Source of the DNA: Larus michahellis | Lineage: Eukaryota > Chordata > Aves > Charadriiformes > Laridae | Length of the DNA stretch: 64,000 nt | Direction of reading: 5' to 3' | Assembly: GCF_964199755.1 (NCBI RefSeq) | Contig: NC_133901.1 | Span: forward strand, 10,865,556 to 10,929,555 | Part shown: in pieces, positions 1-64,000 of the stretch | How the letters are laid out: every line of letters begins with the position of its first letter | How positions within the stretch are numbered: the first letter of the stretch is position 1 | Notes under the pieces: generated by a model | Told to the model about the DNA's origin: nothing | Databases searched by the model: none | The model's input: only the letters and a program-made list of their open reading frames with translations | Position numbers and translations under genes: made by a program

Positions 1-31
1 AAAATATGCTTCTTTTCCATGTTCTGCACAG

Positions 32-241
32 GACTTGGAAACAAAGCCTAACAAGCTGGACGAGGTGGACCTGGACATGGTTCCCATGAGTGTGGAGCTA
101 GAAGAGGAGGCAGATGGCTTGGAAGAATACACCTTCCCAAAGTTTGCAGCTACTTATTTCCAGGGATCGTCTACACATACACATATCCGGAGACATCTGC
201 GGCACCCACTACTCTACCATGATGACAAGGACAATGTCCTG
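32..241 (+). CDS. MYO7B: MYO7B window exon 1: acidic linker and start of MyTH4-1
   Basis: Residues 1-70, phase 0 at both ends; acceptor CACAG, donor GTATCT. A Glu/Asp-rich linker is followed by [13 protein letters not shown], the conserved opening of the first MyTH4 domain. Confidence 0.93.
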
Positions 242-3200
242 GTATCTTGCTCTTTGTTGTTGTTGAACCTGCTCCCTCCACAGTGCTGGCTTCTACAGCT
301 CCCCTCATCCTTGGGTACCCTCCTCTGGCCCAGCCCTGGGAACCAGAGACTTCGGAGCCAAGGAGATAGTCCTAAGCACTTGTATGAAAGTAGTGGTTCC
401 CATCAGCATTTTTTGGCACTTTGCAGGCAAGCACTTCACAAAGATACCTGCCCAACACAAGATCTCTGGACACCTTTAGTCTGCCTAAAGAGGGAACTCT
501 GAGGTTTGTTTTGACTTCTCCAGATAGCCTTTGGGGGCAAAAACGGACTGGAGAGTAGAAGCATCACAGCTCGCCCATCTCTCTGCTCTTGTTAGGGTTG
601 CTGGTCTGTGAGTTAGGACAGAAGGGGGAGGCCCAGGCTTCCAATTTTCCTGTTGAACCATAGGGGGATTGAGGAGGGGAGTTTTAGTTCACACCAAGCA
701 GCCTTGCAGAATGGAGGATGCCATAATGCAAAAACTTCACTATTACTTGGCGTTCTAGTTCTGAGCATGAGGGCTCCTGGGAGAGTTGCTCATCTGTCCA
801 GGCGGGTAAATGCAGAGTGCAGTTCAGCCAAGGTTTTCTGCCTCACTCCAGACACAGCACACCTGCAAGGTGCCAGTTAGGGGAATGGTGAGGGCTCAGC
901 AATCACAGAGCAAATCTGACATTCCCACTAGAGCTGCACCCTCTTCCTTTGGCATGAGAGCGTTGTGAATGCTGCTCTTATGTTGTTTGACATGAAAGTC
1001 AACTCCTGGTGTAAATGGTGGGAGGAGATGATTCCCATCTTCCACGATTTGGACTGGGTAAAGAAAGAAAGGGCCCTGATCTAAACAGGCAGAAATGGCA
1101 TGAGACCATGGGTTCTCTTGGCAGTGTCTGACTGTGCTTTCTGCCCCTACAGGCTTCTCTAGTCGTGTGGGTTATCATCCTGAGGTTCATGGGGGACCTG
1201 CCAGAGCCAGCAATGTTTGCCAAGAATGCCACCTCCAAGAGCGGCTCTGTGATGACACAGATATATGACACGCTTGGCAGGAGAAACCAGGTCCAGTTCA
1301 GGAACGACAGCCCAAATATGGTGAGAGGCTATGCTTGTATTTTCATTTGCTTTCCTTGGTTGCTGTGCTGTTCTACCAAGAGTGAGAAGGCAAAGGAACC
1401 CTTTCATGCTACTGTACTTGAAAAATGCCAGAAGTGCAAAAGGGCCCCTGTCAGTCCTGGAAGGATGCTGCAGCTCCTTCTGGCACGAGGGAACTAAACA
1501 AAAACATTTCCATTTGAGCACCTTTCTATCCTTATGAAACATCCTTGCTGTGTGTTAAACTAATTTCCTATAATGGTAATGTCTGTTGCAGAGAGAAAGC
1601 AGAAAGGATAACAAGATTTCGAAGGGGATCTCTTCCCTGAAGCTGAAACGGTCATCCAAGTTGACAGGGAAGGTAAGAGATGGAAATAAATTGCTTCTCT
1701 TAAGCCTTCTTGCCTGGAAACTTGTCTTCACCTTCTGACAGATGTTATGTGACAGCAGCCTGGGAACTTGTTCCCCTGCCAAGCCAGTGCAGCCCTGTGC
1801 AGGAGGTACCTGGTGCACTGTTCTTCTAGTGAAACTATCCTGCGTGTACTGCTGTCATTCATTCTCTGGTGGGTTAACTCCTTCCCTTCCTGCTGGAGAG
1901 TGACCCCTGAACACAGGGAACAATGTATTATTGAGAATTGTTGGTATTACAGAAGAGTTTGCCCAAAGCCCTGAGCAGACTGAGAACCCCCATGTGCTTA
2001 GGGCTGTGCAGGACAGTACAAAAAAGTTCTAGCCAGTAACAGTGCTGTAACACTGAATTGTATGAGTTAGCTTGAGAGGCAAGGGGGCAAATATGGCCTA
2101 TTCCTAACTGCTCCTGCACTAGCAGAAAGAATTTTAGCCAGAAAGAGAGAAGGAATGTCTCTCATTTCTGGGAGAGCTGCCTGGTGAGAAGCGAGGTTTC
2201 TAGAGCACTCTGGGGTTCTGCTTGGTTTCTTTTAGGTGGCAGACCAGCTAAGAAGTGGAGAAGAGGCTTTCCAAGAGGACAGCTCAATCTCTGAGAGACC
2301 TATGTCCAACCTAGAAAAAGTGCACTTCATTATTGGCAATGCAATTCTGCGTCCTGCCATCAGGTAGGAAATTAGTACCTCCTTTCTAGGACCAGGCACC
2401 AATCACCTCAAGGAAATCCAGCATCCCTTTCCACAGTCCTGGGGCATTTTCCAAATGCTGGAAATGTCTCACATTTGTCTCTGGGGATTCCTGACTGAAA
2501 GCCCAAGCCAGTCACATAAAACTGAGACTGTAGGCCCCACCTCTTTGGAGGATGGTTCACCTTTATCAGAGGAGACAGAGAATGACTCTCTTACTTCCTT
2601 TTCTGGTACCTTCATGGTGCCGTTTAGGTTGGCTGCCTCCATGTATGGCTTTTTGAATATCCCACAGATACACAATGGGGCAGAGCTCAGGGCTGTAACC
2701 CAATAACGCCTGAAGGTGGAACATGGTATGAGGGAGAAGAAACACTCAGAAGAGTAAGAAATATGGAGTTAACATACACTAGGTGTATGAGAGGTGTTCA
2801 CAACCTGTTTCCCAATAGCCTGTTGTTGAGGCCTCAAGCAACGTACCTAAATCAGGGACGGTTGAAGGTCTGGCTTGCTGAGTATATCAGCCACTAGAAG
2901 AAGAAATCCTGCTCACAAGTGGTGTGAGACCGGACCTGAGGCCAAGCATGGTGTAAGGATAAGACAGAATCTGTTTGGTTCTGACCTGACCCCATGAATT
3001 CTTTCCTCCATTTTAGCCCATTTCAGTTTATGCAACACTTTTCTGTAACAAAGGCCGTAGAAATAGGTCTTGCCTTGACCTCAGTCATGGACTGCATTCC
3101 TCTCTACATAGTTGCTTTGTTTCAGTCAAGATGCTCCATGAAGCAGATCCTCAGCTGGCAAAAATTGCCTTCAATCCATGTATCATAACAGCCACAGGCT

Positions 3201-6200
3201 AAGTATCTACTCCCTCAGTCTGTGTTTCATCGTGTGTCTTATCTGGGAACAAAAACCTCATCCACCCACCAAACCTTGTGTCCTCCCACATTAGACTTGC
3301 CAAATGTGTGTTCCAAGAGTTGAGACAATTTAAAATTATTTTTAAGTATCAGGTTTGTTTGTATGCAAATTTTTGCATCTGTTTCCCATATGTCCTTGCT
3401 GCAGACAACTTGCCTTTTCAGAAGCTCACTCTGAAGCACCCTTTCCTCCATTCCTGTTCAAGGACTCACTCCGAGTTTACTAAAAATATAAAATTAAGCA
3501 GGGTGTCCCCCTATCCTTATCCCAAAATCCACATATGAGCAGACAGACAAGAGCCATGAGATACAAGCCACATACTACAGAGAGCAAATTTCACACGTGG
3601 AGGGACAACAACTGGGGTGACCCAGTGGTTGTTTGGCCTGCACAGTCCCCCTGCTTGTCACAGGAGGTAATCCAGCATGGGAATTGCACTGGAACTGCTC
3701 CAGTAACACGGGCTGGCAAAGGGCACTAGGTATACCTTGAGCCTTTTCCTGCCAAAGCCAGTGACACAGCTATTTCCTGTGGTACGTTACAGGTGGTATC
3801 CTAGCTAATGCGATTAAACCTGGCTCAGATCTTCTTCATCATGTTGCAATCATGCCAAGCTTGTAGTGGAAACGTAGCCAAAGACAGTTCAGACAGTGAA
3901 TTTTTATCTGTTGTTTTCGCATGTTTTATTACAGAGATGAGATTTATTGCCAGATTTGCAAACAACTCACTGAAAACAGCAACAGGAGCAGCTATGCTCG
4001 AGGCTGGATCCTTCTGTCACTTTGCCTTGGCTGCTTTCCTCCTTCAGACACGTTTGTGAAGGTACACTACTAACCTTTCTGGCAGCAGCTTAAATGTCTT
4101 AGCTGATCTGGTTTCTTGTATATTTTGATGTTTTGATACAGATAGTCACATAAACTGTTTGGCTGCCATAGCAGCTGCTGCTGTGATTTTAGAAGAAACT
4201 ACCTCATCTCATCTGCTTATCTGGGAATTTAAATCAATGATTGCTGTACTCACATTTAATTATTTTTCATTACATGTCATATAAGTTGGATTCTGTTGTT
4301 GATCACAGCCCTCGTTTTATATCTGTAATCTGCAAAGAATCTGGCAAATTTTAACCTCTCCAGTTCTGCCTTTCCAATATTTAAAAAGTGTTTCCAGTTA
4401 TAATCCTAGTGATTAAATATACTCAGGAGGCCAGTATAAAATCACCCCCCATATTTTACCAGTTCTTACCCTACATCTCCAAGCCCTACAAAATCCGATA
4501 GAGATTTGGACTTTTTCATTGTTCATCATTCATTAACTTCCAAATATAAATGGTTGATAAATCCACTTCACCACAGAAAAAAAAAAACCCTCAGCAACGC
4601 GTGGCTCCAACTTGACATCAGCCTTCCTCCTAGATCTCAGAGGCAAACAGAATCCATAGATATGCCCGAATCTTCAGCCTTGCTTTCTTGACACCCTAGC
4701 TTAAATGATTCATCAGAAATGCTGCTAAAAGGGCACTACTTGGAACAAATCAGACACAAGCCATAGACATATTTTGAAACCAGTCCAAAAACTGTGAACC
4801 TTGTAGAATTCATGAAAGACATGACCATCCCCTACCTCTAGGAATATTCTTAATCATTAAAATAACCAGGTGACTGACCCATGCTTGCACTAAATAAAAG
4901 TATGTAAATACAAGTCCATGCTTACGCCATGTCAATTGAGATATCAGAGCCATACAAACTTCAAAAGCTCAGTTTATCCAATTCTTCTCTTTCAATGTCC
5001 AATTTTAATCATGGACTTCAACTATTGGTATTGACAGAGAACTTAGTCAAACTAAAAGTAACCATCATCATCAGTCCTAACCTGCAATTAGCCCCCTTCC
5101 CAGCACTTTTGTTCATACAGAATGTCACAAGACTTCAGGCTGTTCAGTTGGAAACGCTAACCCTTGCTCTAACCTAATCGTAAGAATAAAGTCTCCACTG
5201 TCTAATATTGATTGTATAGTTAAATGTGGTCTTCGTCTTTAGACTAAAAGCTCTGCAGAATGAGGGAAAACTTGGTGTCACAAACCTCCTTTTCCAAAAG
5301 GCTAATTTCAACCCTAACCTTTAATACCTTCTGATGAACTGTAACCTAACTGATCACTCTAATCTAGTACGTCGGCTGCAGAATGTTTCTAATGTTTTAT
5401 GAGGATTAGTGTTTCCTAACTCTTTCTTATGCTCTCTACGTATAGTACCTGTTGAATTTTATCCACCATGGCCCCACAGGCTATGCACCATATTGTGCTG
5501 AACGTCTGAGACGTACCTATGTCAACGGAGCACGGACTGAACCGCCGAGCTGGCTGGAACTTCAGGTTGCAACTCCCTTTTTGCTTAATGCTATTGATCT
5601 GTGTCATTTCATGCTGGATTGCGTTTACTAACCTGTGCTGACAGACATTCCTAAATCCAGTAATGGAAATCAATTGCACAAGGGGATTGAAGACCAGCTG
5701 CTTTGGTCTGTGCAGCTTCTTAGATACACCTTTTCTGGCTACTCAGTTAACCTAAATCCAGTGGAGGATCTAAGTTAAAAGCCGCAACACATGATTTGCA
5801 GGGAGATAGCTCCATCCACTCAGGAGCCACAAGCCAGAACCACCTCCTGAGGGAAGCTCTTACCATCATTTGTGGAAAGAACTGAGTAGGGCTTATGCTT
5901 TAAAAATGGAGGGAGGAAGTGGGTGTGATGAGGCTATATCGCTCTCCCCCTTCCTTTAAATGTCACCCTAGGAATTAGAAGTCCCACACACACATGCCTG
6001 CACACATATTCCCCCTTCACGTGAAGACTTCAGTTCAATTCCTTCCTAAATCTGAGGGACCCTATTGCCCAACACACATCTCCCTGAACAGAGTCCTTGC
6101 TGCAGGCCATCTTTCCACTGATGCATGTACGGCTGTACCCAAAAGTCATCAGGCCAAATAAGGCTTACGAAAAGTCTGTCAGTCCACACCATTATGTGAT

Positions 6201-9200
6201 AATCAGCTCCCCTGAGCTGCAGGGAGGAGAGAACTTGAGTCCAGTGCTGCTCCAGGGATGTAATTTATATTTAAGGCTCACCTTCCATTGAAGAAACTGT
6301 GTGGGCATTGGAGATTCACTTAAAGATTATTGACTAGGGTGGCCTACAGTGTGTGAAGCTCTTAAATCTAAATGCTTTCTTCATTCTTGACAGAAAAGTA
6401 AGGTTTGCGCGTAATTTGTTTCTCTCATTTCACTCTGACTTACAGGCAACAAAGCAGAAGAAACCCATTATGTTTAATGTCACCCTGATGAATGGCCAAA
6501 GCATCACTGTCCCTGCGGACTCTGCTTCCATTGCCAAAGAGATCTGTCAGTTCATAGCAGATAAAACCAAACTGAAGGATGTGTTTGGTTTTTCGCTCTA
6601 CATCGCTGTGTTTGATAAGGTAAAGTGTAGAAAAATAGATTGAAAGCTCCTTTCTCTTTCTGTGGAGTTGCTTCTGTCCACCCAGCCTCACTGAGGACTC
6701 CTCCTGACTTGGGGAAGCGCCCCATCCCAGTCCTATAGCTCAGACCAAATCAGTTCTGAATCCCAGCTGAATCTCAGGATCCGATAATCCTGTTCTGCCT
6801 TTCTGCTGGCTAGCCACTTAGCAATCCCTGCTGCAGGCCTGTGAGGTTTCCTTTACCACGTCACATAATTGACTAGTGTCCCTGCTCCCATGCATGGGCA
6901 GTGCAGCGTCGTGGTCTCTCCCCACGTTCTGGGCACCCACCTGCTCGTCATGCATGCAGCACCACAGAGTTGCTGGAGCAGGGGGAATCTAGCAGGTGTC
7001 ACACACTAGGGATCTCTGCTCAAAGATTTATTTTCTTCTTGCACTGCTGCACATAACTTTCTTGTCTTGTGTTACAGTGCTGCTGATGCAGCCCCCATCA
7101 TGCGGCACCGAAAGCCAAAGTCCTTACCAGGGCTGCTGCATTAGCTCCCATGCTGTCATTTTAGCCCCTCCTTCCCTTTGCCTTTTTTTTTTTTTTTAAG
7201 ATATATGCAGCAGGATGACACCTTGGTGCTCAGAGTTAGACACCAACAGCAAAGAAATTAATTCAGAGATGGAATTTTGGTTAAGATTAAAGCAACACTT
7301 GCATGTGCATGTAAAGGGATATACAGGGAATAAACAAAGTACAAGGAAACAAATAGAAGATTGCAAACCAGAGTTGCTTTGTCTTATCTTCCAACCTATT
7401 TTTCCCAATTCCATCCCTGTGCACAAAAATACACACATTTAGCGCAGTATAACTTGCAGATCCATCTGCTTACCTTTTGAGAGTTTTTCTTGCCGTCAGG
7501 AGACCAGGAACTTTGGGTTTGTCATCCTCCACTCAGATCCAAAGCAGGCATGCCAGTAAATGCAGTGTCCCTTTGTTTTAGGTCTGGTCACTGGGTGGGG
7601 GACGAGATCACGTCCTGGATGCCATCTCTCAGTGTGAACAGCTAGTGAAGGAGCGGGGCATACACGAACGCAATGCGCCCTGGCGACTCTACTTCCGGAA
7701 GGAAATCTTCACCCCCTGGCACAACTCCCAGGAGGATCCTATTAGCACCGATCTCATTTACCACCAAGTCATTCGCGGCATCCGCTTTGGAGAGTACCGT
7801 TGTGAGAAGGTGAGTCTCCTTATTCATTCTCCTAAAGAGACAAAACTGTATTAACATTTACCACATCAAAAAGCAGGAAGATGAACGAAGCTTCTAGTGG
7901 CTATGAAGAACCCTTCCCTTCTTAAATATCCTGGAGTTATTTATAGGACATGCAGACGTGGTGCTTAGGAACATGGTTTAGTGGTGGATTTGGCAGTGCT
8001 ACGTTAATGGTTGGACTCAACAATCTTTTATTGAGTGATTATTGGACTCAATAATCTTTTACTTTATTTAAAGTTGTCTTTTCCAACCTAAACAATTCTA
8101 TGATTCTTCATGGACAGTTCCTGTCCAGGTGATTGTGCCAGCTGTCACACTGGCAGCTGTATTAAGTATTAATTTACTTTTTTTTCTCTGCAACTTTCAG
8201 TTCATGTGGCAGCTGGAGGCATGTCCAAGGGGGCAATTTAGATCCTTTTAAAATACCTTTGCTAATAATCTCTTTGATGCTATGATTGTATGACGTTCAT
8301 CGCTCCTTATGCTGGATGACTGTCAAGAGTTATCCAGACAGAAACGGAGAAAACCCCATTCCTAAACTGGCTTCAAGGCTGAATGAAGCTAGCTGAATTT
8401 TGTGATACCTTACTAGGACTCTTTTAACGGATTAATTGTTTCAGGAGGAGGATTTGGTGGAGATAGGTGCAAAATATTGTTACATCCAGTTTGGAGACTC
8501 CATCCACAATGAACTTGTGCAGAAGGTGCTCCATGACTGTCTCCCAGTAAAACAGCTGAAGTCCAAGCCCCTGGAGAAGTGGGTGAGCCTTATAACCTAC
8601 GCGCATGCCAAGGTGAGAGATTTGTCTGACACTAATGGGTAACCACTCTCAAGCACCAGCTTCTGCTTCTTTCACCATTTCTTTTTATGAAGTCTGTTGA
8701 GGGAAGAAGCAAAAACATCTCAGTTTGTATATCCCAAATAGTTAATGAAGACTGGGAGAGCCAAGAACCTTTCCACTCTTCCATATAGGGCTCAACGGGA
8801 GGGCAGAATGAAAAAAGTATATTTAAATCTCTGAAAAGAGCATCTTTTAAGGCTCTCTATCTTACATCTGACAACTGATTCAGTATGGGCATGGGATGGA
8901 ATGATCTGGATGGGTTACCTGAATTATTTCCATGGCGCCCGAAGCATGTTAGACTCTGAACAGATCAGTCAGTGGGGATTTGAGGGAAATTCGGGATCCA
9001 CATGCTTGTGGGCAGCCTCAGCTACATGTGCCTTGGGCCCCTGGAGGATGTTTCTCATTTGACTTTCTCCAGGTACCTTTGACACCAGGGACAGCAGAGG
9101 GCTGTTGGGAACCTCCGAGATCAGGCCTGCTCTTTATTGTTTGCAGATCATACAAACCAGATTTTACTGAGAAAACCTTGGGTATCTTTTTATATTGCAG

Positions 9201-12200
9201 GCCCCATACACACAGGACCGTCTCTCCCGTCAGACTGTGAAGGAACAACTTGTAGATTTTGCTCGCTTTCAGTGGCCTTTGCTTTTTTCCCGATTCTTTG
9301 AAGTCACTAAGTTTTCAGGTAATGCCTGGAAGCTGGGAGTAGAGGACAGATGTAAGATCAATAGAGGAGGACTTGTATGGCATTGATAAGGAGGTTTTTT
9401 CTGCATTTTCAGGTCCCAGCTTGCCCAAGAACCACTTTATCGTTGCTGTAAATTGGAAAGGTATCTGCTTCTTGGATGAGTCAGAAAAGCGGCTCCTTGA
9501 GCTGACCTTCCCAGAGATAACTGGCATCCACACCAACAGGTGAGTGCCCCAGAAAGACAAGATCTGAGGATGGCATCTCTGACCCTATTCAGAAAGGGTC
9601 TTCCCTGTAGCAGGAAGGTGTACTTTCTCTGCCATCCCTCTAGGTGATTTGATCTGAGCCTGGAAAGGTGTTTTAGCCTAGGTCTGGGAAACAGAAAGGG
9701 ACAAGTTCTGAGCCTGTAAAGGAAATACTGAAATTACTGAATCTTCCCAGCTGGTGGAAGGAAAGGTTATCCTGCTCTGTCAGAAAGGTGTAAGGAAGTA
9801 CAGGCATGCTTCAAGACAAAAATGGCTGAAATAACTAAGAGTTAAGCCATCATCGGTTATGCATGCTGGGAGTTCATATACTTCTCAGGTGTGACGGACC
9901 TCAGCAGGATAACTAAGGGAAAGGGGGTAACCATTGGCTTGCTCGGGGCACGCATCCTTGCATTAGATCGCTCAGACAATAAGGGCTTACATACACTCAG
10001 AGTACCTCTGTGAGGACTGTCACAGATTTAATGAGTTGCCCACTTACTCTAAAAGAAGGGTGTTCTTTTGTCTATAATGAAGCACTTTTGTACATGGTGG
10101 AGCCCAGAGTGAACCTGAACCACTTCAGTCCTTCACACCTACCAACTCATGAGAAGGCAAATTAAGAACTACCAATACTCACTGTAAGGGGGTTGTCTGT
10201 AGGTGCCGTGGCTGTGATTGCAGATGGGTCTGTAAGTTTTTCAGACACTCTGGTAACAAACTGTTGAATAATACATAGGGCAGTGAAGTCATTTGGACAG
10301 AGTTGCACTCTCATCACACTTCGTGCCGAGGAGTTTGTCCTGACATCTGTAAACAGCATTGTCATTGCTGAACTGGTGGTCATGTTCCTGGAAGGACTGA
10401 AGAAGAGATCACGATTTGCTGTGGCAATGCATGAGAAAAAATCCCAAGGTACGTCCCATAACTTTACTACAGGGTAGGGAAGAAATCTTGAAAGAACCCT
10501 CAGCACCTGTTTGAAAGAGCTCAAAGGGAAGTGGAGACCTTCAGCAAGAGTCCCTTTTCTCCAGGAGGAATGCATAGTGATCAGCGCAGCAATACAGAGC
10601 ATAAGGCAATGCAATTCAATACCTTTGCATAGAAATTACCCTTCTTCTCCCTTCTACTTCTTTGCATGTTTTATTTAGGTATTACAGTGTCCAACAACCA
10701 GCCTGCTTGTAGTAGAAAGCTGGAGCTGGGCTCCCTGGAAATACTTTCCAGAAAAGTTTCACAGAGGTGGTAAACTGGAAGTTTCTGTGGAATATAGTTG
10801 GCTGGAACAAACAAGAGGGTGTTAGAATGTAAACATTAACTTCGCCTACTTTACAACTAGTGAGTTTCTTTGCTTTGCTGCTGGTTCTAGACACAAATTC
10901 AGCATCCATTTGAATCAAACAGAGTTCTTCCTTTGCTCTTGGTGGATCAAAATCAGGCTGCCAGAGGAAATTTAAGTGATTTCTCTGAAGTGTTACTGGA
11001 TGATTAGCTGTATTTACAAAAATCACTTTCTATTGTTAATTGAATTCAAGCCTTCAAAATGCAATTCCCCTGTCTTTCACAGTGTAATCCCTTTGGATTT
11101 TCTTGGACTGTCAAGCCTGAACAGTACTGCCTTATTCTTTTTTCTAGAAGACCCTGCCATCCTGTCCTTCAAGAAAGGAGACTTGCTAATCTTGACTGAA
11201 GACAAAAGGCTGGATGCAAACTCTGACTGGATCTGTGCCCAGAATGAACGGACAGGCAAAACAGGGAATGTATTTCTGGAAGATATCTACATCATCCCTT
11301 CCCTCACAAAACCCTCCAGTGAAGTGCTGGTAAGAAAAGCTGAGCGCTCTTGTTGAAGAGACTGGAATATAAATTATAATAACAGTGTTAAATATGATTG
11401 AACTTATAACTGGAGGTTAATTGTTCCTCCAGAGTCAGACAAGTTCTATACCTCCCATTGAAGCAAAGCATTTCATTCTGTCCTGTCTGCAAACAAAACT
11501 AAACCTAGCCCAAATGTAAGAAGACTGCAGTTGCGCAAAAGCAAAGACTTTGAAAATAACAGCCCATTCACCATCAGGGATCTCAGTGCCTGCAATTGGT
11601 AGCAATTAATGGAAATGGGTGTGCAGGTGAATTTTCCTGCTTGGTTGGTGAACAGACATTAGGTTTCAAGGGAAACTCTAAGTGCAGCAGGTTGCTTTAA
11701 AAGAATATAGTCTTCAAGGTTTCCCACTCATCACTCTGCTAACAATTTTGTCTTCAGTTTTGGAGACTCAGTATATTGGTTGCTGTGCTAACAGGTAAAA
11801 AGCTGAAAAACACCCCAGTGGTTAGCAGGTCCCCTTTTAACAAGTGTTGTGCTTTGGATAATCACACACATTCTGATGGCCACGATTGTTGGGTCTATGG
11901 AAATTACTTCCTTGAGTCTCTCACTCCCAAGTCTTTCTTGAGCCTCTGAAAGATGCTGCTTAGGGGACAGAAGGTCTCCTGCAGCGCAGAGCACTCAAGC
12001 TTAGTATACGCCATACATCATCTGCATGTGTATGTTGAGTAACAAGTGACTATATGTGCAGAGACCTGTGCCCATGTGACATCTCTACGTGGCTGTGTCA
12101 TTCCAGACTTTGCTGATGATGTCTCCAGATCAGAGGAGGACAGCTTCACAGAACTCCTACATGGACACACCTGAGGAAGAGGATCTCAAAGTGAAGCCTT

Positions 12201-15200
12201 ACACCCTGGAGGAGTTCTCCTATGAACACTTCAGGTGAAGCTCTCTGTGTAGTGTGCACCCTAGGAAAGTTTTTGTTGATCTGCAGTGATCCTTAAAGCC
12301 TAGGATGTAATGGCATCTCCCATTTCTGATGGGGTGTCTTCTCTTTGTTCACTGTAATTAAGCATGACTTTGGATGCGCAGAGATTCTGGCACATGGCCT
12401 ACTTGTATCTTTTGTCTGCAGAAATGCAAAGGGAAGGGTAGAAGAACTCCAGCTGGACTTATTTCTTTCCAGCAGGCCTTATTCTTACTTCTCACCCCCT
12501 TCTTCAGCACTTACCAGCTAGTGAGGATACACAACATCTCAGGCCTCAGATAGTAAAGGAAAAATTAGTTTTCTAAACCTTCTCTTCTTTTAGCAAGGCT
12601 TCTCCCTTCTGGATCTACAAGAAACTATATTTTCCTGTTCCTGTTGACCTGCATAATCAAAGGAGATATGTGATCACTGTCTTGGGAAAGAACATGCTTA
12701 GAGATAAGTCTTTGTGATAATGACCTCTTATGTTCATAGCAGTACTGATCCAGTAATTTTGTCTTCATCCAGGACTCCTGAGAAGGAATCCCTCAGCAAA
12801 GCTGTTCTCCAGAAATCCCGTGGGCGCAGTCAGCTGTGGGCACACTCTAAGGAGCCTTTGAAACAGCCCTTGCTGAAGACAGCGTGCACGGACCCTGATC
12901 TTCGGGACCTGGCTTGCCAGGCCTTCATTGATATCCTTTCACTCTTCTCTTTGGGATCCGAGAGCACTCAGGGGAAGGAAGAGCTAACTACCTCCACTAA
13001 ACTCACCTCCATTGATATAATACTGCATCCACATTACAGGGGATGCCTTACATCAAGGTGGGGAGTATCAACTCCGCACAACTTAGCATTGTTTCCCTGC
13101 TCTACAGAGGAAAGGTTCCTGTTCCCTCCCAACGCTCCACAACTCCTGATGGCTCACTTAACTGAGAATGTGGTTTTAGGAGTGAGTGAAATCTACTGTG
13201 TATGCCCAGAGCAAGCAGCTAATACAGTACAAGTCACAGCCAAGCAGTGACTGCTGTATAGGGAAAGGGGGCAGGGGACAGGCAGGGAGTATGTTCCAGA
13301 CCTTCCTCCCAGTATTTGCCACTTAAACATCAACAGAGTCACTAATGTGTTAGGATCCAGGTGAGACCTCCCATTTACCTTCCAAAATTGGCCTGCTTTT
13401 GTCCTTAACAGCACATTCACCCATCATGAAATTCATGGGGGACTATCCCTCAAAACACGCACACTCCTCTGTGGAAGTCACTGACCAGATCTTCATAGCA
13501 GCTATCCAGGAGGAGGTCCTGCGGGATGAGATTTACTGTCAGATTATGAAGCAACTGACTGAGAACAGAAACAGGTACTCACCTGGGTGCAAACACCCTG
13601 CTTCTGCAGAGCCAGGGCTCAAGTACAGGAATCCCTGCTACACCTGTGATGGAGTGGGGGCACATGGGAAGAATGGCCGAACGTTGGAGTGACACCTTCC
13701 CTTCCCCCTTTTTCCAGGCAGTGCTGTGGGGCTCACCTTTGCAGAGCACGCAGGACCGCTGACTGGCAGCGCGACCGTTTCTTGTCTCCCTTGAGCTGCT
13801 GCTTTGCTCCCATCAGCTTTCAATGCTCATCTGCGTGCAGCAGGGTGGGAGGCAGGTGCTACTGAAGCCCTCTTACTCCCAGGATAGCCTGCGGAGAAAA
13901 CATGGCACTGCACAGAGCTTCTGAATGCTTTCAGTGACTGCGCTGCCAGCCCTCCATTTATTTTAAGTTTCCCAGTGACGGTATTTCCCTCCTATTAAGC
14001 AGACAGTTCACACTAGATCTTTTACCACCAGGGAATACTTTGGTGTAGTTATGTTAATTAGGTTACACACCTGGCTTGCAGAATAGATGGGTTACGCAGG
14101 CCTGGCCCATGCATAAGTTGCTGAAACAGGCTGGTGTTTTGCTTCCCCATCCATAAAATGATAATTATTTGACCTATTTCCAGGGGAACTGAATTGCAAA
14201 AAGCAGCTTAAAATAATACTAATTATTAATAAAATGGTTTGTCTCTTTCTAGCTGCAATGTGTCACTGCAAAAGTTAGAGAAGGAGCTTTTATTAGTTTC
14301 TTTTCTCTCTTACTGTTCCACGGATATTAAACTTAGTGGAACTTTTACCATGTGTGTAACTATTAAACAGTAAATTCTCTTGCATGCAGTAAAACTTACA
14401 GGCTATTTAATGCATAGTCTGTAACCATGGTGCCAGTGCCATGCCTGATGTACTCTTGCCAATTTAGTCCAGTGGGTCATTCACTGTTTTGAGAGGGATC
14501 ACTGATGTGGAAAAAACAGTGCTTGAAAGGTGTCTATTTCCATATATATTCATTAGACCAGCCAGAGCAAAAAATCTTTCACCCTTCCCAGGCTACTGCC
14601 CTGTGGGCCATGGACACAAACACCACTGATCTCTAGAGCATAAATGCGATTAAAATAGTGTGTCTTCATCTGCAAAATCAGAAAAGTAAATGGGAATAAA
14701 GAAGCCAGGACCTCTTTATTCAGCAGAGCCTGCCCATTCAGAGGCAGACCTGCTGGCTTTCCCAACCAAAACCAGACCATTTAGTGTTTCAGAGCAATCC
14801 CTAGGACACAGCTGAAGCGCGTTCTGCTCCTAGCTTTGAAAGTAGAATGACTGACCACATCCTGGCTGCAGAGCCGTTCTAACTGGTGAGGGTGAGATGC
14901 CAGAAGAGCTTCAACTGGCAGATTTCACAGGTCTAGAGGCTGGATGAACTGGCTTTCTGCCTGAAAATTGTACAGACTTGATCTGGAGTTTTTAAGAACT
15001 GTAACTAACTCATCACACGATGTCATCTACCTGCTCATTTTTCAGAGCAGGAGTATGCGTAAGGGAAAGTCATTTTTTTTTGCCCTGAGCAAAGCTGGCT
15101 AGCACAGAAAGCAGGTGAATACAAGCAGCTCATAAAATACAATCCACATAAACGTGAGCTTGAACAGCAAATTGACAGTGGCTTTCCATGAGGATGGTAC

Positions 15201-18200
15201 CAGTGTTGCTGCTGCCAAAATGACTGTTAAACTGGAGCTTATATTTATTCATGAGATTTGTAACTCATGAATATTTATCAGCCAGGATCTAGCATTGTCT
15301 TCCCATACGGTCTGTGGTCATTGCACAGAAAACAGCTGCCAGATCCTGCGTGAAAGCTCTGTTGATTTGCAGCTCTCTGCTGAATGGCACAACATACCAC
15401 GATGGGAGTGTGTTTCTCTTCCCTGTAGCTGGCGTGTGGTCAAACGAAGAACTGTAGTGGCTATAGCAGTTGCTTTGTGTTCACAGGTACAGCGTGACCA
15501 AGGGCTGGCAGCTCCTTTGGCTCTGCACTGGCCTGTTCCCACCCAGCAAGTCACTGCTGAAACATGCCCAGAAGTTCATTGAAACACGTCAGAAGGAGAC
15601 ACTGGCCCTGGAGTGCAGTCGGCGGATTCAGACAGTGATGAGGTAAACAATCTGGCATATAGCCAGCCTGAAGTGTTCAAAAATCATGAATTGGGTGCCA
15701 AAAAATCATACAGGCTAAAATATTGAGAATCTTATTTTCCTTCCTTTCTTTACATCCTTTTCTTTTAAATGATTGTTATTTTTAATTCTCTCATGGACTT
15801 TCGGCCACTAGGAGAGGTTTGCGTCACAGTTTCACTTTTTTTTTTTTTTTCTCGGAGTTAGCAACATTTTTAAAAGTTCAGCATCACACATAATCACGTG
15901 ACTCCCAGAGTATTTCAAATACTCCCTGAGTATTTCAAACACTCCCTGAGTATTTCAAACACACTTAAGGGCATGCAGCTTGACATGGAATCCTGAGATG
16001 TCTTTGATGAGGTCCTGACCTCGCTTTCCTTTGGTGAGGCACCTTGTCCTTATCCCCCTTACATGTGCCTGAGGATTAGTCTTGAGTTTGTTGATCCTCA
16101 GTAGCACAGAACTGGATGTGCGCAGCTAAAGATACTAGGTTGTACTCATAGCCAGGTGGCACCACTGAAGTCACTGACATCTGCAGAGTGCTGGTGTGGC
16201 TCTGTTGGTTTTCTAATGGTGAAGCAAAGCAGATCCATGCTGGGAAAAGAGGATCAACACAATCAATTCCTATTCTTTGAAGAAACCCAAATGAGCAAAG
16301 CCCTGACGCTTAGGTGGCTGCTCACCATAGGGCACTTCTCAGTCCCCTAGGAATCACCCCTCTCCTGGTGAGGGCTGAAGCGATAGGGCCTCCAGCCCAC
16401 AGTGCTTCTCAGGCTTCTGAATGACTCGTTGCTGTAATGAACTTGACATGACCATAGATAGTGGAAGAGCTACCCAATTTTCAGGAAGTATCAGTTGAAC
16501 TGTAGGGGGAAGGTTTCCCTAGATTCCTCCAGGCACTGGAATTACCCAGCTTGACACTCTGGGAACAGAGTGCTTTGGCATGAAGGTTAACCCCAGCCTT
16601 CTCTCTTTTGCTGCTGCTGTGAGTTATCATCTGCCTGCCACAGGCCTCTTCCGTAAAGAAGCTGCCCAGTGATTTCTCCCTCCAGCTCCTCCGTCCTCCC
16701 TCTTCTCTTAGGCTGGGCTCTGCGTTTGGTCCGTGAGGCCTGTGGGCCAGGCTCAAGGGGAATGCCAGCACAGTGGCTGTCCCCCTAGCAGAGGATGTTC
16801 TGTCACTGCCGGGGAAATGTCACTGCACGTGGAACACGCCTTTGAAGTGCCGGAAAAATGCATGGCGAGGAATGCTATTCATTGGGGTTTTTTTCTATGG
16901 AGGAGACTGAAAAATTCCTGCTTCCCTATATCATCTGTTTTTCATGCTCTAAGCCCTGTTGAGCTGTATAGAGCTTCTTTAGAGTGGGGAAACAAGAAGG
17001 GGAAAGCACAAAAGGGTGTGTGGGGGGAGAATTCAATCTGCTAAACTGCCGCAGATCTGGAGCCTGGGGGGTGGAAAGAGAAATGACAAAAGTTGTTTTC
17101 TAAGAGCATTTCTTTTCCTAAGATTAAACCTGCACCTGCTTAGGATAGGATAGGATAGGATAGGATAGGATAATTTCAGTTGGAAGGGCCCTACAATAAT
17201 CATCTAGTCCAAATTTTCCCTATAAATAACCTGCTCTCTTTGGAAAGGTGAGAGCAGGCAGCTCAAAGGACTGACCTACAACATGTGCAGTGGAAGCCAG
17301 CTGAGCCCTTGGGTACACTTTTTCCTCCCTAAACAGCTTTACAGCTTCATCCCCAGATTCCTGGCCAGGGAACCAGTGAGGACCCTGATGGGCGTTAAGC
17401 AGATCTTACCCTGGCAATGAATTCCTAGCTGAGGCTGCAAGGAGAAGATGGCCCCATGCCTCCAGCCAAGCTGCTGTGCTTCCATGGTCTCCTAATGGCC
17501 TCTCTCTGCTCAAAGTCCAGGAGTAGAAGACTGAGTAGGACCGTCCCACGCTCCTTAGGGTGCCTGCACAGTACATCCTGTTCAACTTGGCTACAGTCAG
17601 GTTTTCCTTCTCCAAATGGAACTGCTACTTTATTTAATAGAAGAAAAAAAATATTTTTCAAATCCACACAACTAAAGCTGGATGCCAGCCTAAGCTCTCT
17701 TCCTGAGAGACTAGCCCCGTGTGAGAGAGGAGCTTGGCCCATACATTATGGTGTACACAATCTCCAAACAGCCTGCTCTGTGCCACTGAGGGCAGGAAAA
17801 TACCAGCCCCAGAAGGTAACGTGCTACATTTGTCCTCACTTTAACTGTATCAAGGTTTTTCCATGACTCAGACTTCAGGGCCAGTTCCTTTGCTTTAAAA
17901 GGTAGCTCTGTTCTGAGGTATCATTTCAAAGAACTGGGATTGTACAGCTTCAGTGCCTCTTGAGTCAGTGATTACATGCCAGCTCTTATATAAAATATAA
18001 TGCTTCTAGCGTCCCTCCAAACTTTCCTGGTACTTGCCTCCCGAGCTGTAACTGATTTTGTATCTGAATGCATATCTTTTTGCAGATGCAAGAATTAAAT
18101 AAAACTTATTTCTCCTTGCGGGCCCTATCTTCACACTTCAATAACAATAAGGAAAAATGTTGCTAAATACACGGGTAATGGTACTGGCGAGGAAGGTGCC

Positions 18201-21200
18201 TTATGCATTTAATCTCCCTGCAGAGTAGAACAAGCTTTTAATATACGCGCTAATAAGACTCTCCGTTTCTTGGTGTTAATACACTGAGTTTACACTGGGG
18301 TTAAGATACGTTGCAGCCCACCCCATAGCACAGTACTAACATTCTGGACAGAGTCTGCTGTCTGGGTGTAATCCTGTTGTTCAACTCCTCAAAGATTAAA
18401 TCCAGCACTGATCTCTTACGATGGTGGTGGCATTTTCCAGGAGTGGCTCCAGGAAGTGGGCACCTCATCCTGTGGAGGTCGAGGCCATCTTACAGAACAA
18501 CATCAAGATCTCACACAAGATTTGCTTCCCCAATGAAACAGAACAGGTAAGAACTTACTTGTTTTCCCAGCCTCGGCCATTTTCCCAGCCATGATGTGTT
18601 CATGCAGGAGCATGTTTCAAGACATTCAGTGTTCTCATTTCTTCCTCTCCTCTGTGTAACAAGAGTCTTGTTATCTCATAGACGTTTGATGTGGGAACAA
18701 ACACCAAAATCCGGACCCTGTGTCAGAAAATCGCTTCCAAATTGCAGCTGAACTCCTGGGAAGGTTTCAGCCTCTTTGTGAAGATTGCAGACAAGGTAAC
18801 TCTTCTTAATTATGGCAGGGTAGCCAGACTCCCCCGTCCCTCTCTTACTTATTTATCAGACCACCTAGACAACCATATGTAAAACCAAGCAACAGAGCAA
18901 GTCATTACTGCATCTGTCTTACTGAGGGGATACAACCTAGGCTTGAACTTTTAGCACCTGACAATTATTTGGAGTCTCTTGAAGGGTCTGGATGAGATGC
19001 AGAGTTTCTATCAGTCTACCGGTACACAGGCAGTGCAAATTGCACGTTGCATACTGCTGGATTCAGCCCTTTCCCACTCAGGCTGTGCCCAGGAGATGTA
19101 CTGCACATACACAGTACCCACGAGTATGGGGGAGAGCAGGGGCTGACCAGCCAGTTGGTTGGTCTCTAGTTTCTCCGAAGCTTGCCTTGCCCAAGCTGAA
19201 GCCTGGGTTGCCTGCCTTGCTGAGAGGTGCCTTCTCTCTGGAACTGTGATCAAGGCAAAAGCAGCACTGAGTGCACGCACAGGGAATTTCTCATGTGCTG
19301 CATTCCTGAAAAGAAGAACCAGGCATGTGCCAATAACTTACAAAGAGGAGATGGCTAAAAATAAGGTAGGCATCTTCAGCTTGACTTCAATACACAGGTT
19401 GGAAAGAAAAAAAGCAACAGAAGATGCAGTACAAATCTCCATATGAAATGTAAATTTGAGCCATCCTCCTCCTATTTCTCTACTTCTTTCCCCTCGCCTC
19501 TGTCTCTCTTGCCGTAATTGTGCTCTCTCACTGTAGACAGGCAAAGAATATTCAGCCTGATACTGGCGTATGTTGGCACAGGCAGTATTTTATATGATCT
19601 GCCAATCCCTCCTTTCCCTTCGTTGCTTGGCCTCTTCCAGGTGATCAGTCAGAATGAAGCAGACTACTTCTTTGACTCACTACGGCAGGTGACAGACTGG
19701 AACAGGAGGAACAAACCAGGGAGAGATGGTAAGGAGAATGCCAGCATGACATTCTGGCATGACGAGAAGCTGCATGAGATGCTGTGTTGAACTGGGGAAG
19801 CAGCAAATTTATCCAGTGGGTTTTACTCCATCTTGGGAAGTATGTGGCAGAGCCTTACTATATCATTTTTGTTTCTACATACATGGTTACTGCCTGCACC
19901 AGGAGACAGATCCAGTGACCTGATGCAGCCAAGCACTGGCTATCATGAACACCAAAACACCTTTGTGGGGGCACCTCTCCAGAAATTTTAAATTGGTACC
20001 AAAGATTTTTTGACCTGTTGCATCCAACACACACAGCTGGATGCACACAAGTTAGATAAGTTGATCCCCTTTACAGTCCAAGGCTCACGCATTGCCACAT
20101 CAGGTATAAGCCAACACATGTAAACAGGTTCTTTACACAGTGTCACTCCCATTCCTTGGGTTGTTAGGAAATTGTTGTCTACATTATTACCTGGTGATAC
20201 CGAAGCACAAGTTGTATTGCCAGGGGAACACTTGTTCGAATACAACAATATAACACTAATGACAGCGATTCTTTGCACTTCACCCCCATGTATAACATAC
20301 ATTTTGAAATGACATCAAACTCAAACTCCACTCAAATTTCAAATTCATTTATCCTGACCTTTGTTTATTTCAGGACAGTTGGGGTTTAACTTACTGAAGT
20401 ACCATCTACATATCTAAGACTTTCTAACTTACCTCTTCTCCCCACAGCTGATGCAGCTGCTAGGAGCTCTGAGAATCACAGCATAAAGCTGTGGGTGCAC
20501 TAAATCACAGTTCATTTCTGTAAACACAGCCATCGGAGAACGTACCCACATCAGTACAGCAGAATTCAGGTGTGCTGCACATCAGCAGGCAGCTGTCACG
20601 AGCTCCAAGAAATAATAAACACTTGTATTGCAGGCATCCTCCACTTCTTCCTCCTTCTCTGAAGAGCCTGCACCTTAGATCACTGCCATGATCAGTGTCC
20701 TAATCCCTTCCTCGGTCATCTAAAATGGCCTTTTGTACCTTCTTGTTAGTAATTTTGTTTGTTATTATTAAAACCAGAATTACATTTCTGAAGAAACTCA
20801 CAAGCCATTTAGAAACTGCAGAACTCGACAGTGATACAGAGAATATTAACAAGATGTTGTTTCCTTAGGGTCTACGATGTCTGTGGCCTATGAGGTATAC
20901 TTCATGAGAAAGCTGTGGCTGAATGTAACTCCTGGGAAGGACCTGAAAGCTGATGTCATTTTTCATTACCACCAGGTAACCAGCTCCCTTAAGCATAAAT
21001 ACGATGGCAGGCAATGCGATCCAAGAAATACTTCTGAGAAAGAAAACCTGCTGGAGTGTTACTGTCTCCCTGCATTATAGAGCCTCCAGAGGAATGCCTC
21101 TGATTTATTTCTTACAGATTTAGTTCTCACAGTGTTCCCACCTTAGCTATACTGCTTATGTTAGGAGCACAGCTCCCTTATCTAATTGTTCCCTGGAGGT

Positions 21201-24200
21201 GCTCATCTTGCTCTGTAATTGTATGGAGAATCATAGAATGGTTTGGGTTGGAAAAGAGAACTCCAGAAGGAGTCAAAAGTTCTCGAGATGTCCTTGGACG
21301 GTGTTTAGCAAGACTCACATCCTGATCTCACAGATTTAGAATGCATAAGTCAGTGTTTGCTTCAGCCTGTTCTGTCTGGATTCAGAGCTGATCTCTTCCA
21401 GGAGTTGCCGAAGTACCTCAGAGGCTACCACAAGTGTTCCAAGGATGAAGCTGTCCAGCTGGCAGGGCTGATTTATAAAGTGCGCTTCAACAATGACCGT
21501 GCACAGCTGGCAACCATCCCCAAAATCTTGAAGGAGCTGGTGCCAGACAATCTGCTCCGAGCAGTCTCGCCAGATGAGTGGAAGAAGGTAAGAACATCAG
21601 CTTTCATTAATCATGCTAATTCCACAGAGCTTTAGGAGAGAAGAAAGGCATCGAGCCATGCTACTTTTTTGTCTTTGAAAACACTGTGAAAGGATGCTAT
21701 CAGATGTTGCTGTTTAGCCTCTTACAATCCAGATTTTGCATCCGCTCTACCAAACCTCTGAAAGATATCTGCAGGCCTGGATGATTGATTTGAGAGATGC
21801 TTCTTTCTTGGAGATACTAATCTGCTTTCAGTGCCCAGAAGACGAGTTCGAGATAGGAAAGTCAGTGATGGGACTAGGGGTCTGAGGATCTTCTAGAGAA
21901 ACAGAAAATTAAAACATGTTCTAAATATTTCAGTTGGGCCAGCAAGTCAGTCACCTTGCACTGTGTGCATGTTACTCATGGCAAAAGGCTCTTTTCTCCA
22001 CCAAAAGGCAAGCAAGTTTTAGCAGGTACTTATCACTTAGTCCACTGAGGAAGACACAGGGCATTATTTCAAATATGGAGGGAAAATTTACCCTACATGT
22101 TACAGCAGAAAACATGATATGTCTGTGGGTGTTGAACACTGGTTTTCTGTTTCATCCCATGTTGCCCCTCTGCCCTGAAATCCATTCCCTTGGGCTCCTG
22201 GACTTCTTTCACTCAACTCATTAGTAAGGAACGCTGGGGAGGCTCTCCTCTGGCTCTACCGTACCTCATGGCAGGGGAGGCTGTTTTCATTTTCACAGCC
22301 TTCTACTGCTGTGGGCACAACCCTGATCTTGGCGAGTGTCTGCTGATGTCTTAGTGCTAATACTGGACACTGAGAACCTGCCTGCCTCCAACTGAATAGG
22401 CTTTCTATCCTGTTTTCTAAACAGAGCATTACTGCAGTATATAGCAAACATGAAGGAAAAACTGTGGACGAGGCCAAGATTGCCTTCTTGAAAATGATAC
22501 ACCGGTGGCCAACATTTGGATCAGCCTTCTTTGAGGTGAAGGTAGGTTTAAAGGCCTGTATGAATGGCTTGCTTTGGTAGTAGAGCAGCACCGGGCGATA
22601 GGAACCGACTAGAATTCCCTATCTGTGCAAGTGAGAATGCATTATAAAGCTGGCTTCCCACCACCTACTGAGGAAAACACAATTCCTTGAAAGTGGGGAG
22701 ATGAGGTTTTTATCTCTTCTGAACTACGCCTGTTATTTACTGGCTATGTTGTTGTTCCAGTTGTAATACGCAGTATTACAACTATACAGTAAATGGGGTC
22801 TTCATACAGATACTGAACTGTCCTGTCATTGTTCTTCACTACAAAATGCTGCCAGATCTTGTATCTCTGGGGATAATCTGTAATATCTCTGTACTAATCT
22901 TCTCATTTAGCAGTGGATACCTCCAGGAATCATTGCCCACTTGCTACCTTTAATTTCTCCTCGCGAGGCTCTTAACTGGTTTGCAACCAACCATTAAGCC
23001 TATTATCAGATAGCCTAGGAAATAACGGGCCTGATTCTGTTTTTATGTAGCAGCTGCTCAAGTCGTCAATATATGGGCAAAAAGGTCATCCTTAGCAATA
23101 GTTACAGAATATTGAAGAGCTTTATGTTTCAGTGTTTATTTGGTAAAGAGAACAAGCAGCACTGGACACTGTTAAAGGTCGCTATGCACCTAATACGGAT
23201 CATTTCTGCTGTTACTTGTTTATAGCAAACCTCGGAGCCAAATTTCCCAGAGATCATACTGATTGCCATCAACAAGCAAGGAGTCTCACTGATACATCAG
23301 AAGACAAAGGTAACAATGCTTCTCAAGAGCCTGTCTAAGGAAGGATTTCATTGACAGTGCGAATTTAGGGACAGGAACAGGGCCTTCTCCTTGGGAGAGA
23401 GAGAGGATAGAGTCCCTCTGTTTATTTTTTGTGTGGAACCAAATAAAATGTTACTGCCTCACATCACGTCTTTGCAGTTTCTGCACTGGAAAGGAAACAG
23501 TGTAGAGCATCTCTGAGAAAAGAAGTGGTAATCATGATGGACCTGGGCAAAGTGGTAAGATCAGGCAGATGGATGGACAGTGCTCTAGGGAATTTGCTTC
23601 AGAAAAATCCTTTGCAGGAAACCCAAACTGTCTAAAAGAGCAGGCTGAATGACAGCATTTGCCAGCTCGCTATCCCAGACAAACAGCCTGGGCTTACCAA
23701 GTTCCCAGGCAAAAAGCACTTACGAATTACCACTATTGGCTTTTAATAAGAGAACAAATATCCAGCGAGTTTTAGATTATTGTAAATATAATGGCAGTGT
23801 GCTGAGGCAAAGATCAATATATAATGAAAGGAAGTCTCATTTGAGTGATTAAGACCCACCTGCTTGGTGAAAATACAATATATCTGGTTGCAAGACCTAC
23901 CTTGATCCACTGTATTTATAAGTGGGAAAGAAAAAGAATATTCTGCTTCTACAGGTTTTCTGACATAACAGCCCATTTTCATTTGAGAAATGTTGCATAG
24001 TTGAGTTTGCTTCTCCTTACAGGATATTTTAACAGTCTACCCCTTCAATAAAATCTCCAACTGGAGCAGTGGGAGCACATACTTTCACATGACAATAGGG
24101 AACCTGGTACGAGGAAGCCGGATCTTATGCGAGACATCTCTGGTAAGAAGAGTTTTGTTAACTCACACACAAGAAACTCCTAATTTTTCCCTTTCATCCA

Positions 24201-24995
24201 AAATTGCTACAAAGCAATTGTGCCAAAACAGATGTTAAAATCACTGCAGACAGAAAAAGCATTCACAGCTACGTCAATAAAATGGCAGTTCAGAACCAAT
24301 TCAGTGCTATATAATGCCATCTGATGCAAAGAAGGAAGGCACAGACACAAGGAAAAACAGTAATTTTCCAAATTCTTCCCTTACATCAAAATTCTATCTA
24401 TCTGAAGCATTAAGAAAAGACTGCACTTACCCACAAAGCTATCTAAAAGGCTTTTTGTCTTGCATAGTTTGATCCATCTATGCAGTAACACCATCCTTGT
24501 AAGATTTTATGCTTGCTGGCGAGTGGTACCACCTTTTTAAGAATTGGTTTCAGATTGTCCACAGACTCAAACAAGCATCGCTGTATTGACAGTTAAAGGC
24601 ACATTTGTAAAGATAACATAAAAACATTTAAGAGAGAACTTGTCTCACAGAAAAGCTTGGATTCCTAAGTACAAGATGTCAATCTATAGAATGAATGAGA
24701 CAATAGAGCTATGCTCTGTAACATTTGGTAAATCTATGAAGGGAAAAGCAGAGGGAGGAACACACAAATAATTATCAAAACAGTGATAGCTGTTGGAAGA
24801 GGAGGTGTCCATGCAGGGAAGAACCTACGAAGATAAAACAGGAAGGAAACTGTAGTTCTTTTTGCTTCTGGAGCTCCTTGAGAGACTTAAGGCTTTTTTC
24901 TTTTCTGACAGGGTTACAAAATGGATGACCTGTTAACGTCCTACGTACGCCTGCTAATGAATGCTGTAAACAAGCAAAAGAGCCTCCCAGCTTGA
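32..24995 (+). CDS. MYO7B: Unconventional myosin-VIIb, C-terminal 1,200 residues (5' end outside window)
   Basis: Twenty-six exons join in one open frame from 32 to the TGA at 24993-24995; every border has a compatible phase. The product is the tail of a class VII myosin: acidic linker, MyTH4 (about residues 35-278 of this fragment), FERM (279-600), SH3 (607-660), MyTH4 (about 690-880) and FERM (890-1195), the family order. It starts near residue 915 of a roughly 2,115-residue protein, so motor and IQ motifs lie to the left. Family knowledge: MYO7B sits at brush-border microvillar tips and binds the protocadherin/USH1C/ANKS4B adhesion complex through this tail. I chose MYO7B over MYO7A because LIMS2 and GPR17 follow directly, as in human. 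One intron (12931-13420) is of the AT-AC class. There are no frameshifts or internal stops. The C-terminus ends KQKSLPA. Confidence 0.96.
1153..1320 (+). CDS. MYO7B: MYO7B window exon 2: MyTH4-1
   Basis: Residues 71-126, phase 0 at both ends. Contains [11 protein letters not shown], a signature of MyTH4 domains. Donor GTGAGA. Confidence 0.94.
1592..1672 (+). CDS. MYO7B: MYO7B window exon 3: basic insert of MyTH4-1
   Basis: Residues 127-153, phase 0 at both ends. Lys/Arg/Ser-rich stretch ([14 protein letters not shown]) equal in place to the variable basic loop of the class VII first MyTH4 domain. The acceptor is GCAG; the next AG two bases on would break the frame. Confidence 0.88.
2236..2363 (+). 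CDS. MYO7B: MYO7B window exon 4: MyTH4-1
   Basis: Residues 154-196; ends two bases into an Arg codon. Contains [18 protein letters not shown], close to the class VII pattern. Confidence 0.93.
3935..4061 (+). CDS. MYO7B: MYO7B window exon 5: MyTH4-1 core
   Basis: Residues 196-238. [15 protein letters not shown] followed by [16 protein letters not shown] is the MyTH4 core that packs against FERM. Ends in phase 0. Confidence 0.95.
5446..5565 (+). CDS. MYO7B: MYO7B window exon 6: end of MyTH4-1
   Basis: Residues 239-278, phase 0. Reads [17 protein letters not shown] then [11 protein letters not shown], the usual MyTH4-to-FERM junction. Confidence 0.95.
6446..6619 (+). CDS. MYO7B: MYO7B window exon 7: FERM-1, F1 lobe
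   Basis: Residues 279-336, phase 0. [18 protein letters not shown] opens the ubiquitin-like F1 lobe of the first FERM domain; ends [12 protein letters not shown]. Confidence 0.95.
7582..7809 (+). CDS. MYO7B: MYO7B window exon 8: FERM-1, F1-F2
   Basis: Residues 337-412, phase 0. Contains [31 protein letters not shown] and [10 protein letters not shown], all conserved in class VII tails. Confidence 0.95.
7952..8106 (+). mobile_element. CR1 LINE 3' fragment
   Basis: Runs from GGTTTAGTGGTGGATTTGG through TTCCAACCTAAACAATTC to a final ATTCTATGATTCT, the CR1 3' end and its octamer tail. A 20-base unit is imperfectly doubled inside it (8011-8030, 8042-8061). It lies 338 bases before the exon at 8445. 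Confidence 0.8.
8445..8612 (+). CDS. MYO7B: MYO7B window exon 9: FERM-1, F2 lobe
   Basis: Residues 413-468, phase 0. Starts [17 protein letters not shown]; helical F2 lobe. Confidence 0.93.
9201..9318 (+). CDS. MYO7B: MYO7B window exon 10: FERM-1, F2-F3
   Basis: Residues 469-508; ends one base into a Gly codon. [21 protein letters not shown] matches the conserved class VII segment before the F3 lobe. Confidence 0.95.
9413..9539 (+). CDS. MYO7B: MYO7B window exon 11: FERM-1, F3 lobe
   Basis: Residues 508-550. [18 protein letters not shown] then [14 protein letters not shown]-like F3 beta strands. The intron before it is only 94 bases. Ends two bases into an Arg codon. Confidence 0.94.
10279..10448 (+). 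CDS. MYO7B: MYO7B window exon 12: FERM-1, F3 lobe end
   Basis: Residues 550-607. Ends the F3 lobe with [18 protein letters not shown]. There is no sign of the extra alternatively spliced segment found at this point in some MYO7A transcripts. Confidence 0.93.
11148..11329 (+). CDS. MYO7B: MYO7B window exon 13: SH3 domain
   Basis: Residues 607-667. [11 protein letters not shown] (the strand that carries the ALYDY-like end), [17 protein letters not shown] and a closing YIIPS form one complete SH3 domain in a single exon. Confidence 0.94.
12107..12234 (+). CDS. MYO7B: MYO7B window exon 14: SH3 to MyTH4-2 linker
   Basis: Residues 668-710. [14 protein letters not shown] leads into the second MyTH4 domain. 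Ends two bases into an Arg codon. Confidence 0.93.
12773..12930 (+). CDS. MYO7B: MYO7B window exon 15: MyTH4-2, ends at an AT-AC donor
   Basis: Residues 710-763. [15 protein letters not shown] and LACQAFI fix the frame. Reading on gives sequence with no family match, and no GT donor fits. The exon ends ATTG, followed by ATATCCTTT, a U12-type 5' splice site. Phase 1. Confidence 0.9.
12931..13420 (+). other. MYO7B: U12-type AT-AC intron of MYO7B
   Basis: The intron starts ATATCCTTT (12931-12939), the U12 AT-AC donor consensus, and ends AC. TCCTTAAC at 13402-13409 matches the U12 branch-site consensus, with its branch A 12 bases from the intron end. Splicing here, and not at any GT-AG pair I could find, restores the conserved MyTH4 reading. 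It depends on the minor spliceosome and should be removed more slowly than its neighbours (general knowledge). Confidence 0.9.
13421..13574 (+). CDS. MYO7B: MYO7B window exon 16: MyTH4-2, follows an AC acceptor
   Basis: Residues 763-814. Starting at CC after TTCAC restores Ala and gives [14 protein letters not shown] across the junction, the conserved MyTH4 motif. Then [20 protein letters not shown]. Ends two bases into an Arg codon. Confidence 0.9.
15246..15273. repeat. Inverted repeat, 10-bp arms, 8-base loop
   Basis: TATTCATGAG and CTCATGAATA pair exactly. In an MYO7B intron, 214 bases before the exon at 15487. Confidence 0.7.
15487..15642 (+). CDS. MYO7B: MYO7B window exon 17: MyTH4-2 end
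   Basis: Residues 814-866. [20 protein letters not shown] is the second-MyTH4 core; ends [10 protein letters not shown] plus two bases of Arg. Confidence 0.95.
15901..15960 (+). repeat. Three tandem copies of a 20-bp unit
   Basis: ACTCCCTGAGTATTTCAAAC at 15921 and 15941 is identical; the copy at 15901 differs at two bases. In the 2.8-kb MYO7B intron. Confidence 0.85.
17141..17213 (-). repeat. (TAGGA)n microsatellite joined to a CR1 tail
   Basis: Six TAGGA units (17141-17170) run into a CR1 3' fragment on the minus strand (GTTGGAAGGGCCCTA, then ATCATCTAGTCCAA). The pentamer stands where the normal CR1 octamer tail should be. Confidence 0.7.
18441..18546 (+). CDS. MYO7B: MYO7B window exon 18: entry to FERM-2
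   Basis: Residues 866-901. [15 protein letters not shown] matches the class VII segment before FERM-2. Preceded by the longest MYO7B intron in view (2.8 kb). Confidence 0.93.
18682..18795 (+). CDS. MYO7B: MYO7B window exon 19: FERM-2, F1 lobe
   Basis: Residues 902-939, phase 0. Ends [13 protein letters not shown], the family F1 signature. Confidence 0.95.
19641..19728 (+). CDS. MYO7B: MYO7B window exon 20: FERM-2
   Basis: Residues 940-969. [16 protein letters not shown] matches the acidic/aromatic helix of FERM-2. Ends one base into a Gly codon. Confidence 0.93.
20869..20975 (+). CDS. MYO7B: MYO7B window exon 21: FERM-2, F2 lobe
   Basis: Residues 969-1004. [18 protein letters not shown], ending IFHYHQ; phase 0 at the end. 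Confidence 0.94.
21227..21262 (-). mobile_element. Short CR1 3' tail
   Basis: GAATCATAGAATGGTTTGGG then TTGGAAAAGAG: the last bases of CR1 read on the minus strand, badly truncated. Confidence 0.65.
21402..21587 (+). CDS. MYO7B: MYO7B window exon 22: FERM-2, F2 lobe
   Basis: Residues 1005-1066, phase 0. [20 protein letters not shown] and [20 protein letters not shown] are near-invariant in class VII. Confidence 0.96.
22425..22541 (+). CDS. MYO7B: MYO7B window exon 23: FERM-2
   Basis: Residues 1067-1105, phase 0. Ends [13 protein letters not shown], the start of the F3 lobe. Confidence 0.96.
23226..23309 (+). CDS. MYO7B: MYO7B window exon 24: FERM-2, F3 lobe
   Basis: Residues 1106-1133, phase 0. 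[20 protein letters not shown] forms F3 beta strands. Confidence 0.95.
24023..24142 (+). CDS. MYO7B: MYO7B window exon 25: FERM-2, F3 lobe
   Basis: Residues 1134-1173, phase 0. [20 protein letters not shown] is diagnostic of myosin VII C-terminal FERM. Confidence 0.96.
24912..24995 (+). CDS. MYO7B: MYO7B last coding exon with stop
   Basis: Residues 1174-1200, then TGA at 24993. [19 protein letters not shown] is the C-terminal helix of FERM-2, the surface that binds USH1C-family partners in MYO7B (family knowledge). Confidence 0.95.
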   Translation, partial: GYKMDDLLTSYVRLLMNAVNKQKSLPA

Positions 24996-26645
24996 GAGCG
25001 GAAATAGAACCCATGACCTGTATCTGTGCCAAACTACCTGTAATTTCATCTCCCAGAAGAAATGCCACTTAAAAAAATATTAAACTTGATGATCAGTCTT
25101 CTGATCACATGCTGAATGAACCGTGTTGCTGAAATACGACCACAAGAGAAGCTCAAGTGAGCGTGTACTTTCAAATATCTGTAACACTTGTCTGTCTTAG
25201 AGGTAGTATAAGAATTCCATTCAGACTTTGGATTTAGAGAAAGTTTAGATGGATTTTAATGTAATATGGGGGCTGGGGGTGGAGGAACCCTAATATAAGA
25301 GCCTCTTCTGATACTCTAAATCTCCTCCATTCTTAAAGAGAGTCACACTTGAACAGTTGTCTTTATTTTGGAAAGAAAGTATTCCCTTTACGTGCTCTTA
25401 CCAAATGCATAAACTCCTTGAGTCTCTGCAAACAAAAGTAATGTTATTTTTTTCCTTCTATTGGAAATTCTAAGAGTGGAGAAATGTCCTTTAGTAGTAG
25501 GACAACCGGACACCTTGAAAGTTAAGATGATGGTTTTCATCCTTTTATCACTAGGTTAAGTGCTGCAAGTTAGAGTAGACTATGACAGCCAGTTACTGTC
25601 AGATTATAACTGTCATTCCCGTGTGCTGCTAAATTAGGCTGTCCACTGGTTTACCGTTGCCTTGGTTAAATTAAAGTTTTCTTTCACATTTTATAATGCA
25701 CTTAGAAACTAACAACTGCTCTCTACTATGCAGTTTCTAGCAAGCATAAACAAAGTCTGAAATGAGTCTGGATTTTGGGTCCGTTACTTTTACTCAGTTG
25801 CTCCCATTTCAAGTTATAGATGTGCTGTTCAGTGCAAATCAGAATCGAAGAACTCAGTCTAACAGACATCTGTTGAAAGAGACTTTTCTGCTCTATAAAA
25901 ATGTTCTCAGCTTGGAGTTATGCAGACATTCGTTCATGAGACAAGAATAATAGCTTTAATTTCTCCCAATCTTTTCTATTTCCTGTTTAGCAGGCACTTT
26001 GAGTGGTAAAATTTGATTCAGTACTTGTTCATCACTCAGACCTTTGTAAACACACAGCTTTGGCCTATAGGAACCAGAGTGTGGTCAGTGTGTAAGGCAC
26101 ATATGCACTGTGGTGGCAGTAAGCCTAGATGCTTACCCCATCAGAGAACAAGTACTCCTTCCTCAGTGGTGAGCCCTCCCTTGTTCACAGTGAAACATGG
26201 ACATGTCCTAAAGCATTTACACCAAGGTCCTTGAGACACGATCTGGCAGTGCTGGAAATGCAGTGCTGCTAGATCTCTCAAACTTGCCAATGTATGCACA
26301 ATGGTTCTCTTGTTCCCTCAGACGTGTGTGTGTGAAATTCAAACGCTAACGGGAGTTTTGTACGTGGGTGGCAGGGAAGAGCCCCACTCTCTTTGTGCAT
26401 CTAAATGAGTGCCACACTTGTCAGAATAGTTGATCCTTTTGCATGCAATTAGATATTCCTGCAGTAATGTCCGTTGCTGGCAATGGAAACGTTTGAACTA
26501 GTGACTTTGACTTGTTTTGTCATCCTACGTCTGATCTAACTGGCTATAAGTGAGAAGCATTCAATACTTCACCTGTACAAAAAGCAATTTTGCAGCCAAA
26601 CTGTATTGCTTCTGGTTTTTAAATAAACACTGCAGAAAATCAACC
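24996..26645 (+). other. MYO7B: Probable MYO7B 3'UTR
   Basis: Non-coding sequence after the MYO7B stop. ATTAAA at 25079-25084 is a weak early poly(A) signal. AATAAA at 26622-26627, followed by a TGTCTTTTTT stretch at about 26649, is the best late signal. Which one is used cannot be told from sequence. Confidence 0.5.
26622..26627 (+). terminator. MYO7B: Candidate MYO7B poly(A) signal AATAAA
   Basis: Canonical hexamer 1.6 kb after the MYO7B stop, with a GT/T-rich stretch about 22-33 bases further on. It is the last plus-strand signal before the opposing LIMS2 3' end. Confidence 0.5.
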
Positions 26646-27015
26646 ACAATGTCTTTTTTAACAAGAAAATGGAATATTCACTCTAGATCCATGTAACCTA
26701 AACCTACCAAACATCCACTACAGCCTGTAAATGATCATAACATCATATGCATCATACACACACCACAATTTGTACAGCACAGCCTCGAAAAGGATGATAC
26801 CCCCCTATCTGCACACCCTCATCAACCAACACATCACCATAGAAGCAGCACAGGTCCAAAACGTGAATTCACCACGACAGTGCACCAGATCTGGGCAATC
26901 CCCAGAGTTCCTCAGAGTGCATAATGCTCTCTGTCTCAGCATTGCAAATGTAATTTTTTTTTTTCTTTTACTGTACAATATACAACTTTTTTACATTTGT
27001 TTTTTTGTGTGAAGA
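26646..27015. other. Short spacer between convergent MYO7B and LIMS2 3' ends
   Basis: About 370 bases between the candidate poly(A) sites of the two tail-to-tail genes. AT-rich, with T-runs near 26952 and 27001; I see no gene in it. Confidence 0.4.
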
Positions 27016-30000
27016 TTTAAAATGTATTACAGTTAACTTTATTACAGGAGCATAAAAAGGTACAGCATTACAACATTTCAATCCACAATCACATGTTTTG
27101 GTTAGACAGCGGAAGCAATGTGTGATAAAATGAGAACTCCACACGGTACAGAATCCACACTGCTCATCAAGGCCTGAACCAAGACAAGTAGCTGCTATTT
27201 ATTTTGCTCAGTCTATACCATCCTCAGCACGTAATAGTGCTTTACAGACTAGTACAAACGCATTTATTACATGTTTGCCTGCGATCTATTCCTTCACTTT
27301 TTAAAAAAGTGTCAGTCACATCATCTAATACAAAACATGCGACATCTAGAAACTCTCTGTACAGAAGGTTGAACAATATTTGCCTACATTGCACAGACTC
27401 CTGTAAAAACAAAGACCAGGATGCAAACCCTAGAGAGCAGATTAGGTTGCCATAAAGAAAGATTGCCAGTGATTAACATACCCTTTGAATACAAACAAGC
27501 TTCACATACTGTGGTTTCTAAAAGCAAAACCATTTTCAAGTGTACTCAGTGAATATTAGTGATTTTAATTCAGTAAGTATATAAATATGAATGTAAACTA
27601 GAAATGTATATAATGAAACAACAGCTTTTAGTAAGTGTAGACTTCTGAGCCAAGTTCAACCTTGATATAAATCTATACTCTCCAGTGGTGTGATACCTAG
27701 GATGAATTTGGCCAGCGTGTCTGCCTACAGCAATGGAAAAAAGCATGCAGCTTATTCCTGCCTGAGACCTTGACTTTATTTAAAAAAAATACCAACAAAC
27801 CACCAACCTGTCAACCTATCAACACGCTAAGGAGAATTCATAAGTCTGCATTATATTCTACTTAGTTTTTTACCAAGTGGACTCAAAAAAGTAGAGAAAG
27901 ATGCATTTATTTAAACTATTCATAGTTCTTTCTCCTACTCCTTCAATTCCACTGTCCCATAAAAAGTTATGTCAGTAATATTCACTATTGTAACTCTGCA
28001 CACTGCAGGCTGTGGGCAGCAGGAGTATAAGAAAAATAATTGTGAAAAAATAATAATTTAAGACATACTAAGAGAACATCACCTTCTGCTGTTACAGAGA
28101 TCAGGCATTATGATGATTTTTTTCCCCGCTCATTTGGGGAAATGCTCTAAGGACAGAATCCAAATCCTAGAGAACTGAACAGCTTATCAAAGAGAATGGT
28201 ATCAACTGTCCTTTGAACACTGAAGCCTACTAGGTCTACTGAATTTCTAGCACGAGACAAAGTGAGAGCCCCTGCTACACCTCTATTTGCAGTACAAAAG
28301 TAATTCCGTTCACCTCTACATACATGCATTTTCCATTGCTGAACTTGAGAGCGGCCACAGAAAGAATATTATCTATTGCCTGATAGTTACATAGTCTTTC
28401 CATATTTACCAGTAGTTATGTGGCTGTGTGTTCCTCTACAATCTTCCCAGGAGGCTGCAGATACGCAGCTGCTCAGATTTAGCATTAGACATGGCCCGTG
28501 GCTGAGATTATAGGAACAGACCTGAATGCTTCATGCTGGGAAGAATGCATAACTTATTGATTTGCACCTAGATCAGTAGTTCTTGTGGTTTATGCTGTGA
28601 CAAAAATGCCAAAGACCAGCTTACAAGACCGGTCTTTCCAGTGGCCGCATACTACTGTACCAAAAAGACATGGTGCTCTTTGTGCCCTTAACCAAAAGGC
28701 CATTTAAAGGCTGGTGAAAGAACAGTGACTAGCCACATGTTCTCCTAAAGCAGTGACAAAAGAAGCTACTATTACTGTCATCTACAATGCATATTGGTCA
28801 GAAGAGGATGGAAGAGTTCTACTGCTAAAATTAAGGCCTATCCCCTCATCAGTGTTATAGTGGATGCAGTATACCCCAGCTAAAAGTTTATGGTAATTTA
28901 TGGCAACAAAAAGCAACGCAGCTGACAGAAGCTGAATTAGCAAAGCCAGTATTTAAGAGGCGGTCTTGCATATGGGATTCTTATCTGCACACAGTTACCT
29001 GGGATTTCCCACCACTGCTGTGGTCTCACTGGTGCAGTTTCATGGGTAGCAGCTGCAGCAGATGTGTTAACAGCTATCACGGCTTTAGCTACTGTCTTGT
29101 TTAGAACTATTCAGAGCAGAGTGTGATGGCAGTGAGGACAATCTTAAGGCAGATGATTGCCCCAATCCAGTTGCTGCTCACACATACAAAAAGTGAAGAA
29201 GCTTTAACTTCTTGCTAGCCAATTCACCTAGGGCTGCAGGGTGGTGCCTAGGCCCAACTGCTGTCTTCATTTGACCTACCAAACTAGCGACTTTTTTGGA
29301 AGACGTACATCATGCAAGGGACAGCAGCTTTCCAGTGCATTTTGTCCTGTCTACCTTGCAAAAAGGGCAGGCATAGTCTCCAGCTATTCATGGAAAGGGA
29401 TTTTGATGCTGCCCATCTTAGTTCAGCACAAGAAACTATGGTGGACACCTCCAGAGGTCTCAGAAGCTCTGTGTGATTATACAACACAGGGGTGGACTCA
29501 GGAACAGCACTGCTGATGGCCCGCCCCTGAAGAAATATTAAGAATGTTCAAAACCAGTAAATTTCTCAGCACCTTGGGTTGTGATAGTAGAGGCAGTAGG
29601 ACCAGTGAAACTTCACCAATGATAGGGAAAAGTAAAGAGCAGAACTATATGCTTAGGATATATAGATTCACGTCTGAGGTCCTCTTTTTATGTAAACTCA
29701 GTCCTTAAGAAGAAAGGCAATGGGAAACTCTTGCTTGGGTGAAAATTTTAAGAAAAATACTTCCTGTGTTTTTTCTGCATAAGAGCACATTTGCTACAAA
29801 CTGCAAATATTAGAAAGGCCTCCAAGGGCTTTCTGGAGCGTGACCAACAAGCGTATATTCATCTTTCAAATAAAGTGAGAAGGACGGGTGAACTGAAGCA
29901 CTGAAGTTGGTACCATACTATCAATCTGATTTCATCATGCAAAAGAATAACCAAGGCTCCAGCCACATTGCCTCAATGAATGTCAGTTAGGTCTGTGGAT

Positions 30001-30874
30001 AGGACGCGCTTTGTGTTGACCACTAGACGCTCCAGTACCCATGTAGCAGCAGAGAACAAACTGAGAAAATTAAGAGTGTCAGTTTCAAACAAAATATTTT
30101 GTTTCCCATAGCCACCACCTCCTTAAGAAGGGCCTAACTATTCTGAAGAGGCCGACATGGCCTTGACAACTGAAATTTCCTTAGCACTGAACAGGGAAGT
30201 AGGAAAGCAAGCTTCTTCTGTCGTCTTAACGCTGGACCTAAGCCAGACAAGCATGCAGTGCAGATGCCATAACTATTTGTTCCTGAGCCTTCCCAGTAAA
30301 CCTGCAAACCAGGACTGTACAGCATCCGTATTTGCTCGATAGGAATCTGGAGAAAGACCAGAACATTTTGCATGTAGCAGAGTGACAGCTTTCAGAATAT
30401 TTGTCTACATATTAAAAAAAATAAAAAAAAAGAAAACTGTCTTCACCCAGGGTGAGAAGAGAAATTTTTATACTTCAACTGAAAAAGAGAAAACCACACA
30501 TTTCTCCCACCCCTACAATGAACCACTGTTTCCAAATTCCTTAGACCATAGAGGAACAGAGAGAGAACTACAGGTCAGATGAGGAAGGAAAGACTGTGTA
30601 CAATTCCACAAAGGCAGAATAAGTCGTTATTAGCAAATTAATAACCAGCCTGTAAACTGCTCAAGTAGAAATCATATTCCTCTTTCTGCCACTGTTAATA
30701 CAAAACTGCTTGAGAAAAGGGATAGTCGAGATGCAAGCTACATTACCAGAAGCAGGGGAAGGTACTACTTATCTTTGGTTTCACTTGTCCTTAGTAATTG
30801 CCTCTGTAATCAACAGCTGCTGTGAGCAGCAGCTTATGACTGTAAGAGTACAGGCAGTAGACTGACAGACCTGT
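27016..30874 (-). other. LIMS2: Probable long LIMS2 3'UTR
   Basis: No coding frame of interest and no opposing gene. Minus-strand AATAAA hexamers lie at 27906-27911, 27775-27780, 27263-27268, 27198-27203 and 27038-27043, so several ends are possible. If the last is used the UTR is about 3.86 kb. The extent is inferred only from these signals. Confidence 0.45.
27038..27043 (-). terminator. LIMS2: Most distal candidate LIMS2 poly(A) signal
   Basis: AATAAA on the minus strand, the furthest of several from the LIMS2 stop and the last before the MYO7B 3' end. Confidence 0.4.
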
Positions 30875-31022
30875 TTAAGCAGAGTTTAAATCCAGAGCTT
30901 TGGGATGTGCCTTCTTGGATGCCAGCTCTGATAACTTCTTCAGGCGTTTCTTCAGCTCCAGAGGGAATTTCTCATAGCACTTCTTGCATACAGGCTTCAT
31001 GTCAAACTCCACAAACTTATTC
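30875..31022 (-). CDS. LIMS2: LIMS2 last coding exon with stop
   Basis: [20 protein letters not shown] closes LIM5, followed by a basic helix ([17 protein letters not shown]) and the LIMS2-type tail DLNSA; TAA at 30875-30877. Confidence 0.96.
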
Positions 31023-34000
31023 CTTTAACGCAAAGAACAGCGGGCTATTAAAATGGTATTTGCAAACTACACGTTTCACTAAATCACGACTCCATGCATC
31101 TATGTAAATACTGCTTTTTGTGTTCTACTGCACATATAAAACAACTCACTTCCTCATCTGGTCATGCAAGTACAGAAATTGGGTTCTTATCAGCGAACTA
31201 GGGTCTTCAGTATTGCTAGTTAAATAAGGAGCAAGATTTTCCTATATATTTGTATGTAACAGTCTAGAATACTAATGTTGTTATCGCAGAATGGAAGTGT
31301 CACTTCAAAGGTCCCCTTGTGATGAACTAGAGCTCCTTCATATACAAGGCCAGTGGGGCGAACCCAGCATAGTAGGATAAGGGTTTGAACCTGATAAAGG
31401 AACCACGTAAGATTGCTTTGTTTTCTGTCCCTCTTCTAGATATTTGAGGTAACTAGCAAAATATTTTCGTTCCAAACAATCTATGCAATTGCAAATACTG
31501 TCACTGAGGGGAGCATCCAGACTAAGGAGACATGGAGGCTGCAGGTATTTCAGGACAGGCAGTTACTCGAAGTTTGGAGCCTTCCCGCTGTACTGCTGAA
31601 TGAGTTCTCCTCTTACCCAACCTTCTTACAGAATAGATTAATGAAGGAAAACAAATTAGAGGAGACACTGAGACCCATTTCCCTTTTAGTTCTGAAATCA
31701 GCGGAATTATAAGCACCTGCTCCCACAGAGAAAAGGCTTCTTGCCCCTCAGAGAGGCACTGGCTCATGGGTCCCGGAAGCCGATAACCCTGCATTAGGGG
31801 CAAATGTCTCATATGGTCCAAAACATAAACACTGACTTACTTCAGTGTAAGCTTGATGTTGCAGGTGGAGCAGGAGAAGCAATTCACACACCAGGCCTTG
31901 TTAAGAGCTGATACCACTGCAAAAGCAAAAGCACAAAATAAGAAGAAACTGCCGGATTATTTGAATTTGGATTTGTATCCAAATTCAAATGAGGCCAGAT
32001 GTGAAAAGAAACACTGGTGCCTTGCAACTGTGGGACTGCAACAGCTGCACTAACAAATGGAACAAGGACAGCAACCCAAAACAAGGAGAGAACAAATCTT
32101 ACCATCTCCCTCTATCACGTGGCTGCAGTTGTAGCAGACATCTCCAAAGAGCTGCACGGCAAAAGAAATCAGAACAAGAACTCATGTTACCGACTGCTCC
32201 TGCTCCCCAAATTACACAGCTGGTGTGAACATTAAATCCTAACAATCAAAGAATTCCCAAGACATTGTAGTAGCCCCCAAATATACCAATTTAAATCTTC
32301 TGAATAACTTCTCATACACTTGCCAAAGAGTCTATGTTCCTTTGGATCTCATACCACTAAATACTACAAAACCTGTTTTGTTGGTGCCTCACACTTTACC
32401 ACTGTTACGTGATCTTAAAGTCCTGTACATGCGGCAATTTGGAGAAAAGAGGATTGGTAGAGTATGATGCTTACTGTAGACAAATATCTCCTGACGCTTA
32501 ACTATAAACACCAAAATAAAGCCTAAAGCTACTTTCAAAACAGTAACACTTATCTCTTATGAGAGAGACTAATTTATCTGACAGAAGAAAACACTGAACT
32601 CATAGCTGTTCAGTAAAGTCATACAGAAAAAAATAGGTTTTGGTTGGCTTTTGAAACATACTTTTCTTATGCTTTAAACAGCACAACATTTATCTTAGGC
32701 CCATGGAAGCAAGCAATTAACAAAGAAGTCCACACAAATAGTTTTGGAATAGAATTACAGGGATTTTAGTCACAACCCGTGGTCAGTGTTGTTTTCTGTG
32801 AATGGCACAAAGAAAAATCAATATCCCCAAGACATTTCTATTCTGTTCTCAGCATCACTTTTCACATCTACCAAGAAAACTATTTTTTCTGTTAAATCTC
32901 ACTGATTACTTAATATTGTGTCACCTCTACAAATTCAGATTATGCACAATCTGCATAGCTTTGCATATGTAAAATGCAAAAAAGCATTTGCTGGTCAGAG
33001 CAAGTACTTACAGTACAGATACAGATGGCAGAATTTACCTGGTTATAGTGAGTTTCACAATAAGCCAGTCCTTTTTTCTCATAGTGTCGGTGCCCCAAGA
33101 ATGGTTTCTCACATTTGGCACAAACAAAATGCTGTAAAACAAAAAAAGACACTTGGTCGTAGGCAAAGTGACTTTTCCATCACCAGGGAAAAACATTTGC
33201 ATGGATATCAACCATGGCTCAATATGAGACAATAACTGAATCACAGAATGGTTTAGGTTGGAAGGGACCTTAAAGGCCCTCCAGTGCCGCCCCCTGCCCT
33301 GGGCAGGGACACCTCCCACCAGACCAGGTTGCTCCAAGCCCCGTCCAACGTAGCCTTGAACCCCTCCAGGGATGGGGCAGCCACAGCTGCTCTGGGCAAC
33401 CTGGGCCAGGGGCTCACCACCCTCACAGCAAAGAATTGCTTCCTCAGATCTCATCTAAATCTCCCCTCTTTCAGTGTAAAACTGTTACCCATTAAGGCTT
33501 TAATGAAACTCAGACAGGAAAATCTTTATGAAAGTAAAGGAGGAAATATTTAGTCTACTATAGCAGTTAATTGTATTAAATATAGGTAGAAGACGTGCTG
33601 AAAGGGAGATCATCTTGTGTCTATACTGACAGACTTCGGACTATTACCTTACTTGTTTCAGAGAAGAGAAACAGGAACATAAAACATGGTTGGTATGAAT
33701 GCATTTCAAATGAGCAGCATAATCTCTCTCAGTTCAAGCCCTAGGAGGCCTAAACCACTAAAAACATAAATCACTAAAAAACTTCAGAGCAAGCTGTGAT
33801 GACTCAGCTGAGAGTTATAGAAACAATGAGCTGAAAAGGCTTGAAAGCAAGAATTGCATTGGCTCTGCCTACATTACAAATTCTAACGCTGTTATGAACC
33901 TGCCAACTGGGGTTGGGCAGGATACATCTAAGTACATCATGGTGAACATGTAATTTATTAGTAAGTAAATGCTGTTCAGTGAACCATATTCTGCAAGAAT

Positions 34001-37000
34001 CTTTACAATGCAAACCAGGCATTTTAAAATTAAGGTTACTACTGTTGTGAAAGCACAGCTTTCTTAGGCAACCCTCATGACCCTGCTGTATTCATTCACT
34101 CACAGAAGGTGAAGACAATCTGAAACATGAGCAATTGGTTTTTGTCTGAATTCATATATTACAGATCATGTAAATGTCTACCGCTTCCAACTAGCACTAG
34201 TCCTCTTCCAAACTGTCTCCTGAAGGAAGTTTCAGATTCAGAGAGGCCTCACCTCAACATGCCACTGCTTTCCCAGAGCATTGACCACTCGTCCTTCAAT
34301 GGGCCTGCGGCAGGCTCCGCAGATGGGGATTCCCATCTTGTCGTGGCAGGGCAGGCAATACAGTTCTCCCTTCAGTTCCCGGGCCTCAGCAGTCAGCTCC
34401 TTCCTGAAAACACAAACATGTGCCTGAAGTAAGAACATCGAGTGCATCTCTTTAATGCCCGAGATGAAGTTTTGGAAGTCAACGTACTTTGTCAACATTC
34501 ATGCCGCAAATACAGAGTCATTAAATTAAGCTAGTGAAATACAGTTATTGTCAGATATATTGACGAAATATATGAATGATGAAGTAAAGTTATTGTCATC
34601 CTTCTAAAATTGCTTTCTCAGTTTGCCAGACAAGAAAACATACGTGGAATATTATGTCCTTGTCTAGATACTCTGGCAGAAATATGATGGAAAAATGCAG
34701 TGTCATGCAAAGACTCAAGCTATCGTTGAACGGGATAGCTCAGGCACAAGGACCATGCTAGCAGTGCTCAGCACTGTTACCCATTCTAGGGCAGTACCAT
34801 GCTCCAATTATACTGCCTTCATGCTAACTCTGGTCAGACAGGTATCAGCGGTATCAGACAGGCACAGAGGGACTGTGCTAGAAGACTGACACAGCTCACA
34901 AACTCATCTTTTTTCCTGTCCAGGAATGCAAAGTGAAACTATTTCGAATAGTCCAGCAACAGCTATCTTTGGACAACACTATTATTGTAATCTGCACACA
35001 GCCTTTCAGGTAAATTCATACTAAGGAACTATTTTTATTTTCAGTATAAAATAGTGTCACTCAGTTTTAGGATAAAACTGAAGTCATTCAAGTTTAGGCA
35101 AAATAAAACTAAAGTTTCCAAATTTCTTTCGATTTGTCCTCACACAATTTTTATTTCCTCAACAACACGAAGGCAGCAAAGTTTAAACCTTGGAAAGGAC
35201 TCCGCTGCTGACTGTACTGTTTGTCTCTTTCTTTTTTTGTCCGAGTTTAGAACATCAGAACGTACCCACAGTGGGTGCAGTTGAAGTGATCCGGATGATA
35301 GGAATCATTCCTAAACATCAGAGGCTGCTCATCAATTATCAGGTGGCACTTCTGACAGATGTACTTGCCCAGTCCCTTAGCTTTTTCACGGTTATGGCAT
35401 GGCCTGCACAGATGCCTAGTTGAACAAAGTAAAGAAGAGAAAACACTAAGAAATTCTTTCTCCTAAAACAACACACAGTGCATGCTGTAGGATGTAGTTT
35501 ATGTAATAGAAGACTTGTCTTCTGAGGTCAGACTAAACATAATTATTTTAGTATCCTATCTTTCACACCAGTTGCACAGAAAAGAACATGCGGATAGAGC
35601 AGTCACAGAGTGACTAAGGCAGTATTCCCTTAGAATACTCCTCCAACATACACTGATTTATATCCCATCAGGGATATCACCCTGTCATTCTTCTAGGTAT
35701 CCTTTCCAGTTCTTCTAGATCCTTTTGGAGAGGTGGGCAAGGAAAGGTGGCAACACTCTCTCTCTATTACTAACTATGGGATCCAGCCATAACAGAGGCA
35801 TTACAGCACTGGGAGGGAGTTGAGGAGAGAGAATAAAAAATATTAAATCAAAGCACATTGCTCGAATGCCTTTACCATGGCTGGATTCCTTAGCCTTCAA
35901 TAGCTAGGACAAACAAGAGACCATTGAACACTAGCTCTTCTGCCTACAAATTCCTTTTAGTCCTAAGTTAAAGAAATTAAAGAACCATGCAACTTTATGT
36001 GATAAATGCAACTGTGTTCCTATCACATATTCTAGAACATATTGCAAGTACAGTCCTGAAAAGGTAGGTAAGCAAAATTTCTGGTAGACAAGCCCAGGTA
36101 AACACATAAAAAACTTCTCTAAAGGCTGATGGAATCCGCCAGTTTTATCCCAATATTTAAGAGCTCTGAGGAGAAGCTGTTCTGTTCACTTGCCTATTAC
36201 CTAACCCTCTAGCTGCAACGCTGCAGGCTGGGAAGAATTTATGATAAAACGAAAATGACAGAGAAATTACTTCTGTGGGTTCCTCTGTCACAAAACAGAC
36301 AAGCCTGCTTAATTCCTTTCACTATATCACTATGTGAAACACTTGCTGAGATTTACAGGTCATTCTCAAAAGACACCAGACAAAAGAAAAAGTTCAAACG
36401 GAAAGGGCAGATTTATGGCTGAAGCAGTGGGTTCTTTGCAGGGCCCCTTCCAAAATTCTGCTGTGATGAATCACTAACCCTTAGATCTGTAAAATGGGAA
36501 TAAGAATACAACACAGATGTTGTTGTGAGACCTCAAACATTTATGACCCTCAGCTGGCAGGCGCCTGTCTAAGTGCTAAGTATCATTATTATTTTCTCCA
36601 AATCTGAGTCCTCCTGTCAGCAAGTGTCTCTCTCCAGGGCTGGAACTACTGCCTGCCCAGACGGAGTCCAGAAAAAGCAGACAGCACCCCATTATAAGGA
36701 AACATGCAGCTGTGCTCATCTCAGTATAAAGGCATCAATTTTATTCAGCACTGTCAAATGCAGAGTAATTATACGGGGCAGGACATAGGGACCCTGAAGC
36801 AAGTGTCCTGAAAGAGACCCCTCTCATTCAGCTGAATAAGATGCCTTCAGCCATTTCCACTGATAAACCATTATCAACCCCTCCCCACTCACAAACCCTC
36901 TCTGCCATCCCATAGACCCTCCTCTGTGCAAGCAAAGGGAAGTGTTGGACAGGCTAAGCTGTTACCATAGCAGCCGCCCCTCTCCCCCTCCCCACTCCCA

Positions 37001-40000
37001 CCATTATGGAATTATCCCATTCTGAAATGTCCTGTTGTGTCTATTAATACCAGACTTCCACCAAACAATGCTTCTCTCCACCCTCCTAAAATAATCAGGG
37101 GACTCCAAGAAGTCTGTGTTCATGGCTGAGAGTTCACTAGCAGCCTTTAGTAAGCACCACGAACACTGGAATAGTCATACAGTATATTCATATCTATAAC
37201 AACAGCAGCAACGTCAGTGCCAAGAGCTCAGCTAGGACGAAGCCTGCTCTTCAGAGCTGGGGTGTCCTCCCCCTGCTCTGTTGTGTGACTGAGCTGATAA
37301 TGCGCTATCAGAGCTGGAAGGACACTATATAGAGGGGTTCCCCTCGCCACCCTCAGCAACTCTGCAACCGTGCGTTCTTTTTGAATCATCTTCCTGTTTT
37401 CACTGTTGCTGCCTTTATTTGGTTTTGCTGTCATCAGAAGGAGTTCCTTGAGATTTCCCCAAAAAGGACCCTATACTCCAGCCACAGGACCGCACTGTAA
37501 AGAGGTAAGAGACAAACTTCTGTTAGCGGAATAACAAAGGAGCTTTTCTAATGGCATTAGTTTTAGCTGGTGTCAGTGAGGTGCAAAGGCACGCACACAG
37601 AGGCAGATGAATATAATGGAAATGTTTGAAACTAAGAACAGGCAGCATTTCTTGAACTTGCAAGAATAATTTCCTCACTCTTCTTTACATCACTCCTCCA
37701 AAACATAAAAGTTTTCAAGCTGCTGTACTTAATGTACCTCCGTTTGTGCCAGCAAATCTGTCAATTGTGCGGTATGTCCAGTACACACTGTCACTGCTTT
37801 GATGCTCGTAAGAAACAAGTATTTCAGCTGAAGGGTGGGAGGCTCAGCAGGGAGTGATTTTCAGGAGAATAATTTCAGTCAGAAGTGGAGTATTTCTAAT
37901 GAAGAGTACTTTCAGTGAAGGACAGGAGACACTCCCATTTGACAAGACACTACGACCATAATCATAAAAACCCACAAGCCCCAAAGCAGAAACTGCTCTA
38001 GCTGAGAGCAAGACCAGGAATTTCTGGCATCCACTATAAACCCTAACATATATTTCAAATATATCTGCAGTGAGCATTATAACAAAAGCACCAAACTAGC
38101 CAGGTAACTAACTTACAATGAGCTAAGTATTTCATATGCTTATTAATTGTTTCATTAATGATAAACAGAGCATCTGCTGAAAGAGTAATCAGGTTGTGCC
38201 TATACTGACAGCCTTGTGGATTGGTATCTTGCTTGTTTCTGAGCAGAAGAGAAACAGGGCAGAAAATACGGTCAGTGTGCATACATTTTAAATGAGCAGT
38301 GACATCCCCATTACAACTCAGCCCTGGGAGGCCTGGGATAATAGCTCAATCCAGAATAGTACTCTGTTTAGCAATACGTAAATCACTAAATATTCACACA
38401 ACATCAGGAGTGCAATCCAAGCAGAAACTATTGGACAATGAGCCAGAGTCCTAAAGGAGTTTTCTGTATGTGGAGTCAAAGCCTCTTGCACCTTATAGCT
38501 TAGCACAAACTACACATTCTAGGTCACTTGGAAGGCTTCTAGTTTGCTCTTAGCATTCATATAGACTAGTACAACAAGCTTTCTAGGACTTTGAGTGCTT
38601 TTTTGTAAGCAAAACAAACCAAACAGAAAAAAATAAAAATGAAATACATTTGTTTAAAATTGATACGATAAAACCAGGCAAAATAGAAGTGGAACTGAAA
38701 ATAACAGCAAAGGGCTTTCCACACTGTCTACAGAACACACTGTCAAAGAACTATTACTTTTGTAAAGTTGAAGCATTTTGTTGAAAATGTATCAGTTCTA
38801 AAAATAAGCTCAACGATTCATTCTAGTGACATGTCAGCTTTTTTGCTAACCTACTCAATTGCTACACCAAAATTTTCACATCAACACATAGAATTGTAAA
38901 AAAAATTAAAAACTTGATGCAAATTCCCTTCTAATTTAAAACCTAAGCAAAGAGACTCACTTCCCTTTTCTACGATTTCTTACCAGGCAATGAAAAATCC
39001 CTCCCTTCGCTTTGCTTTAAAAAGTAAATTGGGTAACAGCAGCTCTCCTATGAAGGCACTCATCTGAAAAGACTGAATCTATTTCAATTTTATCATTAGT
39101 TCTAAACCTTTCCCTTTCTGACACTGACATACTGGGCTTCTAGATAGCTCTGACATTCTCCTTTCTACTCCACCCCACAGTATTCTGCAGTGAAAGCAGG
39201 TCCAGGTAGAAATCAATGGCACACTCAACGCTGCAACGCTGCACGCTGCAACAAAACTCTCAACTTTTAAGTCTTGGCTATTCCAAGTCTGGCACTGACA
39301 CTCAGCTGAATCTGAATCCCAAAGATCCTCCTTAGGAAATCAGCTCAAACAGAATCAGTTCAATGTATCATGCTGCTAAACCCCTAGTATTTAGCTTGTA
39401 GACAGGGAAAAAGTCTACTTACTGCCTCACTTCCTGAACTGTTTTAAATCATTAAAACAAGAGACATCCCTGTCTGTTCCATTGGACAACCCTTGCTTCT
39501 GCCTTTTCAGCTGGTCCAAGCCAGCATTTACTGCTTTCTCAGTGGTGTCGCAGTCATGTAGAGAATAACGCTTAGCCAACAGACCACCCGACCACTGACA
39601 TATGTGTTTATGAAGATCACCTGATTACCCTCTTCACCGATGGAAAAGCATATTTAAACAGCGTGTCTGACACAAAAAAGACTGCAGAGCCAGAACATCA
39701 GGTGATAGGTACCATTGTACATTAACAGCCAGTAAAAAGGCATGGTCTCATCATATTTCTCCTTGGGTACGCAACAGAGAAAATACATATTTAAACGGAA
39801 CTTAAACTAATCTTGTGTTCAAAAATACTCACAGGTTTTACTCTGCAAGGGACAAATAAACACTAGAAACAAAAACTGCAGGCTCCTCTGCAAACTCAGG
39901 CAATTCACATGGAAAACTGCATCAGCGATTCTTCCTTTTGTACATGAAAGCAAGATTTCACGTATATTTTTATAGATAAAATGTCCCTTGGAAAAAAAGG

Positions 40001-43000
40001 CAGTATAGTCTTCCTTGCACATGCACTTGTACTAATTCCAAGGTAACAAATTATTGCCATCTCCAGGACTACAGAGAAGCATGCAGCTGGCAGTAGGCAG
40101 TGAGTGGACATACACTCAAACCTAGTCTTTTTTGTGCCATAAACATGCAGGGTACCTAGGCAATGCATGGAGTAAGAAGGCCCCTCTGTGGCCGTACAAA
40201 GAAATTTCAGTTTCTGAATTTCATTCAGTCTCCCTTCTGCTGACTTTTGTGTCTTCAACTGTGAAATAAACAGAATTGGTCCAGCATATTAATCTCTAGC
40301 TATTGTAGCCTTCTGTCCACCTGAAAGTGACAGCAGCCAAACAAAAGATGGTAATTACCTTGTAATTTTGCTTACATTTTCCAATATATTGGTGTGTTTT
40401 TAATCCCATTTCAGCTTCTTGATTAGCCACCAATATTTTTAGACATCTGAATAATCAGTTCTGTTGGGAAGCTGGATGCATTGCGTAATGCCTTGGATAA
40501 ACTGCCTAGGGAGGTACGATTTCAGCATATAGCATAGCTTCTGCTCAAGATTAAAAATTTTGTCTAACAATGTCAGCAACCATCTTAAAATTTTAATCTC
40601 AGAAGAGGAAAATGGATGTATTTAAAGATGAATTTAATATTATTGAGGAAGAGAGTGAGTTATACTGGGAGAACAAGAACGCTGCAGGGAAGGATGACAC
40701 TTTGACAAGTAACCGACAGCATAGGCATTACTAATAATCTTTTCTGAGTCAATTCAGTGCTTTTTGCTGTTCAAACGAGACGCTGCTACCCATCTGAAGA
40801 GTTGCCTCCTATATTGAAACTTGCCTTAAATACAGGACTTCAGACTAAAATAATTCTCAAAGATTTTCAGGAACTCTGTGGTTTTTTTAATAACTGCAAT
40901 ACCTGACCTGTCTTCCACCTCTTCTAGGAACATGACAGATATTCTAAGGCAGGTCACCTTACAACAGATACCTGTGCTCATAAAAGCTGGCTCATTGGGA
41001 GCTCTTCAGTCCTCAATCAGGCTTCCAAAATAAACATAGCAAATACTTTCTAGATAGACGTACAGAACCCGCTTTCACTCTTCCATTAACCAGAGACATA
41101 GGTATTTCACTGCTCTGTTATTCAACTGATCTCGGCACAGGTTGGAGACAAGCCCATAATCAGCTAGCTGGCTCTTCATAGTGGTTCCTTCAACATGATT
41201 TAATGGTCTGGAACGCCCAGGCAAGGAGGTGGTATTCAGAATTTTAATATAAGGGATTGAACTCAGACTGACATGTCGTATCAAATATCAGTATTAGCAA
41301 ACAGGAAATATCACTGATTTCCATGTGTGGTTTTTTGTGTGGTGGTTGTTTTTTTTTTTTTTTCCACAAAACCAGGCTCTTTTGTAATATACTGTCTCAA
41401 TTCTTTCAGGTTTTTGCATGTTTTTTACGCAAAACTGTGGTGAAAAATGAATGGCCCAGCAGATCCATCAAGCCTACTCTTGAATTGCTCAAATCAATCA
41501 AAGTTCTCTTTGGAAACGTCAGAGCAATGTGGCAAAGAGACACACCTCGAGAACATCCTTTTTGCCACTTTCTACTTCCTGGACTTCATCCTGGCTTTTG
41601 TTGGCAATGCCCTGGCTCTTTGGCTCTTCGTCCGGGACCAAAAGTCCGGCACACCTGCCAATGTTTTCCTGATGCATCTTGCTGTGGCTGACCTGTCCTT
41701 CGTGCTGGTACTTCCCACCCGGCTGGTGTACCATTTTTCTGGTAATCACTGGCCATTTGGTGAGATCCCATGCAGACTCACTGGCTTCCTTTTTTACCTC
41801 AACATGTATGCCAGTATCTACTTCCTCACGTGCATCAGCGTTGACCGTTTCCTAGCCATTGTGCACCCTGTGAAGTCCATCAAGCTCCGCAGGTCCCTTT
41901 ATGCCCATTTGGCATGTGCCTTTCTATGGGTTATAGTTGGGGTTGCAATGGCACCTCTGCTGCTCAGTGTGCAGACTGTCAAGATGAAAAACACAACCGT
42001 CTGCCTGCAGCTCTACAGAGAAAAGGCATCACGTCATGCCCTTGTGTCCTTAGCAGTGGCATTCACCTTCCCATTTGTTACTATAATGACTTGCTACTTA
42101 TTAATCATCCAGAGCCTGAAGGGTGGAAACAGAGTTGAGAAACACCTGAAGGAAAAAGCTATCAAAATGATCATCATGGTCCTGATGATCTTTTTGATTT
42201 GCTTTGTACCTTACCATGTCAATCGCTACATTTATATTCTCCATTACAACGGGACCAAAACTTCCTGTGAAACGCAGCGTCTTCTAGCCCTCAGTAACCG
42301 CATCACTTCCTGCCTCACAAGTCTAAATGGTGCCTTTGACCCAGTCATGTATTTCTTTGTAGCTGAGAAATTCCGTGAGGCTTTGTGCAATCTGTTTTGT
42401 GTTAAGACAACTGTAATGTTGCCTCAAACATATGAGGGTAAGACAAACGAAAGTTCACTAAGCGCTAAATCTGAACTGTGAACATGACTCTTGTCACTGC
42501 TCTGACTTCAGAACACTCTATTCCACCAAAACCAGCTGGGAGCGCAAATATGCAGCGAGACAGTCCACCCAGAGTCCAACTCACTCAGAGGAGGGAAGTT
42601 CTGTTGGTTTTATGGGACTGCAATCAGCAAGAACCCCTCTGAAAACAGAGATCACATGTTCTTGTCCGACTGAAACTGCAAACAGAAGTACAGTTCCACT
42701 GATTTCCAAGATGTGAAACTGAGGGCTGAACACTTAGGAATAAGGAAGGGAGCAAAGAGGCTATTAAACAGACTTTTTTTCTTTTAAAAAAAAAAACAAA
42801 AACCAACAACAAAACTTAATTCCCAAAGCACTCAGCAACGACTCCTCCTCTGCACAATGCATATAGCCTACTTTAAAATTTTATATTGTGCCAGCAGTAG
42901 AGGTCCACTCCTGCGACAGACCCGCCTGATGAAGAGACAGCACACATGAAGAGACATTACACGTCACGTTGAAGACTCTGAATTCAAAGTGTTTACACAT

Positions 43001-46000
43001 CGTAGACAGAAAATTGGTACTAAATGGTAACAAGAAAAAAAGACCAAAATACTGCAATGCACCCAACCTGGACTGGAATTAAGACAGGACTTACAACTTT
43101 TTTACTTACTCCCAGTATTCAGAGTTGGAGATGAGCACTAGGCTTCACACTGTCTTTTCTATCTGCCATTGTCTCAAAGCTGCAGACAAGAGGCTGGCCA
43201 ACATTTACTACACTGCCTCTTTTATGTAGTTCCCTGCAAAACATCAGATATCCCAATAACCCTCAAACTAAAGAAGGGAAAAGGCCTGTTTAGGAGTACA
43301 GCATTCATCTTTACCACATACTGAATCATAAAAATATGAACCCAAATGGCAAAAATGAAGAAAAGTAAACATATGAAGAAGTGAAGTCCACTTTGTCCAG
43401 AAGAGATTCCTATCTTTGAGGTGTTTTACAATCGTTTTTTGTGACTCATCTAGAAAGACTGTTCCTTCACTACAGATAAAGCAGGGATTACCTTAACTAT
43501 CCTCACCGATACAAATTGCATCCAGTGGAATATGTCTGGAAATGACAGGCAGACTAGGGAAGACCGGGTACAATGAGAGGTGGGAAAAGAGTTTCCAATA
43601 CTATTTACTAGAAGACCGCTTCTATGCTACGGAGATAAATATTATAGGAAATCACGTGACAGGTGAATTATATTTTTTATGTACTGATACACACATATCT
43701 CTTTTCTGTGCTTTCAGGAACGAGCTCCTTACCATTTTAGATTTGGCCCACAAATTATGAAATCAAACATACTTTATCTTGCTTGAACTGCTTCAATCCT
43801 GGCTGCTATCCCAAAACACCCCAGGTGCTATTGCAACAGCCCTTTCTAACAACCTTAGGTGTCAGAAGAAAATCAACTATGCCCAGCTCCAAAAACTAAG
43901 GCACAGAAGTTGCATGCAGAATGGAAGAGGGAGTTGAGAGGACTCTCTGCTGGACGGGGTACAAGTATATAACCTTTCCTTCCCTTCTTCAACATTTAGT
44001 TAGTTACAATATAAACTCTAGGAAACTACTAGGCTTTGCTCAAAACAATATGAAAGCCTGAAATTAACTATGAATTGTACAACACTGCTAACTGCTGGAT
44101 TGTTCTATTTTCTTATCATGGTATGCTTTTGTACAAGTTCCCTTTTATGTTTTTATTTCTTACTTCCTAATTAAATGCATTAATCAACCTTTAGGACTCA
44201 TTTTTATATTTCTGTATATAAAATGATTTCCAAAGACCAGAGGAATCACATGCTGAATAAGCTTTGCTGTAATCCTTTTGTTGTTCTCTTGGCCCTTTGC
44301 TATATCTTGATTTCCTGCTCAGCAGCTTACTTGATAACACAATCCCGTTTTCTCACTTGCTATTCAGCCTTTTGCCCCAAATCCTTTTCTTTTCCAGAAC
44401 GCATCCACTAGCTACTCATATTTGAGTTTCTGTTTTCTACAAGTTTCATTGGATGAACACTGTTCTTCATTCCATTTCCCATCTCCTAACAGGCTATTCA
44501 TTAAAGCTTCTTCTGTACCTTTTCAACCTTTACCTGCACAAATAACTGACCACTCTCACCATCTCACTACTGTATCAATAACAAACTGATAAAACTTTCA
44601 GAGCTCCTGCTCTGTCTTACCTGCCAGCATTCTTGACAAAACCCAGGTCAGCAAGTGCCACATCACAGAGCTCACAGCGGAAACATTCTGGGTGCCAGTT
44701 GTTGTTCATTGCCTTGATAACACGCCCAATAATGAACTCACCTGCAAAAGGAATGCAAAACCTTAAGATGCATGCAGAAAACAGTCTTATTAAAAGTCTA
44801 CTACCTTTCATAATCCTTCCACTTTAATTCCATAAGAATTATTACAGTCTAAATTGAAAAAACCACAATTACTCCCAAAACCAGGATACCCCAAATCACT
44901 GCCGGTATCATGCTTTGTCTCCCTCCAGAGCTCCGTCTCCTTAATATGATCTCAACAATCCCAGCCCAGGGCTGGCTGTCACTGCAATGGTGGGAGGTTT
45001 GCACAGCCCTGGAGCTGTTACCCCACAGTGTTGCTGTGCCCCATGTCTTACCACATTCCCCGCAGCAAGGAGCAAACAGCATCTGGAAGTCATGCTCACA
45101 GTACTTCCGACCTTCAAACTGCAAACAAAAGGAGAGAGAAGCCCTCATAAATAACTGAACTACTTTTACATTGTGATAGTTCAGCGTGATTTTCCATTGA
45201 AATAACCTATTAGTCAAGGTCAGTCAAGTTTCCCAGTTCCAGCCGCCCCTCACATGTTTTTAAACTGCTAAGGATTTTTCTTAAAGAAAGGTAGGGCTTC
45301 AGCCTCATGGTGAATTTGCATAGCAAAAGGTTAAATTAATAGCAATACTGCTACAAGACAGTAAACGTCTTGAAGTGTCCAAAGCCCTTTTCCTATAGTT
45401 GGCTTTAATTTCATTTTTGCTTTAGTTTTTTTTTACTCATGTAATTCAGAACTACTCCTCCTACATAAGGTTAAAACTCAGAGCAAATCAAGAATGCAGC
45501 ATGTTTAAAATAATGTGTTATTCAAAATATGTGCTTGCACATGTTCTGTAAAAATGTTTAAACCTCCATTTTAAATGGGTTCACCAATTTCAGTTGCCCA
45601 ATTGGAAAAGTTTGGTAGAAAATGTCTAAAAATAAAGACAAAAATTCACTTCCATCTAATGAAACATTAAGACATGTTTTCTATTTTCTTTTTGAAATGC
45701 CTCTTACCCAAAGAGCAAGCACACAGCTTTTGTTGTTACTGATGTATAGGAAGGAGCATGTGAGGAGGAAAAAAAATGGAAATTAAGTCGGAAGCCCATC
45801 AAAAAAAACAGCAACAAAGATTTAGGGATAAGAAATTAAATATGCAAAAGAGATGGAAATTCATACTTCTGCCAGAATTTTCACCTAATTCCTTGCATTT
45901 CAATGGAGCTATTTCTCTTCTCTTACACACAGTATGAGACCTCACCTCATAAAAAAGTCCATCTGGGAACTGACGAAAACACTGAGCACAGACAAAGCAG

Positions 46001-49000
46001 TTTTCATGATAGAGCTCCCCATTGCTGTTCACAATCCTCTCTGCAGGGTCAAATCGCGTCTGGCAGCGTTCACATACTGCATTTGCGAGAGCATCAGACA
46101 TATTACTGGAATAAAGACAAGAGTAAGAACATGAGCAATGTCACAGCCAATCACATGAGTATAATCGTATCATCCAAGTTTCCCCAACATCTATGAACAC
46201 AATATTTCCACTGCTTTAAACTCCCTTTTACATGAAAAAAAAAAAAAAAAAAGACCAATGAGTCGGTTCAGCACTGACATCAGTTAGAAATAATGTTCTT
46301 GCAACTCACACGTGGCAGAATGAGCTCATGTAGCAGACTTACCTATTGCTCACTTTTGGCTTCTTTACCAATCTTTCACCCTATTATGTCATCCTGCTAA
46401 TAGCTCATAGCAAATATGCACAATTGTAAATAAACCAGTAGTTCAGAGAGCAGCAAACACAATGATCCTGACTGCTTGGGATTTCTGGTCTCAGGATGCG
46501 CACCTCCAAGGAATTTGTGATGTGTAATAAGCACCGATATCCCACTGCAGACTCCCCTTCACTGTAGCAATTAAGAAGGCATTTCCCCCTCTACCCAGCA
46601 GCTTATGTGCACAAGACTCATCGGAAAATAATTGCATACAATGCCTTTGTTTTCCTGACAATTTAGTTGAAACTGTCGAAGTGTTAAAAAGGTATGGGAA
46701 GAGAGAAGTCTCTCTGGCTGGCTTGGCAAATATATCAGCTTCATTTCCTCAGAAAGTGAGACTAAAAAACCCCCAAAGCCACACTCGCAAATCGTGTAAA
46801 GGACATTCCCTCTACATCCCCTAAAATGTGGAACGACCCTAACCTCTTTCACAAAATTTTCACGCTTGACATCATGGTAATCTAAGTTCCCTATATACTA
46901 ACAGAATGCAATTTTAAAATCATGTATCTTATGTCCACAAAGGGAGGGAAAAATTACCAGGAAAGACTCTAAGTTTCTTGTTGCAATGCGATCTTTCTTT
47001 TAACCACCAGACTATCCAATAATATAATAATTCAATATTGCTATACTTTTACATATAGAAAAACTGTTTCATGCCTTCTGAGCACCTTCTGAATTCTATG
47101 ATTGGAAAAAAAGATAGCAGTTTTATAGGTGGGAGCATAAAAAATTTCCAGCATGTTAAAAATCTCTGAAATACTTGTGTAGTAGTTTTCCTGAAGCACA
47201 TAACACATGCATAAAATTAAAGGATGGCTTGGTTTAAAAGGGTTTTTTTTTTCTTTCTTTTTATATTCAAAGCTGCTTTGAACTGAATTTCCATAGTTAA
47301 TGTTACTCTACAACCTGACATGGTACTTTCCACACCTCTTCACAGAGAACAGTAATTCAATAAGCATGTTCCAGTAGCAGAAAATTCTCTGCCACCATTC
47401 GTATGCCAGGGCTTTGTGCTCTGAGTGCCACTAGAACAAGCAGGCAGCAGCAGAGGCAGCAGCAACTCCTGAGGCAACAAAACCAGCCCTGTGCTTCGGC
47501 TGGTGCAGCTCAGCCATATGTATCGCATCTGCAGCCTATGCAAATATTCTACACTGTGACCTGGAGTGATCGCTCAGTAAAAATACACTTTCTTTCTGCC
47601 GCTGCAATTCCAAGGGTGGCAAAGACCAAAGGAGCTGGTAATAATTTCACGAATGGAGTACTGATTTAGCATAAATTTGTTACAACTTGTTTCCTTATTG
47701 CAGTACGAAGGAGCTTTAAAAAACAGACATGGACCGGAATTATAGACAAGCAGGAAATCCTGTGATTTCATAAATTAGAGACCATAGGTTAAAGAAATAT
47801 TTTTATCCTGACAGAGTACCAAAGGAATAGGTCAACACAAAAACATCAGTGTTTGCGGCAAAGCTGAGAGACCTAATCGGCTTACTTTTCAGTCGCCACT
47901 CTTTCTGTTACATCACAAATGTGCACCGGGACTTGAAAATATAATCTCCCCATCAAGTATTTTTTCCCATCTTGGAAAATGTGATGCCTGAATTCCCAGA
48001 CCTGAGCTAGCCAACAGCCATGACTAAGAAAGCCCCATGTCAACAGCAGTGAAAAAGGTCCTCTGGGTTACAGAAGAAAACCAGGCAAAACAGCGTTCCA
48101 GCGAGTCTCATAGTTTCCTACACAACAGCAAACATTACACTCTACACACTAACAACAAAGCATGATCTAAGGTTGTATTGGTTGGGGTTTTTGCTTTGTC
48201 AACATTTTTTTAATTCTGATTTATTTTTTTTCTTTCTCCAAATGGACTTTAACAGCACTTCAGGGAAAGAACAGTACCCCTCACTGCCACTACCAACTAC
48301 ACACTGGCTGAACTCTGCATGAGGAGAGCTGCCACCTGGACAATGGCAGTCTGCAACAATTACAGCCTGCCATCTGCACAGCCACGGTCCTGCATGAAAC
48401 ACAGAGCAAGTTCACCAGTGTGACAGTTCACACCAAACACTAATGACTATGCTTATCCCGGGAGAGATTCTGACACAAGTCCCATGGCTGTGCTGGCGAG
48501 AAAGATAACAAAGACGCAGGGACTCACTCATAGGAATAAGGCTTTCAGAAGCCTCCATTCTGAAACCAGCATTTGAGGACTGTCAAGGCAGAGTAATCCT
48601 ACAGTAAACCTTAACTTCTAAACAATATAAAATCTACTCGGAAATTGAAATTCCTGGTGAAAGTCAAAGACGCTACTGTTCTGTATTCTCGCTGTCTTTC
48701 CTTAGCATGAAGTACAGCTTTGGATTTAATCTTTAATTCTAAAAAAAATTAATTTACCCCATTCATTTGCAAAAGCAAGAGAATATCAAGAGTCCCAAGA
48801 GTTTATTTACCGGTTCTGCTGATGCATGATGATGCAAAAGTTCCAACTCCTAGCTGAATACGATAAGCGGCGAGAAATCACTAATGATTTTGCAAAACAA
48901 CACAGAACAAGAACTTCGAAGATTTGGAAATGGAAAACATTAAAAAATTTTCAAAACATTTGAGCTAGAGGAACTTGGTTGATGCTGACAAGATTTCCTT

Positions 49001-52000
49001 AAAGGCATAAGACAGATGATTGTGATACAGTTTGAGCTGCCCAAGAAATGCCACAGTGCAAATGAGCTAATGATCGTGACTTTGTTGCTCATACATGAGA
49101 GAAACTACTAGTCCAGGAAAAATTAAAATAAAAGAACCTGTCCACAAAATAACACAGTTCTCTGCCTCAGTTATAACCCGGTTGAAATTTGTTGGGGAGA
49201 GGCATATAGGAGACAATTAAATCACACATCAGCTCCTGAACAACGTGTCTCCTGTAACACAAACCAGCAGCTATGGCTCTTTGATAATCACAGCTCAAGT
49301 TTCACCTCTCTGCTCTCTTTTCATTCATGACCTTGCATCTGTTTTTCCTTAAGACGTTTTATTCTTTTACACTCAAGCTAAAATTTGCAGCTTCGGCATT
49401 GCCCTGAAAGTATGACTTTGCCTTTATTCAAAAGTTTTAGTTTCATATATGTCATAGTTTCTTAATCTCCCTCAACTACACACCCTTGTGTGTGCTCTTT
49501 CTTGTGTAAAAGCAAGCATTTATTCAACTAGCTCAAGGTTAAAATTAACAAAGGCTGGAAAGGGGAGGGAAGACAGGTCTAATTCAGAGCAGTTTTATGA
49601 TTCGGTTTACTACACTGCTGTAAAAACACTTCTGCCAGCAGCATGGGGAGAGGAAGAGCAATACCAAACCCATCCTTTTGATGGTGGTGCCAAGAGTGAC
49701 TACGAAAGTTTGATGTGCTGTGTCAATCTCAAAATATTCAGATGTGAATCTTTCCCACAAAGGACAGTCCCCAATACAGAGTGATTCTTGTATTCTGTTT
49801 GCTCACTGATTTTTTGCAATTCAGTAAAATACAGAATCTTCCTCTGTTTTAAGAATAAGTTGGTGACACAAAGACAGGAAAAGCTATTAAAACATGAGCA
49901 GCTCCCACATCCTGAAATTATCCTCTCCTGTGCAAATCCCAAAACTACCAGTGCTCAAACAATTCTTTTTCCAGTCTTTCACCATTATGCATTGTATCTT
50001 TAACAAATTATCTTTGTCAAAGTCTCTAATTTACAGAAATTAGTTATTTACCATTATAACTAGGTGTGGGTTTCTTGTGCTTGGACTTCTTGTATTTACT
50101 ACAAAGTATCGGCATCGTTCTCAAACTGGAAAAAAAAAATAATACCCCTTCTTTATAAGAAGTGAAAGTTAATTGGGAGACCCATTCTGTGCCACAGGTT
50201 CAGGTGTGACAGAAAGATTTGAAAGCTTTCACCTTTTTATATCACTAAAGTCAATATGGATCTTCCAAAAACAGTGGTTTCATATTTATTTGGGCTAGAA
50301 AATGTCGTACTTTTACATCATATTTTCATACGTACTCAGGAAAATGGGCCCGTATTAACTACAGAGAAAGAAAAAAACAAAAAAACAAAAAAAAAAAAGA
50401 GTTGGACTGAAATACCAAGAAAGCTGGCTAAATTATTACAGCTTCTATACTGTTATCTCCTTTTATAAACATTTGTCCGGGGGGATGTAGCACTGCTGAC
50501 AGATTCAGGAAAAACCAGCAAATCTAATCCTCGTACTGCTAAGAGAGCAGAACAGAGGGTCCAGCCTTCGCTTTAGCAGAATTCAGTATCTTAAAGACGG
50601 ATGCAAGACAAAAGGAACCAGACAACTACACACAACCAGGAGAAGAGATGAATGATCTCAGACTCTCAGGTCCAAGAAGGGCACTGCAGGCGCAAGCCCA
50701 GTCAGGAAAAAAAAAAAAAAAAAAAAAAATCAGTTTTCTTTAACTGGTCTCAAAAGCTTTTTGACAAAGACCAAAAAAAAAAATTTGCCAGGACAATACC
50801 GGACTTTATGATTCATTTCACAGATAATGACTAACAAAGAAAAAAGAAAGAGGAAGGGTATCAGTTCATGAACTTCTGCTGAAAAACAGCCCTCAACTAC
50901 TCTTATTCTTCCAAAATCTCTTCACTGCAATTGACTTTTATCTGGACAACTTTGCCAAAAAGATTTAACTTCTTTAAGGTTATTATTAAACTTGTCATAA
51001 AATGTTGGAGGAAAAAAAATTCCCATTTGTTCAATGTATGATTTGTTGTGTATTGGATAAAACTACATGCATAGCTTAAGATTTTCAGCATTTGTCCTTC
51101 TGCTTGCATTGAATTTTCAGTTCATTCCCTATTTAAATATTTTTTCAGCTGGCTACATACGAAACAAATAGTGTTTCTCTCAGCGTATCTTCCTCGACCA
51201 TGCATCCCCCAATCTCTCAATGAAATAAACACTTTTTGTTCTTATTTACTACACAGGGATAACCAAAATTAAGAAAAACATAGAAATGCAACTTATGGTC
51301 ACAATATGGGAAAAAAATCTTTATGGATCCTCATCTCTCCTTGGCCTACCAGCAACAGCAATTTGCTATCAGTAGCAGCCAGGGCTTTAAAAAAAAAAAT
51401 AATTCCAGTCCTTCACACATTTCAGCTTTGAACAGAATACAATGTCCGTATGGTTGGCCTTGCAGGGGAAGCCACAACCAGGCAGACCTTTGAGACCAGC
51501 AGCAGCAATCAAAGTCTGTTGGCATTCACACAGAAAGAAATCCCATGCCATGGATACTCAGTAGTCCCTCTCAAAGCAATGCAATACTTATTTCCAGTAA
51601 ATCATGACCAATTACTTAAAAAGACACACATTTAGCAGTGTTCACTCAGCCCAGGGAAACATCAACAACATAAAGAAAAATACAAGTTTTAAACAGATTA
51701 TACCTCTTACGCAGGAAAAACACCCTTTTGTTATCAAGCAGGTACCATTTCACCCACAATGTCTATTTGATAAATAACTTCTTACACACGTTTAATCTTT
51801 CCCGTCTTCATTTCTATTATCTCAAAGGAGCTAAAATGTGACGTTTGTTTACCAGCATTGATAAAACAGATCATTCCCCAATATGTTCATCTATTATCAT
51901 CAACTAGCAGCAACACTATTGGATTAGTCTCATTTGCCTGAAGAAAGGACACCAACTATAAGGGCCTATATATCAGGAGGGAGAAGCAAAAATTATCCAT

Positions 52001-55000
52001 AGTTCAAAAACTGTGGATAAAAACCAAATAATTCAGGAGACAAAATTCCCAAACAGGTTATAATCTTCAGCACTGTCATCTGCTGAGTAAAATCAAAATA
52101 TGTGGCTTTCTCCTTACTTTGCTTCAAGAACTACGATGTGAAAAATGTATTCAATCTACCTATCTAGACATTTCCCCCCAAGTCACTCTGCCAGCTGCAA
52201 AAATTATTTCTTCCAAACCCACCTGGCCTTATTAAAAATTCTGCTAGTATTTTTAGTTTTAATTTACTTGCAAGCCTTGCTCTGTACACATGTCGCCACA
52301 GCAATACATACACAGCCTCCCTCCTTCAACACAGCGCAGTATCAGCCCCTGAGCATTCTCCTACCCAGCACCATATCCCTGTAGTCCTAGTTGCGCTCAG
52401 CTTCAGAGCGAGCTCCCTGCCCCGCTCCACTCTTCCTAGACTGACTAATGTGCTCAAGCCCAATGCAGTCCATTTGGAGAACCATTACTATGGCACTGCT
52501 ATGCCAGTGCTGTCCGCATCACCTCCTCCAGCAGCCTCACGCAGCACACTGAATAGCATAGGTTTAAAAAGGGACATCTTGCACAGATAAGCATTTTCCT
52601 AACGCCAAGCTCCAGCTCCTGAGATCTAGCTGACATAGAAGGCAAACAAGAATTAACCTTATTCTCCTGCAAAACCATACTAGTGTAGTGCTGAGTACTA
52701 TAAACTTGCTGATCAGAAAAGGGCACTCTTTCTGCATAGCGGATTAAGTACATCTACTTAGGAGAGAGTTTTAAACTCCAATTTACAAAAAACAAAATAA
52801 AGGCTTGAAAAATCTCTGACATCTTTACAAACTCAGAAAAAAGTTATTAGAAATAATAATTGGAAATCATGAGGGAAAATATTGTGCCTTCACCTTCTTT
52901 CTGGAAGGCTCTTACAGGTTACAGTGAAACACAGTTAAATAGCTGAAAGCAAACTACATTTTGACAATGTGAGATGACTATGTCTGGGTACTTATCTCCT
53001 CATCCTTCCTATCTTCAGGTCGCACCCTGCTGTTTGCATTCCATTGCTGCTTTTTCAATGCTTATTTTCTTTTCTGTCACAGGTCCCTTACACACTTCTC
53101 ACTCCTCCTGAACAGCATCCTCTCCACTCAATGGCATCACCATTTCTTTCACTACCATCTTACTCACTAAATTCTCAGACGTTCACACCCACAACTTGGT
53201 GTAGGAAAAACTGAAAATTTACGAACTAACAGCTATAGGCTAAAAGGAAAACAGAGAGAAAAGTAGGGTTCTAGTGAGGGATCCACAGTTCAAAATGAGA
53301 AGCCAAACCAATTGCTCAATTACAGGTAAGCATCAGGCTATCTCCTGCTAAGAAAAGATGGAAAGTCAAAACTTCTGATTGCTAAAGAAAAAAAAAAAAA
53401 AAAAATCTCCTCTCCTGCACACTCGCTGTTCTACCCAGTGACAAAGACTTCGGATCCCATATTGTTGCTGCAGCTCACAGTTCTCCCAAAATGCAAGAAA
53501 CTAAGTTTTATTTAATTCCTGTTAATTTCTCTCCTGCCCACAATCAACTTCGATAAAAATTGAGAAGTAAAGTAAAATTTTAATCTGAAGCACAGGAAAA
53601 GTAATTACCAAATCAAGCAATAGAATTGTCTGGACATGTTCTAAATAATCTCAAGAGGCAGCTACACTTGTAGCTTCAGCTTCTGCTGGACTGGATTTAC
53701 TTACAAAAACTAAAAACAACTATCTTGCCATTAACAGTAGAGGTGAAGAAATGGACTACTGAGCCCTAAAAATCAAGGAACAGTAGAATTTTATGAACAT
53801 TTTGAAAAAATACTGCATTTCATCATTTCTTTATTCCCACAGTGCCTAAATACTTCACCATTAATGACACTAGCATTAATGTTGGTTCTGAACAGTCTAG
53901 TACGGTGCTTCGAAATGGCAAAGGTTCTCCATTGTTGTCTTCCTGTTATTGTTAAAAACTGAAAGCTTTCCCATCAGGAAAGTCCTCTCCTTCATAATCT
54001 ACTTGGAAATGAAAATAAACAGACTTCATCCCCTCTGGCTGTGTGCAGACAATTCCCGCTTTAAATAAAAAAGCCCCACCAGCAAAACCGAACATCCATC
54101 AAATCCTGGAAAATGCAATACCATTCCCTTCATCTCAGAGACGTACCCATGTATGCCAGCTGCTGTATCTGTCCTGTTGCTCAGGAGTGACCCTGTGACA
54201 CTTAGCCGATCCTGCCGGCGTTGATAAAGTTTGGAGGATGCCAGCCCCCGAAGTCTCAGGCCAGCCATGGCACCCAATGCCACTGTGAAGGGGAATGCAG
54301 AGAGACAACTGGAGCGAATACTAGCAACACTGATATATTCAATGAGTCACCTTCCTTTTGGGAGTTGCCTTTACATTTTAGAAGAGCTAAAGCAGGATGC
54401 ATAGACCCCTGCTCGAGCATTGTTGCTTACAATTTGCCTGCCATTCTGCTACAGTCCTAAAGATCAGACAATCTCTTCCCTGTATTCCACTATATATTCC
54501 ACTGCATAAATTTTGTGAGATTGAGGATAATAATCCTGAGTCTTCACATAATTAATCCACTTAATTCAAGAAGACTTTCTGATCAAAGCAACAGAGAAAT
54601 ACAGAAAAGCAAAACAGATTACTACATCTCTTGACAATGAACACTTTAGCTTACTGCAGATCAGTATCTGACCCTGGCATCTCTAAAGTGGTTTCCTGCA
54701 GGCTGCTGCACCACGCAATGTCTTAAGGATACTGCAAACAACGGAACTGTTCCTTCCATTTGGATAAAGCATATTCCAAGAAACAAAACCACGAAGATTT
54801 GCTGTCCAGACACACTCCAGCCTGCAGAAGTGGCATGCAGTGGAGGGTCAGGAAGCAGGGAGAAGGAACATACTTGGCATTCCAACCTCCAGAGCTTTCT
54901 GCTGGGAACTGAACAGGGCCTTCAAACCCGAGGTCGCCCTTTCTACCACTCCCCCTCTCCACCCACCCCTGCAAGAAAGAGGATCACAGAGCACAAAGGG

Positions 55001-58000
55001 CTCTGGCCCAGTGTAGGGGGGTAGAAAAAGAAAAAAATTGAGAATACAGAAGTCAGTTTTTAAGAGAACAAAGGGAAAGGAGTGGAGGATGGGAGCATCT
55101 GAGTCAGTGTCATTTGATCAGCATCACCGTGAAAAACATCTCAAGAGTCATTACCAACAAATTACTTTTTAGTAAATTACAAAAAAAATACGATTTTTGT
55201 AGCATGAGAGTGAAATATATTCCATTACTACAGCCTGACAAGCTGTAGAGGAAAAAAAACGAAGAGTGAAATATATTCCAAGACTAAAGCTATAGAGGAA
55301 AAAACCCCAGAGAAGTAGCAGTGATGACTTCTTAAGTACTTAAATGAGTATTAACAAGCAGAGATCCCTTCTGCCCTTTAAACAGAAGGGTTTACCAGGA
55401 CACAGCAGAACAGGCACAAATAAGGAATATCAGACTTTCAAACCCAGCAATCAGTAACCTCAAAATCTACAATTCACCCCACATTTTGCTGGGAGTCTCA
55501 GGCTCCTGACCTCTGACAGCAATCTGCCACTATCATTTCTTTCAGATCACACATGTGCTTCATCCATTTCTACTTTATAATGTAAATGGAACAGAAGAAG
55601 AAAAATGTTCTCCATACTGGGTGTTTTTGCTGACCTTTTACATTTTAGAGCAATAAAACACTTTTAAAATGAAATATTAAATCACCTTTTTACTTTTAGC
55701 ACAAAACAAAATATTAAATCACTGCAACATTATCTCCCTTAACCTTAAACAGTCTGGCTAAAAATCTTCTTCTCTCTCAAACACCTAAGCTTTTACCCTT
55801 CTGACTCACAGAACACGATTTTATTGGTTTTCAAATAACCGCTCCTCCACAGAAAAGCATGACTCTTTTCTTCAAAAGGGAAGATTAGGGGATTGAAGGA
55901 AAAAAACTTCCAAAAAATAACAATCCTGTCTTCCCATCTCTCACCACAAACTCACTCACTCACTTCTCTCTTGCTGCCTCACGCATGAAGAGTGAAAATG
56001 CATGGTTTTGTTCTAATTTCCCTCTTGACAGATCGCTTTTAAGAGACAAGGTCGATGCCAAAATCTTACAGCTGGTCGATGACAAAATCTTAAAGCAGAG
56101 AAGAAGGTAGCTAGACTTCTTTTAGGCACTAACAAGTAGTTCTCCTCAGAGAAGCACCTCTGTGTCCCCAGAACAGACTACTAAGGACCTTCCGACAAGT
56201 TAAAATTTATCTAGAGAGCCTCAGAGAGCAGATTTAGATGGAAAGACAATGAGATTAAAACCGCATTTTTCAACCCAGAAGAGCAGAAATGGCTGCTTGT
56301 AACTCAAAGAGATGAGACATCTCTTAGTTTGATGCAGGTACTTTCTAGTCAGCACCAAGAACCTTTCTTAATATTATCGAGCTTTATACTCCTTTCTCCT
56401 TCAAACCATTTTACTTGCAATTGCTTCATAAAATGGAGCACATGCACAGCAGCAGCTCTCTACTGAATTAAAAAGCATCTAGTCAAATGCTAGCCTAATC
56501 GAAAATAATATACTCTTATTTCTTACCTCAACTGGATTAGAAACAATCAATAAGTGTATCTGTAAATGCAGCTGTTCTTCTTTTGTTGACTGCAGGAAGT
56601 ACATAGGCGTATCCAGATCCCAATTAGACCAAAATAGTGATAACGAAAATTTCTTACAAAAATAATTATGCCCTGAAACATGCACTTAGGAAGCATTTTC
56701 CCTTGTGCTTTGTATTAGATTAATTTTAAAGGCAATATAAAAGAGCACAGGCATTTTTTACCTTTATGTTTTCTAATCAACGCCACAGCAGCAAAGTCTT
56801 ATCTTAAATTCTGGATTATTTTCTACTTTGGGCATTTGACAATGTTTTGTTCATTGGGCATTCACTGATCCTCTTTCTTAGGAATAAATCCATCACAAAC
56901 AACAAAGGAAACAAAGTAAAACACAGTAGAAAAAAAAAAAAGAAACCCAACAAAAAAACAACCAACTCCCCCCTCCAACCCCAACAATCCTCGAAAAGGC
57001 AAAAATCAAAATGGAGAGATGCAGACATCAAATACAAACTATAGAAGCAGTCTTCACTTATTTATCGTTAAGGAAGTACCATAGTATACTTCTAAAGGCA
57101 CCAAAAATCACAGAAACTGTATTTCTCAACACTGCAAAATACAGGAAGGCTGCTTAGAAACATACTATTTCAGTATCTAACACATTATCTCTTATACAGA
57201 GTTTATTTCCAAATGTAGTTAAACAACATGTAACTTAATAAAACTAAAATACATAGATCTCTTTAGTTCCTTTCTGTCCTATTGCCTTTGGATCTTTGTT
57301 GGAACAGATATATTAAAAGAAAGCGTGATTTTTATATATTTTTTTAGGTTAACAGCATCCCTCTAAACCGCAGACTGCTCTTGAAATTAGAGACTATAAC
57401 AGCCACTTTAGTCAAGACACAGAGAAATAAAATAGCTCAGCTGGAACGTGGCAGTCAGAATTACTATTTGCAAATTCCAATGATCTACTTATCAATTTTC
57501 TCTAACAAAACACAATCCTCACATTGTAACAACGTAACTCGTGTCACATGTAATATTTGAATTTAATTTGCTAAACAGTCGCCTATTTTTAATAATTTTC
57601 TACTCTGAATAGAAAGAAGTGCACATTTTTCTTTGTATTTTCTGGAATTATATTTTCCCTAATGGTAAAAATCAGTAAATCAAATTACTGCAGCTATTTA
57701 AATTCAGGAGACACCCTCTGCAGCTAAGTGGGACAGAACACTTAAAAACAAAAATGGGGTTATTTTTCATCTATCTTAATTATTAATAATTTATCAGTAA
57801 TCATAGTACCTAGAAGTGAGTCGTTTTGTGTTTCTATTTGACAAGAAAGGTGAAGTGAAAAAGAATAATGTGTCAGCACTTCATGTTTTCCAGTCTTCCT
57901 TGCTCTAACACACAACAAAATCATGCCCTTCCCTGTGTCCACAGTTTCAAGACCTGAGGTGTATTTATGATGTGTCCCTGGCTCTGGAAGGTTCCCCTTG

Positions 58001-60330
58001 ATCGATATAGCCCTGCCCATGGCAGGGAGGTCGGAACTAGATGATCTTTAAGGTTCCCTTCCAACCCAAACCATTCTATGATTCTATAATTGTGGGGAAT
58101 GCTCCAGCTGTGAGACAGTTCATCTCCTTCCAGAACCCTGAAAACCCCCAATCTCAAAAGCTGGAGAACATTTGATTACATAACGTCAACAGATTTTCAG
58201 AACTACCACATAACAAGCACCAAACAACATCTGGCCACACACAGTTTGGTAGAGTGACCTGTAGGTGGATCTAAGGAAGTACCTTCTTGATGCCAAATTC
58301 TTTCCAATGACTTAGGAGCCTGTCCCAGCCTGAAAACAACACTGAACAAATAGCGTTTGTCATGCAACGGGCCGAGTAGTACAATGTTTCACACGCTCAA
58401 AAGTACAGGTTTTGTTTTGCTGGGAAACGGCTACCCTACATAGATTATACTATTACCGAGGAAAAAAATCAGATTAATTACAGCTATGATAAACTTCTCC
58501 GATAGAACAGTTAATCATTCTGTCATAGGAACGACAGCAGACAGGAATTTAGACATTTTCATAGTTGACAAACTTTCCAGGACAAAGATTTCTGAAAACA
58601 GAAAAAACACTTGCATTCACTTTTCAAAAGCTAAAGCCAAGGCCTGTTCATTTTAACAACCCTCTGAAGTACATCTGAGGAAAAGCCGACAGAAATCCTA
58701 CGTTACTTTGAAGAACTGCATACTCTGCAGTGTCTCAACTACCTTGAAACTCCCCACCAAGCTTCATGCTTCACATCAGAGCTTCTCACTGAATGCAGTG
58801 TTGTACCTTAACAAGCAGGTTTCTGAGGAAGCACGGAGAGAAGACAAGGATTACCGTCAACAGACATTTCCCACTGTCCTTTACAGCGGAGTGATTTCAC
58901 CTGAAGTAAACATGTCATTCTAAACAGTACTACACACAGTTCTATAAAAATAAAATCAGCTGGGTTCATACAGCCACAATTCTTCCCATCTCGTCCCCAT
59001 TTAGGAGCTGCATGGGTCCCCATGACCTGTGAACTTTTAAGACTCTTGAGTGTTCCTCTAGTTGTAGGGAAATTAATGTAAACTTGTAAATACACACCTG
59101 CTTCATATGTCAGAAGAACAAAAAAGGGACCATTAAGACAGAAAAGACAAAGTAATGTAAAGACAGGAGGAAAAAAACAAAAGTGTTTTGAGCCTGTACA
59201 GCCACCCATCAACATCAATTTGTCATCATGGAGAGCACAAATAACACTCACCCAAATCCTACATAGGGCTATAACAATTATTCAGCACGTTCTCATACCC
59301 AACAACCCACCAAACATGATCTATGTCGAATAATCATAAGAAGCTGCATTATACAAACATCGAGACTTTACGCAAAAGAAAAATGAATACTTATACACAA
59401 ACTATTGCGGATCCATTTCAGCATTCCTAGTCAAGAAGAGCAATGCTTCAGGATTACAACAATGGTAGTAGGATTCAGGACGATGACTATGCTGAAAAAG
59501 ACACCCTACTAATTTTAATATTACTTCTTCACGCTTTTCAAGACATTTTACAAAAGCAAGCTTATTTTCAAAAACTGGTTTATAACATCTGGGTTCTGTT
59601 TTACAGATGGTACAACAAAGTGATCAGAGGCACTACGGCGCTTGTGCAAACCATCAGAAGATGCCAGTAAACGCTTTCCCCAGTGCTTTTCTCATTTACA
59701 TCTGTCAAATAGGTGACTTTACAGAGTTCTCCAGCGTCAGACAGTGTGGGAGGAGAATCAAGTTCCAGATTTAAACAGATGTAACTCCAAGGCCAGCCCG
59801 AAGAAGAGGCGAGCCAATGCGTGGGCAGAGGGGCAACGTGCAGCTCAGCCAGAAGGGCCGCGAAGCGTGGGGCTGCGGTGCGGGTCACGGCGGGGGAGCG
59901 GGCTGGCAGCACCTGAGCCACACGCCCCGGCTGGAGGGAGCCGGCCGCCTAGCTTGGAGCCACGACTGCTCCTTCCCAACTCTGCTTCTGGTCTTCCCAC
60001 CCCGCCCTTGGCCGTGTGGCCGCGCAGGGGTAAGGCACAGCGGGGCAGCCCTTGCTCTGCTTTTCCACGAGGTCAACTTTCCGAATCCCGGCTCTGCGGG
60101 AGCTGGCCTCCCCCGGCCGCAGCCTGCCCCGCTCCGCCTGAACCTCACAGGAGCAAAACCTCCTCTCCCTCGACCGCCTTCCTATCGGGCGCATACCACC
60201 CGGGCAAAGAGCGGGTTCCCGACCCCTCCACCGCCTGCCACGGGGGCGGTGAAGGCGGACAGAGCCCACCGTGGCCAGGGCGCGGGACCGACCTGCGCTC
60301 CCCCCCTCCCCGGCCTTACCTGCCCGTCAT
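30875..60330 (-). CDS. LIMS2: LIM and senescent cell antigen-like domain protein 2 (PINCH-2)
   Basis: Ten coding exons join to 1,026 bases, 341 residues plus TAA, the same length as I recall for human LIMS2. In transcript order: 60320-60330, 45946-46105, 45052-45118, 44621-44741, 35266-35415, 34253-34403, 33039-33131, 32103-32151, 31841-31916, 30875-31022. The protein starts [15 protein letters not shown] and is five LIM domains, about residues 15-67, 75-130, 138-190, 197-250 and 256-312, each with complete Cys/His zinc ligands. The tail [13 protein letters not shown] marks LIMS2 rather than LIMS1. Family role: LIM1 binds the ankyrin repeats of integrin-linked kinase in the ILK-PINCH-parvin complex at focal adhesions, and LIM5 binds RSU1. 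The 9.2-kb fourth intron contains GPR17 on the other strand; the first intron is 14.2 kb. Confidence 0.96.
31841..31916 (-). CDS. LIMS2: LIMS2 exon 9: LIM5
   Basis: [18 protein letters not shown] then IKLTL; starts inside Val and ends two bases into Lys. Follows a 186-base intron with a perfect hairpin near its acceptor. Confidence 0.95.
31959..31990 (-). repeat. LIMS2: Perfect 14-bp hairpin in a short LIMS2 intron
   Basis: ATTTGAATTTGGAT and its exact reverse complement are split by a four-base loop. The hairpin ends 42 bases before the 3' splice site at 31917, close to where the branch point must lie. Confidence 0.85.
32103..32151 (-). CDS. LIMS2: LIMS2 exon 8: start of LIM5 (49 bases)
   Basis: [16 protein letters not shown] plus one base of Val. 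CYNC gives the first LIM5 ligands. Very short exon, 887 bases from exon 7. Confidence 0.94.
33039..33131 (-). CDS. LIMS2: LIMS2 exon 7: LIM4
   Basis: [20 protein letters not shown] then AYCETHYNQ; phase 0 at both ends. A CR1 tail lies 107 bases upstream of its acceptor. Confidence 0.95.
33238..33491 (-). mobile_element. CR1 LINE 3' fragment
   Basis: Begins GAATCACAGAATGG and continues through the CR1 ORF2 end and 3'UTR in reverse; about 250 bases. Minus-strand frames through it and exon 7 of LIMS2 are chance fusions. Confidence 0.88.
33555..33890 (+). repeat. Copy A of a diverged dispersed repeat
   Basis: Shares an ordered series of blocks with 38125-38525: TATACTGACAG, ACTTGTTTC/GCTTGTTTC, GAAGAGAAACAGG, AAATGAGCAG, GGAGGCCT, TAAATCACTAAA, ACAATGAGC. 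Same orientation, clearly old. Family not recognised. Confidence 0.6.
34253..34403 (-). CDS. LIMS2: LIMS2 exon 6: end of LIM3, LIM4
   Basis: [20 protein letters not shown] and [20 protein letters not shown]; ends WHVE in phase 0. Confidence 0.95.
35266..35415 (-). CDS. LIMS2: LIMS2 exon 5: end of LIM2, LIM3
   Basis: [20 protein letters not shown], then LIM3 ligands [14 protein letters not shown]; donor GTACGT; ends two bases into Gly. Confidence 0.95.
37294..37332 (+). promoter_or_regulatory. GPR17: Candidate GPR17 core promoter with TATA box
   Basis: TATATAG at 37326-37332 lies 15 bases after an inverted pair of GATA-like sites, CTGATA (37294-37299) and TATCAG (37306-37311). A clean GTAAGA donor follows 172 bases after the TATA box. 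An AACAATG SOX-like site lies near 37064-37070. Orientation and distance suit a promoter for GPR17. Confidence 0.55.
37356..37504 (+). other. GPR17: Candidate GPR17 non-coding first exon
   Basis: Start placed about 30 bases after the TATA box by rule only; end set by AAAGAG followed by GTAAGA at 37505. There is no ATG in this stretch, so it would be pure 5'UTR, joined to the acceptor TTCTTTCAG at 41401-41409 across a 3.9-kb intron. Confidence 0.5.
38125..38525 (+). repeat. Copy B of a diverged dispersed repeat
   Basis: Partner of 33555-33890 with one extra stretch of about 40 bases near 38335-38375. Lies 0.6 kb after the candidate GPR17 first exon. Confidence 0.6.
41410..41446 (+). other. 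GPR17: GPR17 5'UTR part of coding exon, with a 10-codon upstream ORF
   Basis: Follows acceptor TTCTTTCAG. An ATG at 41418 opens a 10-codon frame ending TGA at 41448-41450, which overlaps the main start as ATGA. If this transcript form is used, the small ORF could limit GPR17 translation or feed re-initiation. Confidence 0.55.
41447..42481 (+). CDS. GPR17: Uracil nucleotide/cysteinyl leukotriene receptor-like GPCR GPR17
   Basis: One-exon frame of 344 residues, a class A receptor with seven hydrophobic helices. Strong matches to GPR17: [16 protein letters not shown] (TM1), [14 protein letters not shown] (TM2), [20 protein letters not shown] (TM2-TM3), the TM3 cysteine C109 pairing with C186, [14 protein letters not shown] (DRF replaces DRY, residues 133-135), CFVPYHVNR with R260 in TM6, DPVMYFF in TM7, and a C-tail ending [15 protein letters not shown]-glycosylation sequons at N13 and N16 in the N-terminus, N182 and N268 in loops. 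Family role: Gi-coupled receptor in oligodendrocyte precursors that slows myelination; its ligand is debated. The start matches the short human isoform in position. Nested in a LIMS2 intron on the opposite strand, as in human. Confidence 0.97.
   Translation: MNGPADPSSLLLNCSNQSKFSLETSEQCGKETHLENILFATFYFLDFILAFVGNALALWLFVRDQKSGTPANVFLMHLAVADLSFVLVLPTRLVYHFSGNHWPFGEIPCRLTGFLFYLNMYASIYFLTCISVDRFLAIVHPVKSIKLRRSLYAHLACAFLWVIVGVAMAPLLLSVQTVKMKNTTVCLQLYREKASRHALVSLAVAFTFPFVTIMTCYLLIIQSLKGGNRVEKHLKEKAIKMIIMVLMIFLICFVPYHVNRYIYILHYNGTKTSCETQRLLALSNRITSCLTSLNGAFDPVMYFFVAEKFREALCNLFCVKTTVMLPQTYEGKTNESSLSAKSEL
42482..44620 (+). other. GPR17: Region downstream of GPR17, including its 3'UTR
   Basis: The GPR17 3'UTR must start here. 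ATTAAA near 42763 and 44165 are weak poly(A) candidates; I see no AATAAA close to the stop. No other gene is visible. Confidence 0.35.
44621..44741 (-). CDS. LIMS2: LIMS2 exon 4: LIM2
   Basis: [20 protein letters not shown] and [10 protein letters not shown]; ends two bases into Arg. Bounded on the 3' side by the intron that holds GPR17. Confidence 0.95.
45052..45118 (-). CDS. LIMS2: LIMS2 exon 3: end of LIM1, start of LIM2
   Basis: [19 protein letters not shown] then GEC plus one base of Gly. Contains the last zinc ligands of LIM1 and the first of LIM2. Confidence 0.95.
45946..46105 (-). CDS. LIMS2: LIMS2 exon 2: LIM1
   Basis: Starts TAATATG after acceptor CCAG, so an internal Met (46099-46101) follows the junction. 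Encodes the first half and most of LIM1: [15 protein letters not shown], ending DGLFYE. Phase 0 end. Confidence 0.95.
54147..54268 (-). CDS. LIMS2: Alternative LIMS2 N-terminal exon
   Basis: A minus-strand frame opens at an ATG in a strong context (GCCATGG, 54266-54268) and runs 40 codons plus two bases to donor GTACGT. The phase fits exon 2 exactly: GG plus T gives Gly, then Asn-Met-Ser-Asp. The predicted isoform is 378 residues. The segment [11 protein letters not shown] resembles the basic LYRRR motif in longer N-terminal isoforms of LIMS1/LIMS2 that I recall. A good acceptor (CCCCTTCACAG) directly before 54282 suggests an exon of 54147-54282 preceded by a non-coding exon. Confidence 0.7.
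55208..55300 (+). repeat. Imperfect tandem duplication, about 55 bp
   Basis: AGAGTGAAATATATTCCA begins both units (55208, 55263) and TAGAGGAAAAAA ends both. Confidence 0.7.
56050..56096 (+). repeat. 24-bp tandem duplication
   Basis: GGTCGATGCCAAAATCTTA and GGTCGATGACAAAATCTTA repeat at a 24-base period in the LIMS2 first intron. Confidence 0.75.
57965..58090 (+). mobile_element. CR1 LINE 3' fragment
   Basis: GCCCATGGCAGGGAGGTC, GATGATCTTTAAGG, CCATTCTATGATTCTATAA: CR1 3' end in plus orientation, with a gap compared with the usual element. Confidence 0.85.
60320..60330 (-). CDS. LIMS2: LIMS2 first coding exon (11 coding bases)
   Basis: ATGACGGGCAG followed by donor GTAAGG. Joined to exon 2, which begins TAATATG, it reads MTGSNMSDA, the N-terminus I recall for human LIMS2. 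It lies in a CpG island; its 5'UTR extends to higher coordinates, with an unseen start site. Confidence 0.9.
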
Positions 60331-60491
60331 GGCGGCGCGCCCCCGGCCGCTGCCGGGCTGTGGCGGAGGGTCTGCCGGTCGGGACGGGCGGCTGGGCGCA
60401 GCGGCTCCGGCTCCAGCCCCGGCGGGCAGCAGAAACTCCGCCCCGGCCCGGCCCGGGCCCCGGGGGCGTGGGCGGCAGCCGCAGCCCCCGG

Positions 60492-60498
60492 TGACTCA
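60492..60498. promoter_or_regulatory. LIMS2: AP-1 site TGACTCA
   Basis: Exact AP-1 heptamer 162 bases upstream of the LIMS2 ATG and 38 bases from the CArG box. Confidence 0.5.
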
Positions 60499-60535
60499 GG
60501 GCATTTCCCCCTCCCCCGGCCCCGCGCATATTTTT

Positions 60536-60545
60536 CCTATAAAGG
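60536..60545. promoter_or_regulatory. LIMS2: Consensus CArG box (SRF site)
   Basis: CCTATAAAGG fits CC(A/T)6GG exactly. It is 206 bases upstream of the LIMS2 ATG. On the minus strand it reads CCTTTATAGG, so it could also serve as a TATA-like element. SRF drives many adhesion and smooth-muscle genes, which would fit PINCH-2 (inference). Confidence 0.6.
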
Positions 60546-60757
60546 GAAAAAAATATTGAGTAAGGAAGCGGCGGAGCGGACCCGCCTCCCGTCCGGGGAA
60601 TGGGGCGCCAGCGGCCCCGGGGCACGGCGGGTGCTTGGCCCCATCTGGTAGTAACGCTTGGAGCGTGGGCTGGGGAGGGAGAGGGGAAACGCTGAGCATT
60701 GGGGTTTACCACACAAGCCGCTACCTGGTGTACAGTTATATCTGACATACACCTCGT

Positions 60758-60765
60758 TGACGTAA
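60758..60765. promoter_or_regulatory. LIMS2: CRE-like site
   Basis: TGACGTAA (TTACGTCA on the minus strand), one base from the full CRE palindrome, about 430 bases upstream of the LIMS2 ATG. Confidence 0.35.
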
Positions 60766-60949
60766 CATTTTTTCCTGTGAACAAAGGTGCCACGCTTCCG
60801 GCCAGGCGCGACAGGCGGTGATACTCACGGCACATCCCCACAGCTTCGCTGTGTGCCTCATCTCCCAGAAAGCAGTTAAATGGCATCCTTTGCTGCCAAA
60901 AGCAAGAGGGAATTGCACACCCTAACGAGGACCCCTCCAAATGTGACGT

Positions 60950-61890
60950 TTTCGATAAAATCTAATCCCTTCTTGCTGATGATCAAACTTTGCCCTGAGC
61001 ACTTAAGAGCTTTCTGCTCTCTGACATGTATCAATGCTAAAATGATCCACCAAACGGGACAGGGAGCTTCTGCCCAAAAGCGATTTCAAACTGTATTTGC
61101 ATCTTGTAAGGTAGCCTAGTATGTGACTCACCATGGCCACAGTATTGCTGCAGGCCTGGCACTGATGATGAAAACTGTGCTCTCTGGTGTCCAAACACCT
61201 CAACTTTCAGCCCTGCTGTAAACATTTAGAACCATACAGGTTAAATTAACATTTGGTATTTTTATTACTTATTTAAACCAGGGTGAAGAATTGAGCTAGG
61301 TGTTCTTATTTTGGTTTAACGGTTGGTTGAGGAAAGGGCAATAGGTAATCTTATTAATAAACAGCAAACAGATTTGGCTCAGTGCACAGACAAGCTCTTA
61401 GTCACTCTCCACATCTCTAGGCTCCCCCGTTGTAGTGGTTTCTGGGTACCAACATGTAAAGTCTCTAAGTCTCTACTTTACATGTCAATCACTGCGATTG
61501 AGAGCTCCAATCGCTTGGACTGAACATGTGAGGAGGACACTGCAGGTGCTGCCGAGGGTGTCAGGGGGAGCACGGCACCGGCCAGCACTCGGCCTCCAGC
61601 CACCGGGCCCGGGCAATCCTTCCTCTCACCTGCAACTTCCCCTGCGGCTACCTGTGAGCTGTATCCCTCTCCAATACCACCTTTCTCTTACCAATCTACA
61701 TTTTGAACATGACACCATCTTCCTTCCAGCTGCTGAAACCGTTACACCGTTATTCCTCACAGCTGCTAGGCTCTTCCCGCCGCCTCATGAGGAGCTCTCC
61801 CTCCAGCAGCGACATGGCCACCCCTGCCATCCCCTGCCCTGACAGGATCCCCGTTTTCCTTCCGTCAGACCACTCTGCCTTTCCTTTAAG
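60950..61890. other. Spacer between LIMS2 and SFT2D3 promoters
   Basis: Moderate G+C sequence with no convincing exon on either strand and no repeat that I recognise. Confidence 0.4.
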
Positions 61891-61899
61891 GCGATAAGG

Positions 61900-62130
61900 C
61901 GCAGTTTCAGAGGGCAGAGGGGAGCAGACGGCGACTACTCCCCTCAGCCGCTGGCCGCCCGCCTCAGAGCCGCCGGCGCACGCGCACCGCCCCCTGTGAG
62001 GGCGGGCTCCCCCCCCACCTCCGCGGGAGAGGGCCGGTGACCCGGATGCAGCTACTCCGCAAGATGGCGGCGGGGCGGGCTGGTGGCGTGCCGTAGCGGC
62101 GCCGAGCGAGCGGTTACCCCGGCCCCCGCC
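61900..62130 (+). promoter_or_regulatory. SFT2D3: SFT2D3 CpG promoter with YY1 site
   Basis: Very G+C- and CpG-rich, no TATA box. AAGATGGCGGC at 62061-62071 is a full YY1 consensus and GGGGCGGGC an Sp1-type site right after it. YY1 sites of this kind usually sit just downstream of the start site, so transcription probably starts near 62040-62060. The ATG inside the YY1 site opens a 10-codon ORF ending at 62096. Confidence 0.65.
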
Positions 62131-62787
62131 ATGGCGGACCTGGGCCGGCAGTTGCAGGAGTACCTGGTACAGTCGAAGGCGGCCGCCGCCTCCACTGCGG
62201 CCCCCGCGCCGCTACCGCCGCCGCCCTCCGCCGGCTGCTCGCAGGAGGAGGCGGGCAGCAGCCTGGGGGCCTGGCTGGGCCCGCTGAACCCCTTCCCGGC
62301 GGCGGCCGCCTCGGAGCCGGGCCGGGGCTGGCCGTGGTTGGCGGAGCCGGACCCCTGGCTACCGGGGCTGTCGCGGTGGCAGCGCTTGGCGGGCAGCGGG
62401 CTGTGCCTGCTTCTGGCCGCCCTCTGCTTCGGGCTGGCCGCCCTGTACGCGCCGCTGCTGCTGCTCCGCGCCCGCAAGTTCGCCCTGCTCTGGTCCCTGG
62501 GCTCCCTCTGCGGCCTGGCTGCTGCCGCCCTGCTGCGGGGGCCCGCCCGTCTGCTGCGGGAGCCCGGCGGCGGCTCCCTGCTCTACGTCGGCGCCCTGGC
62601 CGGCACCCTGTACGCGGCGTTGGGGCTGCGCAGCACCTTCCTGACGGTGCTGGGCGCTGCCGCGCAGCTGGGCGCCGCCGCCCTCGCCCTCCTGGCCGGA
62701 CTGCCCGGGGGAGCCGCCGGCCTGCACCGCCTGGGCGGCCTCGGCTGCGCCGCGCTGCGCCGCCGCGGGAAAGCCCTGCCGGTGTGA
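62131..62787 (+). CDS. SFT2D3: SFT2 domain-containing protein 3 (vesicle transport)
   Basis: Single-exon frame of 218 residues. It starts MADLGRQLQEYLVQSK in a strong GCCATGG context; the frame opens further upstream but has no earlier ATG. A Pro/Ala-rich cytosolic segment (about residues 17-80) is followed by four hydrophobic helices, about 87-108, 116-135, 149-166 and 170-192, and a basic tail ending KALPV. The core LLAALCFGLAALYAP and LRARKFALLWSLGS matches human SFT2D3 as I recall it. Family role: SFT2/Got1-like Golgi membrane proteins help vesicles from endosomes fuse with the Golgi; direct evidence for SFT2D3 is thin. Human SFT2D3 is also intronless. The whole gene lies in a CpG island. 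Confidence 0.94.
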   Translation: MADLGRQLQEYLVQSKAAAASTAAPAPLPPPPSAGCSQEEAGSSLGAWLGPLNPFPAAAASEPGRGWPWLAEPDPWLPGLSRWQRLAGSGLCLLLAALCFGLAALYAPLLLLRARKFALLWSLGSLCGLAAAALLRGPARLLREPGGGSLLYVGALAGTLYAALGLRSTFLTVLGAAAQLGAAALALLAGLPGGAAGLHRLGGLGCAALRRRGKALPV

Positions 62788-64000
62788 CTGCCCCCCGCGC
62801 CGCCACCGAGCGGGGTGACACCGGCCGCAGCCCGGCGGGACGAAGGGACTGAGGGGCCCCGGCTGCGCCGGGCACGAAGACAGCTCTCCGGCATGGGGAT
62901 GGAGCCGTCTTCCGCCACTTGTCGTCCTTCGCCTTCCTGCTGGGTTTCCCCCTCGCCGGTTCCCGAGGAAGACGAGCGGCAGCGGGGACTCTCTGAGCTC
63001 GGTCGGCTGCGTTGAGGGGTGGCGGTGCCAGCCCTCCCTGAGCGCCGCATTTTGCCTTATTGCAAAATCAGCCCGATAGCCGTGGTCCGGAGTGGCTCCG
63101 GCTGGGAGCTGGCAGCATCCCACCTCCCTACCTCCGGTATAGGACCATGTGGCTGGTGCAGCCTGCTTCGAAACGTGAGTGAGATTACGGAGCCGATGAA
63201 ATGTAATTATTGACTTGCCCGTTAACGTGAACAGCAAGCGTCTTTACAGCTGAGGTGCGTAGGGCTGGCGGATGGTGAAACACGGAGACGACGTAGCGAA
63301 ATCTGGTCAAGTGGGGGGTGAAGGTTCAAAAATAGTTAACTGCTGTTAACTGGTTTTTGTGCCGACCCCTCCGCTCTGAACACATGCTTCAGTCGCTGTA
63401 CAGCGCAGTCATCAGCCACCTCGGACTGGTGGTGAATATGAATACTGGGTCCACTGAACTGCATTTCTCTCTTAAAAACCGTCTTTAAAATACCATCCAG
63501 TAAGTGAAACAAACTTTCCTGGGGCTGTGGGTCACAAAGGCTACTCATAACTGTAAGGGTAGTCTTCTTGCATGACAGTGCTAGGATGGAAGGTGCTAAT
63601 CTTAGTTCAGAGCCTTTGCGGGTATTGGTGCCTTACAGCTGCTGTAAGGTAGCAAATACTTGGGCTTTAGAAGGGTAGCTTCAGTTCTTAGAACTTTATT
63701 TTTTATATATATTTTTTTGCTCTCTCAGCTTGGGCAGGAATTGCTGACTTTTCACAGCATGACCTTGAAAAATAGATTTGCTACTAATTAGAGCCTGTTT
63801 CAATGCGGAAGGAAGGTGCTGAATTCAGCCTGGCAGCCCCTGCTGAGAGCTTGGTACTTCATTTTGGGCTGCATACTGCACTACGGCAGATCCAGGGGAC
63901 CACCAGGCCTAACCGAGGGAGTATCTCACTGAGTATAGGTGCCTCATACAAAGTAAAGCCAAACGCTGCAATATTTATCTGCTGTCACTACTTAGGGTGT
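62788..64000. other. SFT2D3: SFT2D3 3'UTR and right edge of window
   Basis: CpG-rich to about 62950, then ordinary. I see no plus-strand AATAAA or ATTAAA. A minus-strand AATAAA at 63695-63700 could end the neighbouring gene, expected to be WDR33 on the minus strand from human gene order. No coding exon is visible. Confidence 0.4.
63695..63700 (-). terminator. Minus-strand AATAAA, possible WDR33 3' end
   Basis: Single canonical hexamer facing left in sequence downstream of SFT2D3. The WDR33 link rests only on human synteny. Confidence 0.25.

Follow-up and report, generated by a model that had tools for sequence, protein, structure and literature searches.

MYO7B and its neighbors

The window, which is the whole 64-kb stretch of DNA that was analyzed, contains the 3′ part of MYO7B on the forward strand (positions 32 to 24995). 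This part was modeled as 26 exons encoding 1,200 residues followed by a stop codon, based on tblastn matches to the genome's own MYO7A locus, open frames, and splice-site placement. Matches to the MYO7A locus were obtained by tblastn for 20 of the 26 exons, and solved MYO7 chains align over five of the remaining six. The last one (1592 to 1672), without tblastn or chain support, is presumably a MYO7B exon, as recognized by its resemblance to MYO7A sequence.

The second MyTH4 domain scored higher against MYO7B than against MYO7A (122.5 versus 106.3 bits), as did the first MyTH4-FERM part (319.6 versus 309.6 bits). The last 95 residues showed a slight lean to MYO7A (151.1 bits versus 148.8 bits for MYO7B). 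A clear, separate MYO7A gene is located on contig C1, and the window belongs to contig C10. The neighborhood also supports this identity, since the genes expected next to MYO7B were found downstream. In human, these neighbors are LIMS2, GPR17, and SFT2D3. An intronless open reading frame (ORF) at 41444 to 42478 on the forward strand, which we take to be GPR17, scored 534.6 bits against 7y89, a uracil nucleotide/cysteinyl leukotriene receptor. A LIM domain was detected in three of the four minus-strand ORFs tried downstream of MYO7B, and these exons are presumably those of LIMS2. A Got1/Sft2-family ORF in one piece (62041 to 62784, forward strand), lying in a GC-rich stretch, is assumed to be SFT2D3. 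The receptor ORF sits among the minus-strand LIM-domain exons. An NCBIfam scan of four neighbor ORFs returned a single match, far under the cutoff, and an Rfam scan of the 64-kb window returned none.

The MYO7B model contains 25 complete introns, 24 of which fit GT-AG ends, the splice search for these 24 having offered only GT or GC donors and AG ends. The remaining intron (12931 to 13420) has AT-AC ends. Compared with the U12 consensus, none of the 24 GT-AG introns exceeded 4 of 6 matches over donor positions +3 to +8 or 6 of 8 matches in the branch motif, versus 6 of 6 and 8 of 8, respectively, in the AT-AC intron. The GT-AG intron at 242 to 1152 has a donor, GTATCTTGC, with 4 of 6 U12-like positions, and it lacks a branch motif resembling that of U12 introns (best, 4 of 8). 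The equivalent point of the first MyTH4 domain of MYO7B was considered as a candidate site for a second U12-type intron and rejected, as the exon there begins at 1153 and follows a GT-AG intron that lies at a different position.

The AT-AC intron of the second MyTH4 domain

The intron is 490 bases long, lies in phase 1 on the forward strand, and interrupts the second MyTH4 domain of MYO7B between an upstream exon of 158 bases (12773 to 12930; 3′ end, GCC TTC ATT G) and a downstream exon of 154 bases (13421 to 13574; 5′ end, CC ATC ATG AAA TTC ATG GGG GAC). Its 5′ splice site, ATATCCTTT (12931 to 12939), conforms to the U12-type consensus ATATCCTT, and its branch-point motif, TCCTTAAC (13402 to 13409), conforms to the branch consensus TCCTTRAC. 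The branch A (13408) is located 12 bases from the last intron base, the 3′ splice site being the terminal AC at 13419 to 13420. This distance is within the optimum of 11 to 13 nucleotides given for U12-type introns in the available text of PMC3584512.

Joining position 12930 to position 13421 restored the second MyTH4 domain, with an Ala codon split in phase 1 (G/CC). In the 107 spliced residues, residues 4 to 107 aligned without gaps to the MYO7B chains 5mv7, 5xbf, and 5mv8 (120.2 to 122.5 bits), and residues 4 to 106 aligned without gaps to the MYO7A chain 5mv9 (106.3 bits). The lack of any gap in these alignments fixes the AC end at 13420 to the base. Within a box enclosing the two intron ends, we also scored every join that kept the frame and contained no stop codon against two templates. 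The AT-AC join had the top score (160) among 2,104 joins. The runners-up overall (152 or less) did not have known splice-site ends, the best AT-AG and GC-AG joins reached 134 and 104, respectively, and none of the 2,104 joins was of the GT-AG type. The initial annotation had proposed this donor, this branch motif with its A 12 bases from the AC, and exact restoration of the frame, all of which were correct to the base. Its assignment of a U12-type AT-AC intron to the MyTH4 region of MYO7B is supported by the chain alignments, the join scan, and the gene model, and its warning that a gene finder limited to GT-AG pairs would err at this place agrees with the absence of in-frame GT-AG joins in the scanned box.

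The weight of the motifs themselves was evaluated with two null models. In order-1 Markov sequence, scanned on both strands for a donor and a branch motif with an AC at most 5 kb apart, the mean was 0.72 motif pairs per 64 kb, and at least one pair was present on 109 of 400 simulated strands. The actual 64-kb window contains one such pair, which is the 12931-to-13420 intron itself. Since the pair is not rare in Markov sequence, the mere presence of the motifs carries little weight, and the motif pair was dropped as stand-alone evidence. Requiring the pair to be in frame and no more than 30 bases from either exon end reduced its occurrence to 1 in 200,000 random introns. The intron ends are thus fixed by the protein evidence and the splice signals together rather than by the motifs alone.

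The small nuclear RNAs of the minor spliceosome have genes in the host genome. U12 (150.2 bits), U6atac (134.5 bits), U11 (113.2 bits), and U4atac (87.8 bits) were each represented by one match listed over the Rfam cutoff. Duplex predictions, in which the U6atac partner was the motif of the host genome's own U6atac, gave −10.1 kcal/mol for the pairing of the MYO7B donor with U6atac, −6.4 kcal/mol for U11, and +1.3 kcal/mol for U1.

Other ways of removing the intron were weighed against these data. In the first, the AT donor would be joined to the AG at 13410 to 13411, generating an AT-AG intron and adding three residues. This join is in frame and stop-free, and it is the best outside AT-AC among five classes of intron ends (134 versus 160), but the AG is located only 3 bases past the branch A, far from the 11-to-13-base optimum, and AT-AG pairs are described as disfavored in the accessible portion of PMC3584512. 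The three MYO7B chains and the MYO7A chain have no insert at this point, and the AG appears to be unused on this protein evidence. We consider its use very improbable. Removal by the major spliceosome, whether GT-AG or GC-AG ends are used or the AT-AC intron is of the U2 type, is a shade less probable still. U2-type AT-AC introns do exist, according to the part of PMC2831892 available, but the donor of the MYO7B intron has the U12 consensus rather than that of a U2-type donor, and its predicted pairing is unfavorable with the U1 end and favorable with U6atac. The GT-AG and GC-AG alternatives were rejected on the join scan, the former being absent from the scanned box and the latter scoring poorly (104 at best versus 160). 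Finally, it is scarcely credible that the motifs arose by coincidence or that the gene copy is nonfunctional. By itself, the motif pair has a chance expectation of 0.72 per window, but it is found at the 1-in-200,000 level under the constrained null, the motifs recur in MYO7A, and the 1,200-residue model is intact across its 26 exons.

Together, these sequence data indicate that the segment from 12931 to 13420 is almost certainly a genuine minor-class spliceosomal intron of the U12 type, AT-AC subtype. As such, it is an ordinary representative of a kind of intron that is already known. The initial annotation had called AT-AC U12-type introns rare, a statement that needs to be qualified, since they are less rare among minor introns, of which they account for about 26% in human (available text of PMC10639083).

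Counterparts in MYO7A and MYO15 genes

The host genome (1,405,500,149 bases in 616 contigs) was searched for related sites, and a Pfam MyTH4 search returned 19 matching exons. The MYO7A gene on contig C1 was identified by a score of 189.1 bits against 5mv9 versus 94.8 bits against the MYO7B chain 5mv7. Its MyTH4 domain is interrupted at the same codon and in the same phase as that of MYO7B by an AT-AC intron with U12 signals (G/ATATCCTTC ... TCCTTGACTCTTGCCTCCCAC/CA). The donor ATATCCTTC is at position 394 of the locus (L002), the branch motif is TCCTTGAC, and the AC end is at 1498. Both motifs conform to the consensus sequences given above for MYO7B. The distance from the branch A to the intron end, counted by hand, is 14 bases, which is just outside the 11-to-13 optimum. 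In the join scan, the AT-AC pair had the top score (171) among 858 in-frame joins, followed overall by a join without known ends (161), with AT-AG, GC-AG, and GT-AG joins reaching 141, 121, and 116, respectively. The comparison with MYO7A that had been suggested for the MYO7B intron therefore provided strong support within the same genome, as it revealed an AT-AC U12-type intron with matching codon and phase. This same-genome counterpart is a new observation of this analysis. At L002:1497 to 1501, CAG comes directly after the terminal AC (CAC/CAG); the AG lies 3 bases beyond the AC, and splicing to it would cost one codon. No first MyTH4 domain was found for MYO7A within the genomic stretch examined.

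Conservation of the U12 signals at the same codon and in the same phase in MYO7A and MYO7B argues that the intron predates the duplication of these genes. In the simplest reading, the AT-AC intron is probably older than the duplication, and both genes would have inherited it from their common ancestor. No clear similarity was detected by blastn inside the two introns (best piece, 20 bases with 85% identity; E = 0.059). The presence of the AT-AC intron in both genes marks descent from a time before the duplication.

An intron at the MYO7 site and in the MYO7 phase was found in two more genes, MYO15 (contig C12) and its paralog (contig C18; L027/L028). The C12 gene was identified as MYO15 by an upstream motor exon scoring 53.9 bits against MYO15 chains versus 33.9 bits for the next best. 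Its site (L020) reads EAFQ G/CC VMKFMGD, with GT-AG ends and donor GTAGGTGAG, and TCCTTRA is absent near the end of the intron. In the C18 paralog, the site reads KNFK A/CT LMRFMGD, with GT-AG ends, donor GTAAGTACC, and acceptor TTTGCAG, and TCCTTRAY does not occur in the 19 kb scanned. A single genome thereby presents, at one site, AT-AC U12-type introns in MYO7A and MYO7B and U2-type GT-AG ends in both MYO15-type genes. Predicted duplexes agreed with the donor classes. The MYO15 donor gave −11.1 kcal/mol with U1, +0.3 kcal/mol with U6atac, and −3.6 kcal/mol with U11, versus −5.7 kcal/mol with U6atac, −5.5 kcal/mol with U11, and +1.3 kcal/mol with U1 for the MYO7A donor, which pairs less well than that of MYO7B. 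The U12 branch duplexes separated the classes poorly (MYO7B, −6.5; MYO7A, −9.1; MYO15, −4.3 kcal/mol).

The likeliest story suggested by these sequences is that of an ancestral U12-type intron that would have been converted to the U2 type in the MYO15 line. The direction comes from published generalities, as the available text of PMC2831892 and PMC7367187 presents U12-to-U2 changes as the usual course of conversion, and the U2-type intron of MYO15 is read as converted on that basis. The reverse order, in which a shared U2-type intron became U12 type in the MYO7 ancestor, or in which MYO7 and MYO15 gained their introns separately, is unlikely but deserves consideration. Two GT-AG genes against two AT-AC genes leave the ancestral class unfixed, one U2-to-U12 case is described in flies, and conversion of AT-AC introns to the U2 type is infrequent (5 of 79 conversion clusters), the last two points being taken from the accessible part of PMC2831892. 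Against the reverse order stands the prevailing U12-to-U2 direction reported in the same two sources, and against separate gains stands the identity of codon and phase in MYO7 and MYO15. Vertebrate U12-type introns have been catalogued extensively and are strongly kept, with 8 cases of loss and 5 of conversion in 180 clusters (available text of PMC2831892). We lean toward the broader view that both vertebrate class VII myosins have an ancient, minor-spliceosome-dependent AT-AC intron in the C-terminal MyTH4 domain, with a U2-type intron in MYO15 at the identical codon. Having both intron states in one genome, the MYO7/MYO15 site can be used for testing U12-to-U2 conversion.

Mixed U12/U2 clusters of orthologous introns have been described before, 87 of them in U12DB according to the available text of PMC2831892. 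The MYO7/MYO15 site resembles them in that position and phase are the same, the intron class differs, and the U2 partner is GT-AG, but it involves paralogous myosins of one genome, and its U12 member belongs to the AT-AC subtype, which seldom occurs in clusters of this sort (5 of 79).

Other MyTH4 regions of the genome were compared with this site. In the first MyTH4 domain of MYO15 (L013, near 1440), a phase-0 GT-AG intron was seen by eye 2 bases 3′ of the homologous position, and this intron is possibly a shifted relic of the MyTH4 intron after domain duplication. In the first MyTH4 domain of the C18 paralog, only a matching acceptor was recognized. The exons that we take to be ARHGAP39-like (L006 and L009) and MYO10-like (L007, L008, and L011) are uninterrupted across the intron site, as judged by eye, and those presumed to be PLEKHH-like (L018 and L023) start a few codons upstream of it.

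Splicing and significance

Voltage-gated sodium and calcium channel genes are known minor-intron genes, according to the available text of PMC8767276. The intron of MYO7B is similar to the vertebrate U12-type AT-AC introns of such genes in its donor, its branch motif, its short branch-to-end distance, and its AC end, as well as in having a phase other than 0 and in being kept in the paralogs of a gene family. It differs from them in that the host is a class VII myosin and in that the related MYO15 genes are of the U2 type at the site.

No report of a U12-type intron in MYO7A or MYO7B was found in the literature searched, which was available in part and lay outside U12DB, IAOD, MIDB, and supplementary files; the human MYO7A and MYO7B introns may well be listed in these databases or in supplementary lists. 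The word “myosin” is absent from the main text of PMC2831892, PMC7367187, PMC2426677, PMC10639083, and PMC3584512. In the available passages, MYO7A and U12-type introns appear together in the context of PRPF8, and those combining myosin VIIA and U12 do not deal with a U12-type intron. A Ciona paper (PMC2760879) mentions AT-AC introns, U12-type introns, and myosin in its accessible text.

The genes concerned have distinct roles, MYO7A being a hearing and vision gene, MYO7B a brush-border gene, and MYO15 the gene of a partner stereocilia myosin. If both class VII myosins do depend on the minor spliceosome, diseases of this machinery could lower MYO7A without affecting MYO15 via that site. If the human MYO7A intron is alike, variants in its AT, TCCTTRAC, or AC elements would count as splice variants in an Usher gene, and scoring based on GT-AG ends would misjudge them. 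For MYO7B, the gene model is settled at a place where annotation restricted to GT-AG introns must fail.

The signals suggest that MYO7B depends on the minor spliceosome. According to the mechanism that we propose, the U11/U12 particle would bind the MYO7B donor and branch together, the donor would pass to U6atac, and the 3′ splice site would be the AC located about 12 bases past the branch A. According to studies reviewed in the available text of PMC3584512, the removal rate of U12-type introns is two to five times lower than that of U2-type introns, and a rate-limiting role of the MYO7B intron is possible. If the intron were not removed, translation would halt at 13248, and the remainder of the C-terminal MyTH4-FERM unit would be lost. 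Reading through the exon end into the intron yields FIDILSLF and reaches an in-frame stop codon at 13248 to 13250, bearing out the false residues DILSLF that the initial annotation had predicted for a misplaced exon.
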